A stretch of 64,000 bases of DNA from Clostridiales bacterium (GTDB lineage: Bacteria; Bacillota; Clostridia; Lachnospirales; CAG-274), in contig JAJPZT010000017.1 in the NCBI GenBank assembly GCA_021204175.1, positions 1 to 64,000 of the forward strand, read 5' to 3'. Below the pieces are notes generated by a model, which ran no database searches, was not told where the DNA came from, and saw only the letters and a list, made by a program, of their open reading frames with translations. Of the stretch, positions 1-64,000 are shown piece after piece (the stretch's first letter is position 1; each line of letters starts with the position of its first letter). The translations under genes and the position numbers were made by a program.

Positions 1-91
1 AAGACTAACTTCCACTTTTACCCCCTTAAAGTGGAAATTAACTTTTCACTTCACAAAATGTAAAATTTATCAAAAATATCTGCATTGTGTA

Positions 92-120
92 TTGATTTTT
101 GATAAATTTTAGTATATAAT
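92..120 (+). promoter_or_regulatory. Putative sigma-A promoter (TTGATT-17-TATAAT)
   Basis: TTGATT at 92-97, 17-nt spacer, TATAAT at 115-120, upstream of a run of hairpins. Confidence 0.5.
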
Positions 121-286
121 AACTTTAGGGGACAAAAGTTCTCTTAGGATATTTTTTTCACTATCCTACTTGGCGGAAATTTGTTCCGTTATTTCCATAG
201 CATGGCAGGAGGGGGGGGTATTTGACGTTTCTACCTTTTTCGTCAAATCTCCCTTTGACTGCTTAAAAACTCTTATTAAGTTTTTG

Positions 287-315
287 TTGACAAAGTGATT
301 TTTGATTAGTATAAT
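287..315 (+). promoter_or_regulatory. Putative sigma-A promoter for the thiC leader (TTGACA-17-TATAAT)
   Basis: TTGACA 287-292, TATAAT 310-315, directly upstream of the TPP riboswitch. Confidence 0.75.
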
Positions 316-340
316 TAATTTATAAGATTAATATATTTGT

Positions 341-424
341 GTATCCGGGGAGCTTTTTCGGCTGAGAGGGATTTTTTCCGACCCGTAGACTTGATGCGGA
401 TAATGCCGCCGTAAGAAGATAGAC
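341..424 (+). ncRNA. TPP riboswitch (THI element)
   Basis: Conserved GGGGAGC...GCTGAGAGG...GACCC...TTGATGCGGATAATGCC signature immediately upstream of thiC. Confidence 0.93.
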
Positions 425-541
425 ACCTTTTTTATGTTTGTTTTTGCGGAGGCATATCCTGAAGAAAATAGGATATGTTATTTTTTTGTAAAAAAAGTTA
501 TTAAAGAATTTGGTTATATAAATCATAAAGGAGGTTTTTTT

Positions 542-1846
542 ATGTATGCAACTCAAATGGAAGCTGCCAGAAAGGGCATTATTACAGAAGAGCTTAAGGC
601 GGCGAGCAAAAAAGAAGGAATTGAAGAAAGCCGCTTAATGGAGCTTGTGGCAAAGGGTCAGGCAATTATTCCCTGCAACAAGGTGCATAAGGCAATTTCA
701 CCCTGTGCCATAGGGGCTGAGCTTAAGACTAAAATCAATGTAAATTTGGGCATTTCCCGTGACTGCAAGGATATGGACAAGGAAATGGAAAAGGTTAATG
801 CCGCCGTTAATATGGGGGCTGAGGCTATTATGGATTTAAGCTCCTTCGGCGACACAAGAAAATTCAGAAAAAAGCTTGTGGAGGAGTGCCCCGCGGTTTT
901 GGGAACAGTACCTATTTATGACGCCGTTGTTTATTATCACAAGGCTTTGAAGGAAATCACAACAGAACAGTGGCTTGATATTGTCAGAATGCACGCAGAG
1001 GACGGCGTAGACTTTATGACAATTCACTGCGGAATTAACAGAGAAACCGCTAAGAGATTTAAGAAAAATAAACGCCTTATGAACATTGTTTCAAGAGGCG
1101 GCTCAATAATTTTCGCATGGATGGAAATGACGGGAAAAGAAAATCCCTTCTATGAGCATTTTGATGACATTCTTGAAATTTGCAGAGAATATGATATAAC
1201 CTTAAGCTTAGGCGATGCCTGCCGACCCGGTTGTATTGAGGACGCTTCAGACACAAGCCAAATCGAAGAGCTTATTGTTTTGGGCGAGCTTACAAAGAGG
1301 GCATGGGAAAAGGATGTTCAGGTTATGATAGAAGGTCCCGGTCATATGCCTTTGGATCAGATTGCCGCAAATATGAAAATTCAGCAGACACTGTGCCACG
1401 GTGCGCCTTTCTATGTTTTAGGTCCCTTGGTTACCGACATTGCTCCCGGTTATGACCATATAACATCGGCTATCGGCGGCGCTGTTGCAGCTGCAAGCGG
1501 AGCTTCATTCCTGTGCTATGTTACTCCTGCGGAGCATTTGAGACTGCCGGATGTTGATGACGTTAAAGAGGGTATTATTGCGGCGAAGATTGCCGCCCAT
1601 GCAGCGGATATTGCCAAAGGGGTTAAGGGCGCTAAGCAGTGGGACTATGAAATGAGCAAGGCAAGGAAAAAGCTTGACTGGGAGGCTATGTTCGACCTTG
1701 CCATAGATCCCGAAAAGGCGAGAAGATACAGGGCGGAGTCTAAGCCGGAAAAAGAAGACACCTGCTCAATGTGCGGAAATTTCTGCGCCGTTAAGAATAT
1801 GAACAGAATTTTGGACGGAGAAATAGTTTCAATATTTGATGAGTAA
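542..1846 (+). CDS. thiC: Phosphomethylpyrimidine synthase ThiC
   Basis: Translation from ATG 542 (SD AAAGGAGG) matches the ThiC family; C-terminal CxxC...C Fe-S motif (CSMCGNFC). The track start at 434 lies in the leader. Confidence 0.95.
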
Positions 1847-1874
1847 TTTTTAACATATTAAGAAAGCTTAAATC

Positions 1875-1912
1875 AGCCGTTGTCTGAAAGGACAGCGGCT
1901 GTTCACTTTTTT
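1875..1912 (+). terminator. Intrinsic terminator-like hairpin after thiC
   Basis: AGCCGTTGTC-tgaaag-GACAGCGGCT followed by a T-rich stretch. Confidence 0.6.
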
Positions 1913-1949
1913 GGATTTTATGCACGTAAATATGCAAAAAATAAAGACA

Positions 1950-2116
1950 GCAACAGTTCAGCCAACTAATTCGCAAAACGGCTGCTGTGCAGCCGTTGCC
2001 GCTAAAGCGGCTTGCCTTTAGCTCATTATTTGGCGCTCCGCTCATGTCTCATTTTTGGATTTTATGCATATGAATATGCAAAAATCCAAAAATATGAGAC
2101 ATGGCTGAACTGTTGC
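1950..2116. repeat. MITE-like element with 15-bp terminal inverted repeats
   Basis: GCAACAGTTCAGCCA (1950-1964) and its perfect reverse complement TGGCTGAACTGTTGC (2102-2116); internal hairpins; partial second copy at 30592-30620. Confidence 0.7.
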
Positions 2117-2202
2117 GTAAAAATATAGTTGAAATTATATGGGAAAAGTGATAAAATAAAAGAAATGACATTTTACTTTAAATTATTCAGGAGGAATTAT
2201 TT

Positions 2203-2928
2203 ATGTCAGGACATTCCAAATTTGCGAATATTAAGCATAAAAAAGAGAAAAACGATGCTGCAAAGGGTAAAATTTTTACCGTAATAGGCAAGGAGCTTGC
2301 GGTAGCGGTTAAAGCAGGGGGAGCAAACCCCGACTCAAACTCAAAGCTCAGAGACGTTATCGCCAAAGCCAAGGCTAACAATATGCCCAACGACACAATC
2401 GAAAGAAGCATCAAGAAGGCAGCCGGAAACTTGGGCGACGTAAACTACGAATCAATAAGATATGAGGGCTACGGTCCTCGTGGTGTAGCGGTTATAGTTG
2501 ATGTTTTAACGGACAACAAAAACCGTTCCGCAGCCAACGTAAGAGCGGCTTTCACAAAGGGCGGCGGAAATATGGGCACAACAGGCTGTGTTTCCTTTAT
2601 GTTCGATGAAAAAGGTCAGATTTTGGTTGAAAAGGACGAGGATATTGACGAAGAAGAGCTTATGATGCAGGCTTTGGAAGCCGGAGCAGAGGATTTTGAC
2701 GCTGAGGGCGAAATGTATGAAATAATTACCGCTCCCGACGATTTTTCGGCTGTAAGAGAAGCTTTGGAGCAGGCAGGCATTGAAATGGCAGAGGCTGAAA
2801 TCACAATGATACCTCAGACATATACGGCTCTGACCGAAGAGGAAGATATTAAGAAAATGAACAGGCTTTTGGATATGCTCGATGATGACGATGACGTTAA
2901 AAACGTTTATCATAATCTTGACGATTAA
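2203..2928 (+). CDS. yebC: YebC/PmpR family DNA-binding regulatory protein
   Basis: [25 protein letters not shown]... hallmark of the YebC/TACO1 family. Confidence 0.95.
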
Positions 2929-2957
2929 TTGAGCAAGTCCTTTTGAAAGGAAATTTT

Positions 2958-3371
2958 ATGGCGGATAAAATTATTTTGGCAGTATTTTTTATTTTGGGGC
3001 TTTGCGCCTTAGCCGGCTTTTTTGTGAAACTAAAGAGCTTTTTAAAGCTTCAGGGCTATAAGGGCAGAGCGAAGGCTGAAATTGTAGGCATAAAGGAAGA
3101 GCTTGTAAAGGTCGGAAAGGACGAAACGGAAACATATTATACGCCTGTTGTGCAGTACAGGGCTGAAAATATGCTTTACCGAAAGACCTTTTCCGGAGCC
3201 GGTTCAACCGTTAAGCCTCAAAAGGGGGAGATCATTCCCATAAGATATAATGTGTCTGACCCTACGGTTTTTGCCAAAGAGAGCCTGAGAGACGAATTTG
3301 TTCAAACCTTTGGGCTTCTTGTTGTGGCAGTTGGCATATTCTATTTTATTTACAGCGTGTTTTCGAGGTAA
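2958..3371 (+). CDS. DUF3592-like membrane protein
   Basis: Two TM segments flanking a short beta-rich domain (YTPVVQYRAENMLYRKTFSGAGS); ATG at 2958. Confidence 0.55.
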   Translation: MADKIILAVFFILGLCALAGFFVKLKSFLKLQGYKGRAKAEIVGIKEELVKVGKDETETYYTPVVQYRAENMLYRKTFSGAGSTVKPQKGEIIPIRYNVSDPTVFAKESLRDEFVQTFGLLVVAVGIFYFIYSVFSR

Positions 3372-3377
3372 TTGGTT

Positions 3378-4112
3378 ATGAGCTTTTTAAATAGATTTGT
3401 TAAATCGGTTTATAAGTTTGATGAATACGGAGAGCTTGTTAAGCTTTCTCTCAGGTCGAGCCTGTTTTATTATTTTGTTGTTTCGGCGCTTACTGTTGCG
3501 GCTGCGTGCTTTGCCGTTTCTCCTGTTTTAACCGAGATTTTCGATTCGGTTGAAGAGAATATTCCCGAGTTTAAAATAGAAGAGGGTGAGCTTGTTGCTG
3601 ACGAGCCCTATTATTATATGAACAACGGCATAGCTGCGGTTATGGATCCCGAATGTGAGGACGTATATGAGCTTGCAGAGGAATATTCGGCAGTAAACGG
3701 CTTCTTTGTGGGCAAAAGCACTGTTCTTGTGAGAAACACACTTTTGGGCGGCGACGATGTAGAAGAGCTTTCGGATTTTGAGGGCTTTACGTCGGATGAT
3801 GCAGAGGCGCTTATAGGGCTTGTGAGAAAACTGACTTATGTTATTCTTGCCGGGACATTCATATTTTTGAAGATTTTGCTTTTAATTTTTGTTTGGTGCA
3901 TTGCTAAGCTTATGTCAAACATTTTCAGAGGCGGTCTTAATATGAAGGAATCGCTGAAGTTAGGCATATACGCCTGCACTCTGCCGGTTATATTAAAAAC
4001 AGTGTTTTACTTTACCTCAATTTCTCTGCCCAATATGATTTTTTATGCCCTTATACTTGTTTATTGCTATTTCGGCATTAAAAGCAGCAAGGCAATGAGG
4101 ATTGAAGCATGA
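3378..4112 (+). CDS. DUF1189 family membrane protein
   Basis: MSFLNRFVKSVYKFDEYGELVKLSLRSSLFYYF..., C-terminal TM segments; typical DUF1189 layout. Confidence 0.7.
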   Translation: MSFLNRFVKSVYKFDEYGELVKLSLRSSLFYYFVVSALTVAAACFAVSPVLTEIFDSVEENIPEFKIEEGELVADEPYYYMNNGIAAVMDPECEDVYELAEEYSAVNGFFVGKSTVLVRNTLLGGDDVEELSDFEGFTSDDAEALIGLVRKLTYVILAGTFIFLKILLLIFVWCIAKLMSNIFRGGLNMKESLKLGIYACTLPVILKTVFYFTSISLPNMIFYALILVYCYFGIKSSKAMRIEA

Positions 4113-5872
4113 AATGGATTTTAAGAGGGAAAAGGGGAAACGCCGAAAAAATGGCGGCGGACTTAGGTCTGTCGGAAATTACGGCGCAGGTGCTTTTAAA
4201 CAGGGGGATATATTCAGCTAAAGGCGTAAGAGAATTTTTCGACCCGCGGCTTGAAGCCTTCGGGGATATTTCTTCTCTGTCTGAGGTGGAAAAGGGCTTT
4301 GAAATTGTTAAGGAAAGCATTAGAAAAGACGAAAAAATAACGGTTTACGGCGATTATGACGCAGACGGAGTTATGAGCAGCACCATTTTGATTAAGGGCT
4401 TAAGGGGCTTAGGGGCTAAAGCCGAGTGTTATATTCCTCACAGGCTTTATGAGGGCTACGGGCTTAATATGGGGGCTGTTAAGAAAATTGCCGACGGTGG
4501 AACAGGGCTTATTATCTGCTGTGACAATGGCATAGCGGCCATTGAGGAGTGCGGCTATATAAAGGCTTTGGGAATGAAGCTTGTGGTTTTAGACCACCAT
4601 TCACCTTATACAGACAAAAGCGGAAATGAAATTTTGCCTAAGGCAGACGCACTTATAGATTTAAAGCTTAAGGGCTGTAATTACTCCTTTAAGGAGCTTT
4701 GTGCCGGAGGTCTTTGTTACCGCTTTATTAGCGGTCTTTACGCAAGCATAGGCAGAAAAATTGACAAGGAAGCGGAGCTTTTTATATTCGCTTCCATAGC
4801 CACAATCTGCGATATGGTGGAGCTTCAGGGTGAAAACAGGGTCTTTGCCCATTTGGGCTTAAGGCTTATGAACTCACGAAAAAACACCAATTTGGGCTTA
4901 AGAGAGGTTATTTCCGCTTTGAGCCTTTCAGGTAAGGAAATTGACGACAGAAGCGTGGGCTTCGGCATAGGTCCTTTTATAAATTCAGCGGGACGTATGG
5001 GCAAAGCCGCTGACTATATCGACATTTTTCTATCCGACAACAGAGAAATAGTTACAGAGCTTGTGGAAGAACTCAAGGTCTTAAACGAGCAGAGGAAGCT
5101 TTTGACCGACGAAGCCTACATTAAGGCTGCCGAAAGGCTTAAAGACAATAACGTGGACAAGGTTATTGTGGAATATTTGCCGGACATTCACGAAAGTTTG
5201 GCAGGGCTTGCGGCAGGAAAGCTTAAGGAAAGGTTTTCACGACCGGTCATAGTTCTTTCAAAAGGTGAAAGCTGTGTTAAGGGTTCAGGCAGATCCGTTG
5301 AGGGCTATAATATGTTTTCGGCTGTGAACGGCTGCCGTGACCTGCTTTTGAGGTTCGGCGGACACTCCCAGGCTGTGGGCTTAAGCCTTGATGAGGGAAA
5401 TATAGCAGAGCTTAAAAGGCGGCTTAACGAGGGCTGTTCATTAAGTCTTGAGGATATGGAAAAAAAGATATATATTGACAGAGAAACAGGCTTTAACGAA
5501 ATAACTTTAGAGCTTTCGAGAGAGCTGAAAGCCCTTAAGCCTTTCGGAACGGGAAACCCTTCACCTGTTTTTGCCGCAAAAGGGGTTTTTGTAAAAAGGC
5601 TCAGGTTTGTGGGTAAGCAGAGGAGAGTTGTGCAGTTTGTTTTTTATCATAGCGAGACGGAATTTAAAGGGGTAGGTTTCGGTATTTTTGATAAGCTGAA
5701 GGACTTCATAATAAGCCGCTGTGGCGAAAATGTATGGGACGGGCTTTATAACGGACAGGGCGTTGTGCAGTTTTTTGCGGACATTTTGTTCGGCATAGAG
5801 GAAAATTTTTTTAACGGAAGAAGCAGTGTTCAGTTGGTGCTTGAGGATTTCAGGGCTTTTGAGGAAGGCTGA
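4109..5872 (+). CDS. recJ: Single-stranded-DNA-specific exonuclease RecJ
   Basis: DHH-family motifs (VYGDYDADGVMSS; LDHHSP), RecJ architecture. Confidence 0.93.
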   Translation: MKWILRGKRGNAEKMAADLGLSEITAQVLLNRGIYSAKGVREFFDPRLEAFGDISSLSEVEKGFEIVKESIRKDEKITVYGDYDADGVMSSTILIKGLRGLGAKAECYIPHRLYEGYGLNMGAVKKIADGGTGLIICCDNGIAAIEECGYIKALGMKLVVLDHHSPYTDKSGNEILPKADALIDLKLKGCNYSFKELCAGGLCYRFISGLYASIGRKIDKEAELFIFASIATICDMVELQGENRVFAHLGLRLMNSRKNTNLGLREVISALSLSGKEIDDRSVGFGIGPFINSAGRMGKAADYIDIFLSDNREIVTELVEELKVLNEQRKLLTDEAYIKAAERLKDNNVDKVIVEYLPDIHESLAGLAAGKLKERFSRPVIVLSKGESCVKGSGRSVEGYNMFSAVNGCRDLLLRFGGHSQAVGLSLDEGNIAELKRRLNEGCSLSLEDMEKKIYIDRETGFNEITLELSRELKALKPFGTGNPSPVFAAKGVFVKRLRFVGKQRRVVQFVFYHSETEFKGVGFGIFDKLKDFIISRCGENVWDGLYNGQGVVQFFADILFGIEENFFNGRSSVQLVLEDFRAFEEG

Positions 5873-5916
5873 CAGAATTTCGGGCATATTGACTTTTAAG
5901 AAAGAGAGTGAATTAT

Positions 5917-6441
5917 ATGGGTATTATTTTGGACAGTATCAGAACTATTCCCGACTTCCCTACCAAAGGTGTTATGTTTAGGGATATTACCACACTTTTG
6001 AAGGATCCTATTGCTATGACGGCTACAATCGACGAGATTGCCGACAGCCTTGTGGGGGTTGATTTTAATTATGTGGCAGGGCCCGAGTCAAGAGGATTTA
6101 TTTTCGGTATGCCTATTGCCTATAATATGAAAAAGGGCTTTATTCCCGTAAGGAAAAAGGGCAAGCTGCCCGCTGAGGTAGTCAGCAAGGAATATAACCT
6201 TGAATACGGCACTGAGGTGATTGAAATACATAAGGACGCAATTAACCCCGGGGATAAGGTTGTTATTGTGGACGACCTTTTGGCAACAGGGGGAACTGCA
6301 AAGGCTATCTGTGAGCTTGTGGAGGAAATGGGCGGAGAAATTGTTGCTCTGCGCTTTGCCATTGAGCTGCCCGATTTGGGGGCAAGAAAGCTTCTTCAGG
6401 GCTATGACGTTCAGACGGTTGTTGCCTTTGAGGGCGACTGA
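5917..6441 (+). CDS. apt: Adenine phosphoribosyltransferase
   Basis: IPDFPTKGVMFRDITTLLKDP and PRPP motif VVIVDDLLATGGTA. Confidence 0.95.
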   Translation: MGIILDSIRTIPDFPTKGVMFRDITTLLKDPIAMTATIDEIADSLVGVDFNYVAGPESRGFIFGMPIAYNMKKGFIPVRKKGKLPAEVVSKEYNLEYGTEVIEIHKDAINPGDKVVIVDDLLATGGTAKAICELVEEMGGEIVALRFAIELPDLGARKLLQGYDVQTVVAFEGD

Positions 6442-6559
6442 CAAACTTATAACATATAAAAATGCGATATGCTTTCAGAGACGGTCTGACCGTCTCTTTT
6501 TTGTTATAAAAATTATTGTTCTGAAATATAAATATAAAAAGAGCTTAAGGAACGATTTT

Positions 6560-7000
6560 ATGGAGGAAAACAAAACTGCGGAAACAGCGGATTTAAGCCT
6601 TGAAAGGCTGGCGGGGCTTGCGAAAATAATAAACAGCTTTAAGGCGGCTGAGAAAAGCCGTGAGAATATTAACAGAGAGACTGTATTGTCGGCATGCGAT
6701 TTCGACAAAGAGCTTGATACCCCTGCCATAAAAACCATAAAGGCAGCTATTCCCTACATAGACAGAAGGTATAGACGGGAGCTGGGGGTTATGGTGAAGC
6801 TTATAGAAATTGACAGGCTGTTAAACGGATTCAGGGAGACAGGGGCAATGAGCCTTGAAAAAGCAGGCGGAAATATGGAAATGCTGCGGGCGATTGTTCC
6901 CAATCTGCCTAAGGAAAACAGGCAAATGGGTGAGACACTTGTTAAGCTTTTGGAAATTAAAAGCATATGGGATATAAACGAGGAGGGGAAAGGCTTATGA
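6560..7000 (+). CDS. Conserved hypothetical protein
   Basis: ORF from ATG 6560 with GC and codon usage like its neighbours; overlaps the next ORF start. Confidence 0.6.
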   Translation: MEENKTAETADLSLERLAGLAKIINSFKAAEKSRENINRETVLSACDFDKELDTPAIKTIKAAIPYIDRRYRRELGVMVKLIEIDRLLNGFRETGAMSLEKAGGNMEMLRAIVPNLPKENRQMGETLVKLLEIKSIWDINEEGKGL

Positions 7001-7257
7001 ATAATGTTGATGAAATTTTGGAAAGCGAAGCCTTTAAAGGCTTAGGGGAAGAACGGCTTACGGCGTTAAAAAGCTTTTTGGCGGTTAAAAACCCGTCTGT
7101 TCAGGAAATATTTGCCTTTATGACTGAAATAAATAAGGGCGAAACCTTAACACCTCAGCAGCAGAGAAAGCTTTTTTCCGCTTTTTCCGAGAGACTTTCG
7201 GAGAAGGAAAAAAGGCAGATTGACAATATTTTGGAGGTTATAAAGGCTTTTTCCTGA
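6997..7257 (+). CDS. Small hypothetical protein
   Basis: ATG 6997 with SD GAGGAGGGG, translationally coupled to the upstream ORF. Confidence 0.6.
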   Translation: MNNVDEILESEAFKGLGEERLTALKSFLAVKNPSVQEIFAFMTEINKGETLTPQQQRKLFSAFSERLSEKEKRQIDNILEVIKAFS

Positions 7258-7404
7258 GATTATTTCATTTATATGTATATTTTTAACATTTTTTTCATAC
7301 TTTTTTTAAATTATACTTGAAATTTTTTGAATGCGTGATAAAATTATATAAAGGAGAAGAAACAATTCCTAAATATAATATGCAAAAGAGTTTTGAGGTA
7401 CATT

Positions 7405-9156
7405 ATGGAAAATAACAGCGAACAGGCGGAAAACATAAAGAGACTGCCGGCATTAGACGAAAACGGCAATCCGATAAGAAGAAAGCGGCCGCCTTTAGAT
7501 GAAAACGGTGAGCCGGTCAGGAGCAAGAATACGCAATAGCACCCCCACGCCGCGCCCCCCATCCCCAACAACCCGCCCTTAGACGAAAACGGCAATCCCA
7601 TAAGAAGAAAGCGACCGCCTTTGGACGAAAACGGTGAACCAATCAAACGGCGAAAGCCGCCTTTGGATGAAAACGGCGAGCCGGTCAGGCGCAAGCGACC
7701 GCCTTTGGATGAAAACGGTGAACCGATCAAACGGCGAAAGCCGCCTACGGATGAGAATGGTGAACCGATCAGGCGAAAACGACCGCCTTTAGACGAAAAC
7801 GGCGAACCGATCAGGCGAAAACGACCGCCGTCAGACGAAAACGGCGAGCCAACTAGGCGAAAAAAGCCAACCACAGATGATAGTATTGCCCCTGTAATTC
7901 ACAGGAGACCTCTTTCAACAGATAAAAAGAAGAAACAGGTCAAGCTGGAAAAACGGCAGGTACCCCGGAAGCAGCAGAAACGCAGACAAGGAGACAGCAG
8001 GTTTATGGAAAACAAGGATGTCAAAAATTCCCCAAAACCGAATAAAAAAGACTCCAAACACTCTGAAAGAGATAAAAGGTCATCTTCTCGGGGATGTATG
8101 TTTCCTATTTTTCTGATACTTATATGTGTCGCTGTTTTTGTTGCGTCCTTTTCGATTTTTGTGGGCTTTATGCAGTATCATTCTTTCGACGACCTTGTTT
8201 CCTTAATTAAGGGCGAAGAAATTGTTGAAAGCGAAACAGAAGAAACAACTGAAGATGCAGACTATATTAACACCGACAAGCTTATAAGCAGTGCAAGCGA
8301 CAGTCTTTACAACACGGAAAGAAGCGGCGTTATTTCTCAAATAAGCTTAGGTGCAAACAACATTAAAATTTATGATATTGAAAACGAAGCCGCAGTTCTT
8401 TTGAACTTTGATTCAGATACCGCCTTTTCCGATGAATACGGACACACCATTACAGCCAGCAAGCTGAATGAAGGCGATATGATTGTTTTTGTTTATAATC
8501 AAGACAAGAAGCTCTTGTCACTTAAAATTAACCCCGACGCCGAGGAGTATACCTCCTTGGCTGTCAAGGTTAATACAAAGCGAAAGCTTATTACTATAGA
8601 TACAGATTTGTTCAGATATGATAAAAACACTGTGTTCAGATATAAAGACAGTGTTTTAAGCCCTTCGGAAATAACCGAATATGACGTTATTACCATAAAA
8701 GCTATTGAAAATGATGCGTGGGCGGTTATTATGGAGAAGTCCCACGGCACAATAAAATTTACTAACTACGAAAATATTTCCGACCTTGTTTACAGTGTAG
8801 ACCAAGGCGATTTCAATAAAATTCCCGAAAGCGGCGAGCTTAATCTCGTTGAAGGAATACACACAATAACTGTTTCAAGCCCATCTATAAGCGACTATAC
8901 AAAGGAGTTTATTGTTAAACCGGGCAGTGAAGATGAAATGAACTTATCGGCGGTTCAGCCTTTGAGAGGCTCTCTTATAGTTGATACCCCGGTAACAGGC
9001 GCAGCATTATATGTTGACGGTATTCAGCGAAGCTTAAGAAATCCTATGTTTTTAGACTACGGCAGCCATAAGCTGACTCTTGCCAAAGGCAGCAGCAGCG
9101 TCACAAAATATGTTGATATTAATAAAGAAGAAACTGAGTTTTATATAGATTTTTAA
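7405..9156 (+). pseudogene. DENGEP-repeat / single-TM / PEGA-domain protein with one in-frame TAG
   Basis: ATG 7405 reads MENNSEQAENIKRLPALDENGNPIRRKRPPL..., meets TAG at 7537-7539, then continues in the same frame (NNPPLDENGNPIRRKRPP...) into ORF 7621-9156 with a TM (MFPIFLILICVAVFVASF) and a C-terminal PEGA-like domain. Confidence 0.65.
7456..7866 (+). repeat. 42-bp coding minisatellite (DENGEPIRRKRPPL units)
   Basis: About nine tandem 14-aa units D-E-N-G-[EN]-P-[IV]-[RK]-R-[RK]-[RK]-P-P-[LTS], interrupted once by a C-rich stretch. Confidence 0.9.
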
Positions 9157-9197
9157 AGACCGAACCTTAAGCTGAAGGAGCGGTCTTATTTTTTTAC
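9156..9197 (+). terminator. Intrinsic terminator
   Basis: AAGACCG...CGGTCTT followed by a T-run. Confidence 0.65.
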
Positions 9198-9449
9198 TAT
9201 AAAAGTGTTCTCAATGGACTGTTGACTTTTATAGCAGACGGTATCTGCATAGCGGTGATGTGGTTTGACTTTCGACACTATTAACAAAATAATTTTGAAA
9301 TTTTAATAAAAATTATTATATTTTAGGCTTTTATTTTTTTGCATTTTATATTATAATTATAAGAACAGCACCGATAATCTGTCGGAGACAGGCGGTTATC
9401 GGAGATTAAAGAAACAGTACACTTATAATAAATTTAATTGGAGGACAAT

Positions 9450-10640
9450 ATGAAAGTATTTTTAAAAGCTTTGGCTGTGTCTGCCTTGGCGGCAAGCCTT
9501 ATGACAGTTTCGGCAGCAGCGGCCGAAACGACTTTTCCCGATGTAGACACCGAAACAGAGCAGGGGGCAGCTATTGAAAAAATGTATGAAGCAGGCTGTG
9601 TAACAGGCTATGAGGACGGAACCTTCCGCCCCAACGGCTATATTACGAGAGCAGAGCTTGTAAGAATTATGAACCTTACTCTGCAGTTTGAACAGATTGA
9701 CGAGGATGCAGTCAGCGTATATTCAGACGTTGAAGAGGGCGCATGGTATTATAACGACCTTCTTATAGCACAGGAGCAGGGCTATGTGGCAGGCTTCCCC
9801 GACGGAACCTTTCATCCCGGTGATAACATTACACGTCAGCAGTTTTGTACGATAGTTTCTCAGCTTTTCGGCTTTAAACCCTCAGAGGAATATACCGAAA
9901 CAGTTTCAGATGAAATTACAGGCTGGGCTTCAGACTATGTTTATGCCGTTTTGGCTTCGGGCGTTATGGAGCTTGAAGAAAACAACACCTTCAGAGCTAC
10001 CGAGAATATAACCAGAGGCGAGGTTTGCCTTGCAGCTTCACAGTTTTTACTTCAGGACAATATTTCCGAAATTATTTCATCAGTAATTTCCGACACTGAC
10101 ACAACAGATGACGACAGCGAAACTACCACATCATCATCTTCATCGTCGGGCAGCTCTTCATCAGGGGGCGGAGGTTCGTCATCAGGCAGCAGTTCCTCTT
10201 CTTCATCTGAAACTACCACAACCACCGACTCATCAAGTGAAACTACCACAGCTTCATCATCAGGCAGTTCATCAAGCGGATCCTCATCTTCAACTGATTC
10301 AAGCACAACTACCACAGAGGCAGAAACAGAGACAACTACAATCGATTCTGACACCCTTACGGTATTAAACAGGGTTTACAACAACCTCTACGCCGCACAG
10401 CTTTCTGCACCCAATAGTGCAACAAGAAATGTTATCAGAAACGTAAGAACATATATTAAGAGTTACATGAATGATCCTGCTTCAGTGGATATTGATGCAG
10501 CAGGCGATGATATTATTGCTCAGTACAGAGCTCTTTCAGATGCAAACAAAACAACCCTTCAGGATCTTGTTTTGGAAAACTGCTCCCTTTCGGATCTTTC
10601 AAAGCTTAAAAATATATTCTTCCCGAATTTAAGTCTATGA
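9450..10640 (+). CDS. Secreted S-layer homology (SLH) domain protein with Ser/Thr-rich linker
   Basis: Signal peptide; SLH repeats (TFPDV...CVTGYEDGTFRPNGYITRAELVRI; YVAGFPDGTFHPGDNITRQQF); Ser/Thr/Gly low-complexity linker. Confidence 0.88.
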   Translation: MKVFLKALAVSALAASLMTVSAAAAETTFPDVDTETEQGAAIEKMYEAGCVTGYEDGTFRPNGYITRAELVRIMNLTLQFEQIDEDAVSVYSDVEEGAWYYNDLLIAQEQGYVAGFPDGTFHPGDNITRQQFCTIVSQLFGFKPSEEYTETVSDEITGWASDYVYAVLASGVMELEENNTFRATENITRGEVCLAASQFLLQDNISEIISSVISDTDTTDDDSETTTSSSSSSGSSSSGGGGSSSGSSSSSSSETTTTTDSSSETTTASSSGSSSSGSSSSTDSSTTTTEAETETTTIDSDTLTVLNRVYNNLYAAQLSAPNSATRNVIRNVRTYIKSYMNDPASVDIDAAGDDIIAQYRALSDANKTTLQDLVLENCSLSDLSKLKNIFFPNLSL

Positions 10641-11107
10641 TGAATGCTTTTATAAGGCAGCCGGCGGTAAGGGTGATTTTATTCACCCTTACTGCTTTTA
10701 TGCTTTTTTTCATATTTTTTATGTCATCATTTGACGGTGACGAGTCTTCTGAATTGAGCAGTTCTCTGTTGGCAGTTATTTTGCACTTCTTTTCAAAATT
10801 CGGTGCAGGAGAGGTTTTAACAGAACATATGCTGAGGAAGTTTGCTCACTTTAGTGAATATTTTGTTTTGGGAAGTCTTATTTTCGGTGACTGGGCAGGT
10901 TTTGGCTTAAAGGCGAAAAGGTGCTTTGCTTTTTCTTTGCCCTTTGGTTTTTTAACAGGCTGTTTGGACGAGCTGAGCCAGTTTCTTTCAGAGGGCAGAA
11001 CACCTATGATTAAAGATGTTTTTATTGACTTTTCGGGCTTTTTTATAGCCTGTCTTATATTGGTTATATTTTGCTGTAAACACAAGAAAGCCCCCGATTT
11101 ATTATAA
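10637..11107 (+). CDS. VanZ-like family membrane protein
   Basis: ATGA overlap with upstream stop; motifs KFAHFSEYFVLG and DELSQFLSEGRTPMIKDVFIDFSG typical of VanZ-like proteins. Confidence 0.8.
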   Translation: MMNAFIRQPAVRVILFTLTAFMLFFIFFMSSFDGDESSELSSSLLAVILHFFSKFGAGEVLTEHMLRKFAHFSEYFVLGSLIFGDWAGFGLKAKRCFAFSLPFGFLTGCLDELSQFLSEGRTPMIKDVFIDFSGFFIACLILVIFCCKHKKAPDLL

Positions 11108-11142
11108 CCGGGGGTATAGCTTTATAATTATATGCCGTGATT

Positions 11143-11715
11143 TCAGGCCTCTTTTATATCGTCAACATCGTTTGAAGAAGTAAAGTCGCCGGAAAGCTCG
11201 TTAAAGAACTTTTCGAAAATTTCGCTTGAGTGAGCCTTCCATTTGTGACATATATGTTGGGCTACGTCTCTGTCGACTACGGAAACATTGACTTCCATAA
11301 CTGTGGCATTGCCCTCATAAATTCCGCACTTAACAATAAAGTTTGAGTCGGGGTCATAAAACCAGTTGGCGGTAATTTCCGTTTCGGCTTTAATCTTCTT
11401 CTTGTTTTTGCCTATGTAATAGTTTATGGCGTTGCAGGTATCCTCTGAAAGCTTGCTTTTTTTAAATATGCCTAAAATGCGCTCTCCCTCTTCGGTTATA
11501 GCATAATAGGTCTGATTATTCATCTTGGATTCTTCCAAAAGACCTGATTTGCATAAGTCTGTAAGGTGATCCCTTAATGCAAAATAGCTCATAAAGTCCG
11601 TCTCCGCAGCAAAGTCCGCAAGCTGACTGTTGGACATAGGCATATTCATAGTGTAGAGAAGGTAAAGCAGCCTTACCCTGTTTATATCTTGTTTATCATC
11701 GAAATCATTAATCAT
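11143..11715 (-). CDS. DUF4364 family protein (winged-helix-like)
   Basis: INRVRLLYLLYTMNMPMSNSQLADFAAETDFMSYFALRDHLTDLCKSGLLEE... Confidence 0.75.
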   Translation of the reverse strand: MINDFDDKQDINRVRLLYLLYTMNMPMSNSQLADFAAETDFMSYFALRDHLTDLCKSGLLEESKMNNQTYYAITEEGERILGIFKKSKLSEDTCNAINYYIGKNKKKIKAETEITANWFYDPDSNFIVKCGIYEGNATVMEVNVSVVDRDVAQHICHKWKAHSSEIFEKFFNELSGDFTSSNDVDDIKEA

Positions 11716-12192
11716 TTTTCTTACTCCTTTTTCCTTGGTTATTATTATAGTCCTTTTTTGCTCATAAAGCAATTGTCTAAAAGGCTAAAAAAAGAAGATT
11801 TATTTTGTTTAAAATAACTATTTTTAACAAAGTTGAAACAAAACAGTAACATTTGCGAATTATCAAAACCGCCTTCCGCAACTAAATGTGCTGATTTTTC
11901 GCCGGAAGCTTGTCCGTATTTAGTTTTTTGTTACAGAAATATTACAAATGTTACGATTTGTGCACATCTAACAAAATTTCAAAATTAATTTGTACAACAT
12001 TTTTTTCTGCTTTGTTTTTAATTTCTAATATTATTTTATGAAGGAAGAAGTGCCATATACTGCCAAACAAAATACAAATTATTGCCAATAGATTTTTTGA
12101 CGGATTTTGCTGACAGTTTTATGTAATCAAAGGCAAAATTCGATACGAGTTTACTCCCAACATCTGTATAATCAGTGTGAGGAGTGATTTTT

Positions 12193-14508
12193 TTGAAAAA
12201 ATATTTTTACGAAGGATTAAACTACATAAAAATTTATAATGTTCTGCCTGTAATTATTTGCTTCCTTTTCGGAAGAATGAGGCTTTTCGGCTTTCTGACC
12301 CCTATGGCGTTTCCTGCCTGCGCCTGTTTCGGAACAGGCTTAGGGTCGGTCTGTGCTTTTTCGGCGGTTTTGGGCATATTGTCAAAGGGTATGAGCCTTT
12401 ACATAGGCAAATATTTCTTTGTTTTCGGGGCATTCTTAATTCTCAATCCGATACTAACGAAGGCTTTTCCCGAAAAGGAATATTCCGTAGGGCTTGCCCC
12501 ATGTCTATCCTGTCTTTTGGGAGGAGGACTTTTCGGGGCGTTTTACGGTTTTTCACGGTACTATATATTTATAAATACGGTGGAAAGCGCCTTTTCATTC
12601 TTTATTTCATACATACTTGACAGGGGCTTCGGGCTCATTGACCCGTATAGAGTAAAAAAGCTCATAACCACAGAGGAAATAATCAGCCTTATAGTAATTA
12701 TGGGCGGAATTATCTGCGGAACAGAGGGCATTTTTGTTTTCGGAGCAGATGTTTCCGTTATGGCGGCAGCTGTTTTTATGCTGACTGTGTGCTATAAATT
12801 CGGCTCGGCGGCAGGGGCTTGCTGCGGCTCAATTGCGGCAGGGCTGTTTAATATGCAGGGGTCTTTGGGAACAGAGGTTTTCCCCGTTATGTCATTAGGG
12901 GGCTTCATAGGGGGCTTTTTCCGGGGCAAAAACAGAGGGCTTACCTCTGCTCTCTTTATCGTTGGAACATTTCTCCTGGCTATCAGGTTCAGTCCTGACC
13001 TTTTAAAGCCACGATATACTGTGGGCGTGGTTTTAGCCGCAACTCTGTTTTTGTTTTTGCCTGACAGGCTCTATTATAAGCTAAATTCCGTTTTTTCAAC
13101 AGGCATAAGAGAGCCTGAGGAGTATATTGAACAGGCGTGTACAATGGTTGAAAACACGCTTAAAAGCTATTCATTTTCATTTAAGAGTCTCGGCAGTGCT
13201 TTCTCGGACTTCAAGCAGAAGCCCTCAGAAGAAAATATTTACAACACAATGACAGATGAAATTGCCCACAGAATGTGCAGCCGGTGCAGTCTTAAGACTT
13301 TTTGCTGGGACAAGAATTATTATATAACCTGCGAAGCGGTATATAATATGCTTATAAATATGGAGGAAAGGGGAATGGTTGACCTGTCGAAGGTTTCCCG
13401 TGACTTTAAAAGCAGCTGTATGGCTTTTTCAACCTTTGTTTCTACTGTTGAAAAGGTGTGGGAGACTGAAAGGGTAAACCAAATGTGGCAGAACCGCTAT
13501 TCCAAAACAAAGGCAGTAATGCGCTGTTATCTTGACTGCGTTTCGGAGCTTTTGTTTAATCTATCAACAGGCTTTCGGACAGATATGTCCTTTGACAAAA
13601 ACTTGAGTATGCGGCTTTCGGAGGCTCTGAGACAGGAAAAAATCAGCATAAAGTCTCTTTCGGCAGGCAGAACCGCCGGGGGAAGGCTTGAAATTATTGC
13701 CACACTCCGAAACTGCGACTGCACAAAGCAAAACACCGACCGCATAATCGAGACAATAAACAATGAAAGCTCCGAGAGAATTATGAAGGAAGGGGGAATA
13801 GCTGTTTATGACAAATACAACAAGGATTTATGCACAGTGCGGTTTATTGGTGAAAACCGCCTGAGAGTGGGAGTGAAAATATTAAAAGAGCCTAAAAACG
13901 GCAGCGGTGTTTCCGGCGACAGCCATACATTTACTCGAATTAAAGACGGAGCTTATCTTCTGGCACTTTCAGACGGTATGGGCAGCGGTATTGCCGCAAG
14001 CGAGGAAAGCGCAGCTTCACTTGACCTTTTCACCGAGTTTATTTCCTCCGGCTTTTCAAAGGAGACTTCCATTCGGCTTATAAACACCTGTCTCGAAATG
14101 AACACCGCCGAGGACAGCTTTGCCACTCTTGACGCCTGTATAATCAATCTTTACAGCGGAGACACCTCTATAATTAAAACAGGAGCGTGCCCCACATATA
14201 TTCTTCGGGGAAATCATGTTGAGGAAATAAGGGCGTCCGCTCTGCCTGTGGGGATTTTGGCAGACGTTACCCCTGAAATTTTGGAGTATAAGCTTAAGAA
14301 AAACGATACTGTAATTATGGTTACTGACGGAGCGGCGGATTCATTTCGACCCGACAGCAGAAAAACAGGCAGTCTGACCGACGCAATCAGGAAGAACAGC
14401 GGTCTTTCCTATCCTAAGCTTTGCGACGCTCTTTTTAACGCCGTAAAAGCGAATTATAAAGGGCGTATTCCCGATGATATTACAATAATGGTGGCAAGAA
14501 TTTATTGA
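12193..14508 (+). CDS. spoIIE: Stage II sporulation protein E (membrane PP2C-type phosphatase)
   Basis: N-terminal polytopic region plus C-terminal PP2C (LALSDGMGSGIAASEES...VTDGAADSF); located upstream of tilS as in other spore formers. TTG start chosen by SD (GAGGAG) spacing. Confidence 0.9.
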   Translation: MKKYFYEGLNYIKIYNVLPVIICFLFGRMRLFGFLTPMAFPACACFGTGLGSVCAFSAVLGILSKGMSLYIGKYFFVFGAFLILNPILTKAFPEKEYSVGLAPCLSCLLGGGLFGAFYGFSRYYIFINTVESAFSFFISYILDRGFGLIDPYRVKKLITTEEIISLIVIMGGIICGTEGIFVFGADVSVMAAAVFMLTVCYKFGSAAGACCGSIAAGLFNMQGSLGTEVFPVMSLGGFIGGFFRGKNRGLTSALFIVGTFLLAIRFSPDLLKPRYTVGVVLAATLFLFLPDRLYYKLNSVFSTGIREPEEYIEQACTMVENTLKSYSFSFKSLGSAFSDFKQKPSEENIYNTMTDEIAHRMCSRCSLKTFCWDKNYYITCEAVYNMLINMEERGMVDLSKVSRDFKSSCMAFSTFVSTVEKVWETERVNQMWQNRYSKTKAVMRCYLDCVSELLFNLSTGFRTDMSFDKNLSMRLSEALRQEKISIKSLSAGRTAGGRLEIIATLRNCDCTKQNTDRIIETINNESSERIMKEGGIAVYDKYNKDLCTVRFIGENRLRVGVKILKEPKNGSGVSGDSHTFTRIKDGAYLLALSDGMGSGIAASEESAASLDLFTEFISSGFSKETSIRLINTCLEMNTAEDSFATLDACIINLYSGDTSIIKTGACPTYILRGNHVEEIRASALPVGILADVTPEILEYKLKKNDTVIMVTDGAADSFRPDSRKTGSLTDAIRKNSGLSYPKLCDALFNAVKANYKGRIPDDITIMVARIY

Positions 14509-14565
14509 TTTTTTGTCTGTTCTGAGGTATACTGTTTTAAAAACAAAAAACAGGCGGTTTTGAAT

Positions 14566-15903
14566 ATGCTTAACAGGATAAAAAAATTTATTGAAGAAAA
14601 TGAGCTTTTGACAAAGGGCGACAGGGTGGTTTTGGGCTTGTCCGGCGGGGCAGACTCTGTGTGCCTTCTTAAGGTTTTGTTTGCTCTTAAGGATGAGTAT
14701 GACTTGAAGCTTTGGGCGGTTCACGTGAACCACAACATAAGAGGGAAAGAGGCTTTAAGAGACAGAGATTTTTCAAAGGCTCTCTGCGAAGCCGAGGGAG
14801 TTGAGATTTTTGTCTATTCCTACGACATACCCTCGCTTTCGAAGGCGGAGGGGTTCACGGAAGAGGAAACAGGCAGAAACTACCGCTATAAGGCTTTTTA
14901 CGAAACAGCGGAAAGAGTAGGGGCAAACAGAATAGCTTTGGCGCATAATAAAAACGACAATGCGGAGACTATGCTTCAAAGGCTTATAAGAGGGTCTGGG
15001 CTTAAGGGCTTAGGGGGGATTTTGCCCAAACGAGACAAGATCATTCGCCCTCTTTTGTGTCTTTCAAGAGCGGAAATCGAAGCCTTTTTGGGGGATACCC
15101 CTTATATTACCGACAGCACAAACCAAAGTCTTGAATATCTCAGAAACAAAATAAGGCATAAGCTTCTGCCTTCTATTGAAGAGGACATAAACCCCAACAT
15201 CGTGGAGGTGCTTTTTAAGACATCGGGCATAATTAGGAGGGAAAACAATTTTTTGGAGGAAGAAGCCAAAAAAGCCTATGAGCGTGTTTTGATAAAAAAA
15301 GATAAAGATTCAATAAGTCTCAGTTGTGAAAGGCTTTCAGCCGAAAATGAGGTGCTTCAAAACAGGGTTTTGCGGCTTGCAAGCCTTCCTCTGACTAAAA
15401 AAATGCAGGACATAGAACTTAAGCACATTAAGGGGCTGAAGGATCTCGCAGAGGGTCAAAACGGCAGACAAATAAGTCTTATAGAGGGCATCAAGGCTAA
15501 AAAAGAGGGAGACGCCCTTGTTATAGGCAAATTCAGCGAAGAGCCTATTGAATATTCATATGAGCTTTATCCCGAAAAGGAGATTTTCATAAGGGAAGCA
15601 TGTATTGAGCTTATTTTGACAAAAAATAAACTGCCCCAAAAAGAAATAGGCAGACTTAATCTTGAGGAAGCCGATTTACCCCTTATTGTCAGAACCAAAA
15701 GGGACGGCGACAGGTTAAAAATTAAAAACGGCAGTCAGCAGATTAAAAAAATTTACTCGGAGTATAAAATTCCGCGGTCGAAACACTGTTTTTATCCCGT
15801 TGTTGCGGCTCAGAACAGGGTTATAGCTGTTCTCAACCTGAAAACTGCCGCTGATGCCTTTACCCCTGACGGAGCTTACGGGCTTTACGTTATATCGCAG
15901 TAA
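14566..15903 (+). CDS. tilS: tRNA(Ile)-lysidine synthase TilS
   Basis: PP-loop motif LGLSGGADSVCLL, AVHVNHNIRGKEALRDRDF. Confidence 0.93.
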   Translation: MLNRIKKFIEENELLTKGDRVVLGLSGGADSVCLLKVLFALKDEYDLKLWAVHVNHNIRGKEALRDRDFSKALCEAEGVEIFVYSYDIPSLSKAEGFTEEETGRNYRYKAFYETAERVGANRIALAHNKNDNAETMLQRLIRGSGLKGLGGILPKRDKIIRPLLCLSRAEIEAFLGDTPYITDSTNQSLEYLRNKIRHKLLPSIEEDINPNIVEVLFKTSGIIRRENNFLEEEAKKAYERVLIKKDKDSISLSCERLSAENEVLQNRVLRLASLPLTKKMQDIELKHIKGLKDLAEGQNGRQISLIEGIKAKKEGDALVIGKFSEEPIEYSYELYPEKEIFIREACIELILTKNKLPQKEIGRLNLEEADLPLIVRTKRDGDRLKIKNGSQQIKKIYSEYKIPRSKHCFYPVVAAQNRVIAVLNLKTAADAFTPDGAYGLYVISQ

Positions 15904-15973
15904 AGCATTTAATAAAAACTTTTTTCTGATACATTTCTAACACAAAAAACCGCTTTAACAAGCGGTTTTAAAA

Positions 15974-16046
15974 TGCACCTCCAGGGGCTCGAACCCTGGA
16001 CCTTCTGATTAAGAGTCAGCTGCTCTACCAACTGAGCTAGAAGTGC
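15974..16046 (-). tRNA. tRNA-Lys (CTT)
   Basis: Cloverleaf on minus strand: GCACTTC acceptor pairs with GAGGTGC, anticodon loop CTCTTAA, TTCGAGC T-loop; 3' CCA not encoded. Confidence 0.95.
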
Positions 16047-16286
16047 ATATATTCGGTTTTGGGGTTTTGTCTCAACCGACAATAAATATATTACCACTAT
16101 AAGATTTATTTGTCAACAGTTTTTTTTTAATTTATGGAAAGAATGTTTTGATATTATTCGATAAAATCCGAGTGAGTTGTAACGGGATTATTACAAATAT
16201 GTTAAAAGTTTTGAAATGGGTGGTTTTCAGACTTGAAATGAGTTATAATAAGGCGGTAGAAAAATAATAAAAGGAGATGATTTCAG

Positions 16287-19007
16287 TTGAAATATATTAA
16301 AAGGCTTATTGCGGGAGGGCTTTGCGTCTTGGCTCTTGCTTTGGCGAGCTGCTCCGCTGTTTTTGCCGATGATAATTTGTTATATGAAATGAAAGACAGC
16401 AGGGTTTTGACAAGAGGGGTTACGTATGACGAGATTACAAGGGTAACTAAAAACGGCTGGCTTTATATGTATGTTTTGACCCTTGACATAACCGATGAAA
16501 ATGTGGATTTGGACGTTATTAAGTCCACAACGGAGTTCGGCTATAAGGAAAGCACTCTTGCTATTTCTCAGGAGAACGATGTTGTTGCTGCTGTAAACGG
16601 CGACTATTTCGGCGGCGGAAACCCTCAGTCATCAATGGGTCAGGTCCTTTCCAACGGAAAGATTGAGGAAGCCAGAAACTATTATAATGCGGATGCAAAT
16701 AACTATGCAGGCTTTTTTATAGACTCCGACGGAACGCCCTTTGTGGACTATCTTAAAACCACCGTAGGCTTCTATAATTCCTCAGCCACAATAATTGAGC
16801 TTGCGGGAAAGAACAAATACACAGACTTTTCAAGCCCTGTTTATTTCGACAGACAGGCTATAACCACAACAGCGGATTTGGACAAGCGAAACTCAAATTT
16901 GACTAAAATTGTGGTAGACACAGGTGCAATTTCTTACATATCCTCACCGGGGGAAACAGTTGAAGTGCCTGAAAACGGCTATATAATCGTTATGAATAAT
17001 TCAACCAGAGAAAAGGTTATTTCTTATTACTCCGTTGGTCAGGCGGTCAGCTTTGTTGAAAACGGCACATTTGTTTTCAGACCGGCGAAAAGCACTTCCT
17101 CCGTTAATTTCGGAATTTCCGGCGGCGGTGAAATCTTGAGAAACGGCGAAACAATGGCTCAGGGAGAAATTATAAGCCCCTCGGCACGTAACCCCAGAAC
17201 CTGTATAGGCGTCAGTCAGGATAAGAGCAAAATCATTATTTTGGCAATTGACGGAAGAGTTAAAGGCATAGGGGCGACTACCTGCGAATGTTCAACTATA
17301 ATGAAGGAATTAGGGGCATATGACGCAATTCAGCTTGACGGCGGCGGCTCAACCACTATGGTCGTTAAGTCAGAAAACGGTGACTCATTGGAGCTTGTAA
17401 ACACTCCGTCGGACGGCTCACAGAGGGCTGTTCCCAATGCAGTAGGGGTTAAGTCAGCCGGGACTTCAACGGGTTTAGGCTATTTGGAGGTGTCAACCTC
17501 AGCGACCGACAATGTTTTGGTCAACGGCTTGAATTATAATTTGACTGTTCAGGGCTATGACAATCTCTATAACGCTATGGGTGTTTCAACAGACAGCCTT
17601 GAATTTGAGCTTGAAGGAATAGAAGGGGACTTTGACGGCTTAAGCTTTACGCCTCAGTCAGAGGGAACGGGAAAAATTATTGTTAAGACCGCAGGGGGAG
17701 AAATTACAGGAGAATGTGAAGTGACTGTCCTTTCGGGAATTTCATATCTCAAGGTGGAAGCCAACACTCAAAATCTTGAGGTGGGGCGGTCTACGGAGCT
17801 TACCATGACGGAGTTTAACAAGGACGGCTTCGGCGGCAGAACAGTTGACAAAAGCGGTTTAACCTATGACGTAGACGACCCTACAGTGGGCTATGTGACC
17901 GATGAGGGCTATTTTGTGGCTACAGGGGACGGACAGGTTAAGGTAACGGCTTATTCAGGCGATGTAAGCGGCAGCGGCAGTGTTTACGTAGGCAAAACCA
18001 CAGAGGTAATTAACAACTTCGAAACGCCGCTAAATGTTATGTTCCTTAAATTCCCTGAAAACGGAAGCTTTACGGGAGATGCGGCGGTTCAGTACGGCGT
18101 AGGCACAAGCGGAAACGCAAGCATTAGGCTTAATTACAACTTTGCGGCAAACACGTCATCGGTTCAGTGTGCTTACGCAAGCTTTACGGACAGAATAAAG
18201 GTTGAGGGAACGCCCTCAAAGCTGGGAATGTACGTTAAGGGCAACAACGGCGGAACTATCGTTAAAATTAACATAAGAGACGCCAATGAAGCAAGCTATA
18301 ATATTTCGCTGACCGACAGCGTTGATTTTGAGGGCTGGCAGTATTTAAGCGGCGACGTTCCTCAGGGGGTAACCTACCCAATTCAGGTAATGTCGGTTTA
18401 TACGGCAGTGCTTTCCACAGGGGAAACAGCTCCAAGCGGAATACTTTATTTTGACGATTTGTCTGCGGATGTAGGCAGCTATTCAACAAGTCTTGAAGGA
18501 GATATTTCTATGGGGCTTGAAAATGCTCAGGGCGACCTCTCTAACCTTTATATTGTGTCCGAAGGGGTTAACGCTTCTTCACTGGGGCTTGACTTTGCCA
18601 CAAGCTGGTATTCAAACTATTCAACAGCCGGAAATGAGAATATTTCTATTGTGAACCTGTCGACCTCAAACGGAACGCTTCTTAAGTCAAATGATACACA
18701 GATAAGGTATTTTGCAGACTATGTTGACAGACTTGCGGCGGATAATATTGTTGTTATGGTTAAAAGCGATATGTATGCTACAAGCAGCGGAGGTTTTTCA
18801 GACAGCAGAGAAGCCACTGTTGTTCATGATATATTAAAGGAACAGTTTTTGAAGGACAAGAATATAATCGTCATTTCTAACGGCGGCAGCCTTTCTTCCA
18901 TAAATATTAAAGACGGTGTCCGCTATGTGAACGTGGCGGAAAAAAGCTCCTCCTCACCTGTTTTGACGGTGAAGTATAACGGAGAGAGTATGTATTACGG
19001 GTTCTGA
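16287..19007 (+). CDS. Secreted phosphodiester glycosidase (NAGPA-domain) protein with Ig-like regions
   Basis: Signal peptide; NAGPA motifs (AAVNGDYFGGG; RTCIGVSQD; IQLDGGGSTTMVV); TTG start with SD AAGGAGATG. Confidence 0.85.
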   Translation: MKYIKRLIAGGLCVLALALASCSAVFADDNLLYEMKDSRVLTRGVTYDEITRVTKNGWLYMYVLTLDITDENVDLDVIKSTTEFGYKESTLAISQENDVVAAVNGDYFGGGNPQSSMGQVLSNGKIEEARNYYNADANNYAGFFIDSDGTPFVDYLKTTVGFYNSSATIIELAGKNKYTDFSSPVYFDRQAITTTADLDKRNSNLTKIVVDTGAISYISSPGETVEVPENGYIIVMNNSTREKVISYYSVGQAVSFVENGTFVFRPAKSTSSVNFGISGGGEILRNGETMAQGEIISPSARNPRTCIGVSQDKSKIIILAIDGRVKGIGATTCECSTIMKELGAYDAIQLDGGGSTTMVVKSENGDSLELVNTPSDGSQRAVPNAVGVKSAGTSTGLGYLEVSTSATDNVLVNGLNYNLTVQGYDNLYNAMGVSTDSLEFELEGIEGDFDGLSFTPQSEGTGKIIVKTAGGEITGECEVTVLSGISYLKVEANTQNLEVGRSTELTMTEFNKDGFGGRTVDKSGLTYDVDDPTVGYVTDEGYFVATGDGQVKVTAYSGDVSGSGSVYVGKTTEVINNFETPLNVMFLKFPENGSFTGDAAVQYGVGTSGNASIRLNYNFAANTSSVQCAYASFTDRIKVEGTPSKLGMYVKGNNGGTIVKINIRDANEASYNISLTDSVDFEGWQYLSGDVPQGVTYPIQVMSVYTAVLSTGETAPSGILYFDDLSADVGSYSTSLEGDISMGLENAQGDLSNLYIVSEGVNASSLGLDFATSWYSNYSTAGNENISIVNLSTSNGTLLKSNDTQIRYFADYVDRLAADNIVVMVKSDMYATSSGGFSDSREATVVHDILKEQFLKDKNIIVISNGGSLSSINIKDGVRYVNVAEKSSSSPVLTVKYNGESMYYGF

Positions 19008-19014
19008 TTGGGGT

Positions 19015-19070
19015 TATCACCTCTCCGTCACACTTCGTGTGCCACCTCCCCTCAAGGGGAGGCTTGGTGA
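19015..19070. repeat. Nested-hairpin intergenic (REP-like) element
   Basis: TCACC...CACACTTCGTGTG..CCTCCCCTCAAGGGGAGG..GGTGA: outer pair plus two internal perfect hairpins. Confidence 0.6.
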
Positions 19071-19102
19071 CACCCGAAAGGTTTTCTTTAAAATTAAAAA
19101 TC

Positions 19103-19128
19103 GCCTGCCGAGGTTATCCCCGACAGGC
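19103..19128. terminator. Bidirectional terminator-like hairpin
   Basis: GCCTGCCGaGGttatcCCCGaCAGGC with T/A-rich flanks. Confidence 0.6.
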
Positions 19129-19157
19129 TTTCTTCTTTACTATTATTAAAATATTTT

Positions 19158-20189
19158 TTAAACTTCCTCTGCCATTTTATAAAGAAGCTTTTCGGTGTCG
19201 TCCCAGCCGAGACAGGCGTCGGTTATTGACTTTCCGTAAATATAATTGTGGCAGATAGGCTGATTGCCTTCTTTAAGATAGCTTTCAATCATAACGCCCT
19301 TAACAACGTTTTTGAGAATAATATTGCAGTTTCTGCTGTGGAGAACCTCGCTGACAATTCGGGGCTGCTCCTTATACATTTTCTTTGAATTAGCGTGGTT
19401 TGCGTCTACGATAATAGCCGGGTTTTGATATGTTCCCTTAGCATACATATCCGCAGCCAAAACAAGATCCTCATAGTGATAATTCTGCTGATTGTTGCCG
19501 TGCTTGTTTGTAGAGCCTCTTAAAATTGCGTGAGCGTAGGGGTTGCCGCTTGTGGAAACCTCATAGCCGGAATATGAAAACTCGTGGCTTGCCTGAGCGG
19601 CTTTGATTGAGTTAAACATAACGCTTAAGTCGCCGGAGGTGGGGTTTTTCATTCCTACGGGAACATCAATACCGCTTGAGGTCAGTCTGTGCTGCTGGTT
19701 TTCAACGCTTCTTGCGCCGATTGCAATATAAGAGAGAATGTCGTCAACATAGGGCAGATTGGCGGGGTAGAGCATTTCATCAGCTGCGGTTAAGCCGCTT
19801 TCTCTGATTGCTCTTATGTGCATCTGTCTCAAAGCGATTATACCCTCAAACATATTGGGCTGTTTTTCGGGGTCGGGCTGGTGGAAAATGCCCTTATAGC
19901 CTTCGCCGGTGGTTCTGGGCTTGGCTGTGTAAATTCTCGGAACGATAAAAAGCCTGTCCTTAACCTTTTCGTTTACCTCAGCAAGCCTTGTTATATATTC
20001 ACAGACAGGGTCTTCTCTGTCGGCGGAACAGGGACCGACGATAACAATAAAACGGTCGTCCTTGCCCTCGAAAATGTCCTTAAGCTCCCTGTCTCTTTTT
20101 TCCTTAACCTTTTGAAGCTCCGTCGGCATACTCATCATATCTCTGACTTCTTCCACCGTCGGCATCTTCCTTATTCTTGTAAAGCTCAT
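19158..20189 (-). CDS. 3-deoxy-7-phosphoheptulonate (DAHP) synthase, class I
   Basis: VIVGPCSADREDPV, GARSVENQQHR, GNPYAHAILRGS, IIVDANHANSKK motifs. Confidence 0.95.
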   Translation of the reverse strand: MSFTRIRKMPTVEEVRDMMSMPTELQKVKEKRDRELKDIFEGKDDRFIVIVGPCSADREDPVCEYITRLAEVNEKVKDRLFIVPRIYTAKPRTTGEGYKGIFHQPDPEKQPNMFEGIIALRQMHIRAIRESGLTAADEMLYPANLPYVDDILSYIAIGARSVENQQHRLTSSGIDVPVGMKNPTSGDLSVMFNSIKAAQASHEFSYSGYEVSTSGNPYAHAILRGSTNKHGNNQQNYHYEDLVLAADMYAKGTYQNPAIIVDANHANSKKMYKEQPRIVSEVLHSRNCNIILKNVVKGVMIESYLKEGNQPICHNYIYGKSITDACLGWDDTEKLLYKMAEEV

Positions 20190-20344
20190 TGCTGATTTCT
20201 CCTTTAAAATGTCATTTTATGAAAGCCCTGTTTCATCAGGGGGTTATTAAAAATTTTCTCACTTTATATTAACCCAAATGTCTTAAAATGTCAAGGGAAA
20301 CAGAAAATTAAGAGCAAAGAATAAAGAATAATTCGTTAGGTCTT

Positions 20345-20815
20345 TTAAGCAGCTTCGGCACATCCCCGATTTTTTTCTTCAAGTTCCGAAAGAATTTTTC
20401 TCTCGGCAGTTGAAAAATCAAGAAAATCGCTTAACTCGGCGACATATTCGGTATATTCATCTTTATAAAAATATTTTTCTCTTTCAGTTAAATAGGCTTC
20501 ATCGGTTATATATATTTTTGAAGTGTTGTTTTCAATATTTATAACGCCGTACCCTTCTTCTCCGTATACGTAAAATACTCCGTCATTTGATTTGTAATCA
20601 ACAACATTTTTTATTAAAGTAATTTGCCCTACATCTTCATAACTCATAATTAAAGAAGTCGCATCTGCAACGTGGGCTATTTTATATTTTCCGTTTCCGA
20701 TTACCTCAACAGTATCACGCCCGACACGTCCGTATTCGTTTTTGTCGGCTTTGCCGCAGCCGCTGAATACCGACAGACAAGCTGCCAAAACCAATGTTAC
20801 AATCATAATTCTCAT
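20345..20815 (-). CDS. Putative lipoprotein
   Basis: Signal peptide with lipobox-like LSVFSGC. Confidence 0.6.
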   Translation of the reverse strand: MRIMIVTLVLAACLSVFSGCGKADKNEYGRVGRDTVEVIGNGKYKIAHVADATSLIMSYEDVGQITLIKNVVDYKSNDGVFYVYGEEGYGVINIENNTSKIYITDEAYLTEREKYFYKDEYTEYVAELSDFLDFSTAERKILSELEEKNRGCAEAA

Positions 20816-20880
20816 AATAGATCCTCCCTTTTATATATTTGGGCAAAACAGAAAATAAAGAGCAGGGAATAATTCATTTT

Positions 20881-21669
20881 TTAATTTTCCGCAGCTAACT
20901 CCGCATTTACTATTTCTTCCACTTGGCTCAGAGATGTAATATCCCGCCGATTTTCGAACTCTATACTCACACTTTTATCGATTTTTTTGTAAAAAATTCC
21001 CTTATGAGAATAAAAAGAAAAGTCTATTTTATTGGGAGTATAGTCAAAAGATTTCATTTCCGTTATTGTTTTAAATATTTTTTCGGATATTTCAGTCTTT
21101 TCATCATATATATAATCAATATTAGGCACATCACTGCTTATATTTACACGATAATCCCATAACAAAGACAATTCTTCGGGTGTCATTTCCTCGTTTGCTC
21201 CGATAGGTATTATTGGATAAGGGTAATAAAGTGATGTAACCGATATTCTTATTTCATCTCCCCATATTTTTTCTGTTAATTCTTCATATTCTTTCTTTAT
21301 ATAGAAAGCCATATATGAAAAAAGATAGTTGTCCGCTGTATAAATATAACCCGTCTGTGAATTACCTTCTTCACCGTCGAAAACAGTAATACCATTATTA
21401 CCGTTAAATACACGAACATTAAAATTTATTTCGGAATTGTTTTCGGGATGAAAATATACACGCCAGCCTCCGTTTATAAAATCAGAGTCTATACTTTCAT
21501 AAACCATTTGAGTTTGATATTTAGTTGAAAGAAAATTTTCTGCAAATGCTTTTGCTTTTTTAGATAAACTTCCTACACCGATTATAATTGCTATAAGAAG
21601 TATACAAACAATTAAAACAGCGATTCCCAAAATTGCCGCTAAAATATATAACCGTCTTTTCTTTTTCAT
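20881..21669 (-). CDS. Hypothetical membrane-anchored protein
   Basis: N-terminal TM (ILAAILGIAVLIVCILLIAIIIGVG). Confidence 0.6.
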   Translation of the reverse strand: MKKKRRLYILAAILGIAVLIVCILLIAIIIGVGSLSKKAKAFAENFLSTKYQTQMVYESIDSDFINGGWRVYFHPENNSEINFNVRVFNGNNGITVFDGEEGNSQTGYIYTADNYLFSYMAFYIKKEYEELTEKIWGDEIRISVTSLYYPYPIIPIGANEEMTPEELSLLWDYRVNISSDVPNIDYIYDEKTEISEKIFKTITEMKSFDYTPNKIDFSFYSHKGIFYKKIDKSVSIEFENRRDITSLSQVEEIVNAELAAEN

Positions 21670-21703
21670 AACATTTCTCCCCACTAAAATACACATTTTT
21701 AAC

Positions 21704-21732
21704 TTGACATAATATAGCCTTTATGGTATTAT
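21704..21732 (+). promoter_or_regulatory. Sigma-A-like promoter for putative antitoxin RNA (copy 1)
   Basis: TTGACA 21704-21709, 17-nt spacer, TATTAT 21727-21732. Confidence 0.7.
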
Positions 21733-21738
21733 AAAAAT

Positions 21739-21834
21739 ATAAAGAGGACTGACTTAAGGCAGTTTATTCCTCACCAAAAGTTACTGTTAAAATAACCGTT
21801 TTGGATTGGTAGCCCAGAGACGGTTATTTTTTTT
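21739..21834 (+). ncRNA. Putative cis-encoded antisense RNA (type I antitoxin-like, copy 1)
   Basis: Follows the promoter and ends at terminator AAATAACCG...CGGTTATTTTTTTT (21790-21834); antisense to the 3' part of ORF 21771-21920. Confidence 0.6.
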
Positions 21835-21920
21835 GTTATGTTTATGATTATTTTTATTATGTGTACTAATACAGCAATAAGTATTGCGAGTACATATACA
21901 TCATAAATAATCGTTACCAT
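21771..21920 (-). CDS. Small hydrophobic peptide, putative type I toxin (copy 1, 49 aa)
   Basis: MVTIIYDVYVLAILIAVLVHIIKIIINITKKITVSGLPIQNGYFNSNFW; AAAGGAGGTG SD upstream; paralogous to 28442-28558; missing from the ORF track because of its size. Confidence 0.65.
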   Translation of the reverse strand: MVTIIYDVYVLAILIAVLVHIIKIIINITKKITVSGLPIQNGYFNSNFW

Positions 21921-22331
21921 AATCCACGTTCACCTCCTTTTGACATAATCCCGAAGATAACCGCTTAAATCATAAGCAACACCTCTTTTCATATGCAATA
22001 GGCAGGTGAGGATTTTCAGAACTTTTGACTGCGTCAAAAGCCGGGCTTGCTGCGATTTTTTCACAGAAAAAATTCGCAGTGCCCGTCCCGACATCTTTCG
22101 GGTTCTTACCGCTTTTCAGTCCTCTATGCGACAGAATAAAAATCTGCCGAAATTCCTAAAAGAATTTCATATAAAGTATAACATAAGACTGCGGATAAAA
22201 CAACAAAAAGTTTTCCTAAACCCCAAAAAATTTCTTTTTTAATGATTGACAGAAGCTTCCTAAAGAGTTATAATATTAATTGATTGAACGGTCAATAAAA
22301 TTTTGAATGAGATTTTTGAGAGGTGAGACAT

Positions 22332-22886
22332 ATGGAGGACAACAGCAAAAGAACGGAGATTTTAGAGGCTGCTAAAAAACGCTTTAAAGAAAAGGGGTTT
22401 TACGGCTGTTCTATAAACGATATTGCCAAAACCGCAGGCATAACAAAGTCGCTTTTATATTATTATTTTAAGAGCAAGGAAGATATTTATATAGGTCTGA
22501 CGGAAGAGAGACTTAATAGAATTATGAAAACCGTGCCGGAAGCCTGATAAGCGGGATTGGAAACATCCTTTGAAATAATTTATAACGGTATTAAGGAAGA
22601 AAAGGACGTTTTGGTTATTGCGCTTTTGGACGTTCTTGTAGACGACAACAAAACAAATGTGCTTATGGAGCTTGCAAAAAACTGCTTTGATAATATATAT
22701 CCCGAAAAAGAAACCGACCAGGAGGATAAATATTTAAGACTTATGTTTATTTTAAGAGCCATAGACTTTTACGCCGTAATCGACAAGGCGGAAAGCTATT
22801 TTGACATTCCTTTTGAAACTGCGGAAAAAATTCACAAAGAGGATTTATTCCGGCTTTATAAAAAAATCTATAAGAAAGGGGTTTGA
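22332..22886 (+). pseudogene. TetR/AcrR family regulator split by tandem in-frame stops
   Basis: N-terminal HTH (MEDNSKRTEILEAAKKRFKEKGFYGCSINDIAKTAGITKSLLYYYFKSKEDIY) then TGA-TAA at 22545-22550, then the same frame continues as a TetR C-terminal domain. Confidence 0.75.
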
Positions 22887-22891
22887 TGATT

Positions 22892-24232
22892 ATGAAAAAA
22901 ATAATTCCTTTGATTTTAATTTCTGCTTTATTATTAGCCGCTTGCGGTGAAAGCTCGGCAGTTGAAAGCTCGCCTACTGTGGTAGCCGCCGAAATGAGTG
23001 AGGCTACCGGCTATACGGAAAGCTTAAGCTATACGGGCTACGCCGCAGCGGACGAAACCAAAAACTTTTCCTTTCTTCTTTCGGGAAAAATCTCCGAGGT
23101 GTGCGTTGAAAAGGGCGAAGCCGTTAAAGCAGGTCAGGTTTTGGCTAAGCTTGACACAGAAAGCGTACAGCTTGCCATAGACACCGCCAACGACAATATC
23201 CGTCTTGCGGAAAACCAAATTTCACAGGTAAACACAAACATAGCGGTTCAAAGGCCGACCCTTGAAAAGACCCAAATAGGCATTGACGCCGAAAAGCTGA
23301 CCCTTAAGAAAATTCAGGACTCATACAACAGCGAAATTAACACTATTATGACAAACTACAACAGTGTTAAGGCAGATTATGACAGGGCTAAGGAGCTTTA
23401 TGAAAGCGGCTACATAAGCGAAACAGACTTTGAAGACGCCCAGTATGCCCTTGACACAGTGACCGAAACCCTCAATACAGCAAAATCCAATATGGAAAAC
23501 GATGTAGGGCTTGAAGAAAAGTCAATCGAAAGTATGGAAAACGACTATAAGCTTCAGGAGCAGGCTGTCAAAAACTCAGAGGAGCAGCTTTCGGCGGCTC
23601 AGATTTCTTTAAGTCAGGCTAAAACAGCCCTTGAAAGCGCAAACAAAAACCTTACGGATTCAACTCTTTATTCCACGGTTGAAGGCTATGTAACGGCGGT
23701 GGTTTTGAAGGCGGGAGAGGTCACAAGCGCAGGAACTCCCGTTGTATGCGTAAAATCGGGAGACCAGGTTATAAACGTAGGTGTGGGAACGGCGGATTAT
23801 CCCAAGCTTTCGACAGGTATGAAGGCAGAAGTCAGCTATAATGGCGACACCTACGAAGCTTCTGTTACAAACATTGCCCTTTATCCCGACGAAACAACCA
23901 GAACCTATAATGTAGAGATTACGCCTGAAAACTGTGATGTGGCAATGGGTACTTTGGTTAATGTTCAAATTCCCATAGGACAGTCGGAAGGGTGCTTCAT
24001 TCCCATAAGTGCGGTTTTTAACTCCGGCGGCGTTGACTATGTTTACGTTTTGGAAGAGGACGGCTACGGCTATTACCGCACCGTCAGAACCGAGGTTATT
24101 TTGGGAACATTAAACAGTGACAAAATTTTAGCGGAAAACCTTGAAACCGGTGTTTATGTGGTAACTGACGGAGTAACGGACATATATGACAATCAGCAGG
24201 TCAGCATAAAAGAAGGTGTGGCTTATGAATAA
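22892..24232 (+). CDS. RND efflux periplasmic-adaptor-like (HlyD/MFP) lipoprotein
   Basis: Lipobox LLLAACG; biotinyl-lipoyl-like halves around a coiled coil; adjacent to RND transporter. Confidence 0.88.
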   Translation: MKKIIPLILISALLLAACGESSAVESSPTVVAAEMSEATGYTESLSYTGYAAADETKNFSFLLSGKISEVCVEKGEAVKAGQVLAKLDTESVQLAIDTANDNIRLAENQISQVNTNIAVQRPTLEKTQIGIDAEKLTLKKIQDSYNSEINTIMTNYNSVKADYDRAKELYESGYISETDFEDAQYALDTVTETLNTAKSNMENDVGLEEKSIESMENDYKLQEQAVKNSEEQLSAAQISLSQAKTALESANKNLTDSTLYSTVEGYVTAVVLKAGEVTSAGTPVVCVKSGDQVINVGVGTADYPKLSTGMKAEVSYNGDTYEASVTNIALYPDETTRTYNVEITPENCDVAMGTLVNVQIPIGQSEGCFIPISAVFNSGGVDYVYVLEEDGYGYYRTVRTEVILGTLNSDKILAENLETGVYVVTDGVTDIYDNQQVSIKEGVAYE

Positions 24233-27200
24233 AAAAGACCCTATTTTTATGGCGGTGGACAAACGGCGAGTTACTATATTCGTGGTTATACTTATATTCC
24301 TTGCCGGAGCAGTTTGTTTTAACAGTCTGCCCAAACAGCAGTATCCCGTTGTAACTCTGCCTATGGTTATTATAAGTGCGGTTTACCCCGGGGCAAGTGC
24401 TGAGGATATGGAAGAGCTTGTAACCTCAAAGCTTGAGGATATTTGTATGGCTGCCGACGGCTTTGACTATGTGGCAAGCGAATCATATAACAGCGCAAGC
24501 GTTATAAAAATGTATTTCGATCAGGATTTGAATGAAGAGGAAATGACACAGGTTCAGGACGATTTGCGGAAGGACATTGAAGACGCAGATCTGCCGGACG
24601 GTGTCACAAGTGTAACCTTCAGCGACGAGATTTTCGACACAGCCGGGCTTATACTTGCCTTTACAGGTGACGGAATTTCAAACCGAGAGCTTAAGCAAAG
24701 GGCTGAGGAGCTTAAAACCCGTCTTTTGGAAATGCAGGGGGTAAGCGACGTCCAAATCGAAGGAGATTTGGAACAGCAGGTTAAGGTAATCGTAGACAGC
24801 GCAAAGGCTAACCATTTGGGAGTAACCCTTACTAATCTCGCTTCTATGATTTCAGCCCAAAACAGCACAATTCCCGTAGGTACGCTGGAATTTGAAAATG
24901 ATGAAATAAATGTAAACACCTCGGGAAAGCTTGACAGCCTTGATGAAATTAAAAATATAATTGTTTCCGTTGATGCAGATTCGGGGGCTGTAGTTAAGCT
25001 TTCTGACATAGCCGATGTTGAAATGGGCTTTGATGATGACAGCAAGAGATATTCCTTTAACGGAGAGGACGCTGTTATTTTAAGCCTTTTCTTTGCCGAC
25101 GGCGAAAATGTTCTTGACATAGGGGCAGATGTAGAGAAGGAAATCGAGGATTTCAGAACCACTCTTTCAGACGGCATAAATATGGAAAGCGTTATTTGGC
25201 TGCCCGATGACGTAAGCGATTCTGTTAATGACTTTCTCTTAAACCTTATAGAAAGCGTTATAATCGTTTTGGCAGTGGTTATGATAATGATGAGCATAAG
25301 AAACGGTGCAATCGTTTCAGTAATTATTCCCCTTGTGATTTTTGCTTCATTTATATGTATGCAGGTTTTGGGGGTTGAAATAAACTTTATTTCCCTTGCG
25401 TCCTTAATTCTTACACTGGGTATGCTTGTTTCAAACGCCATTGTGGTCAGCGACGCCATTCAGGTCAGAATTGACAATGACGAGGAAAGAATGTCAGCCT
25501 GTGTAAACGGCACAAAAGAGGTGGCTCTGCCTGTTTTGACCTCGACCCTTACAACTGTTATTATTTACAGTATTTTCTATATGCTGCCCGGGTCAATGAG
25601 AGAGTTTGCCTTTCCTCTGCCTACAATAGTTATTTCGGCTCTTACCTGTTCATATATAGCCGCTCTTTTTGTAACTCCGGCAATGTGCTATATATTTATG
25701 AAGAAAACAAGCGAGAAGAAGGCTTCGAGAGAGGGCTTAAAAGGCATATTTAAAAAGCTTCTTATTATATGCCTTGATCATAAGGCTGTGACATTTATTG
25801 CTTCGGGAATTTGCGTAGCTGCGGCTATAGCTCTGCTGGCAAGTCTTGATATGGAGCTTATTCCCGTTTCGGATAAGGAAATTCTGGATATTGACGTAAC
25901 AGCCTATAACTATTACGACATAAGAAAAATAGACGAAATTATGGGGCAGATAGAGGAGATTTTACAGGCTGAGCCTGAAAACACAGGCTATCTTGCTTCA
26001 ACGGGAGGACACGTTCCCAAATATGACTTCGGAACACAGCCGGCAACGGACTCCGTAAACAAGGGCAGTGTTATTTATAACATAGACCTTAAACAAGGGG
26101 GACGCTTTAAAACAAAGGCGGAATACTGCGATTATCTTCAGAGTGTTATTGATGAGAATATAACCGAGGCTAAAATTATAGTTTCGGAGCTTGCCATAGT
26201 TCCGGCGAAAACAAGCCCCGTCAGCGTAACCTTCTACGGCGGAACAACGGAAAAGCTGAACGAAGTCGGCAGCGAAGCCGCTAAAATTCTCGAAAACATA
26301 GACGGTGCGACAAGCGTTCATACAGACAGAAAATATTCAACCTATAACTATTACATAGATATGAATAATGACGAGCTGAATACCTGCGGCTTAACAAAGT
26401 CTCAGGTTCAATATGAGCTTTACTATGCCATAATGGGCGGCGAAGCCACTACATACAGGAAAAACGGCGAGGAATATCCCGTTGTTGTGAAAAGCAATAT
26501 AAGCAATACGGCGGATCTCAGAGATTATCAATTCGTGTCGTCTGCAACAGGGGGCAGCTATAAGCTGAGCCAGTTTGCTGACGTAGGGGTAGACAGCGAA
26601 AACAGCATTATTTCACGGTATAACGGCGAAAGAAGCATAACTGTGGGCTGTTATAACAAAAACGGAAAAAGCACCGTTGAAATTGCCAACGCCTTGAAAG
26701 CCGAAATAGATAAGCTCGACACAACGGGGCTTAAGGTAAAGTATCAGGGCGATCTTGATACATTTAACACCGCTATGGCGGCTCTTGTTTTAGGCGCGGT
26801 TTTAGGTTCTTTTATAATTCTTTTCGTGCTTTTCGTTCAGTTCTATTCATTTAAGAGGGTTTTCATAGTTCTTATGAGCGTTCCCTTTGCTGTAATAGGC
26901 TCGGCAATAGGTCTTTGGGCAACAAACCAAAACCTGTCTATGTTTGCGGCGATAGGTATGATAAGCCTTATAGGTGTTGTTGTAAATAATGCTATTGTCC
27001 TTTTGGACTATATCGACAGCAGACTTAAGGAAAATGACGATATAGACACAGCCTGTGTCAACGCCGTGGATATGAGGTTTCGGTCTATTCTTTTGAGTAC
27101 AGCCACAACGGTTTTGGGGCTTTTCCCCCTTGCTTTGTTCGGGAACGTAATCTTTAAGGGGCTTTCAATAGCCTTTATGTCGGGGCTTACAACGTCGTTG

Positions 27201-27260
27201 GTGTTTACACTGGTTATTATTCCTACAATCTGTTCGGCGCTTTTGAAGGATAAGAAGTAA
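24225..27260 (+). CDS. RND (AcrB/MMPL-type) efflux transporter
   Basis: 1011 aa, 12-TM RND layout, motifs YPGASAEDMEELVTSKLED and GIVVNNAIVLLDYI-like GVVVNNAIVLLDYID. Confidence 0.92.
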   Translation: MNKKDPIFMAVDKRRVTIFVVILIFLAGAVCFNSLPKQQYPVVTLPMVIISAVYPGASAEDMEELVTSKLEDICMAADGFDYVASESYNSASVIKMYFDQDLNEEEMTQVQDDLRKDIEDADLPDGVTSVTFSDEIFDTAGLILAFTGDGISNRELKQRAEELKTRLLEMQGVSDVQIEGDLEQQVKVIVDSAKANHLGVTLTNLASMISAQNSTIPVGTLEFENDEINVNTSGKLDSLDEIKNIIVSVDADSGAVVKLSDIADVEMGFDDDSKRYSFNGEDAVILSLFFADGENVLDIGADVEKEIEDFRTTLSDGINMESVIWLPDDVSDSVNDFLLNLIESVIIVLAVVMIMMSIRNGAIVSVIIPLVIFASFICMQVLGVEINFISLASLILTLGMLVSNAIVVSDAIQVRIDNDEERMSACVNGTKEVALPVLTSTLTTVIIYSIFYMLPGSMREFAFPLPTIVISALTCSYIAALFVTPAMCYIFMKKTSEKKASREGLKGIFKKLLIICLDHKAVTFIASGICVAAAIALLASLDMELIPVSDKEILDIDVTAYNYYDIRKIDEIMGQIEEILQAEPENTGYLASTGGHVPKYDFGTQPATDSVNKGSVIYNIDLKQGGRFKTKAEYCDYLQSVIDENITEAKIIVSELAIVPAKTSPVSVTFYGGTTEKLNEVGSEAAKILENIDGATSVHTDRKYSTYNYYIDMNNDELNTCGLTKSQVQYELYYAIMGGEATTYRKNGEEYPVVVKSNISNTADLRDYQFVSSATGGSYKLSQFADVGVDSENSIISRYNGERSITVGCYNKNGKSTVEIANALKAEIDKLDTTGLKVKYQGDLDTFNTAMAALVLGAVLGSFIILFVLFVQFYSFKRVFIVLMSVPFAVIGSAIGLWATNQNLSMFAAIGMISLIGVVVNNAIVLLDYIDSRLKENDDIDTACVNAVDMRFRSILLSTATTVLGLFPLALFGNVIFKGLSIAFMSGLTTSLVFTLVIIPTICSALLKDKK

Positions 27261-27268
27261 AATAATCA

Positions 27269-27300
27269 ACCTCACTGTGAATCAGCCGCAGTGAGGTTTT
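27269..27300 (+). terminator. Intrinsic terminator after RND operon
   Basis: CCTCACTG...CAGTGAGG followed by TTTT. Confidence 0.65.
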
Positions 27301-27387
27301 ACTTTTGTTTTATGTATATTCTCATATAGAAAAAGCACCTGTATATTTCAACAAGTGCTTCTAATTCAATAACGTTATGTCAATAAT

Positions 27388-28215
27388 TTATCCAAAAAAG
27401 CTGTCTTTGAATGTAACCTCACAACCATTTGCTTCAAGAGCAGCTATAACCTCTTCTACTGTCATACCATAATAGGGAGATTGTTCAATAGGGCTGTCAT
27501 AGGGTTCTGTTTCTCCGGGATATATACCATAGCTGCCCTTTCCATCTGCATCATTAGAGAAATCTTCATAAATAAGCACACCGTCAATAAAAATCATGTC
27601 TTCATAAATATGTTCAGTATTGTTTTCAGCACCGATGTAGTATGTTCCAGAGCTGTATGAAGTTTCACCGGACGCATTGTCTGTATCATTATCAGCTTCG
27701 ATTTTATCTTCTGCTATATTATCTTCAGTTGTTTCTTCAACAAATGCATCTGCATCGCTTTCAACATAGTCAGCAACAGATATGCTTACAGTTTTAGTCG
27801 CTGCATTCCAGTCAACTTCACAGCCGAATAATTCAGAAATAAATCTTACGGGAACCATAGTTCTGCTGTTGATGATAACAGCGGGAGAGTCAATTTCAAC
27901 CTCGCTTACAACATCGCCTTCGGCAATACTTGCTGAAGTTTCACCGATAACCATAGAAGCTACAACGCCGTTCTGAGTAAAAGTGACAGTCTTAGTTGTT
28001 TCATCCCAGTCAACCAGACATCCAATAGATTCTGCAATAACTCTTACTGGAACCATAGTTCTGTTGTCAACGATTACAGCAGGCTGATCAGTTACAACCT
28101 CCTGTCCTGCAATATATAAGCTTACTTCAGTGTATTCATCAGCAGATACATTTAAAGCCAATGAAGATACAGCCAATGCAGATATAGCCATAGTTAAAGC
28201 AATTTTCTTTTTCAT
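27388..28215 (-). CDS. Secreted copper amine oxidase N-terminal (stalk) domain protein
   Basis: Signal peptide; two repeats of DNRTMVPVRVIAESIGCLVDWD / NSRTMVPVRFISELFGCEVDWN. Confidence 0.85.
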   Translation of the reverse strand: MKKKIALTMAISALAVSSLALNVSADEYTEVSLYIAGQEVVTDQPAVIVDNRTMVPVRVIAESIGCLVDWDETTKTVTFTQNGVVASMVIGETSASIAEGDVVSEVEIDSPAVIINSRTMVPVRFISELFGCEVDWNAATKTVSISVADYVESDADAFVEETTEDNIAEDKIEADNDTDNASGETSYSSGTYYIGAENNTEHIYEDMIFIDGVLIYEDFSNDADGKGSYGIYPGETEPYDSPIEQSPYYGMTVEEVIAALEANGCEVTFKDSFFG

Positions 28216-28348
28216 TGATTTTCCTCCTCGCATTGTTATAAATATTTTAATTGCTTAAATAAAGTATATACCCGAAAGATTGAGTTGTCAATAAAATTTG
28301 CAGAACGAATATACGAAAAATTTTGCAGCAAAACAGTTTGATTTTTTA

Positions 28349-28377
28349 TTGACAGTCCGGGCAAAATGTGCTATTAT
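28349..28377 (+). promoter_or_regulatory. Sigma-A-like promoter for putative antitoxin RNA (copy 2)
   Basis: TTGACA 28349-28354, 17-nt spacer, TATTAT 28372-28377. Confidence 0.7.
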
Positions 28378-28383
28378 TTAAAC

Positions 28384-28475
28384 ACAAAAGGGAGTGGCTT
28401 TGCAGCTACTCATCACTTAGACAATTATTTTAAGATAACCGTTAAGCTTGGAAATCTGAACGGTTATCTTTTTTT
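28384..28475 (+). ncRNA. Putative cis-encoded antisense RNA (type I antitoxin-like, copy 2)
   Basis: Promoter-proximal RNA ending at GATAACCGTT...AACGGTTATC TTTTTTT (28434-28475); overlaps the 3' end of ORF 28442-28558. Confidence 0.62.
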
Positions 28476-28558
28476 GTTATGATACGTTTTACAATTCTTA
28501 TAACTATAATGGATATTAATATAATTAATACATTAACGTCATAAATAATTTCTATCAT
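28442..28558 (-). CDS. Small hydrophobic peptide, putative type I toxin (copy 2, 38 aa)
   Basis: MIEIIYDVNVLIILISIIVIRIVKRIITKKDNRSDFQA; SD GAAGGAGGTGG; shares M-x-x-IIYDV-x-VL-x-IL with copy 1. Confidence 0.68.
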   Translation of the reverse strand: MIEIIYDVNVLIILISIIVIRIVKRIITKKDNRSDFQA

Positions 28559-28727
28559 AACGCCACCTCCTTCCGCAGTGCATTATGCCTCCGAAGGACA
28601 TATCAGATAACACCGGGGAACAGGTGAGAAGTAACTAAGAAACCGTTGCAATTCCCTTTAGCGAAATGTTTTTTGCGGTAAAAAAACGAGATTGAATGAT
28701 AAACTGTTTTTTGCTGCTTATAGGGTA

Positions 28728-30475
28728 TTAACAAGCGATTTTGCCGATAAAACGGTAGTAGATTTCAACTTTTATTTGTCTGCCGTTGGTTTCATTTTCG
28801 CCGTCTAATTCGTTAATAGTGATTTTATCAATGAGTGTGTTTAAAATTGCTTCGTCAAGCTTTGTTATGGGAGCATAGTTTTAGTTTTCTATTAAGTCCG
28901 CAAAATCTTTGGCGGAGCGGCTTTGTTCGGCTTTTTGTGATAAAGCAGTTTGTATTTCCGTCAAGCTCCTTTTAAGGTCGGCTTCTTCCTTTTCAAGGGC
29001 AGCAGACATTGAAGCATAACGGTCGGCGGAAATTTTGCAGAAAACCTTATCTTCATACATACTCTGAAGAATTTTGTCTATTTCGGCAAGGCGTTTTTTC
29101 ATTTTTGTCTGCTCCTTTTCTGCGATATTCTTTTTGTTTTCGCTTTTTTCAGCCGAAATACCTATAAGACGGTTAATATATTCGGTTTTATCAGCGGAAA
29201 CAAGTCGGGCATTCCTGCGTATATCGTCCAAAACTATATCGTATAGAGCATCAAATTTTATGCTGTGGGCAGTGCAGATTGATTTACCATGTCTTGTATA
29301 AGCACCGCACTCAAATTTTGCACCGTACTTTGATCTTTTTTAGATTAATGAATATCCGCATTTTAACTAACAAAGGAAGTCCCACGCCTTTTAAGGTGAC
29401 GGGGCTTCCTTTTCATTCAGCAGGAGTGTAAACTCCTACTGGATGGGGCGTTGTTAAATGCAGCGCCGTTGGTCATAAGTGTTTTTGCGTCAGAAAAAAA
29501 TGCGCATAGTCATTTAACCAGTCCTCTGAAAATATTGTTCGGATTTGAGGCGGAAAAAGGCTTTTTAACACTCAGATGTTTTTGAACGGTTTCAAAATCT
29601 TCCCTGTTTACCAACGGTTCATGAGTGTTCGGTACTGTAATCCATTCGGATTTAGGCAGTACAATAAGCTTTTTATCTTTAAATGAACGCCTTGCATATT
29701 TATGACTTACCATATCTCCCACGTATACCGGATTACTTAAAATTTCCCTTACTGTACGAACACTCCAATAATATGCAAACTTGTCATTTGTGCCTTGCCC
29801 CTTCACTTTTTCATACTGTGCATAGGCTCTTGGTTTGAGTATGTGTTCTTTTTTGAACGCATTTGCTATTTGAAAACAGGTTTTGCCATCTAAAATCATA
29901 GCAAACATACGTTGTACGATAGGAGCATTTTCATCGGGAATAAGCTTGTGCCTGTCATCAGGTGACTTCATATAGCTGTACGGAGCTTTAGAACCGAAAA
30001 ACTCCCCGTTTAGTCCCTTTGTTCTAAATGATGAACGAATTTTGCGGCTTATATCTTTTGCGTACCATTCGTTAATAATATTCTTAAATGGAGCAAATTC
30101 ATTGTCGCCGTTTTTTGTATCAACATTATCGTTTATTGCAATAAACCGAACATCTTTTTGAGTAAAGAAAACTTCTGTATAATAGCCTGTTTGCAAATAT
30201 TCTCTGCCCAAACGTGACAGGTCTTTTACTATAACAGTTTCAACCTTGCCCACTTCGATTTCAGAAAGCAGTCTTTGAAAATCGGGTCTGTTATAATTTG
30301 TTCCGCTCCAACCGTCATCAATGAAGTATTCGCAGTTAATAAAGTTGTTTTCCTCAGCATAACGCTTAAGCATTGCCTTTTGTATCTGTATGCTCATACT
30401 ATCGCCGCTGTATTCGTCATCTTTGCTGAGCCTGCAGTAAAGAGCCGTTATATTATTAAATTGCTGTTTTTTCAT
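28728..30475 (-). pseudogene. Large serine recombinase (integrative/mobilizable element), disrupted
   Basis: N-terminal resolvase domain (LYCRLSKDDEYSGDSMSIQIQK) and recombinase domain in ORF 29510-30475; C-terminal zinc-ribbon and coiled-coil part (KYGAKFECGAYTRHGKSICTAHSIKFDALYDIVLDDIRR) in 28728-29335; interrupted by element at 29363-29511 and in-frame stops. Confidence 0.88.
29363..29511 (+). mobile_element. Structured noncoding insertion element, copy A
   Basis: TTAACTAACAAAGGAAGTCCCACGCC...GCCGTTGGTCATAAGTG...GCGCATAGTC shared with copy B; inserted in the recombinase gene. Confidence 0.75.
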
Positions 30476-30591
30476 ATGTATATCTTGTCCTTTCCAAACA
30501 GCAATTCAAGATTTATATTAATTTTACCAGTAATTTTGGGCTTTGTAAAGGTCTTTTGCAGTGATTTTCTTTATGTGTACTGATAAATGGT

Positions 30592-30620
30592 AACAGTTCA
30601 GCCAAATAATTCGCAAAACG
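30592..30620 (+). repeat. Partial copy of the 1950-2116 MITE-like element end
   Basis: AACAGTTCAGCCAAATAATTCGCAAAACG versus AACAGTTCAGCCAACTAATTCGCAAAACG: one mismatch in 29 nt. Confidence 0.75.
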
Positions 30621-30721
30621 CCCTTCAGGCGCTCGACATCTTTCGAGTTCCTATTGTTTTAAAGTTGTCTTTTCCCAAAGTTGTAAAATTACGTGCAGCA
30701 AAAGATAAGAGGTGATAGAAT

Positions 30722-31300
30722 ATGAAGCCTCGTTGTTTCAGCACAATAATGAATACATTATTGAAATATATGACCATAAGCAACAGCGGCAAGCAAATGA
30801 CACTGATGAATGTCGCTTTTGCCGAGTATAAAGAGAAAAACGGAAAAGAAGATTTTGAATTTGATAAGGGAAACGTCAGCAAATGGTTCAGTGGTGAAGA
30901 TAGGCAGTCGCCTTCTCTTGTAAAATTTTATGGGTCTATGGAAAATATGGAAGCACTTGTATTCGATATTCAATATAATATTTTCCCGCTTCCATATGAC
31001 AAGGAAAAAGCAATTGAAGAGCTATATTCTCTGCTTGAAAATGATTTAAGTCTTTCGAAAAGTAAAAAATGTGAAATTTCCGAAGGCTATCCTTATAACA
31101 GCGAAGAGGACAAAGCTGCATTTGTGGGCAGAGTAGTATTTTTGGGTTTACAGCAGAATAAATTGCTGTATAATCCAAAAACAGGGCAGCCTATTGACTA
31201 CAACGAAAAGTCACAAAATCTCAAAGATTATCTTTGCAATAATGTTATTCCGAAACCACAAAGATATTTCTGCGGCAGAGAAACGGATTTACAAGTTTAA
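30722..31300 (+). pseudogene. Truncated STAND-type NTPase-like protein N-terminus
   Basis: Ends in IPKPQRYFCGRETDL, the segment that precedes the P-loop in STAND-type ATPases, then is cut by fusion to relaxase sequence. Confidence 0.5.
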
Positions 31301-31774
31301 GGGCTATGAAGTTTGCTTTACAACCCATACTGGCAGAAATCATATCCACACCCACATCGTGGTAAACTCTGTTAGCTTTGAAAACGGCAAGAAATTCAAC
31401 TATTCCAAAAAAAGCTACAACAGTTCAAAGACTTGTCAGATCAAATTATAGCAGAACACGGCAAGGAAATCTGTCATAAGAATGATGAAATCACAACAAG
31501 CAATATTGGAGCTTACAAAGCTATAGAAAAAGCTGCGCAGGAAGTATATGACAGCCGGCTTTTAGATATGGTTACTGCCGTTATGACAACTAAAGTCAAG
31601 GCGACTTCACAGAGTGAATTTATCTCTTTGCTTGAACAGCAGAATATAAAAACAGTATGGCAGGACAACCGCAAGTACATAACATTTTCTGACAGTGAAA
31701 ATCACAAGGTCAGAAACAAAAAATATCCGAAACCTTTAAAATAAATTTGGACAAGGAGGTGCTATTAAATGAAT
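31285..31774 (+). pseudogene. Mobilization relaxase (MobA/MobL-like) fragments
   Basis: FKGYEVCFTTHTGRNHIHTHIVVNSVSFENGKKFNYSKK with HxHxH motif, frameshift near 31417, continuing as LQQFKDLSDQIIAEHGKEICHKN..., second frameshift near 31715, then cut by element copy B. Confidence 0.78.
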
Positions 31775-31967
31775 TTAACCAACAGAGGAAGTCCCACGCC
31801 CACCGACAAATCGTTTTAACAAATTTGGTCTTTGGGAAAAAACGATTTGTTGGCAGGCGGTGGGTACTTACTCTCCAATCAGTAGGGGTTTCAAGCCCTA
31901 CTGATTGGGGCGTTGATAAACGCCGTTGGTCATAAGTGTTTTTTCGTTAGAAAAAACGCGCATAGTC
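31775..31967 (+). mobile_element. Structured noncoding insertion element, copy B
   Basis: TTAACCAACAGAGGAAGTCCCACGCC...AAACGCCGTTGGTCATAAGTGTTTTTTCGTTAGAAAAAACGCGCATAGTC; extra hairpin ACAAATCGTTTT...AAAACGATTTGT. Confidence 0.75.
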
Positions 31968-31981
31968 TTTGATGTCAAATT

Positions 31982-32236
31982 ATGAAAGAGAAGCTGCCGG
32001 AACAGTCCAAGCCCTCAGAAACTCAATCGAGTGTTCAATCAGAAACAGACAGATTGATGATGAGCTTGGACAACGAAAACAAAAAACAAAACTCTGCACG
32101 AAACCAACAAGCGGCTGTCGGAGAAAACGGAACAGCTTCTAATTCAAGGACAGTATATTGGATTACATCAATGCTTTTTCTGTTGTTGGTAATCGGGTTT
32201 ATAGGCGGCATACTGTTTTACTTAATAAAAACCTAA
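31982..32236 (+). CDS. Small hypothetical single-TM protein, remnant of mobile element
   Basis: C-terminal TM (VYWITSMLFLLLVIGFIGGILFYLI); an alternative frame also reads relaxase-tail-like sequence. Confidence 0.35.
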   Translation: MKEKLPEQSKPSETQSSVQSETDRLMMSLDNENKKQNSARNQQAAVGENGTASNSRTVYWITSMLFLLLVIGFIGGILFYLIKT

Positions 32237-32445
32237 TACTCTTTTTCAAGACATATTGAAATTTTACCCAAACTGCAATTACAATCATTATTATCAGCTT
32301 GTTAATCTGCTTTGCCGATATTGTAAATATCAAAGGCAGTCTGAAATTAAATCTTATAGTATTATTTATGATAGCAGATATAGCGGTTATGGTTATAAGA
32401 GCAGTTTATGACTGCATAAAAAATTGGTAATAGCATAAAAATAAA

Positions 32446-32481
32446 ACCTCGGTTTTTAGCTGATTTGGTTAAAAGCCGAGG
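32446..32481 (+). terminator. Terminator-like hairpin
   Basis: CCTCGG...CCGAGG stem downstream of the mobile-element remnant. Confidence 0.45.
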
Positions 32482-32550
32482 AAATTATAAACAATGTTTG
32501 AAAATGAAGGGAGATGATAGATTATTTTATCGGAAGGAGGAATTATATAA

Positions 32551-33174
32551 ATGATTTACGGATATGCAAGGGTCAGCAGCAAAGACCAGAACGAGGACAG
32601 ACAGCTGATAGCCTTTGAAGAAAGCGGCTATAAATTTGACAGGATTTTTGTTGAAAAGCAAAGCGGAAAGGACTTTAACAGGGCTGAATACCGCAAAATG
32701 ATTAAGGCAGTCCGAAAAGGTGATGTTATTGTTATAAAGAGCATTGACAGACTGGGGAGAAATTATAACGAGATTATTGAGCAGTGGCGGAAGATAACAA
32801 AGGTTAAGAACGCCGATATAATTGTTTTGGATATGCCGATTTTGGACACAACGAAAAACAAGGATTTGTTGGGGACACTTATAAGCGACCTTGTTTTACA
32901 GCTTCTTTCCTACGTGGCTGAAAATGAAAGAGTAAACATAAAGCAGAGACAAACTGAGGGCATAGCCGCTGCCAAAGCCAAAGGTGTAAAGTTCGGAAGA
33001 AAGCCGATATATGATTATCGGGACTATATAGATGTTTACGAAAGGTTTAGACGGCAGGAATTAACCCAAAAGCAGGCTATGGAGCTTATAGGCTGCTGCA
33101 AAACTACATATTATCGTCTGATGAAGGATATAAGAGCCTTAAAAATGCTTGAATATGCTCAGACAGAATTATAA
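32551..33174 (+). CDS. Small serine recombinase (resolvase/invertase family)
   Basis: MIYGYARVSSKDQNEDRQ, DRLGRNYNEI, C-terminal HTH. Confidence 0.93.
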   Translation: MIYGYARVSSKDQNEDRQLIAFEESGYKFDRIFVEKQSGKDFNRAEYRKMIKAVRKGDVIVIKSIDRLGRNYNEIIEQWRKITKVKNADIIVLDMPILDTTKNKDLLGTLISDLVLQLLSYVAENERVNIKQRQTEGIAAAKAKGVKFGRKPIYDYRDYIDVYERFRRQELTQKQAMELIGCCKTTYYRLMKDIRALKMLEYAQTEL

Positions 33175-33217
33175 ATGATAAATTTCTTTCTTGGCAATAC
33201 TGTCTAACAATTCCTAA

Positions 33218-33353
33218 AAAAGTATACTTTAGTAGTCATAGCAGCTTTAAACAATTTATAACTTTATTATACCTTGTCTTTTGTATAAAAGTCAATATAA
33301 AAACCAGAAATTTTTCTGTAAAAAATGTGGTTCGCAAAAGTATACTTTAGTAG
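33218..33353. repeat. Two 18-bp direct repeats AAAAGTATACTTTAGTAG with a palindromic AAGTATACTT core
   Basis: Identical copies at 33218-33235 and 33336-33353, between resolvase and LRR genes. Confidence 0.85.
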
Positions 33354-33420
33354 GAAAATCTTTGATTTTTAAATAAGCGGTCACAGCGGCTTAAAGCCAA
33401 AAAAAGGAGGGATTTTTCCA

Positions 33421-36400
33421 ATGATTTACGAAAACAAAAACTTTAGGGGAGGCGGCGGAAGGCAGCGTCACAGGCTTAAAAGGCTTTGTGCTATGCTTGT
33501 AAGTGTGATAATGATTTTATCCTGCGTTCCTCCTGTTACCCTTTGGGCTGACGGAAATACGTCAGGTTACTGCGGTGAAAATGCATATTGGGAAATAACG
33601 GACGGCGTTATGACCGTAACCGGAACCGGCGAAATTGAATATTATGACGACTGGCAGGAAGATACCATAACGAAGCTTGTTATAGGGGAAGGTATAACCT
33701 CAATAGGCTACGAGGTATTTTCTATCCTTACCAATCTGACAGAAATTTCATTTCCCTCAACTCTTGAGGAAATAAGCTACTGGGCTTTTGACGGCTGCAC
33801 AAGCCTCGAAACAGTAGATCTTTCAGGAACAAACCTGACGGCTTTATACTACGGCGCTTTTTACGGCTGTACAAGCCTTAAATCGGTTTCGCTTCCGTCA
33901 ACTCTTGAAGCCTTTGATAAACCGTTTGACGGCTGTACAAGCCTTGCCGAAATTACAACTGCGGAAGGCGGAGAATATTTTTATGCCGAGGACAATGTTT
34001 TATTTGAAAAATATACCTATACAGACGAAGAGGATAACGAGGTAAACGCAGTAACAATAGCCTTATATCCTGAAGGGAAAACAGACGGTGAATATACAAT
34101 TCCCGACGGTGTAACAGGTATAGATGAAGACACATTTGCCGGAAACACTTATTTAAAAAACGTAACTGTACCTTCAAGCGTTGAATATATTGACGGCTGG
34201 GCATTTGAAAATTGTTCAAACCTTGAAACAGTAACATTAATTGAGGGCTTAACCCACATAGGCGACAGCGCTTTTTCCGGCTGCACAAGCCTTACAAGCA
34301 TAACAATTCCCTCAACAGTGAAAACTATTGACTTATATGCTTTTTACGGCTGTACTTCACTTTCCGAAGTAAATCTTTCGGAAGGTCTTGAATATTTGGG
34401 CTACGCAGTATTTTCAGACTGTGAAAGTCTCACAAGCATATATATTCCTTCTACAGTGACGGCAATTAGTGAATATGCCTTTTCCGGCTGCAGCGCTCTT
34501 GCTGAAATTACTGTAAGCCCGGAAAATGAAACCTACAGCACGGTCGGCGGTGTTCTTATGGATACAGACCAAACCGAGATAATTTTCTATCCTAACAGTT
34601 TAACAGCCACAACATTTGAAATTCCCGCAAGTGTAACATATATCGATTCAGGCGCATTTGCTTCAAACACTCATTTGGCTGAAATAACCGTAGCTGAAGG
34701 CAATGAAGCTTACTGCGGTATTGACGGTGTTCTTTTGAATATCGACTGTACGGAAATTATCTGCTATCCAACAGGAAAAACAAGCGCTTCCTACAGCATT
34801 CCCGACGGCGTAACAGGCATAAACGAATATATGTTTGCCTATAACACCTATTTAACATCGGTAACAGTGCCTTCATCAGTGAATTATATTGACGGCTGGG
34901 CATTCTACTACTGTACAAACCTTAAAACCATAACTCTTTCCGAGGGCTTAAGCCACATAGGCGACAGTGCTTTTTGGGGCTGTGAAAACCTTACAAGCAT
35001 AACAATCCCCTCAACAGTGAACACCTTAGATCTCCATGCCTTTGTAGACTGTACTTCTTTAAAGGAAATATATATTCCCAACGGAGTAAACGGCTTATAT
35101 AATGAGCTTTTCTCAGGATGTTCTTCTTTAACAACCGTATATCTGCCTTCAAGTATTAACCGGATAGACGATAATGTTTTTTCCGGCTGTGACAGCCTGA
35201 CTTATATTAGCTATGACGGAACGGAAGACAGCTGGAACAGTCTCAGCATAGGCGACGGAAACGATGCTCTTAATAATGCGTCATTTACCTACAGCACCTT
35301 CGACTGGAACATTGAAAACGAAGTTCTTTACATAACAGGCTCGGGAAGTATGCCCGACTATTCCGAAGACGATAATAACAGAGCACCCTGGTATAATTCT
35401 TATGATCAGTTTAACTCTGTTGTAATAGAAGACGGAATAACCTCAATAGGCAGCTTTGCCTTTGACGGCAGCGGTACAGTGGAAACAATAACCATTAACG
35501 GCAGCATAAGAAGCATAGGAAACGCAGCATTCCGAGGCAGTGCAATAACAAGCATAACCCTGCCCGATTCCTTAAAGTCAATCGGTGATTATTCTTTCCA
35601 GTCCTGTAATAATTTAACAACCTTTAACATACCCGTAAATGTAAGTTCAGTTGAAAGCAGAGCTTTTGTTACCTGTCAAAACCTTGAATCTATAACGGTT
35701 GACGAAAATAACAGCAGCTTCTGTTCCGAAAACGGTATTTTATACAACAAAGATATGACGAGGATATATGCCACAGGTATGGCTAACCCCAACATAACAA
35801 ACCTTGTTATACCCGATTCTGTATCATATATCAGCAAGGACGCTTTCGAAGGATGTTCGGCTATTGAAACTCTTATCATACACGAAGAGGGTTCCGATGC
35901 TTATATTTATCTGGCAAACAATGCTTTTGCAGGCTGCGAAAACCTTAAAAGCGCCGATATTTACGGAACAACCTATGAGCTTACAAGCTGGCTCTTTACC
36001 GGCTGTACAGGTCTTGAAAGCGTAACTATCCCCACAAGCGTAAATAACATAAGAGCGTATGCCTTTGAAAATTGTTCAAGCCTTAAAACTGTAAACTACA
36101 GCGGCAGCGAGGACGACTGGAACGGCATAAACATTTATGAAGGCAACGAATACCTTACAAACGCTTATGAAACAGGAGACATAACCTATACAATTGAAAA
36201 CGGCGTGCTTACAATTTCGGGCACAGGCAGAATGCCCAACTATGACAACGATGAAAACCGTGCTCCCTGGGCAGACAGCTATGACGATGTTACATCTATT
36301 GTAATTGAAAGCGGCGTAACATCCATAGGTGACAATGCCTTTAACAACAGCTGGTCTGTTGAAAGCATTTCCATAGCCGATACCGTTAAGAGTATAGGCA

Positions 36401-39387
36401 GCGGTGCTTTTATAAGCTCAGGCTTAAAGAGCATAACTTTTCCCAACAGCGTAACATCTATTGGAAGCTATGCTTTCCAGTACTGCAACGGCTTAACAAC
36501 GGTAAACATTCCTGCAAGTGTTACAGATATTGAAGACTGTGTATTCTGTATATGTGCAAATCTCGAAACAATAACCGTCGATGAAGACAGCGAAAGCTAC
36601 TGCTCAGTTGACGGAGTTCTCTACACAAAGGATATGACAAGGATTGTAGCCTGCGGTGTTGTTAACCCCAATGTTACAAACTTCGTTCTGCCCGATACGG
36701 TAGAATATATAGCGTCTAACGCCTTCATAGGCTGCAGCACTATTGAAACATTTACAATCCCCGAAGGGCTATCATATGTTTACATAGGTGAGTGTGCTTT
36801 CGGCGGCTGTGAAAACCTTGTAAGCGCCGATATGTATTCGGGCAATGAAATAGCCATAATAGCATTTAACGGCTGTACAAGCCTTACAACCGTAACAATT
36901 CCCACAAGCTTAACATATGTAGGAGAATCTGCCTTTGACGGCTGTGACAGATTAACCACCGTATATTATGAAGGTACGGAAGACGACTGGGACAGCATAA
37001 ACATCGAAGGCTATAACGACCCCCTTACAAATGCTTATAACAACACAATTACGGCTGAAATAAGCTGGTCTGTTGATGAATACGGCGTTCTGACTGTCTC
37101 AGGAACAGGAAAAATGCCTGATTATGATGATGCAGGCGATGCGCCTTGGTATGACGACAAAGACAGCATAACATCTATAGTTGTTGAAGAAGGAATTACA
37201 TCTTTGGGCAACAATGCTTTCAACAGTCTTTACAATGCGTCAAGCGTTTCTCTTCCCTCTACTTTGAGAACTATATGCGGTACTGCATTTGAAAACTGTT
37301 CATCATTGACGGCGATTGATATTCCCGAAAAAGTAAAGGGTATAGCAGAAAGAGCTTTTGAAGGCTGTACAGGTCTTACATCAATAACAATACCTGCGGC
37401 AACAACAAGCATAGGCAGCAGTGCGTTCCTCAGCTGTACAAGCCTTGCGTCAATAGAAGTCAGCGAGGACAGCCAAAGCTACTGCAGTGTTGACGGCGTT
37501 CTTTTCAACAAGGATATGACAGACCTTCATACATATCCCGCAGGAAAAGCAGCACAGGACTATGAAGTGCCGTCAACTGTAGGAAAAATATTGGACAGTG
37601 CTTTCTGCAAGTCAACGGTTCAGAAGGTAACACTTCCCGACGGCTTATATTGTATTGAACAAGATGCTTTTGCGGTAAGTGCAATAACATCAATAAATAT
37701 ACCGTCAACCTTAACCGAAGCAGGCGCAGACAACTTACTTGTCAATATTCTTCGGGATTGTTATTCATTAGAATCTATAACCGTAGACGAGGGCAATGAG
37801 CTTTTCAGCTCAGAAGACGGCATAGGCTTCAATGCGGATATGACACAGCTTCAGCTTTATCCCGCTGCAAAATTGGACGTTACAAGTTACAGTGTGCCCG
37901 ACAGCGTTACATCTGTAGGTCGAGATTCTTTCGCAAATAACAGCTTTATAGAAACTGTTGTACTTCCCGAAAGCGTAACCGAAATAGATAGTGCCGCATT
38001 TTATAACTGTTCGAGCCTGACAACGGTAACTCTCCCCTCCGGCTTAACAAGCGTAGGAGACGACGCTTTCGGTGTCTGTTCTTCCATTACAACCGTAATC
38101 TATAACGGAGACAGCTGGAACGATATAAGCTTCGGCGGGGGCAACGATTATCTTATAAATGCTTATGCTAATGTCAATCTGAAATGGGATATTACCGACG
38201 ATGTGCTTACAATTTACACAGAATTGTCGGGAGGTCTTTCTATACCGAATTATACAGGGGATAATCATGCCCCATGGTATGACTATTATGACGGCGAAGA
38301 AAAAGAGGTTAAAACTATAGTAGTTGACAGCAGTATAACAGCCATAGGCGACTATGCTTTCACAAACAGTCAGTCTGTCGAAAGTGTTGTCATACAGGGA
38401 GATATAACAAGCATTGGTAATTTTGCTTTCCAAGGCTGCCATATCAGCAGTTTAAATCTTCCCGCTTCACTTACTTCAATAGGAAGCTTCGCTTTCCAAA
38501 GCTGTATTTATCTCACAAGTATAGAGCTGCCTGAAAATTTGACTTATTTAGGAGACGGTGCCTTTGATGATTGTAAAAGTTTGGCAGCAATAACCGTTGC
38601 CGACGGAAACACGAGCTTCTGTTCCGATGAAAACGGATTAATCTATACTATTGATATGACGGAAATAGTTGCCTGCGGTACGGCTAACCCCAATGTAGTA
38701 AACTTAGTTATTCCGAACACAGTGAAGTATGTTAGAGGCGCTTTCAACGGCAATCCCTATATTCAAACCATTACCATAGCCGAAGGTGCGTCCGATGTTG
38801 TTATAGGCGGCTGGAACTTCAGCAATCTTGAAAACCTCGTAAGCATTGATTTAACGGGAGTTACACAATTAGAGGGCGGAACATTCTACAATTGTTCAAG
38901 CCTTAAGAACATAACCCTTCCTTCAAGCCTTGATATTTTCGGTGATGATGATTTTACCGAATGTACAGCTATTGAAAAGGTTTACTGTGTTTCCGGTTCA
39001 AGAGCCGATGATTTTTCACTCTATCCCGATTCAAACAGTGTAAACCTTGTATATGCAGACAGCAAGGCAGTGAGAACTTCCGACGATAAAGTATACTTAA
39101 TTTCGGGCTTCAGACTTGCAGACGGTGACTCTTTGGAAAACTATACAAAGGCTGAGCTTTATTACGGCGATGACACAACAGCTATAGACAGCTCAGACAC
39201 AGTTTACACAGGTTTTGTAATCAACGGAGTTGAGTTTGAAGCAGGCGAAATGAACTGTGAATACATAATAGGCTATGAAACCACAGACGATTACGACAGC
39301 TATACAAGCGTTGATGATATTGCGGATTTCGTATATTATGAGCTTAAGCCTGTTTCCGACGAAGATACAAACAGTGAAGCAGAGTGA
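33421..39387 (+). CDS. Giant secreted BspA-type (LRR_5) leucine-rich-repeat protein, 1988 aa
   Basis: Signal peptide and dozens of TSIGxxAFxGCTSLTxVTIPxS repeats; CGxNAYWEITDGVMTVTGTG-like domains. Confidence 0.93.
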   Translation: MIYENKNFRGGGGRQRHRLKRLCAMLVSVIMILSCVPPVTLWADGNTSGYCGENAYWEITDGVMTVTGTGEIEYYDDWQEDTITKLVIGEGITSIGYEVFSILTNLTEISFPSTLEEISYWAFDGCTSLETVDLSGTNLTALYYGAFYGCTSLKSVSLPSTLEAFDKPFDGCTSLAEITTAEGGEYFYAEDNVLFEKYTYTDEEDNEVNAVTIALYPEGKTDGEYTIPDGVTGIDEDTFAGNTYLKNVTVPSSVEYIDGWAFENCSNLETVTLIEGLTHIGDSAFSGCTSLTSITIPSTVKTIDLYAFYGCTSLSEVNLSEGLEYLGYAVFSDCESLTSIYIPSTVTAISEYAFSGCSALAEITVSPENETYSTVGGVLMDTDQTEIIFYPNSLTATTFEIPASVTYIDSGAFASNTHLAEITVAEGNEAYCGIDGVLLNIDCTEIICYPTGKTSASYSIPDGVTGINEYMFAYNTYLTSVTVPSSVNYIDGWAFYYCTNLKTITLSEGLSHIGDSAFWGCENLTSITIPSTVNTLDLHAFVDCTSLKEIYIPNGVNGLYNELFSGCSSLTTVYLPSSINRIDDNVFSGCDSLTYISYDGTEDSWNSLSIGDGNDALNNASFTYSTFDWNIENEVLYITGSGSMPDYSEDDNNRAPWYNSYDQFNSVVIEDGITSIGSFAFDGSGTVETITINGSIRSIGNAAFRGSAITSITLPDSLKSIGDYSFQSCNNLTTFNIPVNVSSVESRAFVTCQNLESITVDENNSSFCSENGILYNKDMTRIYATGMANPNITNLVIPDSVSYISKDAFEGCSAIETLIIHEEGSDAYIYLANNAFAGCENLKSADIYGTTYELTSWLFTGCTGLESVTIPTSVNNIRAYAFENCSSLKTVNYSGSEDDWNGINIYEGNEYLTNAYETGDITYTIENGVLTISGTGRMPNYDNDENRAPWADSYDDVTSIVIESGVTSIGDNAFNNSWSVESISIADTVKSIGSGAFISSGLKSITFPNSVTSIGSYAFQYCNGLTTVNIPASVTDIEDCVFCICANLETITVDEDSESYCSVDGVLYTKDMTRIVACGVVNPNVTNFVLPDTVEYIASNAFIGCSTIETFTIPEGLSYVYIGECAFGGCENLVSADMYSGNEIAIIAFNGCTSLTTVTIPTSLTYVGESAFDGCDRLTTVYYEGTEDDWDSINIEGYNDPLTNAYNNTITAEISWSVDEYGVLTVSGTGKMPDYDDAGDAPWYDDKDSITSIVVEEGITSLGNNAFNSLYNASSVSLPSTLRTICGTAFENCSSLTAIDIPEKVKGIAERAFEGCTGLTSITIPAATTSIGSSAFLSCTSLASIEVSEDSQSYCSVDGVLFNKDMTDLHTYPAGKAAQDYEVPSTVGKILDSAFCKSTVQKVTLPDGLYCIEQDAFAVSAITSINIPSTLTEAGADNLLVNILRDCYSLESITVDEGNELFSSEDGIGFNADMTQLQLYPAAKLDVTSYSVPDSVTSVGRDSFANNSFIETVVLPESVTEIDSAAFYNCSSLTTVTLPSGLTSVGDDAFGVCSSITTVIYNGDSWNDISFGGGNDYLINAYANVNLKWDITDDVLTIYTELSGGLSIPNYTGDNHAPWYDYYDGEEKEVKTIVVDSSITAIGDYAFTNSQSVESVVIQGDITSIGNFAFQGCHISSLNLPASLTSIGSFAFQSCIYLTSIELPENLTYLGDGAFDDCKSLAAITVADGNTSFCSDENGLIYTIDMTEIVACGTANPNVVNLVIPNTVKYVRGAFNGNPYIQTITIAEGASDVVIGGWNFSNLENLVSIDLTGVTQLEGGTFYNCSSLKNITLPSSLDIFGDDDFTECTAIEKVYCVSGSRADDFSLYPDSNSVNLVYADSKAVRTSDDKVYLISGFRLADGDSLENYTKAELYYGDDTTAIDSSDTVYTGFVINGVEFEAGEMNCEYIIGYETTDDYDSYTSVDDIADFVYYELKPVSDEDTNSEAE

Positions 39388-39401
39388 CGGAGGTGAACAC
39401 A

Positions 39402-39551
39402 GTGAAAAAATCATATGAAAAACCAAAGCTTGAAACAGCTGTTATAAACACCGAAGCCGTTGCCTCTGCTACTCTTCTTTCAACGGTTTCTCCGAAACAG
39501 AGTGAATACAAAACCTTAAACATAGGTTCAAAAACCATTGTCAATTATTAA
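39402..39551 (+). CDS. Small peptide with YxxPxL leader-like motif (49 aa)
   Basis: VKKSYEKPKLETAVINTEAVASATLLSTVSPKQSEYKTLNIGSKTIVNY; GTG start, SD CGGAGG; 14 nt after the LRR stop; not in the ORF track. Confidence 0.6.
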   Translation: MKKSYEKPKLETAVINTEAVASATLLSTVSPKQSEYKTLNIGSKTIVNY

Positions 39552-39597
39552 TGTTTAAAGCTAAAACACTGTAATTTGATTTTCCTACCTTTCATTC

Positions 39598-39634
39598 AAA
39601 AGCGGCTCACCCTTAAACGGTCAGCCGCTTTTGT
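39598..39634. terminator. Bidirectional intrinsic terminator
   Basis: AAAAGCGGCT...AGCCGCTTTT. Confidence 0.7.
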
Positions 39635-39754
39635 CTCTGTTTTAAGCTTAAAACAAATTTTATTACCCAAATTTGAATGCGTCCCAATAAAATCAGCAGC
39701 ATTTTGTAAAGATACTCTATTACGGCAATAAAATCTATATTACAAAATGATTTT

Positions 39755-39955
39755 TCACTTTGGGCTAACCAAATAATCGAGTGATACCGAATAAAACTCG
39801 GCAAATTTTACCGCAGTGCTTAAAGACGGGTCTACCAAATTGTTTTCATACCTTGATATAAGACCTTTGGTTATGCCGAGCTTTTCTTCAACGTCCGATA
39901 GTGAAAGACCTTTGCTTTCCCTTATTTTTTTAATGTTAAATCCGAAGTTTGTCAT
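39755..39955 (-). CDS. XRE-family HTH regulator
   Basis: IKKIRESKGLSLSDVEEKLGITKGLISRYENNLVDPSLSTAVKFAEFYSVSLDYL. Confidence 0.85.
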   Translation of the reverse strand: MTNFGFNIKKIRESKGLSLSDVEEKLGITKGLISRYENNLVDPSLSTAVKFAEFYSVSLDYLVSPK

Positions 39956-39979
39956 AATACCTCCGCAGTTTTTCATAGC

Positions 39980-40207
39980 CTAAATTTCATCTTCCACCAC
40001 GTCTGCAAGATGACAGGGCGATAGTTGACCTAAAGTGCATTTCAATGCCAAATCGGCAGTAAAATCAAAATCGACCGAAATATCGGAAATAAATGCAGTT
40101 TGGTTGGCTTGTCCTGCTTTAATCTCTATACACTCAATGCCATAAGATGTGTATTTTCCGATATATGAATTACGCAAACTTTCTTTAATCGGTATGTACA
40201 GATACAT
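39980..40207 (-). CDS. DUF6514-like small protein
   Basis: MYLYIPIKESLRNSYIGKYTSYGIECIEI...; sits between two XRE regulators. Confidence 0.45.
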   Translation of the reverse strand: MYLYIPIKESLRNSYIGKYTSYGIECIEIKAGQANQTAFISDISVDFDFTADLALKCTLGQLSPCHLADVVEDEI

Positions 40208-40451
40208 CAGATGTCGCCTCCTTAAAAAATGAATAAACCTCATCCATAGTTTTAAAACCAATAATCCTCATAAAATTAATTAAATCATACCAATTAGGGT
40301 CAGATTTTCCACACTCAATCCTGGAAATCCATTCCCTTGAAACGCCTATTCTCTCACTGAGTTCTTCCTGTGTTAAGTTTCGGGACAATCTCAATTTTCT
40401 GATTGACTTCCCCAAATTTTTCCTAAGTTTTTCTGACAATAAGCAGCTCAT
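40185..40451 (-). CDS. XRE-family HTH regulator
   Basis: IRKLRLSRNLTQEELSERIGVSREWISRIECGKSDPNWYDL. Confidence 0.85.
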   Translation of the reverse strand: MSCLLSEKLRKNLGKSIRKLRLSRNLTQEELSERIGVSREWISRIECGKSDPNWYDLINFMRIIGFKTMDEVYSFFKEATSDVSVHTD

Positions 40452-40988
40452 TTTTAATTTCTCCTTTAGTTTTTATTCGACAGTATTGTCGTAATATAAA
40501 GGATATAGGAGTTTTTGCATAAAGTCTATGAACGCTGCGTTCACATCTTCAAAATTTATCTAAAATCACATTAATTATTTTTATTTTTCCATAGTCAAAT
40601 ATGTCAAAATGCAGAACTCTGTTAATTTTCCACAAAAAAAGGACAGAAGCAAGGATTTTATAACTCCGCTTTCTATCCTCAAATAAATATCTTGAATTGC
40701 TGTTTTGCAAAAATTTCGTTTCCGCAATAAACCAGTCACATTTGCGACAAGACTTTGTCATAAAGACAATAACGTCTTATTGAAGCCTTTAACAGGCTCT
40801 TGAAACAAGTTTAACACATCTGTCAGAATATGTCAATTAATAAAGCCGAAATGTAATATATTTGAAATGTTTTTATTCTATGATTTTACCAAAGGTGCGT
40901 TTATTAGTCTTGAAATGGGTTTGAGATTATGATACAATAATGTATAAACCAACAAATATTTTTTAAGCTTAGGAGGTATTTAAAAATT

Positions 40989-41393
40989 ATGAAAAAATTT
41001 TTGACGGAATTTAAGGACTTTGCCGTTAAGGGCAATATGGTCGATATGTCCGTTGGTATTGTTATAGGCGCTGCCTTTAACTCCATTATAACCAACATTG
41101 TAGACTGTCTTATTACGCCGCTGATTAACTATCTTATAGGACTTTTGACAGGCGGTGCGGACGCTGCCACAGCTGTAGGCACAATAGGCATTTTTGACGT
41201 AGGCACTCTTGTAGGGGCAATAATCAATTTTGTAATAACTGCCTTTGTTCTTTTCCTTATTGTTAAGGCAATCAACAACTTCCACAAGAAGGAAGAGGCA
41301 CCTGCGGCTCCCACAACAAAGACCTGCCCTTACTGCAAGTCAGAGATACATATTGAAGCTACAAAATGCGCACACTGCGGTTCTGACGTATAA
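40989..41393 (+). CDS. mscL: Large-conductance mechanosensitive channel with C-terminal zinc ribbon
   Basis: FKDFAVKGNMVDMSVGIVIGAAFNSIITNIV...; CPYCKSEIHIEATKCAHCGSD. Confidence 0.93.
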   Translation: MKKFLTEFKDFAVKGNMVDMSVGIVIGAAFNSIITNIVDCLITPLINYLIGLLTGGADAATAVGTIGIFDVGTLVGAIINFVITAFVLFLIVKAINNFHKKEEAPAAPTTKTCPYCKSEIHIEATKCAHCGSDV

Positions 41394-41405
41394 CGGGGGT
41401 AATAT

Positions 41406-43400
41406 ATGAAAAAAATTCTTTCTTTTTTATTGGTGATGACTATGATGCTTTCTATTTTTAACATAACCGCTTTTTCGGGAGAAGCACCCAATGTGGCTTT
41501 AAGCTTTTCAACAGGCTCTTCCGGGGATGTTTTAACCAAAGACACCGGTTCAGACTATTATTATTTAACAACAGGCAGCGAAGCCACTAACTTTGCTTCT
41601 TACGAAGCCTTAGGCGGAACAATCTGCGCCGCTTTGACAGACACATCGTCAAATGACACAACAGCTCTTCACATTCCCTTTAAGGCTGTTTCCGACGGCG
41701 TAATTTCCATAGAGACAACTATGGCGTCAAACCGCTACGGCGTAAATCTTTTTAAGGTTCTCGACAGCGACGGAAACACCGCTGTCCGCTGTTTTCTTAA
41801 CCCCGAAGGGGGCATAAGCCTTATAACTTCTTCCGCTTCTTCAGACACAATCGGGGCTGAATCTCTTGTGGGAGAGGGATCTTTGACGGCTCTTAAGCTT
41901 ACTCTTGACCTTAAGAACAATTCTGCAAAGCTTTCTTTAGGCTCTGAAGAGACAAAAACGGCTTTTGACGCCGGCAATATTTCGGAAGTTGTTTTCGAAA
42001 CACCCAAGGCTTCTCTTTCCACAAAGATATATGTTTCCGCAGTTGATGTTTATGAGGGAGAGGAAAAGGAAAACGGGCTTGACCCCAATCTTCCCACACT
42101 TTATCTTTTGGGGGACTCCACAGGCTCGCCCTATACTTCCTCCGACTATTATAAAAACGGCGGAAATTATCTTGAAGTAAGAAACGGTTTCGGAATGGCT
42201 TTCCCAACATATTTTGACGAGAGCAAAATCAATTTGGTAAACTATGCTATTTCCGGCATAAGCTCAAAGAGCTTTTTACAGAACGATTATTATAAGGCAC
42301 TTCTTTCAAACTGGAAAGAAGGAGACTATGTAATTATTGCCTTCGGCCACAATGACGAAAAGAACGAGGACGAAGCCCGCTTCACTGACGCTTCGATGGG
42401 AGCAGAGGGCATAAACACAGAGGGTCAGTTTGCAAATTCGCTTTATGCTAATTACATAAAGCCTGCACAGGAGGCAGGGGTCAATGTAATTTTGGCTACG
42501 CCTATTTCACGCCGTGACCGTACAACAGATTATATCGGCGGTTCGAATGTTCACAATTTGACATCAAAGGGCTTCGGCGACTATGCCCAGACAATAAGAG
42601 ATTTGGCTGAAGATCTTGATGTTGCCTGCATAGACAATACTCAGATGACATATAACGAATATGTTGCTTTGGGAAAGGGCGCAACAGACGGCTCGTCGGG
42701 CTGCGGAGTTTATCACGCTCTTTACTGTGATGACTATATGACAACTAAGAACCTTTTGAACGATGACGGTTCATTTGACGAAAATTATCGTATCGACAAT
42801 ACCCACCTTAACTCCTACGGGGCTAAAACAATAGCTTATTTTATGGCTGAAGCTATTAAGGGAACAGACACAGTTCTTACAGGTGCTGACTGCAAGCCTG
42901 TTTACAGCGAAAGCTCGGAGGGTACTCTTTCGGCTCTTTCGGCATATCTTAAAGCCTATACAGACCCCAGAATTAACGGAAAGACTACCGATGAGGTTGC
43001 TTTAGACAGCTTAGAGGGATTTTCGGTATATTTGGAAACGGCGACAACTCTTCACGACGAACTGGGAGAGGTTTTTGACGTAACCGTAAACGTAAAGGAC
43101 AACCCCGGCTTAAGCAAATTAAGCTATGCCGTAAGCTATGACTCCGATATTTTAAGGCTTGTTTTTCCGGAAACAGACGCAGAAGGCTCTGTATTAATCG
43201 AAGGAAACATTGACGGCGAAAACGAGTATGCCGACGGCGTTCTTACAACCCTTTCGTTCGAGGTAATCGGCGGAGGAGACACCGATATATCCGTTGAAGT
43301 AGTAAATGCCGAGCATAACGGCAGCACATACTCAAGCTCTGATTATTCCACAGGGGGCTTAAATATAGTCTGTGACTTTAACCCCGAGAACAAAAATTAA
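41406..43400 (+). CDS. Secreted SGNH/GDSL hydrolase (carbohydrate-esterase-like) with C-terminal cohesin-like domain
   Basis: LYLLGDSTGSPY block I, IIAFGHNDE, DNTHLNSYGA; C-terminal VTVNVKDNPGLSKLSYAVSYDSDILRL resembles cohesin-type domains. Confidence 0.78.
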   Translation: MKKILSFLLVMTMMLSIFNITAFSGEAPNVALSFSTGSSGDVLTKDTGSDYYYLTTGSEATNFASYEALGGTICAALTDTSSNDTTALHIPFKAVSDGVISIETTMASNRYGVNLFKVLDSDGNTAVRCFLNPEGGISLITSSASSDTIGAESLVGEGSLTALKLTLDLKNNSAKLSLGSEETKTAFDAGNISEVVFETPKASLSTKIYVSAVDVYEGEEKENGLDPNLPTLYLLGDSTGSPYTSSDYYKNGGNYLEVRNGFGMAFPTYFDESKINLVNYAISGISSKSFLQNDYYKALLSNWKEGDYVIIAFGHNDEKNEDEARFTDASMGAEGINTEGQFANSLYANYIKPAQEAGVNVILATPISRRDRTTDYIGGSNVHNLTSKGFGDYAQTIRDLAEDLDVACIDNTQMTYNEYVALGKGATDGSSGCGVYHALYCDDYMTTKNLLNDDGSFDENYRIDNTHLNSYGAKTIAYFMAEAIKGTDTVLTGADCKPVYSESSEGTLSALSAYLKAYTDPRINGKTTDEVALDSLEGFSVYLETATTLHDELGEVFDVTVNVKDNPGLSKLSYAVSYDSDILRLVFPETDAEGSVLIEGNIDGENEYADGVLTTLSFEVIGGGDTDISVEVVNAEHNGSTYSSSDYSTGGLNIVCDFNPENKN

Positions 43401-43424
43401 TAAACAAAAGAAGGAAAATGCAAA

Positions 43425-44804
43425 ATGAATAAAAGCGAAGTTCAGTCTGAAAACAAAATGGGGACAATGTCTGTCAGCAAGCTTTTAATATCTATGTCTG
43501 TTCCCATAATGATTTCAATGTTTGTTCAGGCTCTTTACAACATTGTTGACAGTATATTCGTGGCAAAAATAAGCGAAAACGCCTTGACGGCTGTTTCTTT
43601 AGCGTTCCCGATTCAAAATCTTATGATTGCGGTTGCATCGGGAACAGGCGTCGGCGTAAACGCTCTTCTTTCAAAAAGCTTAGGCGAAAAAAAGTTTAAA
43701 ACCGCCGACAAGGCAGCCAACAACGCTGTATTTTTGGCTTTTTCAAGCTTTGTTGTTTTTGCCCTTATAGGTCTGTTTTTCTCACACACATTTTTTGCTA
43801 TGCAGACCGATATTGAAGAAATCATAGATTACGGAACAAGCTATTTGAGTATTGTTTGTATGGTTTCAATAGGTTCTTTCGGTCAGGTCTGCTTTGAAAG
43901 ACTCTTGCAGGCTACGGGCAAAACCCTCTGCACTATGGTAACACAGTCAACAGGGGCGATTATAAACATAATTTTAGACCCCCTGTTTATATTCGGCTTA
44001 TTCGGCTTTCCCAAGATGGGAATAGCCGGTGCAGCCATAGCAACGGTTATAGGGCAGTGTACAGCCTGTCTTTTGGCTCTGTATTTTAACCTTAAGAAAA
44101 ATAAGGAAATTCACTTCAATTTTAAGGATTTCAGACCCGACATAAAGATTATCGGCAGTATCTACGCAGTAGGTATTCCCTCGATTTTGATGATTGCCAT
44201 AAGCTCTGTTATGACCTTCGGTATGAACAAGATTTTCCTTGCCTTTACAACAACGGCAACAGCTGTTTTCGGCGTATATTATAAGCTTCAAAGCTTTGTG
44301 TTTATGCCCGTTTTCGGCTTGAATAACGGAATGGTGCCTATTGTAGCCTATAATTTCGGAGCAAGAAAGCCCGACAGAATTAAGAAAACAATTTTCTTAA
44401 GCATAAGCTATGCTATGATTATTATGCTTATAGGCTTCGGCATTTTTATGTTCTTCCCCAAACAGCTTTTGGGCTTCTTCAATGCGTCCGAAAATATGAT
44501 GGAAATAGGCGTGCCTGCACTGAGAATAATAAGCTTCAGCTTCCTTATGGCGGCTTTCGGCGTTGTGTGCAGCTCTGTTTTCCAGGCTCTCCGCCACGGA
44601 CTTTTGAGCCTTATTATTTCGGTAATGCGTCAGCTTGTGGTGCTTCTGCCCTGTGCCTTTATACTTTCAAAGGTGGCTACCCTTACAAGCGTTTGGCTGG
44701 CTTTCCCCATATCTGAGGCTGTAGCCTGCATATTCAGCATTGCTTTCTTAAGATATGTTTATAAGCTGGAAATTATACCTATGAAGGCGGAGAAAAATAA
44801 ATAA
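43425..44804 (+). CDS. MATE family efflux transporter
   Basis: Polytopic, SVPIMISMFVQALYNIVDSIFVAKISENALTAVSLAFP. Confidence 0.92.
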   Translation: MNKSEVQSENKMGTMSVSKLLISMSVPIMISMFVQALYNIVDSIFVAKISENALTAVSLAFPIQNLMIAVASGTGVGVNALLSKSLGEKKFKTADKAANNAVFLAFSSFVVFALIGLFFSHTFFAMQTDIEEIIDYGTSYLSIVCMVSIGSFGQVCFERLLQATGKTLCTMVTQSTGAIINIILDPLFIFGLFGFPKMGIAGAAIATVIGQCTACLLALYFNLKKNKEIHFNFKDFRPDIKIIGSIYAVGIPSILMIAISSVMTFGMNKIFLAFTTTATAVFGVYYKLQSFVFMPVFGLNNGMVPIVAYNFGARKPDRIKKTIFLSISYAMIIMLIGFGIFMFFPKQLLGFFNASENMMEIGVPALRIISFSFLMAAFGVVCSSVFQALRHGLLSLIISVMRQLVVLLPCAFILSKVATLTSVWLAFPISEAVACIFSIAFLRYVYKLEIIPMKAEKNK

Positions 44805-44838
44805 GCTCGAATAACACAAGTTAAATAATATCAGAAAA

Positions 44839-44884
44839 AAGTTCTCAAAAGGCTGATAATTCGGCGTTTTTGAGAACTTTTTTG
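44839..44884 (+). terminator. Intrinsic terminator
   Basis: GTTCTCAAAA...TTTTTGAGAAC TTTTTT. Confidence 0.7.
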
Positions 44885-44936
44885 ATTTTATATGTTTGTT
44901 TTATAAGCCCAGTGTTTCAATAACTGAAAAAAAGAC

Positions 44937-45911
44937 TTAATTGTATTTGAAAAGAAGCAGGTCATCGCCATTTGCGAAATCTCCGGCATAACATTTGAGC
45001 TCGGAATTTTCTCCGCAGGAGTAAAATAAATAATTATCGGCTATGCCGTCAATACCTGCGTTTTCGCAGTCAACAAAAAGGAATTTTTCTTCACCGTTTG
45101 AGTTTATTCTGTAAAGCCTTCCTTTATCGCTCATATTTCGGTAATAAACATAACCGTTACAAGCGGCAATATTCCAGCATTTATCCTCGGAAATAAGCTT
45201 ATTTTCACTGCCGTCTGTTTTCATTTTGTAAAGAAAAGACTTTTCTTCTGAGTTATCGGTATAATATAAATATTCGCCCTCTAAGGCAAAATCCCCCGCT
45301 GTTACATCACTGAGCCTTTCATTAAAGCTTCCGTCAAAATCGGTTTTATATAAATAACCGTCACTGCTGTCTATGTAATAAATGCAGTTTTCCGTTACCG
45401 TAAACCGGTCTACTGACTCAACCAAGACCTTTTTATTAAAGCCCAAAAAATCCGTCCTGTAAAGTCTGCTGTATTTACTGTTTTCTTCACAATATTTATA
45501 GAATACAAACTCGTTTGTAACAATAAGATTTTCGGCTCTGCTTAAACTTATACACCTTTCAGAGCCTGTTTTAAGGTTCATTTTATAAATACTGCCGGGT
45601 GCTCCGTCTATATAAAACAGAAAATCGCCAAATACGTTTATGTTGTAACCCCGGCGGTCGGTGATTTTTTCTCTGTTTTCACTTTCAGTGTCCAAGGAAT
45701 AAATACAGTCGTTGCCGCTTAAATCTGAATAGTAAATTTGTCCGTCGCTTTCGGTGACAAGACCGTCGCTTAAAATTTTTCCTCCGCTGTTTCCCAAAGC
45801 AAACTCATCGGATATTTTTCTAGCCGCCCTCTGTTCGCATAAAAACAAAATGCATAACAAAAGCGCAGCCCCCGTAAGGATTAATAAAATCCTTTTCACT
45901 CTTTTATTCAT
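44937..45911 (-). CDS. DUF5050-like beta-propeller membrane-anchored protein
   Basis: N-terminal TM; repeated YYxDxxDxYLYKTDFDG motifs. Confidence 0.7.
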   Translation of the reverse strand: MNKRVKRILLILTGAALLLCILFLCEQRAARKISDEFALGNSGGKILSDGLVTESDGQIYYSDLSGNDCIYSLDTESENREKITDRRGYNINVFGDFLFYIDGAPGSIYKMNLKTGSERCISLSRAENLIVTNEFVFYKYCEENSKYSRLYRTDFLGFNKKVLVESVDRFTVTENCIYYIDSSDGYLYKTDFDGSFNERLSDVTAGDFALEGEYLYYTDNSEEKSFLYKMKTDGSENKLISEDKCWNIAACNGYVYYRNMSDKGRLYRINSNGEEKFLFVDCENAGIDGIADNYLFYSCGENSELKCYAGDFANGDDLLLFKYN

Positions 45912-45939
45912 ATGTAAATCTCCTTTTTTCATAGTCTTA

Positions 45940-46530
45940 TCAATTTTTTTGAGAGCCTTCTCTGACACCGTCCTCTTTAATTACGGCAAGGGCGGTTTTG
46001 GCTATTATTTTAAGGTCGGTTAAAAGGCTCATTTTTTTGACGTATTCCCCGTCATAGGCTGCCTTTACGTCTATGGGCAGCTCGTCTCTGCCCATAACCT
46101 GGGCAAGCCCCGTCAGCCCCGGGGTAATGCTGTTTGCGCCGTATTTATCTCTTTCGGCTATAAGGTCATACTGGTTATAAAGGGCAGGGCGAGGGCCAAC
46201 AATGCTCATTTCCCCCTTAATTATGTTAAAAAGCTGAGGCAGCTCGTCAAGGCTTGTTTTCCTCAAAAATCTGCCGCTTTTTGTAATAAAGGCTTCAGGG
46301 TTGTTAAGCATATGGGTTGGGACATCCTTCGGTGCGTCGGTATACATCGTTCTGAATTTATATATTTTGAAAAGCTTTTTGTCTTTCCCGACCCTGCCCT
46401 GTTTAAAAAGCACAGACCCCTTTGACTCGGCTTTTATAACCGCCGCAATTACCCCCATAGGCACAAGCAAAACCCCTGTGCCTACAAGAGAAAGTATTAA
46501 ATCAAAGCCTCTTTTGAAATGCTTATACAT
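45940..46530 (-). CDS. Undecaprenyl-phosphate sugar-1-phosphate transferase (bacterial sugar transferase)
   Basis: KIYKFRTMYTDAP, TSLDELPQLFNIIKGEMSIVGPRP. Confidence 0.93.
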   Translation of the reverse strand: MYKHFKRGFDLILSLVGTGVLLVPMGVIAAVIKAESKGSVLFKQGRVGKDKKLFKIYKFRTMYTDAPKDVPTHMLNNPEAFITKSGRFLRKTSLDELPQLFNIIKGEMSIVGPRPALYNQYDLIAERDKYGANSITPGLTGLAQVMGRDELPIDVKAAYDGEYVKKMSLLTDLKIIAKTALAVIKEDGVREGSQKN

Positions 46531-46559
46531 AACGACCACCTGTTAATAAGTTTACTTAA

Positions 46560-47801
46560 TCAGTCTCTTTTGAAAATATCTCTGGTATAAACCTTGTCCT
46601 TCACGTCGTCAAGACAGCTGTCATATCTGTTTGCAATAATCGCTCCGCACATCTGCTTGAATTTTTCAATATCGTTTACCACACGGCTGCCGTAAAAGGT
46701 TGTTCCGCCCTCTAAAGTTGGCTCATAAACAACAACAGCGACCCCCTTAGCCTTAATTCGCTTCATAACCCCCTGAATGGAGCTTTGACGGAAGTTGTCT
46801 GAATTTTTCTTCATAGTCAGGCGGTAAACCCCCACAATGCAGTCCTTAATTTGGGCGTCGTCCCTTAAGCTGCCCTTGAAATAGCCTGCCATAGAAAGAA
46901 CTCTTTCAGCAATAAAGTCTTTTCTTGTGCGGTTGCTTTCAACAATAGCTTCAATAAGGTTTTCAGGCACGTCACGGTAGTTAGCCAAAAGCTGTTTTGT
47001 GTCCTTTGGCAGGCAATATCCGCCGTAGCCGAAGGATGGGTTGTTATAGTGAGAGCCTATTCTGGGGTCAAGGCAAACGCCGTCTATAATCTGCTTTGTG
47101 TCAAGGCCTTTCATTTCGGCGTAGGTGTCAAGCTCGTTGAAAAAGCTTACTCTAAGAGCCAAATAGGTGTTGGCGAAAAGCTTAACGGCTTCAGCTTCCG
47201 TAAAGCCCATAAACAGAATGTCGGGGTTTTCCTTAAGAGAGCCTTCCTTTAAAAGCTCTGCAAAGGTTTTTGCGGAGTTGTAAAGGGCTTCATCTTCCAA
47301 ATCCGTACCCACAATAATTCTTGAAGGGTAGAGATTGTCATAAAGAGCCTTGCTTTCTCTTAAAAACTCAGGTGAAAAGAGAATGTTTTTGTTTCCTGTT
47401 TTTGCCCTTAAATTCTCGGTAAAGCCTACGGGAACTGTGGATTTTATAACCATAACGGCGTTTGGGTTTACCCTTGTGACAAGGTCAACAACCTGTTCAA
47501 CTGCCGATGTGTCAAAAAAGTTTCGTCTGCTGTCATAGTTTGTAGGAGCGGCTATTACAACGAAATCCGCTTCGGAGTAAGCCTTTTCGCCGTCAAGGGT
47601 TGCTTCAAGGTCAAGTTCCTTTTCCTTAAGATACTTTTCAATATATTCATCCTGAATAGGGGATATGCCTTTGTTTATTAAATCCACCTTTTCGGGGATA
47701 ATGTCAACGGCTTTTACGCTGCTTTTTTGTGAAAGCAGAACGGCTATTGAAAGCCCTACATAGCCTGTTCCGGCAACTGCAATGTTGTATTTTTTGTTCA
47801 T
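46560..47801 (-). CDS. UDP-glucose/GDP-mannose 6-dehydrogenase family
   Basis: [33 protein letters not shown]-like [13 protein letters not shown]. Confidence 0.93.
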
Positions 47802-47805
47802 AATT

Positions 47806-48744
47806 TTATTCTCCTTGTTTTTTTATTTTTTCAATAATTTCCTTCGGAATTTCAATGTACACCGCTTTAACGTTTTCCTCCAAATGCTTAAGAGAGGTTG
47901 TTCCGAAAAGGGCTGAGCTTATATATTTGTTTTGAAGAGTGTAGTTTAAAGCTGCCTGAGCGGCTGAAAATTCCTTGTGACCGTTTATAAAGCGGTAGCC
48001 TCCGCTTTTTTTAAACTGCTCTTTAAAACGGGCATAACACCGGGCAATATACCATAAATCCTTACGGTGTCTCACCTTAAAAAGGCTTCTGCTGTAAAGC
48101 GCCTGACTCAAAGCCACCCCGGCAATAACCCCGATTTTGCGGTCATAAAGCTCTTTTATTACAGGCTCTCTGTCCCGGCGCATTATATTATAGTCAAGCA
48201 TTACAAAGTCAAAGCATTTTGTGTTTTTGACATAGTTTATAACCTCGTCGCTGAATGTGTTTATGCCGACTGCACGGACAGCGCCCTTTTTCTTAAGATC
48301 GAAAAGGGCTTCAAGAAGCTGAGTCTTTAAGTCCGAAACATCTCCTCCATGGCACATAAACAAATCTATATAGTCCGTTTTTAAGCGTTTAAGGCTTAAT
48401 TCAAAGCTTTCCCTCATCCGGTTTACGCTGAAATCCTTAAGCCAGTCAGAGCCCACTGCTCTTTCGCCGAATTTTGTGGAAAGTATAATATCTTTACGGT
48501 TTATGCCTGTTTCGGCTAAAATTTGACCGAGCCGTTCCTCCGCAAAGCCGTAGTTATGCCCTGTGTCAAAATAGGTTATGCCCAAATCAAGGCTACGCAA
48601 AATAAGAGCCTTCGCTTCCTCATAGCTTATCATAGGCTTGCCGAAAAGGCTTTTTCCCCACGCACCGGCACAGCCGAAGCCCAAAGGGGAAAGATAAATA
48701 TCACTGTTTCCCAGCTTTCTTTTATTACATAATTTTTCTTCCAT
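47806..48744 (-). CDS. Aldo/keto reductase
   Basis: [12 protein letters not shown]...[16 protein letters not shown]...STKFGER. Confidence 0.88.
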
Positions 48745-48755
48745 AATATTTAATA

Positions 48756-50690
48756 TTAATACAGAACCTCTGTGTTTTCTCCGTTGTTTCTGTTGTCAAA
48801 ATTAGGTACAAGCTCCTTAATTATTGCTATTGTGTCACTGTCATTATAACAGGAGGCTTTGAGCCTTTCAAGCCCCTCTTCAAAACTTTTGTCATTGATT
48901 TTAATGGGCTTTGCAATAAATATCTTTTTGTGATAGGTTGCCTGCATACTGTCCTTTTCCTCGTCCATAATAAGCTCTTCATAGAGCTTTTCACCGGGTC
49001 TCAGCCCGGTATAAACTATGTCGATGTCCTCAAAGGGCTTCAAGCCCGAAAGCTTTATAAGATTTAAGGCAAGGTCGTTTATTTTAACAGGCTCTCCCAT
49101 ATTAAGAACGAAAATTCTGCCGCTTCTGCCCATACCCCCTGCCTGTAAAACAAGGCGGCTTGCTTCGGGAATAGTCATAAAAAATCTCGTTATGTCCTTG
49201 TGGGTTACCCTGACGGGGCCGCCCTCCTCGATTTGCTTTTTGAAAAGGGGAATAACCGAGCCGTTTGAACCTAAGACGTTTCCGAAACGAACAGCCATAA
49301 ACTTAGTGGAGCTTTTTTCAGCAGCCGACTGAATAATCATTTCGGTTATACGCTTTGTTGCTCCCATAACGTTGGTGGGGTTTACAGCCTTGTCGGTAGA
49401 GAGAAGAACGAAACGCTCCGCCCCGAATTTGTCTGCGGCGTTTACTATATTAAGTGTTCCGAAAACGTTGTTTTTAACCGCTTCCTTGGGCACAGTCTGC
49501 ATAAGGGGAACGTGTTTGTGAGCCGCCGCGTGGAAAACAACGTTTGGCTTATACCTCTCAAAGAGCCTGTCCACCATAGCCTTGTCGCAGACAGAGCCTA
49601 TAATAACCTCGATTTCCATAGCTTCATATTTGTTTTTAAGCTCATTCATAAGCTCATAGGCATTGTTTTCGTAAATATCGAAAATTATAAGCTTTTGAGG
49701 TGAAAACTTTGAAATTTGTCTGCAAAGCTCAGAGCCTATTGAACCGCCGCCCCCTGTGACTAAAACGGTTTTTCCCTTAAGATAGCCGCTGACATCCGCA
49801 ACGTTTATTTCAACCTCGTCTCTGAAAAGAAGGTCTGTTATTTTAACGTCCTGCAAAACCCTCTGAAAGCTGCCGTTTTCGGGAACATCGCTTATAGGGG
49901 GAATCATTTTAAGGGCGCAGTTGGTCTTTGTGCAATTATCCATAATTCGCCTAAGCTCCGTATTGTCGGCGGAGGGTATGGCAATAATTATTTCGTCTAT
50001 TTCATATTCTTCCGCAAGTCTCGGCACGTTGTCTACATTATAGGTGACACGAACTCCGTGAATGGTTGTGTTGCTTTTTGTTATGTCGTCGTCTACAATA
50101 AGCACTGCAATTCTGTTTTCATAGCCCTTTGCATACTGCATTATGCTTCTGACAACATTATAGCCCCCGTAGCCTGCACCTATTATCATAACTCTTTTTG
50201 CGCCTGCTTTTTTAAAGAGCCTGTTTTCGATGTGAATGTACATTCTCTTTAAAAAGCGGTAGCCCGACCTTGAAAAAACAAACAAAATCATATTAAAAAC
50301 AAAGGCAAGGGCAAGCATTCTCTTAGGCAAGTCGATAAGCCCGACGGGAACTATAAAGAACCTGTCGAACAAAAACAGACCTACAAAAATAACCACCTGT
50401 GAAATGAAAATTTTAATAAGCTCTTCAATGTCGGCATACTTCCAAATTTTCGAATAAAAGCCGAAAAGGGCATAGCAAAGGGGCGTAAAAAGGCTCACAA
50501 AGGGAAGGGCGAAAAGATACCACTGCCAAACGGAGGCGTTAAATGTAATATAGCCCCCTCCGGGGATAGATCCGCCGTACCACAGCCCCAACGCTGACAG
50601 AAGAGACAAATTTATAAAAATAATATCCAGGGCAATATAAAGCCCCACTGTTTTAAGCTTTTCAAGCTTTGATAATCCTTCGGACTCCAT
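48756..50690 (-). CDS. Membrane NDP-sugar 4,6-dehydratase (CapD/WbpM/PglF family)
   Basis: N-terminal TM helices; VLVTGGGGSIGSELCRQISKF; LLSTDKAVNPTNVMGATKR. Confidence 0.93.
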   Translation of the reverse strand: MESEGLSKLEKLKTVGLYIALDIIFINLSLLSALGLWYGGSIPGGGYITFNASVWQWYLFALPFVSLFTPLCYALFGFYSKIWKYADIEELIKIFISQVVIFVGLFLFDRFFIVPVGLIDLPKRMLALAFVFNMILFVFSRSGYRFLKRMYIHIENRLFKKAGAKRVMIIGAGYGGYNVVRSIMQYAKGYENRIAVLIVDDDITKSNTTIHGVRVTYNVDNVPRLAEEYEIDEIIIAIPSADNTELRRIMDNCTKTNCALKMIPPISDVPENGSFQRVLQDVKITDLLFRDEVEINVADVSGYLKGKTVLVTGGGGSIGSELCRQISKFSPQKLIIFDIYENNAYELMNELKNKYEAMEIEVIIGSVCDKAMVDRLFERYKPNVVFHAAAHKHVPLMQTVPKEAVKNNVFGTLNIVNAADKFGAERFVLLSTDKAVNPTNVMGATKRITEMIIQSAAEKSSTKFMAVRFGNVLGSNGSVIPLFKKQIEEGGPVRVTHKDITRFFMTIPEASRLVLQAGGMGRSGRIFVLNMGEPVKINDLALNLIKLSGLKPFEDIDIVYTGLRPGEKLYEELIMDEEKDSMQATYHKKIFIAKPIKINDKSFEEGLERLKASCYNDSDTIAIIKELVPNFDNRNNGENTEVLY

Positions 50691-50693
50691 AGC

Positions 50694-52535
50694 TTATTCC
50701 TCCGAAAAATCTATTTTGTTAAGGGCACAGCCTGCGCCTAATAATATCCAGAAAAAGGGCGCTACGCTGACACTGCTGTCTGTGGTGAACTGTGTGGCAA
50801 GGTAAGCCAAAATTCCCCACAGAAGTCCGAACCTTATTACGTTTATTACGCCTTTGGTCTGAATAAGCTTTTTAACCGTCATTATAAAGTATATAACCAT
50901 TGCCCCGATAAAAGCAATAAGAGAAAATACGCCTGTGTTTACGGCAATCTGCAAATACATATTATGGGGCTTGTCAACGATTGTGTAAGGGTTGCCCAAA
51001 AATTCACATTTGCCAACAAGGTCTGTCTGAGGGAACTCCAAAACGAAGCAGTCCGCCCCTGCTCCCAAAAGGAATGTTTTTACATTCAGCAGAAGGGGAA
51101 GAGTTCTCGACCAAATATAACCTCTGCTTGAACCCAAATATTCAAGACCCTCAAAGCCTATGTGTTTGACCTCTGTGTTTATGTCATAGCTGTCGCCGTT
51201 TCTTATTACGGCGGTTAAACCGTTTTCCGTTTCTCTGAACATAAAGTCATATTGAGTAAGCCCGTCATAGGCTTCAAAATAAATTATATCGTTTGAGAAT
51301 ATAACAGAGGTTCTCTGCAGCGGCGAAACATCGTAGCTGTAGGTTATAACTCCGTCCTCTTCTGTTACATCGTTGTAGGAAAGCTCCTCTCCGTTAAGCT
51401 TAAGAACAGGCTCGTCTCCGACCTCAGAAACTCTTATTTCGCCTATCTCCGAAACTATTGCTCCTTCATTCCCGTCGATGTAAAATGTTTTCCAAAAATA
51501 AGGGCTTTCCTGAGTGGTTTTTCCGCTTAATGTGTCAAAAATAACCTTCACCTTGTTTAAGCTGAAGCCGCTGTCAAGGCTTAAAACACCTGCGCCTAAT
51601 ATACATATAAGAACGAAAGCCACTGCAAATGTGCCGACTTTTGCCGCACTTAAGCCCTTAAACATTTTTTTCTTAAAGGCTAAAACAACGGCTGTTATAA
51701 CCATAACAAAAGCTGAAGCCAAAAGACCCAAAACAGCGCCGGCTGAACCGCTGCCGATTACGTTTAAAAGGCTTAAAAGAGCCAAAGCCGCCGAGCAGTA
51801 TTTAAATGGACTTTTAACAGGCAGCCCCACTGCGGCAACGGCAAATATGGGAAGAAGCAGAGCAAAGGCACTGCCGACGCAGTTGGGGTTATAAAGTGTA
51901 GAATAAATTGTCTGATATTTTACTGTTAGCTTATAGCCTTCAACATATTTACTGCCGTAAACCAGCTTAGCCATAAAGTCGGTTTTGAAAATGTCGAAGC
52001 CGAAAAACTGACCTGCGCCTATAAGCCCCAATAAAAGGGTTGACACCATAAAACAGCCGAAAATGAATTTAAGCCTTTTGGGGTTTTTGACATAGTGAAG
52101 AGCTACCGCAAAAAGGGCAAAGTAGCACAAAAGCATTATAATGCCTTCATATCTTTCCGTTACGCCGTGAACCGCCACATATTTATATGAGGAAAAGAGA
52201 GCCGAAAGCAGCCCCAAGCCCATGTAGGCGGAAAGACATATAAAAACGGGGTTTTTAAACTGAAGCTTCTTTCCCTCCAAGTTAGTTAAAAAGTCAAGGG
52301 CAATTATAATAAGCATTATAACTACAGTCAAAATTACAGCACAGCTTTTCATATAGATGAAAACGTCGTTGCTGACTGTGCTGCTTCTAATTGTTCCCTG
52401 CTCGTATGAGGATATTTTAACGGAAGCAAGCCTTACAATCAGGGGAACAACCGCTATCATAAAGGCAAACAGGGCTGAAACCGCTGCGTTTGTAAGGTTT
52501 ATGTTATTTTTTTTATTTTTGTTTTTTTCGTCCAA
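50694..52535 (-). CDS. O-antigen ligase/polymerase-like (Wzy_C) membrane protein
   Basis: Polytopic; large extracytoplasmic loop; PHNMYLQIAVNTGVFSLIAFIGAM. Confidence 0.78.
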   Translation of the reverse strand: MDEKNKNKKNNINLTNAAVSALFAFMIAVVPLIVRLASVKISSYEQGTIRSSTVSNDVFIYMKSCAVILTVVIMLIIIALDFLTNLEGKKLQFKNPVFICLSAYMGLGLLSALFSSYKYVAVHGVTERYEGIIMLLCYFALFAVALHYVKNPKRLKFIFGCFMVSTLLLGLIGAGQFFGFDIFKTDFMAKLVYGSKYVEGYKLTVKYQTIYSTLYNPNCVGSAFALLLPIFAVAAVGLPVKSPFKYCSAALALLSLLNVIGSGSAGAVLGLLASAFVMVITAVVLAFKKKMFKGLSAAKVGTFAVAFVLICILGAGVLSLDSGFSLNKVKVIFDTLSGKTTQESPYFWKTFYIDGNEGAIVSEIGEIRVSEVGDEPVLKLNGEELSYNDVTEEDGVITYSYDVSPLQRTSVIFSNDIIYFEAYDGLTQYDFMFRETENGLTAVIRNGDSYDINTEVKHIGFEGLEYLGSSRGYIWSRTLPLLLNVKTFLLGAGADCFVLEFPQTDLVGKCEFLGNPYTIVDKPHNMYLQIAVNTGVFSLIAFIGAMVIYFIMTVKKLIQTKGVINVIRFGLLWGILAYLATQFTTDSSVSVAPFFWILLGAGCALNKIDFSEE

Positions 52536-52619
52536 AATGTATTAGCTCCTATTATAATGTATTCAGTAGTTTTTAAAGTTCCTCTTCAAGAACTGTGAAT
52601 ATGTTCATCACTGTGAAAA

Positions 52620-52650
52620 AGGTGCAGCGGTTGAGCTGCTGCACCTCTGC
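52620..52650 (-). terminator. Terminator-like hairpin
   Basis: GGTGCAGCggttgaGCTGCTGCACC. Confidence 0.45.
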
Positions 52651-52689
52651 AGTTATTCATTGGCAAATTTTAGGTTGTTTTTTCTTTGG

Positions 52690-53241
52690 GACAATTACTC
52701 ACTTGCTAATTGAAGGCTGCTTGATAAACGAGCCTTAATTTCATTAATTTTTTCCAAAGATAAATGAGTATATTTGCTGATTTTTGAAAGATCCTCATTT
52801 TCTTTAAGCATCTCAATTGCAACAGCTTCCTTGCTTTCTGCTCTGCTCTCTTTTTTAAGATCACGTATATACATTTCGTAAATCTCTTCTTGACTGTATA
52901 AACTAATCATAATATTCGCAACCTCCTTTTTATTTTCAACTAAAATTCTTCCGAACTCAGCTGTTTTTTTAAGTGGGAAAATTATTCACTTGCTAATTGA
53001 AGGCTGTTTGTTAAACGTTCCTTGATTTCGTTAATTTTTTCTAAAGAAAAGTGTGTAAACTTGCTGATTTTTGAAGGATCTTCATTATCTTTGAGCATTT
53101 CTATAACAACATCTTCCTTGCCTTCTTCCTTGCCTTCTTCCTTGCCTTCTGCTTTGCTCTCTTTTTTAAGATCACGTATATACATTTCGTAAATCTCTTC
53201 TTGACTGTATAAACTAATCATAATATTCGCTACCTCCTTTT
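52690..53241 (-). repeat. Direct duplication of the Rpn-like gene 3' end (about 240-260 bp units)
   Basis: 52690-52930 and 52978-53241 share near-identical sequence encoding IMISLYSQEEIYEMYIRDLKKES...LQLASE. Confidence 0.88.
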
Positions 53242-53863
53242 CATGCTCTTTGAGAAATTCTTTCAGAATATCATAGCTTTCGCAAATCCTCAAGGTTTCC
53301 TCAACTGCTTTTCTTGTATATCCGTACATTTTAACCTGTTTATCGAGAACCTTCGTAAACAGTATATACTGCTCAATAATACCTTTGCTGTTCTTCTCGG
53401 TTATTATCCTTACTCTTACCTCTATGGCAGTTTCTTCACCGCCGAAAAACTCATCAGACAATGTCAAAACGTCCTTGTCTGTTTTGGTGTCGCAGCTGAA
53501 AATAACATACAGCTCCGGTTTTGGGATTATAACAGGCTTTGTTCCATACAGGTTTTGTTCGGTTTACTTAAAATGCTCCTGATAGGTGTGAGCAAGGTAC
53601 ATAAAGCTTCTCACGATGATATTTACAGAAGCGGTTGACTGCGCTTCCACAAGAATAAACAGCTTATCCTTTACGGAAAAGCCCAAATCGTTAGTTATAT
53701 CCTTTAGGAATATAGGCTCAAGGGTTATTGTCTTTAAGTCTTCTTCAGTTGCTGTTTTATCTTCGGGGTGGAGAGCCTGATACAGCTGCAAAAGATATTT
53801 TTTTTCACGAAACAGCCTTGTAAACACAGTATCCTTTATGTTTCTTTTTGCTCCGTAACCCAT
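52982..53863 (-). pseudogene. Rpn-family PD-(D/E)XK nuclease/putative transposase with one in-frame TAA
   Basis: ORF 53564-53863 ends ...AHTYQEHFK* and the same frame continues TEQNLYGTKPVIIPKPELYVIFSCDTKTDKDVLTLSDEFFGGEE... into ORF 52982-53467. Confidence 0.8.
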
Positions 53864-54081
53864 AGCTTCTTTTTATTCCATATTTCGCAGTCACCTCACT
53901 TTTACGATTTTATTATACTATAAAATGAGGCTAATATCAACTAAAATGAAAAGATTTTTTTAAGACGATTTAATATTCAGTCAAAAAAAACTTGAAAAAT
54001 GAGCCGAAATAGTATAATCTATATAGGATAGAAATTTTGTTTTGATAAAGTTTATTAAGGATATGGAGAATTTTTAGAAAT

Positions 54082-56061
54082 ATGGCTAAGGATAATTTAA
54101 AAAACGATTACGGAAATGAGAGTATAACAGCCCTTAAGGGGGCTGACAGAGTAAGGCTCCGCCCTTCGGTTATTTTCGGCTCGGACGGAATAGAGGGCTG
54201 CCGCCACTCTGTTTTTGAGATTTTATCAAACGCAATTGATGAAGCCAGAGAGGGCTTCGGCGACAGAATAGAGGTTGAGCTTTATTCCGACGGATCGGTT
54301 TCCGTTAAGGACCGGGGACGGGGCATACCCGTTGACTACAACAAAACAGAGGATAAATATAACTGGGAGCTTCTGTTCTGCGAGCTGTATGCCGGAGGAA
54401 AATATTTAAACAACGAAGGGGAAAACTATGAGTTCAGTCTGGGACTTAACGGCTTGGGTTTGTGTGCCACACAGTACAGCTCAGAATATATGGAAGTCGA
54501 AATTTTAAGAGACGGCTATAAATATAATCTTCGTTTCGAAAAGGGTGAAAACGTCGGGGGTCTTAAGAAAACCGCCTGTAAGGGAAAAGCAACAGGCAGC
54601 TTTATAAAATGGAAGCCCGACAGAGAGGTTTTCACCGACATATCTCTTGACATAGATTATTTTAAAGATATTCTTCAAAAACAGTGCATTGTAAACGCAG
54701 GCTTAACCTTTGTTCTTACAGACGAGGCGAAAGGGGAAAGCTTTGAGTTTTGCTACCCCGAAGGCATAAAAGACTATATTAAAGAGAGAGTTGACGGAAA
54801 AACTATTTCCGACATAGTTTATCTCAAAACAGAAACAAAGGGCAGAGACAGAGAGGATAAGCCCGAATATAAGCTTAAATATGAGGTTTCCTTCTGTTTT
54901 TCAAACGATATTAACTTTATAGAGTATTATCATAATTCGAGTTTTTTGGAGCACGGCGGTTCACCGGATAAGGCAGTCAGATCGGCTTTTGTTTACGCCA
55001 TAGACAAATATCTTAAGGCTTCAAATTTGTATAAAAAGGATGAAAAAAAGATACAGTTTTCGGATATTGAGGACAGTTTGGTTCTTATAATAAATTCATT
55101 TTCAACTGTTACAAGCTACGAAAACCAGACAAAAAAGTCAATTACAAACAAGTTCATTCAGGAGGCTATGACATCTTATCTTAAGGAGCAGCTTGAAATA
55201 TATTTCACAGAGAACAAAGCCGACGCCGACAGGCTTACAAGCCAGGTTCTCGTAAACAAAAGAAGCCGTGAAACAGCGGAAAAGACAAGAGTTACCATAA
55301 AAAAGAAGCTTACGGGAAATTTGGATATAAATAACAGAGTAGAAAAGTTTGTAAACTGCCGAACAAAGGACGTAAGCCGCCGGGAGCTTTATATCGTAGA
55401 GGGTGACTCAGCAATGGGCTCCGTTATTTTGGGACGGGACTCGGAGTTTCAGGGAATTATGCCCATAAGAGGCAAAATATTGAACTGTCTTAAGGCGGGA
55501 TATGACAAGATTTTCGCAAGCCCCATTATTACCGACCTTTTAAAGGTTTTGGGCTGTGGTGTTGAAATAACCACAAAGCACAACAAGGACTTAAATTCCT
55601 TCGACATAAACAATTTAAGGTGGAATAAGATTGTAATCTGCACCGACGCCGATGTAGACGGCTTTCAGATCAGAACCCTTGTTTTGACAATGCTTTATAG
55701 ACTTACGCCTACACTGATTGACCAAAAAAAGGTTTATATTGCCGAGTCTCCTCTGTATGAAATTACCGCCGGAAAGAACACCTACTTTGCCTATACGGAA
55801 AAGGAAAAAGCCGATATTTTAAAGAAAATTAAGGGAAAATATCACATTCAGAGGTCAAAGGGCTTAGGTGAAAACGAGCCTGAAATGATGTGGCAGACCA
55901 CAATGAACCCGGCTACAAGACGGCTTATTCAGGTCTGCCCCGAGGACGTTCAAAAAACGGCAATGGTTTTCGATATGCTTTTGGGGGACGACCTTAAGGG
56001 CAGAAAAGAACACATAGAGCTTTACGGTCATAAATATATTGACTTAACCGAGCTTTCATAA
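54082..56061 (+). CDS. parE: Type II topoisomerase B subunit (topoisomerase IV ParE-like)
   Basis: GHKL and TOPRIM motifs (NAIDEAREG; GRGIPVDYN; LYIVEGDSAMGS; CTDADVDG). Confidence 0.85.
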   Translation: MAKDNLKNDYGNESITALKGADRVRLRPSVIFGSDGIEGCRHSVFEILSNAIDEAREGFGDRIEVELYSDGSVSVKDRGRGIPVDYNKTEDKYNWELLFCELYAGGKYLNNEGENYEFSLGLNGLGLCATQYSSEYMEVEILRDGYKYNLRFEKGENVGGLKKTACKGKATGSFIKWKPDREVFTDISLDIDYFKDILQKQCIVNAGLTFVLTDEAKGESFEFCYPEGIKDYIKERVDGKTISDIVYLKTETKGRDREDKPEYKLKYEVSFCFSNDINFIEYYHNSSFLEHGGSPDKAVRSAFVYAIDKYLKASNLYKKDEKKIQFSDIEDSLVLIINSFSTVTSYENQTKKSITNKFIQEAMTSYLKEQLEIYFTENKADADRLTSQVLVNKRSRETAEKTRVTIKKKLTGNLDINNRVEKFVNCRTKDVSRRELYIVEGDSAMGSVILGRDSEFQGIMPIRGKILNCLKAGYDKIFASPIITDLLKVLGCGVEITTKHNKDLNSFDINNLRWNKIVICTDADVDGFQIRTLVLTMLYRLTPTLIDQKKVYIAESPLYEITAGKNTYFAYTEKEKADILKKIKGKYHIQRSKGLGENEPEMMWQTTMNPATRRLIQVCPEDVQKTAMVFDMLLGDDLKGRKEHIELYGHKYIDLTELS

Positions 56062-56075
56062 GGAGGTTTTAATTT

Positions 56076-58262
56076 ATGGCTAAAAAAAGAACACCCAAAC
56101 AGACCGAGACTTATGTTGATAAATATACGGAACAGCCCATAACGGACACTTTGGAGCTTAACTATATGCCCTACGCAATGAGTGTAATCGTTTCAAGGGC
56201 AATTCCTCAAATAGACGGCTTTAAGCCTGCCCACAGAAAGCTTCTTTACACAATGTATAAAATGGGGCTTTTAAACGGCGCAAGAACAAAGTCCACAAAC
56301 GTTGTGGGGCAGACAATGAAGCTAAATCCCCACGGAGACGCAGCAATTTATGAAACTATGGTCAGGCTGACGAGAGGCAACGGCGCACTGCTTCATCCCT
56401 TTGTAGACAGTAAGGGCAACTTCGGCAAGGTCTATTCAAGAGATATGGCTTATGCCGCTTCAAGATATACCGAGGTTAAGCTTGACAGCTTCTGCACCAC
56501 ACTTTTTAAGGACATTGACAAGAACACCGTTGAGTTTGTAGATAACTTCGACGGCTCAATGCAGGAGCCTGTTCTGTTTCCCGTGTCATTTCCCAATGTG
56601 CTTGTTACGCCAAATCAGGGAATTGCGGTAAGTATGGCTTCGCAGATATGCAGCTTTAACTTAGGAGAAATCTGTCGGGGAACGGCGGCTTATATCAAAA
56701 ACAAAAATGTTGACCTTATGGAATATATTAAAGCCCCTGATTTCTCCACAGGGGGAGAGCTTATATATGACAAAAAGGAGCTTTCGGCAATTTACGAAAC
56801 AGGCAGAGGCAGCTTTAAGGTCAGGGCAAAATACCACAGCGACAAAAAGCTTTCTCTTATAGAGGTTTACGAAATTCCCTATTCCACAAATATCGAAGCA
56901 ATTACGGATAAAATAATTCAGCTTGTAAAGACAAATAAAATAAAGGAAATAAATGATGTAAGAAACGAGACGGACTTAAACGGCTTGAAAATTACCATTG
57001 ACATAAAGAGAAACACAGACCCCGACAGGCTTATGGAGAAGCTTTTCGAGATGACACCTCTCTGCGACAGCTTTAACTGCAACTTCAACATTTTGGTTGA
57101 CGGCAGACCCAAGGTAATGGGGATTAAGGAAATTTTGGATAACTGGATTTCTTTCCGAACAGACTGTATCAAAAAGAGAACGGCTTATGAGCTTGAGCGG
57201 AAAAAGGAGCAGTATCACCTTCTTTCGGGACTTAACAAAATAATTGTGGACATTGACCTTGCCATTCAGATTATAAGGGAAACGGAAAAAGAGTCTATGG
57301 TTATTCCCAACCTTATGGAGGGCTTTAATATTGACCAGCCCCAGGCGGAGTTTATTGCCGAAATTAAGCTCAGAAATTTAAACAGAGAATATCTTTTGAA
57401 CAAGGTTAAGGATATGCAGCAGCTTGAAAAGGATATTGCGGAGCTTCAGGGCATACTTTCAAGCGACACTAAGATTAAAAATATAATCTGCCGAGACCTT
57501 AAAGAGGTTGAAAAGAAGTACGGGGCTGAAAGGCGGACGGATATTGTCTTTGCGGAGGACGTAAAGGCGGCTGCTCCTGTTGAGGTCATTGAGGATTACG
57601 GCGTTAAGCTTTTCCTAACAAAGGAAAACTATTTTAAGAAAATAACCCTCAATTCTCTGCGTCTTTCAGGGGAACACCGTCTTAAAGAGGACGATGAAAT
57701 TGCTGTTGAAATCGAAACCACAAACAACAACGAGGTTATGTTCTTCTCTGACAAACAGGCAGTTTATAAGGTCAAAATTTATGACCTTGCGGAGTGCAAG
57801 GCAAGCGTTATGGGCAGCTTCTTAAACAATATTCTGCCTATGGAAAGCGATGAAAAAATTGTGTTTATGGCTGTTCCCGGTGAAAGCTACGCAGGGGAAA
57901 TTATTTTTGCCTTTGAAAACGGAAAGGCTGCCAAGGTGCCTATGGAGGCATATAAAACAAAGCTTAACAGAAAGAAAATGATAAACGCATATTCAGACAA
58001 GTCAAAGCTTATTGGGGCAAAGCATATTCTTAAGGACGAGTGCCTTATATTTATTCGTGACGACAATAAGGCTATGGCTGTTGACAGCTCACTTATTCCC
58101 CTTAAGACCACCAAAAACACACAGGGGGTTCAGGCGTTTACGCTTAAGAAAAATTCTGTTTTGAAGGCTATGATGCTTGCGTCAGAAGCTGAAGGGATTG
58201 ACCCCAAGGCTTACAGACAGACTAAAATCCCCTCAACGGGAAAATTTATAAAGGGTGAGTAA
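56076..58262 (+). CDS. parC: Type II topoisomerase A subunit (topoisomerase IV ParC-like)
   Basis: YAMSVIVSRAIPQIDGFKPAHRKLLYTMYKMGL; catalytic Tyr region AASRYTEVKL. Confidence 0.85.
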   Translation: MAKKRTPKQTETYVDKYTEQPITDTLELNYMPYAMSVIVSRAIPQIDGFKPAHRKLLYTMYKMGLLNGARTKSTNVVGQTMKLNPHGDAAIYETMVRLTRGNGALLHPFVDSKGNFGKVYSRDMAYAASRYTEVKLDSFCTTLFKDIDKNTVEFVDNFDGSMQEPVLFPVSFPNVLVTPNQGIAVSMASQICSFNLGEICRGTAAYIKNKNVDLMEYIKAPDFSTGGELIYDKKELSAIYETGRGSFKVRAKYHSDKKLSLIEVYEIPYSTNIEAITDKIIQLVKTNKIKEINDVRNETDLNGLKITIDIKRNTDPDRLMEKLFEMTPLCDSFNCNFNILVDGRPKVMGIKEILDNWISFRTDCIKKRTAYELERKKEQYHLLSGLNKIIVDIDLAIQIIRETEKESMVIPNLMEGFNIDQPQAEFIAEIKLRNLNREYLLNKVKDMQQLEKDIAELQGILSSDTKIKNIICRDLKEVEKKYGAERRTDIVFAEDVKAAAPVEVIEDYGVKLFLTKENYFKKITLNSLRLSGEHRLKEDDEIAVEIETTNNNEVMFFSDKQAVYKVKIYDLAECKASVMGSFLNNILPMESDEKIVFMAVPGESYAGEIIFAFENGKAAKVPMEAYKTKLNRKKMINAYSDKSKLIGAKHILKDECLIFIRDDNKAMAVDSSLIPLKTTKNTQGVQAFTLKKNSVLKAMMLASEAEGIDPKAYRQTKIPSTGKFIKGE

Positions 58263-58944
58263 TTTGGAAGAACACAAAATCGCAATTATTTCCGACACTC
58301 ACGGAATTTTAAGAGATGACGTTAAGGAATATATAAGGGACTGCGAATATATTTTTCACGCAGGAGATATAGGCAGCCCCGAGATTTTGGCTGACCTTAA
58401 GGCAATTGCAAAAACCTATGCAGTAAGGGGCAACGCAGACGGAAATTGGGCTGAAAATTTGCCGGAAAGCATCAGTGTTGAGCTTTTCGGCTTCGGCTTC
58501 TATGTTATTCACGATAAAAAGAAGATTAAAAAAGATTTATCCGGCACTGATTTTGTAATCTGCGGTCATTCTCACAAATTTGAAATAACAGAAACAGACG
58601 GCACTGTCTTTTTAAACAGCGGAGGCTGCGGAAGAAAACGCTTTAATCTGCCCCTGACCATAATGATTTTGACACTGTTTCCCCAAAGCCGCACCTATAA
58701 AACCGAAAGGATTGACTTAGAAAAAGCACCTCAAAAATCCTTAAAGCAGGGGGAAATAAAGAAGCTTGACAGGCTTATTGACAGAACCGTTAAATTTATA
58801 GAAAAGGGTAAAACTGCGGAGGAAGCAGCGGCTTCCCTTAAAGCCGACCCAAATCTCATTGAACAGATTTACAGAATATATTTGACCCACCAAAACATTA
58901 ACAGAGATGGCATTTTAAGGCGGCTCGAATTAAAAGACCTATAA
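58255..58944 (+). CDS. YfcE/MJ0936-family metallophosphoesterase with C-terminal extension
   Basis: IAIISDTHGILRD, HAGDIGS, VRGNADGN, CGHSHKFE. Confidence 0.85.
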   Translation: MSNLEEHKIAIISDTHGILRDDVKEYIRDCEYIFHAGDIGSPEILADLKAIAKTYAVRGNADGNWAENLPESISVELFGFGFYVIHDKKKIKKDLSGTDFVICGHSHKFEITETDGTVFLNSGGCGRKRFNLPLTIMILTLFPQSRTYKTERIDLEKAPQKSLKQGEIKKLDRLIDRTVKFIEKGKTAEEAAASLKADPNLIEQIYRIYLTHQNINRDGILRRLELKDL

Positions 58945-58974
58945 AGACCTATAACTAACCAAAAGGAGAAAGAA

Positions 58975-60336
58975 ATGGCAAAAAGAATAGATAATGTACA
59001 GCTTAAAATAGAAGATTACAAGTTTCCCAACAAGGGAACGGCAAAATATAACGGCTTAAAGGCAGAAATTCCCTTTGCCCTGCCGGGGCAGACCGTCCGC
59101 TGTAATCTGCTTAAAAAGAAGGGCAGATATATAACAAATTCCTTTACTGTGGAAGAAAAAGCCGATTACGAAATACCCTCAGACTGCCCGGCTTTCGGAA
59201 GCTGCGGCGGCTGCACCTTCAGAACAATGCCTTATGAAAAGCAGCTTGAGCTTAAGAAAAACACTGTTTTGAAGCTTATGAGTGATGCCGGAATTGAGGG
59301 CTTCGACTTTAAGGGCATTAAGGCAAGTCCCTCCGCAAATGAATACAGAAACAAAATGGAGTTTTCCTTCGGAGACACAGGGCTTCAGGGGGAGCTTGCT
59401 TTGGGTATGAGAAAAAGGGGCAGCTTTTACGAGGTTGCGGACGCTTCGGAGTGTAAGCTTGTTCACCCGGATATAACGAAAATTTTAAGGGAAACCCTCG
59501 ACTTTTTTAAGGGTACAGACGAGAGGTTTTATCACAAAATGAAAAAAGAGGGGGTTTTGCGCCACCTGCTTGTGAGAAGAGCCGCCTTTATGGGGGAAAT
59601 TCTCGTGGCTTTAATCACCACCTCTCAAATTAAGACAGACCTTGCGCCCTGGTGCGAAAAAATTTTAGCTTTGCCTTTAGAGGGCAGTGTTGCGGGGGTT
59701 CTTCATATTATAAATGACGGTGTTGCGGATGTTGTGAAAGCTGACAAAATAAACAATCTTTTCGGAAGAGACTATATTTACGAAAAGCTTTTGGGGCTTA
59801 CTTTTAAAATTTCAGTTTTTTCGTTTTTCCAGACAAATTCCGCCGGAGCGGAGGTTCTCTATCAAACTGTGGCGGACTTTGCAAAGGAGCTTAACCCCAA
59901 ATATGTCTTTGACCTTTACTGCGGAACAGGCACAATTGCCCAGCTTATGAGCCGCACCGCCGAAAGGGTAATCGGTATCGAAATCGTGGAGGAGGCTGTT
60001 GCCGCCGCAAAAACCAATGCAGCACTCAACAACATAACTAACTGCACCTTTATTGCCGACGACGTTTTGAAGGGGGCAGATGCTTTGACAGGCTCTCCCG
60101 ACCTTATTATTCTCGACCCTCCCCGTGAAGGTCTCCACCCCAAAGCCCTTGAAAAAATCTGCCGAAACTTCAATTCGCCCCACTTAATCTATGTCTCCTG
60201 TAAGCCCACTTCACTGACCCGTGACCTGCTGCTGCTTAAGAACCATAACTATGTCCCCAAAATAATGACCTGTGTGGATATGTTCCCCCATACCCCACAC
60301 GTGGAGACGGTTGTTCTGCTGACTAAAAATGAATAG
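58975..60336 (+). CDS. rlmD: 23S rRNA (uracil(1939)-C5)-methyltransferase RlmD-like (RumA)
   Basis: CxxxGGCTF Fe-S motif, FQTNSAGAEVLYQTV, FDLYCGTGTIAQL, ILDPPREGL, HVETVVLL C-terminus. Confidence 0.9.
   Translation: MAKRIDNVQLKIEDYKFPNKGTAKYNGLKAEIPFALPGQTVRCNLLKKKGRYITNSFTVEEKADYEIPSDCPAFGSCGGCTFRTMPYEKQLELKKNTVLKLMSDAGIEGFDFKGIKASPSANEYRNKMEFSFGDTGLQGELALGMRKRGSFYEVADASECKLVHPDITKILRETLDFFKGTDERFYHKMKKEGVLRHLLVRRAAFMGEILVALITTSQIKTDLAPWCEKILALPLEGSVAGVLHIINDGVADVVKADKINNLFGRDYIYEKLLGLTFKISVFSFFQTNSAGAEVLYQTVADFAKELNPKYVFDLYCGTGTIAQLMSRTAERVIGIEIVEEAVAAAKTNAALNNITNCTFIADDVLKGADALTGSPDLIILDPPREGLHPKALEKICRNFNSPHLIYVSCKPTSLTRDLLLLKNHNYVPKIMTCVDMFPHTPHVETVVLLTKNE
60297..60317 (+). repeat. Putative attL (21-bp direct repeat in the rlmD 3' end)
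   Basis: ACACGTGGAGACGGTTGTTCT identical to 61487-61507. Confidence 0.8.
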
Positions 60337-60373
60337 AAAAATCCTTTAATTTAAGGGAAAATTTAAAAATTAC

Positions 60374-60398
60374 GATGTCCGAAAGGGCATCTTTTTTT
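60374..60398 (+). terminator. Intrinsic terminator
   Basis: GATGtCCgaaaGGgCATC followed by TTTTTTT. Confidence 0.7.
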
Positions 60399-60496
60399 GT
60401 GTATTTTACGGTGTTTGGGGAAACATTTACTACCCCTCCTATTTTATTACTGCCCCTCTGAAATTCGATATTAGTGCAAAATTACTAAAAAAGTAA

Positions 60497-60525
60497 ACCT
60501 CCCATAAGAGGAGGTCTTTTTTTAT
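60497..60525 (+). terminator. Intrinsic terminator
   Basis: AAACCTCCcataaGAGGAGGT followed by CTTTTTTT. Confidence 0.65.
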
Positions 60526-60684
60526 GCAAATTTGTTAAAAATCAATAATTTTCTTTGTGTAATAATGTGATTACAAATATCAACAATATTTGCTAAAATA
60601 TTTTTAAATCCATTTTTTGTAAATATGTAAAAAGTTTTCATATTTAGGTGTTAGTATTTTTTTGCAGCGAAAGGAGGTGGGCGA

Positions 60685-60786
60685 GTGAAGAAGCTGTCAC
60701 CAAACGAACGGCGAAAAGAGATAATGGATATTTTAAATGTTTGCCGTCATGAGAAAATTGCAAATTTGGCGAGCCGTTCTACCAAT
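60685..60786 (+). pseudogene. Truncated HTH-type regulator N-terminus
   Basis: GTG start with AAGGAGGTG SD; MKKLSPNERRKEIMDILNVCRHEKIANLA then runs into antisense DUF7666-like sequence. Confidence 0.5.
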
Positions 60787-61067
60787 CCGCAAAGACCGAT
60801 TTCGCTTTTTATTTTGATTTTCTCAGTCGCTACCTTACTGTCATTGCCGCCGCCGACAGAATTTTGCGGAATATCAACTTCACAATATCTGTTTAAATTT
60901 CCATGACGGTCAACAGGTGAATAGTAATATAATACGTCTAACGGATTAATACAGCTGTGAAAACCGCTTTTGCATAATTCAGCTTCTGCTTCTTTATATT
61001 CCTTGCCGACTTCATATCGAAAACCTCGGCAAGACAGATTTTTGTCAAAACCCTTGTAGGCTTTCAT
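60747..61067 (-). CDS. DUF7666-like (phage/ICE accessory) protein, probably 3'-truncated
   Basis: MKAYKGFDKNLSCRGFRYEVGKEYKEAEAELCKSGFHSCINPLDVLYYYSP. Confidence 0.6.
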   Translation of the reverse strand: MKAYKGFDKNLSCRGFRYEVGKEYKEAEAELCKSGFHSCINPLDVLYYYSPVDRHGNLNRYCEVDIPQNSVGGGNDSKVATEKIKIKSEIGLCGLVERLAKFAIFS

Positions 61068-61081
61068 TCATCAGTCCCCTC

Positions 61082-61312
61082 TCAGCATACAATAAGCGAA
61101 TAGTGCGAAGCCCTATTGTCGCAAGGATATTCCATGCAAGCATAATATAAATACGGACTTTGAAAAATCACAGGTATTATTTCTTTGCCGTCAGTACATC
61201 CATGGCTTACTGTTATGCCGTCTGTTTCGAGTATATTGGCTTCGTGAAGCAGTCCCTGTGCAATCAAATCTGCTGCATCTGAACTTTTGGTTATGTAAAT
61301 GTTATAGCTCAT
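61082..61312 (-). CDS. Small hypothetical protein inside the rlmD-bounded relic
   Basis: 76-aa ORF MSYNIYITKSSDAADLIAQGLLHEANILETDG..., MEYPCDNRASHYS tail. Confidence 0.45.
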   Translation of the reverse strand: MSYNIYITKSSDAADLIAQGLLHEANILETDGITVSHGCTDGKEIIPVIFQSPYLYYACMEYPCDNRASHYSLIVC

Positions 61313-61486
61313 TTTTAATTCCTCTTTTCTTGAATTTTACAAGTCAATTATAAAGCAAAATCCGACATTATACAAGATATATGTTTACCAAAATTCAAAT
61401 TATTTTTTGTGTAAAATCACTAAAAGCTGAAAAGTTTCGCTGATTTATAGAAATTTCGCTATTTAATATATAAGTGAAATTTACTG

Positions 61487-61507
61487 ACACGTGGAGACGG
61501 TTGTTCT
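61487..61507 (+). repeat. Putative attR (21-bp direct repeat)
   Basis: ACACGTGGAGACGGTTGTTCT identical to 60297-60317; continues in the rlmD frame as HVETVVLLSQQKQGEADI*. Confidence 0.8.
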
Positions 61508-61623
61508 CTTGTCCCAACAAAAACAAGGCGAAGCAGATATATGACTGAGATAATTTTAAAAAAGGAAGCAGATATATGCATGCAATAATAAGATAGGGAG
61601 AGGGCAAGTATTATATATCGGCT

Positions 61624-61968
61624 GTGTTCGGTTATTACAGAGATGTGACGGCTACAGATGAATGTGAAAGATATTTGGAACAAATCCATAAGCCTTATTG
61701 GATTGTTTGGGATTTTGAAAAGAAAAGGCTGATTAAGCGGTTGAATATGGTTTCCAACACAAAATATATTATTCCGCAGGTTTTAATTGTGGATTGCGAC
61801 CAAAGCAACTGGAAAATAAATGAAGAGGGTGAGGGGTGCGTCGATTTTTTGAGTAAAGAGCTTCTTAATTCTTTTCTTGATGATGAGGATATGACAGTTG
61901 ATCAAATTACTTCGGAATATTGCCGGTTTAAGGCAAGACATATGGCATACAGAGTTATTCCGAATTAA
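61624..61968 (+). CDS. Hypothetical protein
   Basis: 114-aa ORF MFGYYRDVTATDECERYLEQIHKPYWIVWDF...; followed by a terminator. Confidence 0.5.
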   Translation: MFGYYRDVTATDECERYLEQIHKPYWIVWDFEKKRLIKRLNMVSNTKYIIPQVLIVDCDQSNWKINEEGEGCVDFLSKELLNSFLDDEDMTVDQITSEYCRFKARHMAYRVIPN

Positions 61969-61978
61969 AGCTATACAT

Positions 61979-62016
61979 AAAAAAGGGTGCAGCCGATTAA
62001 GACTGCGCCCTTTTGA
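61979..62016. terminator. Bidirectional intrinsic terminator
   Basis: AAAAAAGGGTGCAG...CTGCGCCCTTTT. Confidence 0.65.
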
Positions 62017-62046
62017 AGTGTAATTATTTTTTTTAAAGGCTTTGAT

Positions 62047-64000
62047 TTAGCTCTGAGTTATTGTGACGGTTTTTGTTTCGTTGTCGAAGGAAATGTTTTC
62101 TTCTGAAATGCCCAAAGCTGTTATTAAGTCTCTCATAGGAAGGAACATTGTGCCGTTTAGAATTTCGGCTGAGGTTGAAAGACCGGCTTCTGTGCCGCTT
62201 AAGGTGAAGGTGGGTTCGCCTGCGGTAATTTCAAGCAACGGAACGCCTCCGAACTTAAACACAGCTGTTCCGTCGGCATATTCTATGTTGTCGTCGGTTA
62301 TACCGGCTAAGTTAGCCAAAACTCTGACCGGGAGCATTGTATAGCCGTCTTTAATATAGGGTGCGGCATTAAGCTCAAGAGCTGTGCCGTTTACGGAGTA
62401 TGAGGTGCTGCCGATAATAAATTTAACCTCGGCTTTAACAGCTGAACCGTTTTCTTCAGCGCTTTCCGTTGTGGCTTCTAAAGCGGCTTCGGTTGTGGTG
62501 GCTGCAGTGGTTGGTGTAAGCTGCCCCACAGTTGTGGCGTTGTATTTTCCTACCTGAATTGTGTTGGCTGTAGCCGGATCTCTTTCAAGATAAGCTGTCA
62601 TATTAAGGTTTTTAAAATAACCGCTTGTGTCTCTTGTAAGCTGAATATTGTTAATGGCAATTGTTCCTATGTTTTGAGAGGAAACGCTCTTCGTAAAAAC
62701 AATATACGCTTCGGATTTGTTGTCCGGGTTAAATTGGAACTCGCAGGCATCTTTAAATTTGCCTGTTGTATTAAGGGTCGCCGGGGATCCGTCAGTAAAC
62801 CAACAGAAGTCATTGTCAAAGGTCATTACTATTTTGTCTCCGGTTCTGTAGCTTCTGTCGCCGTCATTATCGGTGAAGGTAACAGCAGCAAGCCTTGCAT
62901 ATTCGTTTGCACCGGCATATATGTTTGAGGCAGTCATTCTCAAGGGAGCAGAAGATGCAGCATCAGCGGAGTATTTTGCAATAAGCGCTTCGGATGAATA
63001 TTCTTCCCAGCCGCTGACAGCTGACACAATTGTTATATTTTCTGATTTAGGGATTGTAGAGGCTGATTTTTCTATAATAACATTGCTTAAAACAATTGTT
63101 CCCGTTTCGCCGGAGGAGACAGTTGAGGTCAGGGTGATTATGCACTGGGCGCTGTTTGTTGCTGAAAGAGCGGCGGAACATTTATCGGCAAATTTGCCTG
63201 TGCCCTCTATATTGGGCACCTGATAAAAGCTGTATGCCTGCTGAATGGTAACGGTGAATTTTGTATTGTAATTAAAGCCTTGGGTTGTAGAGTCTGTTAT
63301 TACAATATCGCCGACTTTGCCTGCGTTGTTGACTTCGTTATAAGAAGCGGATGTTATTGAAACATCACCGTCATTACAATAGCCGAAAACAACCTCGCAT
63401 TGAGGAATATCATCGCAGCCGAAATCCACAATAGCTTTGTGTTCGCCGGTTCCCGTAATTGTGCCTGTTAAGGGAATGGTTATTGTATAGCCCGAATAAA
63501 TCATACTGTCGGTAATGTTGCTTTGTTCTATTAAAATTGTTGTGTCATCTAATTTTTTATAAGACATGCTTATATAGGCATTGTTTTTTACACTGCCTGT
63601 TTTTTTCAGGCGGCTCCACTTCATACCGTCAAGGGTGACGGTTATGTTGTTTTTTGTTTTCATTACGTCAGAAGCTATTACGGAAATTACAAGATTATTA
63701 TATGTCTTTTTTGCAGTGTTTTCGGCAGTAACTTCAGTTCCTACGCTTCTTGCATAGGTGGTTCCGCTTAAATAGGCTTTTGAGTAGGAACATTTTGCAA
63801 AAACCTGTCTGGCATCTGTATATCCGTCTACACCGTAGTTTACAGTGACGGCTATTTGCGCCTGGTTTTTTGTAACAGTACATTTAAGAGGAACAGAAAC
63901 AGTACAGCCGCTTTCGAGCATTTTTTCGGTAGGAGTTATATGTATTTCCAATTGAGTATCGGAGATTTTTTTATACTCTATGTTAGTGGCTAAGGTGCCG
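62047..64000 (-). CDS. Secreted repeat protein with C-terminal copper amine oxidase N (stalk) domain; runs off the window
   Basis: KFIIGSTSYSVNGTALELNAAPYIKDGYTMLPVRVLANLAGI...; frame stays open upstream of 63951 (GTLATNIEYKKISDTQLEIHITPTEK). Confidence 0.8.
   Translation of the reverse strand, partial: GTLATNIEYKKISDTQLEIHITPTEKMLESGCTVSVPLKCTVTKNQAQIAVTVNYGVDGYTDARQVFAKCSYSKAYLSGTTYARSVGTEVTAENTAKKTYNNLVISVIASDVMKTKNNITVTLDGMKWSRLKKTGSVKNNAYISMSYKKLDDTTILIEQSNITDSMIYSGYTITIPLTGTITGTGEHKAIVDFGCDDIPQCEVVFGYCNDGDVSITSASYNEVNNAGKVGDIVITDSTTQGFNYNTKFTVTIQQAYSFYQVPNIEGTGKFADKCSAALSATNSAQCIITLTSTVSSGETGTIVLSNVIIEKSASTIPKSENITIVSAVSGWEEYSSEALIAKYSADAASSAPLRMTASNIYAGANEYARLAAVTFTDNDGDRSYRTGDKIVMTFDNDFCWFTDGSPATLNTTGKFKDACEFQFNPDNKSEAYIVFTKSVSSQNIGTIAINNIQLTRDTSGYFKNLNMTAYLERDPATANTIQVGKYNATTVGQLTPTTAATTTEAALEATTESAEENGSAVKAEVKFIIGSTSYSVNGTALELNAAPYIKDGYTMLPVRVLANLAGITDDNIEYADGTAVFKFGGVPLLEITAGEPTFTLSGTEAGLSTSAEILNGTMFLPMRDLITALGISEENISFDNETKTVTITQS

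Follow-up and report, generated by a model that had tools for sequence, protein, structure and literature searches.

Protein searches fail with type I toxins, which are too short and diverged. In the BsrG/SR4 system, binding of the antitoxin SR4 to the 3' portion of helix P1 in the bsrG transcript extends the stem at the Shine-Dalgarno (SD) sequence from 4 to 8 bp (PMC7430163, PMC6562991, PMC4147584). Closing of the start site by binding to the 3' end has been reported for SR4, not for RatA or SR5 (PMC6562991). In the Fst system, repeats close to the 5' ends make the two RNAs complementary there (PMC4147584).

The window analysed here comprises 64,000 nt (positions 1 to 64,000 of contig JAJPZT010000017.1, assembly GCA_021204175.1, Clostridiales bacterium) and contains two related loci, termed W1 and W2. 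As judged from its sequence, W2 is laid out like a type I toxin-antitoxin (TA) module, the peptide of which is a predicted membrane toxin. A covariance model of the antitoxin, derived from this one window, ties an unannotated family of about 20 copies to Hol_Tox and BsrG-like systems, and the conserved copy shared by leader and antitoxin suggests how binding at the far 3' end can close a start site.

Organization of the two modules

The predicted toxin ORF of W2 (28442..28558, minus strand), supported by the sequence, by peptide searches and by coding statistics, reads from 28558 to 28442 and consists of 38 codons for the hydrophobic peptide MIEIIYDVNVLIILISIIVIRIVKRIITKKDNRSDFQA. Its SD site, AGGAGGTGG (28564..28572, minus strand), is kept in the paralogues. 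On the opposite strand, a TTGACA-17-TATTAT promoter (28349..28377, plus strand; 11 of 12 matches, with TG ahead of the -10 region) would direct synthesis of an antitoxin RNA of about 92 nt (28384..28475, plus strand), its start being placed according to the promoter; the antitoxin model R1 (see below) matches at 28381-28473. The antitoxin terminator (28434..28475, plus strand), composed of the arms GATAACCGTT (28434-28443) and AACGGTTATC (28459-28468) and a T7 run (28469-28475), lies over the end of the toxin ORF and overlaps its last codons. The toxin stop codon falls within the 5' arm of the terminator, and the KK residues are encoded by the complement of the U-tract; in subfamily B (see below), the first bases of the terminator stem supply the toxin stop codon (AAA AAA TAA CCG). 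The toxin leader contains element X (28621..28664, minus strand), a same-sense copy of the 5' part of the antitoxin which ends in CTCACCTG, the complement of 28621-28628. The counterpart of X, termed X' (28384..28422, minus strand), is the complement of the antitoxin 5' part and corresponds to the expected, i.e. predicted, 3' end of the toxin mRNA.

The first locus, W1, is located 6638 nt from W2, and its layout matches that of W2. Its predicted toxin ORF (MVTIIYDVYVLAILIAVLV..., 21771..21920, minus strand) starts at 21920 and codes for 49 aa via read-through of the terminator; the antitoxin promoter (21704..21732, plus strand) is the same as that of W2, the predicted antitoxin RNA spans 21736..21836 (plus strand; R1 match 21736-21833), and the leader motif CTCACCTG is found at 22003..22010 (minus strand). 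The initial annotation had described the minus-strand ORF from 28558 behind its SD, the antisense promoter at both loci, the T7 terminator inside the toxin ORF, the leader tract at both loci and the second paralogous locus about 6.6 kb away, and all of these were recovered at the positions given for them.

Neither window copy is fully canonical. W2 is devoid of the canonical toxin promoter of subfamily A, and the minus strand of 28480-28900 contains no promoter-like site with at least 9 of 12 matches; its element X is also weaker than in most paralogues. Element X of W1 is interrupted by a dispersed repeat of about 90 nt (22018..22107, minus strand; ends approximate).

The peptide family and the reach of the antitoxin RNA

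The peptides of the toxin family comprise 26-50 aa, with a mean hydropathy of 2.4 across residues 9-24. W2 belongs to subfamily A, with the signature MIEIIYDVNVLIILI..RIVKHIITKKDNRSDFQA, and W1 to subfamily B, with MITIIYDVYVLAVIIA..RIIK..NITKK. The ORF is regarded as coding because codon position 2 has the lowest entropy (0.44, as compared to 1.03 at position 1 and 1.14 at position 3) and 96% of 825 pairs have a pN smaller than their pS; a short, hydrophobic coding ORF is what type I TA systems possess. The peptide recurs in 57 loci. With the W2 peptide as query, 12 places were found in its own genome, and with a subfamily-B peptide 13; a model based on a 12-row peptide alignment gave 17 matches in the source genome, 13, 8, 6, 6, and 8 in five congeners, and one additional marginal match among 146 relatives. 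A narrow peptide-pattern scan of named genomes yielded only three loci in two MAGs. The window peptides had no convincing match in Pfam, NCBIfam, PHROG or PADLOC, and peptide searches in phage, plasmid and viral-contig collections gave no match.

The initial annotation had taken the two loci to define a small family and had proposed scanning clostridial genomes with a covariance model. With R1, a covariance model of the antitoxin grown from the window's family, such a scan gave matches at E 0.001 in 46 of the 174 genera sampled in the order (85 of 392 genomes), and at E 0.01 in 54 of a set of 146 relatives; with 17 peptide and 22 antitoxin matches in the source genome, the family is much larger than the two loci first described. 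In this single Clostridia genome, the unannotated pair of a tiny predicted membrane toxin and a predicted silencing RNA is thus present in about 20 copies. For most of 45 R1 matches inspected, the other strand contains a hydrophobic ORF which is preceded by an SD and extends to the terminator, many of these ORFs having KK, TKK or KTQK as their last residues. The spacer of the antisense promoter measures 17 nt in all of 45 loci from six genomes, and 38 of 45 antisense promoters are exactly TTGACA-17-TATTAT, a recurrence well outside what chance would give; conservation of a promoter and a terminator opposite the toxin points to an antisense RNA gene overlapping the toxin gene, as in type I TA systems. 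The RNA starts with ACAAAGGGGAGTAACT..GGCAGTTACTCCTCACC, and the pairs of its terminator vary with compensation. UUGG, a YUNR-type motif too short to carry much weight alone, is present in 32 of 45 terminator loops. The joint conservation of ORF, antisense promoter, terminator and leader in dozens of loci lends good support to the suggestion that a paralogous type I TA-like module has been selected as a whole. At the level of the order, the relationship is based on the RNA and the layout, with no contribution from similarity of the peptides, and may in part reflect convergence.

When the W2 locus was compared with Rfam, nothing exceeded a gathering score, and the antitoxin RNA corresponds to no Rfam family. 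A full-length but weak match of W2 to FuFi-1 RNA (RF02986; 16.2 bits, cut-off 59.6), seen at no other scanned locus, was taken as chance. Two antitoxin-like RNAs of the source genome (L126 on contig C23 and L127 on C110) face a different hydrophobic peptide (MENYLKLILLLMLIQNILALLIYIIK in C23), a further predicted toxin type.

Predicted pairing of leader element X with the mRNA 3' end

The toxin leader repeats the first ~40 nt of the antitoxin in the same sense and is therefore complementary to the expected 3' end of the toxin mRNA. Element X is composed of a hairpin and UCCUCACCU. Both promoters are located outside X and are conserved, the toxin promoters of intact copies being close to TTGACA- or TTGTTT-17-TATACT. 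In alignment A2, which comprises 17 toxin transcripts of intact loci only, 93% of the cells of the X:X' helix are paired, and 13 of 26 pairs are changed on both sides (shuffled mean 5.9, none of 500 shuffles as high; slid helices at most 6). Cognate leaders and 3' ends give duplexes of -41.6 kcal/mol, as compared to -36.5 kcal/mol after partners were exchanged between loci (0 of 5000 permutations); since the loci are related, these shuffles and counts overstate independence. The X:X' duplex of W2 (-30.0 kcal/mol) is weaker than most. The preference extends to 36 distant loci, the leaders of which scored 24.7 against their own antitoxin and 17.5 against those of others (0 of 20000 permutations), with no change after close relatives were collapsed to 24, while a complement control gave a much weaker difference (17.4 vs. 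16.1). X itself differs between groups (GGTGCTACC..GGTTAGTCC, GAGCAATC..GCGGTTGGCG, and GGAGTTG..CGGTTCCC). A complementary repeat of the Fst/RNAII type does not describe these loci, the mean z being 3.7 for the same sense and 1.2 for the complement; two or three high complement scores (e.g. L107b, L086) may come from neighbouring second copies.

The likeness of X and X' might also have been maintained by gene conversion between inverted repeats. This bears on a reading of the module as a type I system that acts through duplex formation and RNase III decay only, in the manner of RatA/txpA and SR5/bsrE, the leader copy being what is left of an inverted duplication or of gene conversion. The antitoxin does lie wholly opposite the toxin 3' region, and bsrE and txpA, which share the 3' overlap, undergo no SD change upon binding of SR5 and RatA (PMC6562991), so that an SD switch need not apply to the window family either. 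However, the differences between leader and antitoxin comprise 121 G-U-keeping and 33 G-U-breaking transitions, an excess which identity through conversion does not predict; the count takes in some insertion-broken leaders, where the local alignment has no meaning, and the X:X' table of the intact loci is likewise rich in G-U cells. Moreover, the sequence of X is replaced from one family to the next, and the copy persists nonetheless. We therefore hold a decay-only mode of action to be quite improbable.

Predicted closing of the SD site

In computed folds of 28 loci, the mean cost of opening the SD rises from 4.6 kcal/mol for the full mRNA to 8.4 kcal/mol when the region covered by the antitoxin is unavailable, the cost being higher in the latter state in 26 of the 28. 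With the last 50 nt of the mRNA shuffled, the mean cost is 8.1 kcal/mol. The anti-SD in these folds is the leader segment CACCU(U)CCU, CACCUGUUCC in subfamily A, and the SD is mostly paired even in the free mRNA. The folds thus predict that the SD is more open in the free mRNA and that binding of the antitoxin closes it.

The folds bear directly on an alternative modelled on hok and aapA1, in which a 5'-3' helix holds the full-length mRNA inert and 3' trimming of X' starts translation. A strong, covarying 5'-3' helix is indeed present, as in aapA3 and hok (PMC6733600), but loss or hiding of X' renders the SD less accessible in the same 26 of 28 loci, and the anti-SD is held by the leader rather than by the 3' end. 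The folds are opposite to sequestration of the SD by the 5'-3' helix and activation by its removal, and this alternative appears unlikely.

We consider it probable that the locus is a type I TA module working like BsrG/SR4. Its transcription and RNA ends are predicted, and its parts, conservation, coding selection and X:X' covariation are read from the sequence. In the free toxin mRNA, X would pair with X'. The antitoxin, beginning with a copy of X, would take X' and pair with the ORF end, thereby freeing the leader; the CACCU(U)CCU segment could then pair with the SD, and translation would be shut off. The long duplex of toxin mRNA and antitoxin would presumably be cut by RNase III. When the antitoxin is missing, a small membrane peptide would be made that probably harms the membrane. 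Conservation of the leader motif would find its explanation in its pairing with both the 3' end of its own mRNA and the SD.

The W1 leader also contains a mini-ORF (ATG ATT TAA behind GAGGTG; 21965..21973, minus strand). An SD with ATG-NNN-TAA/TAG behind it is found in 28 leaders from subfamily B and its near relatives; start and stop codons are retained throughout, and the middle codon is changed in four. This arrangement could be a mere hairpin with the middle codon in the loop; a mini-ORF is nevertheless regarded as likely, since none of the 28 leaders has lost the stop codon, not even G003_C263, in which its retention is at the expense of a stem pair. By analogy to the hok leader ORF, it may serve as a ribosome loading or coupling site. 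The two-codon leader ORF also occurs in diverged copies, e.g. on contig C23 of the source genome.

A wider proposal, to which we give somewhat less than even credence, is that throughout a superfamily of hundreds of unannotated type I systems of Clostridia selection keeps the antitoxin a same-sense copy of the toxin leader, even though the peptides and the copied stretch turn over freely; that the strand swap at the SD is the general rule; and that this rule finds toxins too diverged for protein searches.

Apparently decaying copies and genomic context

Upstream of W2, outside the module, lies a broken large serine recombinase (28881..30475, minus strand), with Resolvase and Recombinase domains in 29510-30475 and a C-terminal ORF at 28881-29231. 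A similar recombinase end adjoins the module at L009 and on contigs C68 and C98 of the source genome. Both the C68 copy (L125) and the C98 copy (L128, 13384-13471) are degenerate, with the recombinase 3' end adjoining; in the former, the ORF is shortened in the membrane part, while the latter has kept the antitoxin promoter and lost the toxin. Further copies are devoid of the SD, due to insertion of the dispersed repeat, of the start codon or of the frame. These defective copies look like decaying modules, and in several of them the antitoxin seems to have outlived the toxin. The initial annotation had named homologues in other genomes with a broken peptide frame and a retained RNA, or the reverse, as evidence against selection on the whole module; cases of the former kind do occur, yet as single copies, which form a minority and have the appearance of decay.

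The dispersed repeat, beginning AGAACCCGAAAGANNTCGGG, was found at 27 places in the genome (at most one mismatch; reversed pattern 0) and sits at varied points in several module leaders, sometimes removing the SD. Dispersed repeats and a recombinase nearby, the inverted X repeats, and up to 22 scattered copies per genome are what would be expected if the module were a small mobile or repeat element with X and X' as inverted ends and the ORF incidental. In contrast, selection acts on the ORF as a coding sequence, both promoters are conserved outside X, and X changes completely between families yet still fits its partner, rendering a mobile element very unlikely.

Several other features were observed. 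The window contains two copies of a 57-nt repeat (29405-29461 and 31867-31923, 75% alike), which includes an inverted repeat (CAGCAGGAGTGTAAACTCCTACTG...GGGGCGTTG), and a similar sequence adjoins locus L011. In genomes G001 and G006, five toxin copies (L047, L058, L059, L060, L064) are cut off within the antitoxin terminator by the end of their contig; in four, the last sequence is TGAACTGCACCCAAAAA..CTGGACTTAAATTAACC, which resembles the end of an IS3-type element, and an element targeting the antitoxin terminator is possible. Close to a distant antitoxin match, L102 contains a near-perfect inverted repeat of 130 nt (140-269), the similarity of which to an Rfam microRNA model is below the cut-off and surely one of shape only. 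A TPP riboswitch (336-434 of the window, plus strand) scored above the gathering score.

Comparison with known systems

Hok/Sok and AapA/IsoA share with the window family a long-distance 5'-3' helix of the toxin mRNA, and AapA/IsoA is also multi-copy (PMC6733600); however, in those systems the SD is masked by the helix and activation follows trimming of the 3' end, whereas the folds of the window family predict the reverse. Fst/RNAII of Enterococcus pAD1 is similar in its convergent RNAs and in having repeats close to both 5' ends. TxpA/RatA and the type I modules of C. difficile are convergent and 3'-overlapping and encode a short hydrophobic peptide with a charged C-terminus, and many are located in prophages or skin-like elements (PMC6562991, PMC6563280), but no sequence match to the window family was found, the comparison with the C. 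difficile toxins not being at residue level. Neither window peptide matches Hol_Tox (Pfam PF16935, cut-off 23.3 bits), whereas two of ten tested peptides opposite R1 relatives pass this cut-off (30.9 and 25.2 bits), i.e. some relatives of the antitoxin lie opposite Hol_Tox peptides.

From BsrG/SR4, the window family differs in its antitoxin (about 92 nt, as compared to 180 nt), the terminator of which overlaps the ORF end, in the leader mini-ORF of subfamily B, and in the peptides, between which no similarity was found. The Rfam model of BsrG (RF01412) had no match above 55 bits in the source genome, the best (18.8 bits) being away from the modules, and the distant relative L094 scored 28.7 bits, under the same cut-off. 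The likeness is one of architecture. BsrG/SR4 (B. subtilis, SPbeta) shares the 3' overlap of toxin mRNA and antitoxin, the helix of leader and 3' end, and the leader copy in the antitoxin; in the BsrG locus of Bacillus phage Goe14, this copy is likewise present (0 of 500 shuffles as high), and the duplex of leader and 3' end amounts to -50 kcal/mol (0 of 200 shuffles). As in BsrG/SR4, the 3' strand of the 5'-3' helix in the toxin mRNA is the target of the antitoxin, and the closing of the SD by antitoxin binding to the 3' end, published for BsrG (PMC7430163), is what the computed folds predict for the window family.
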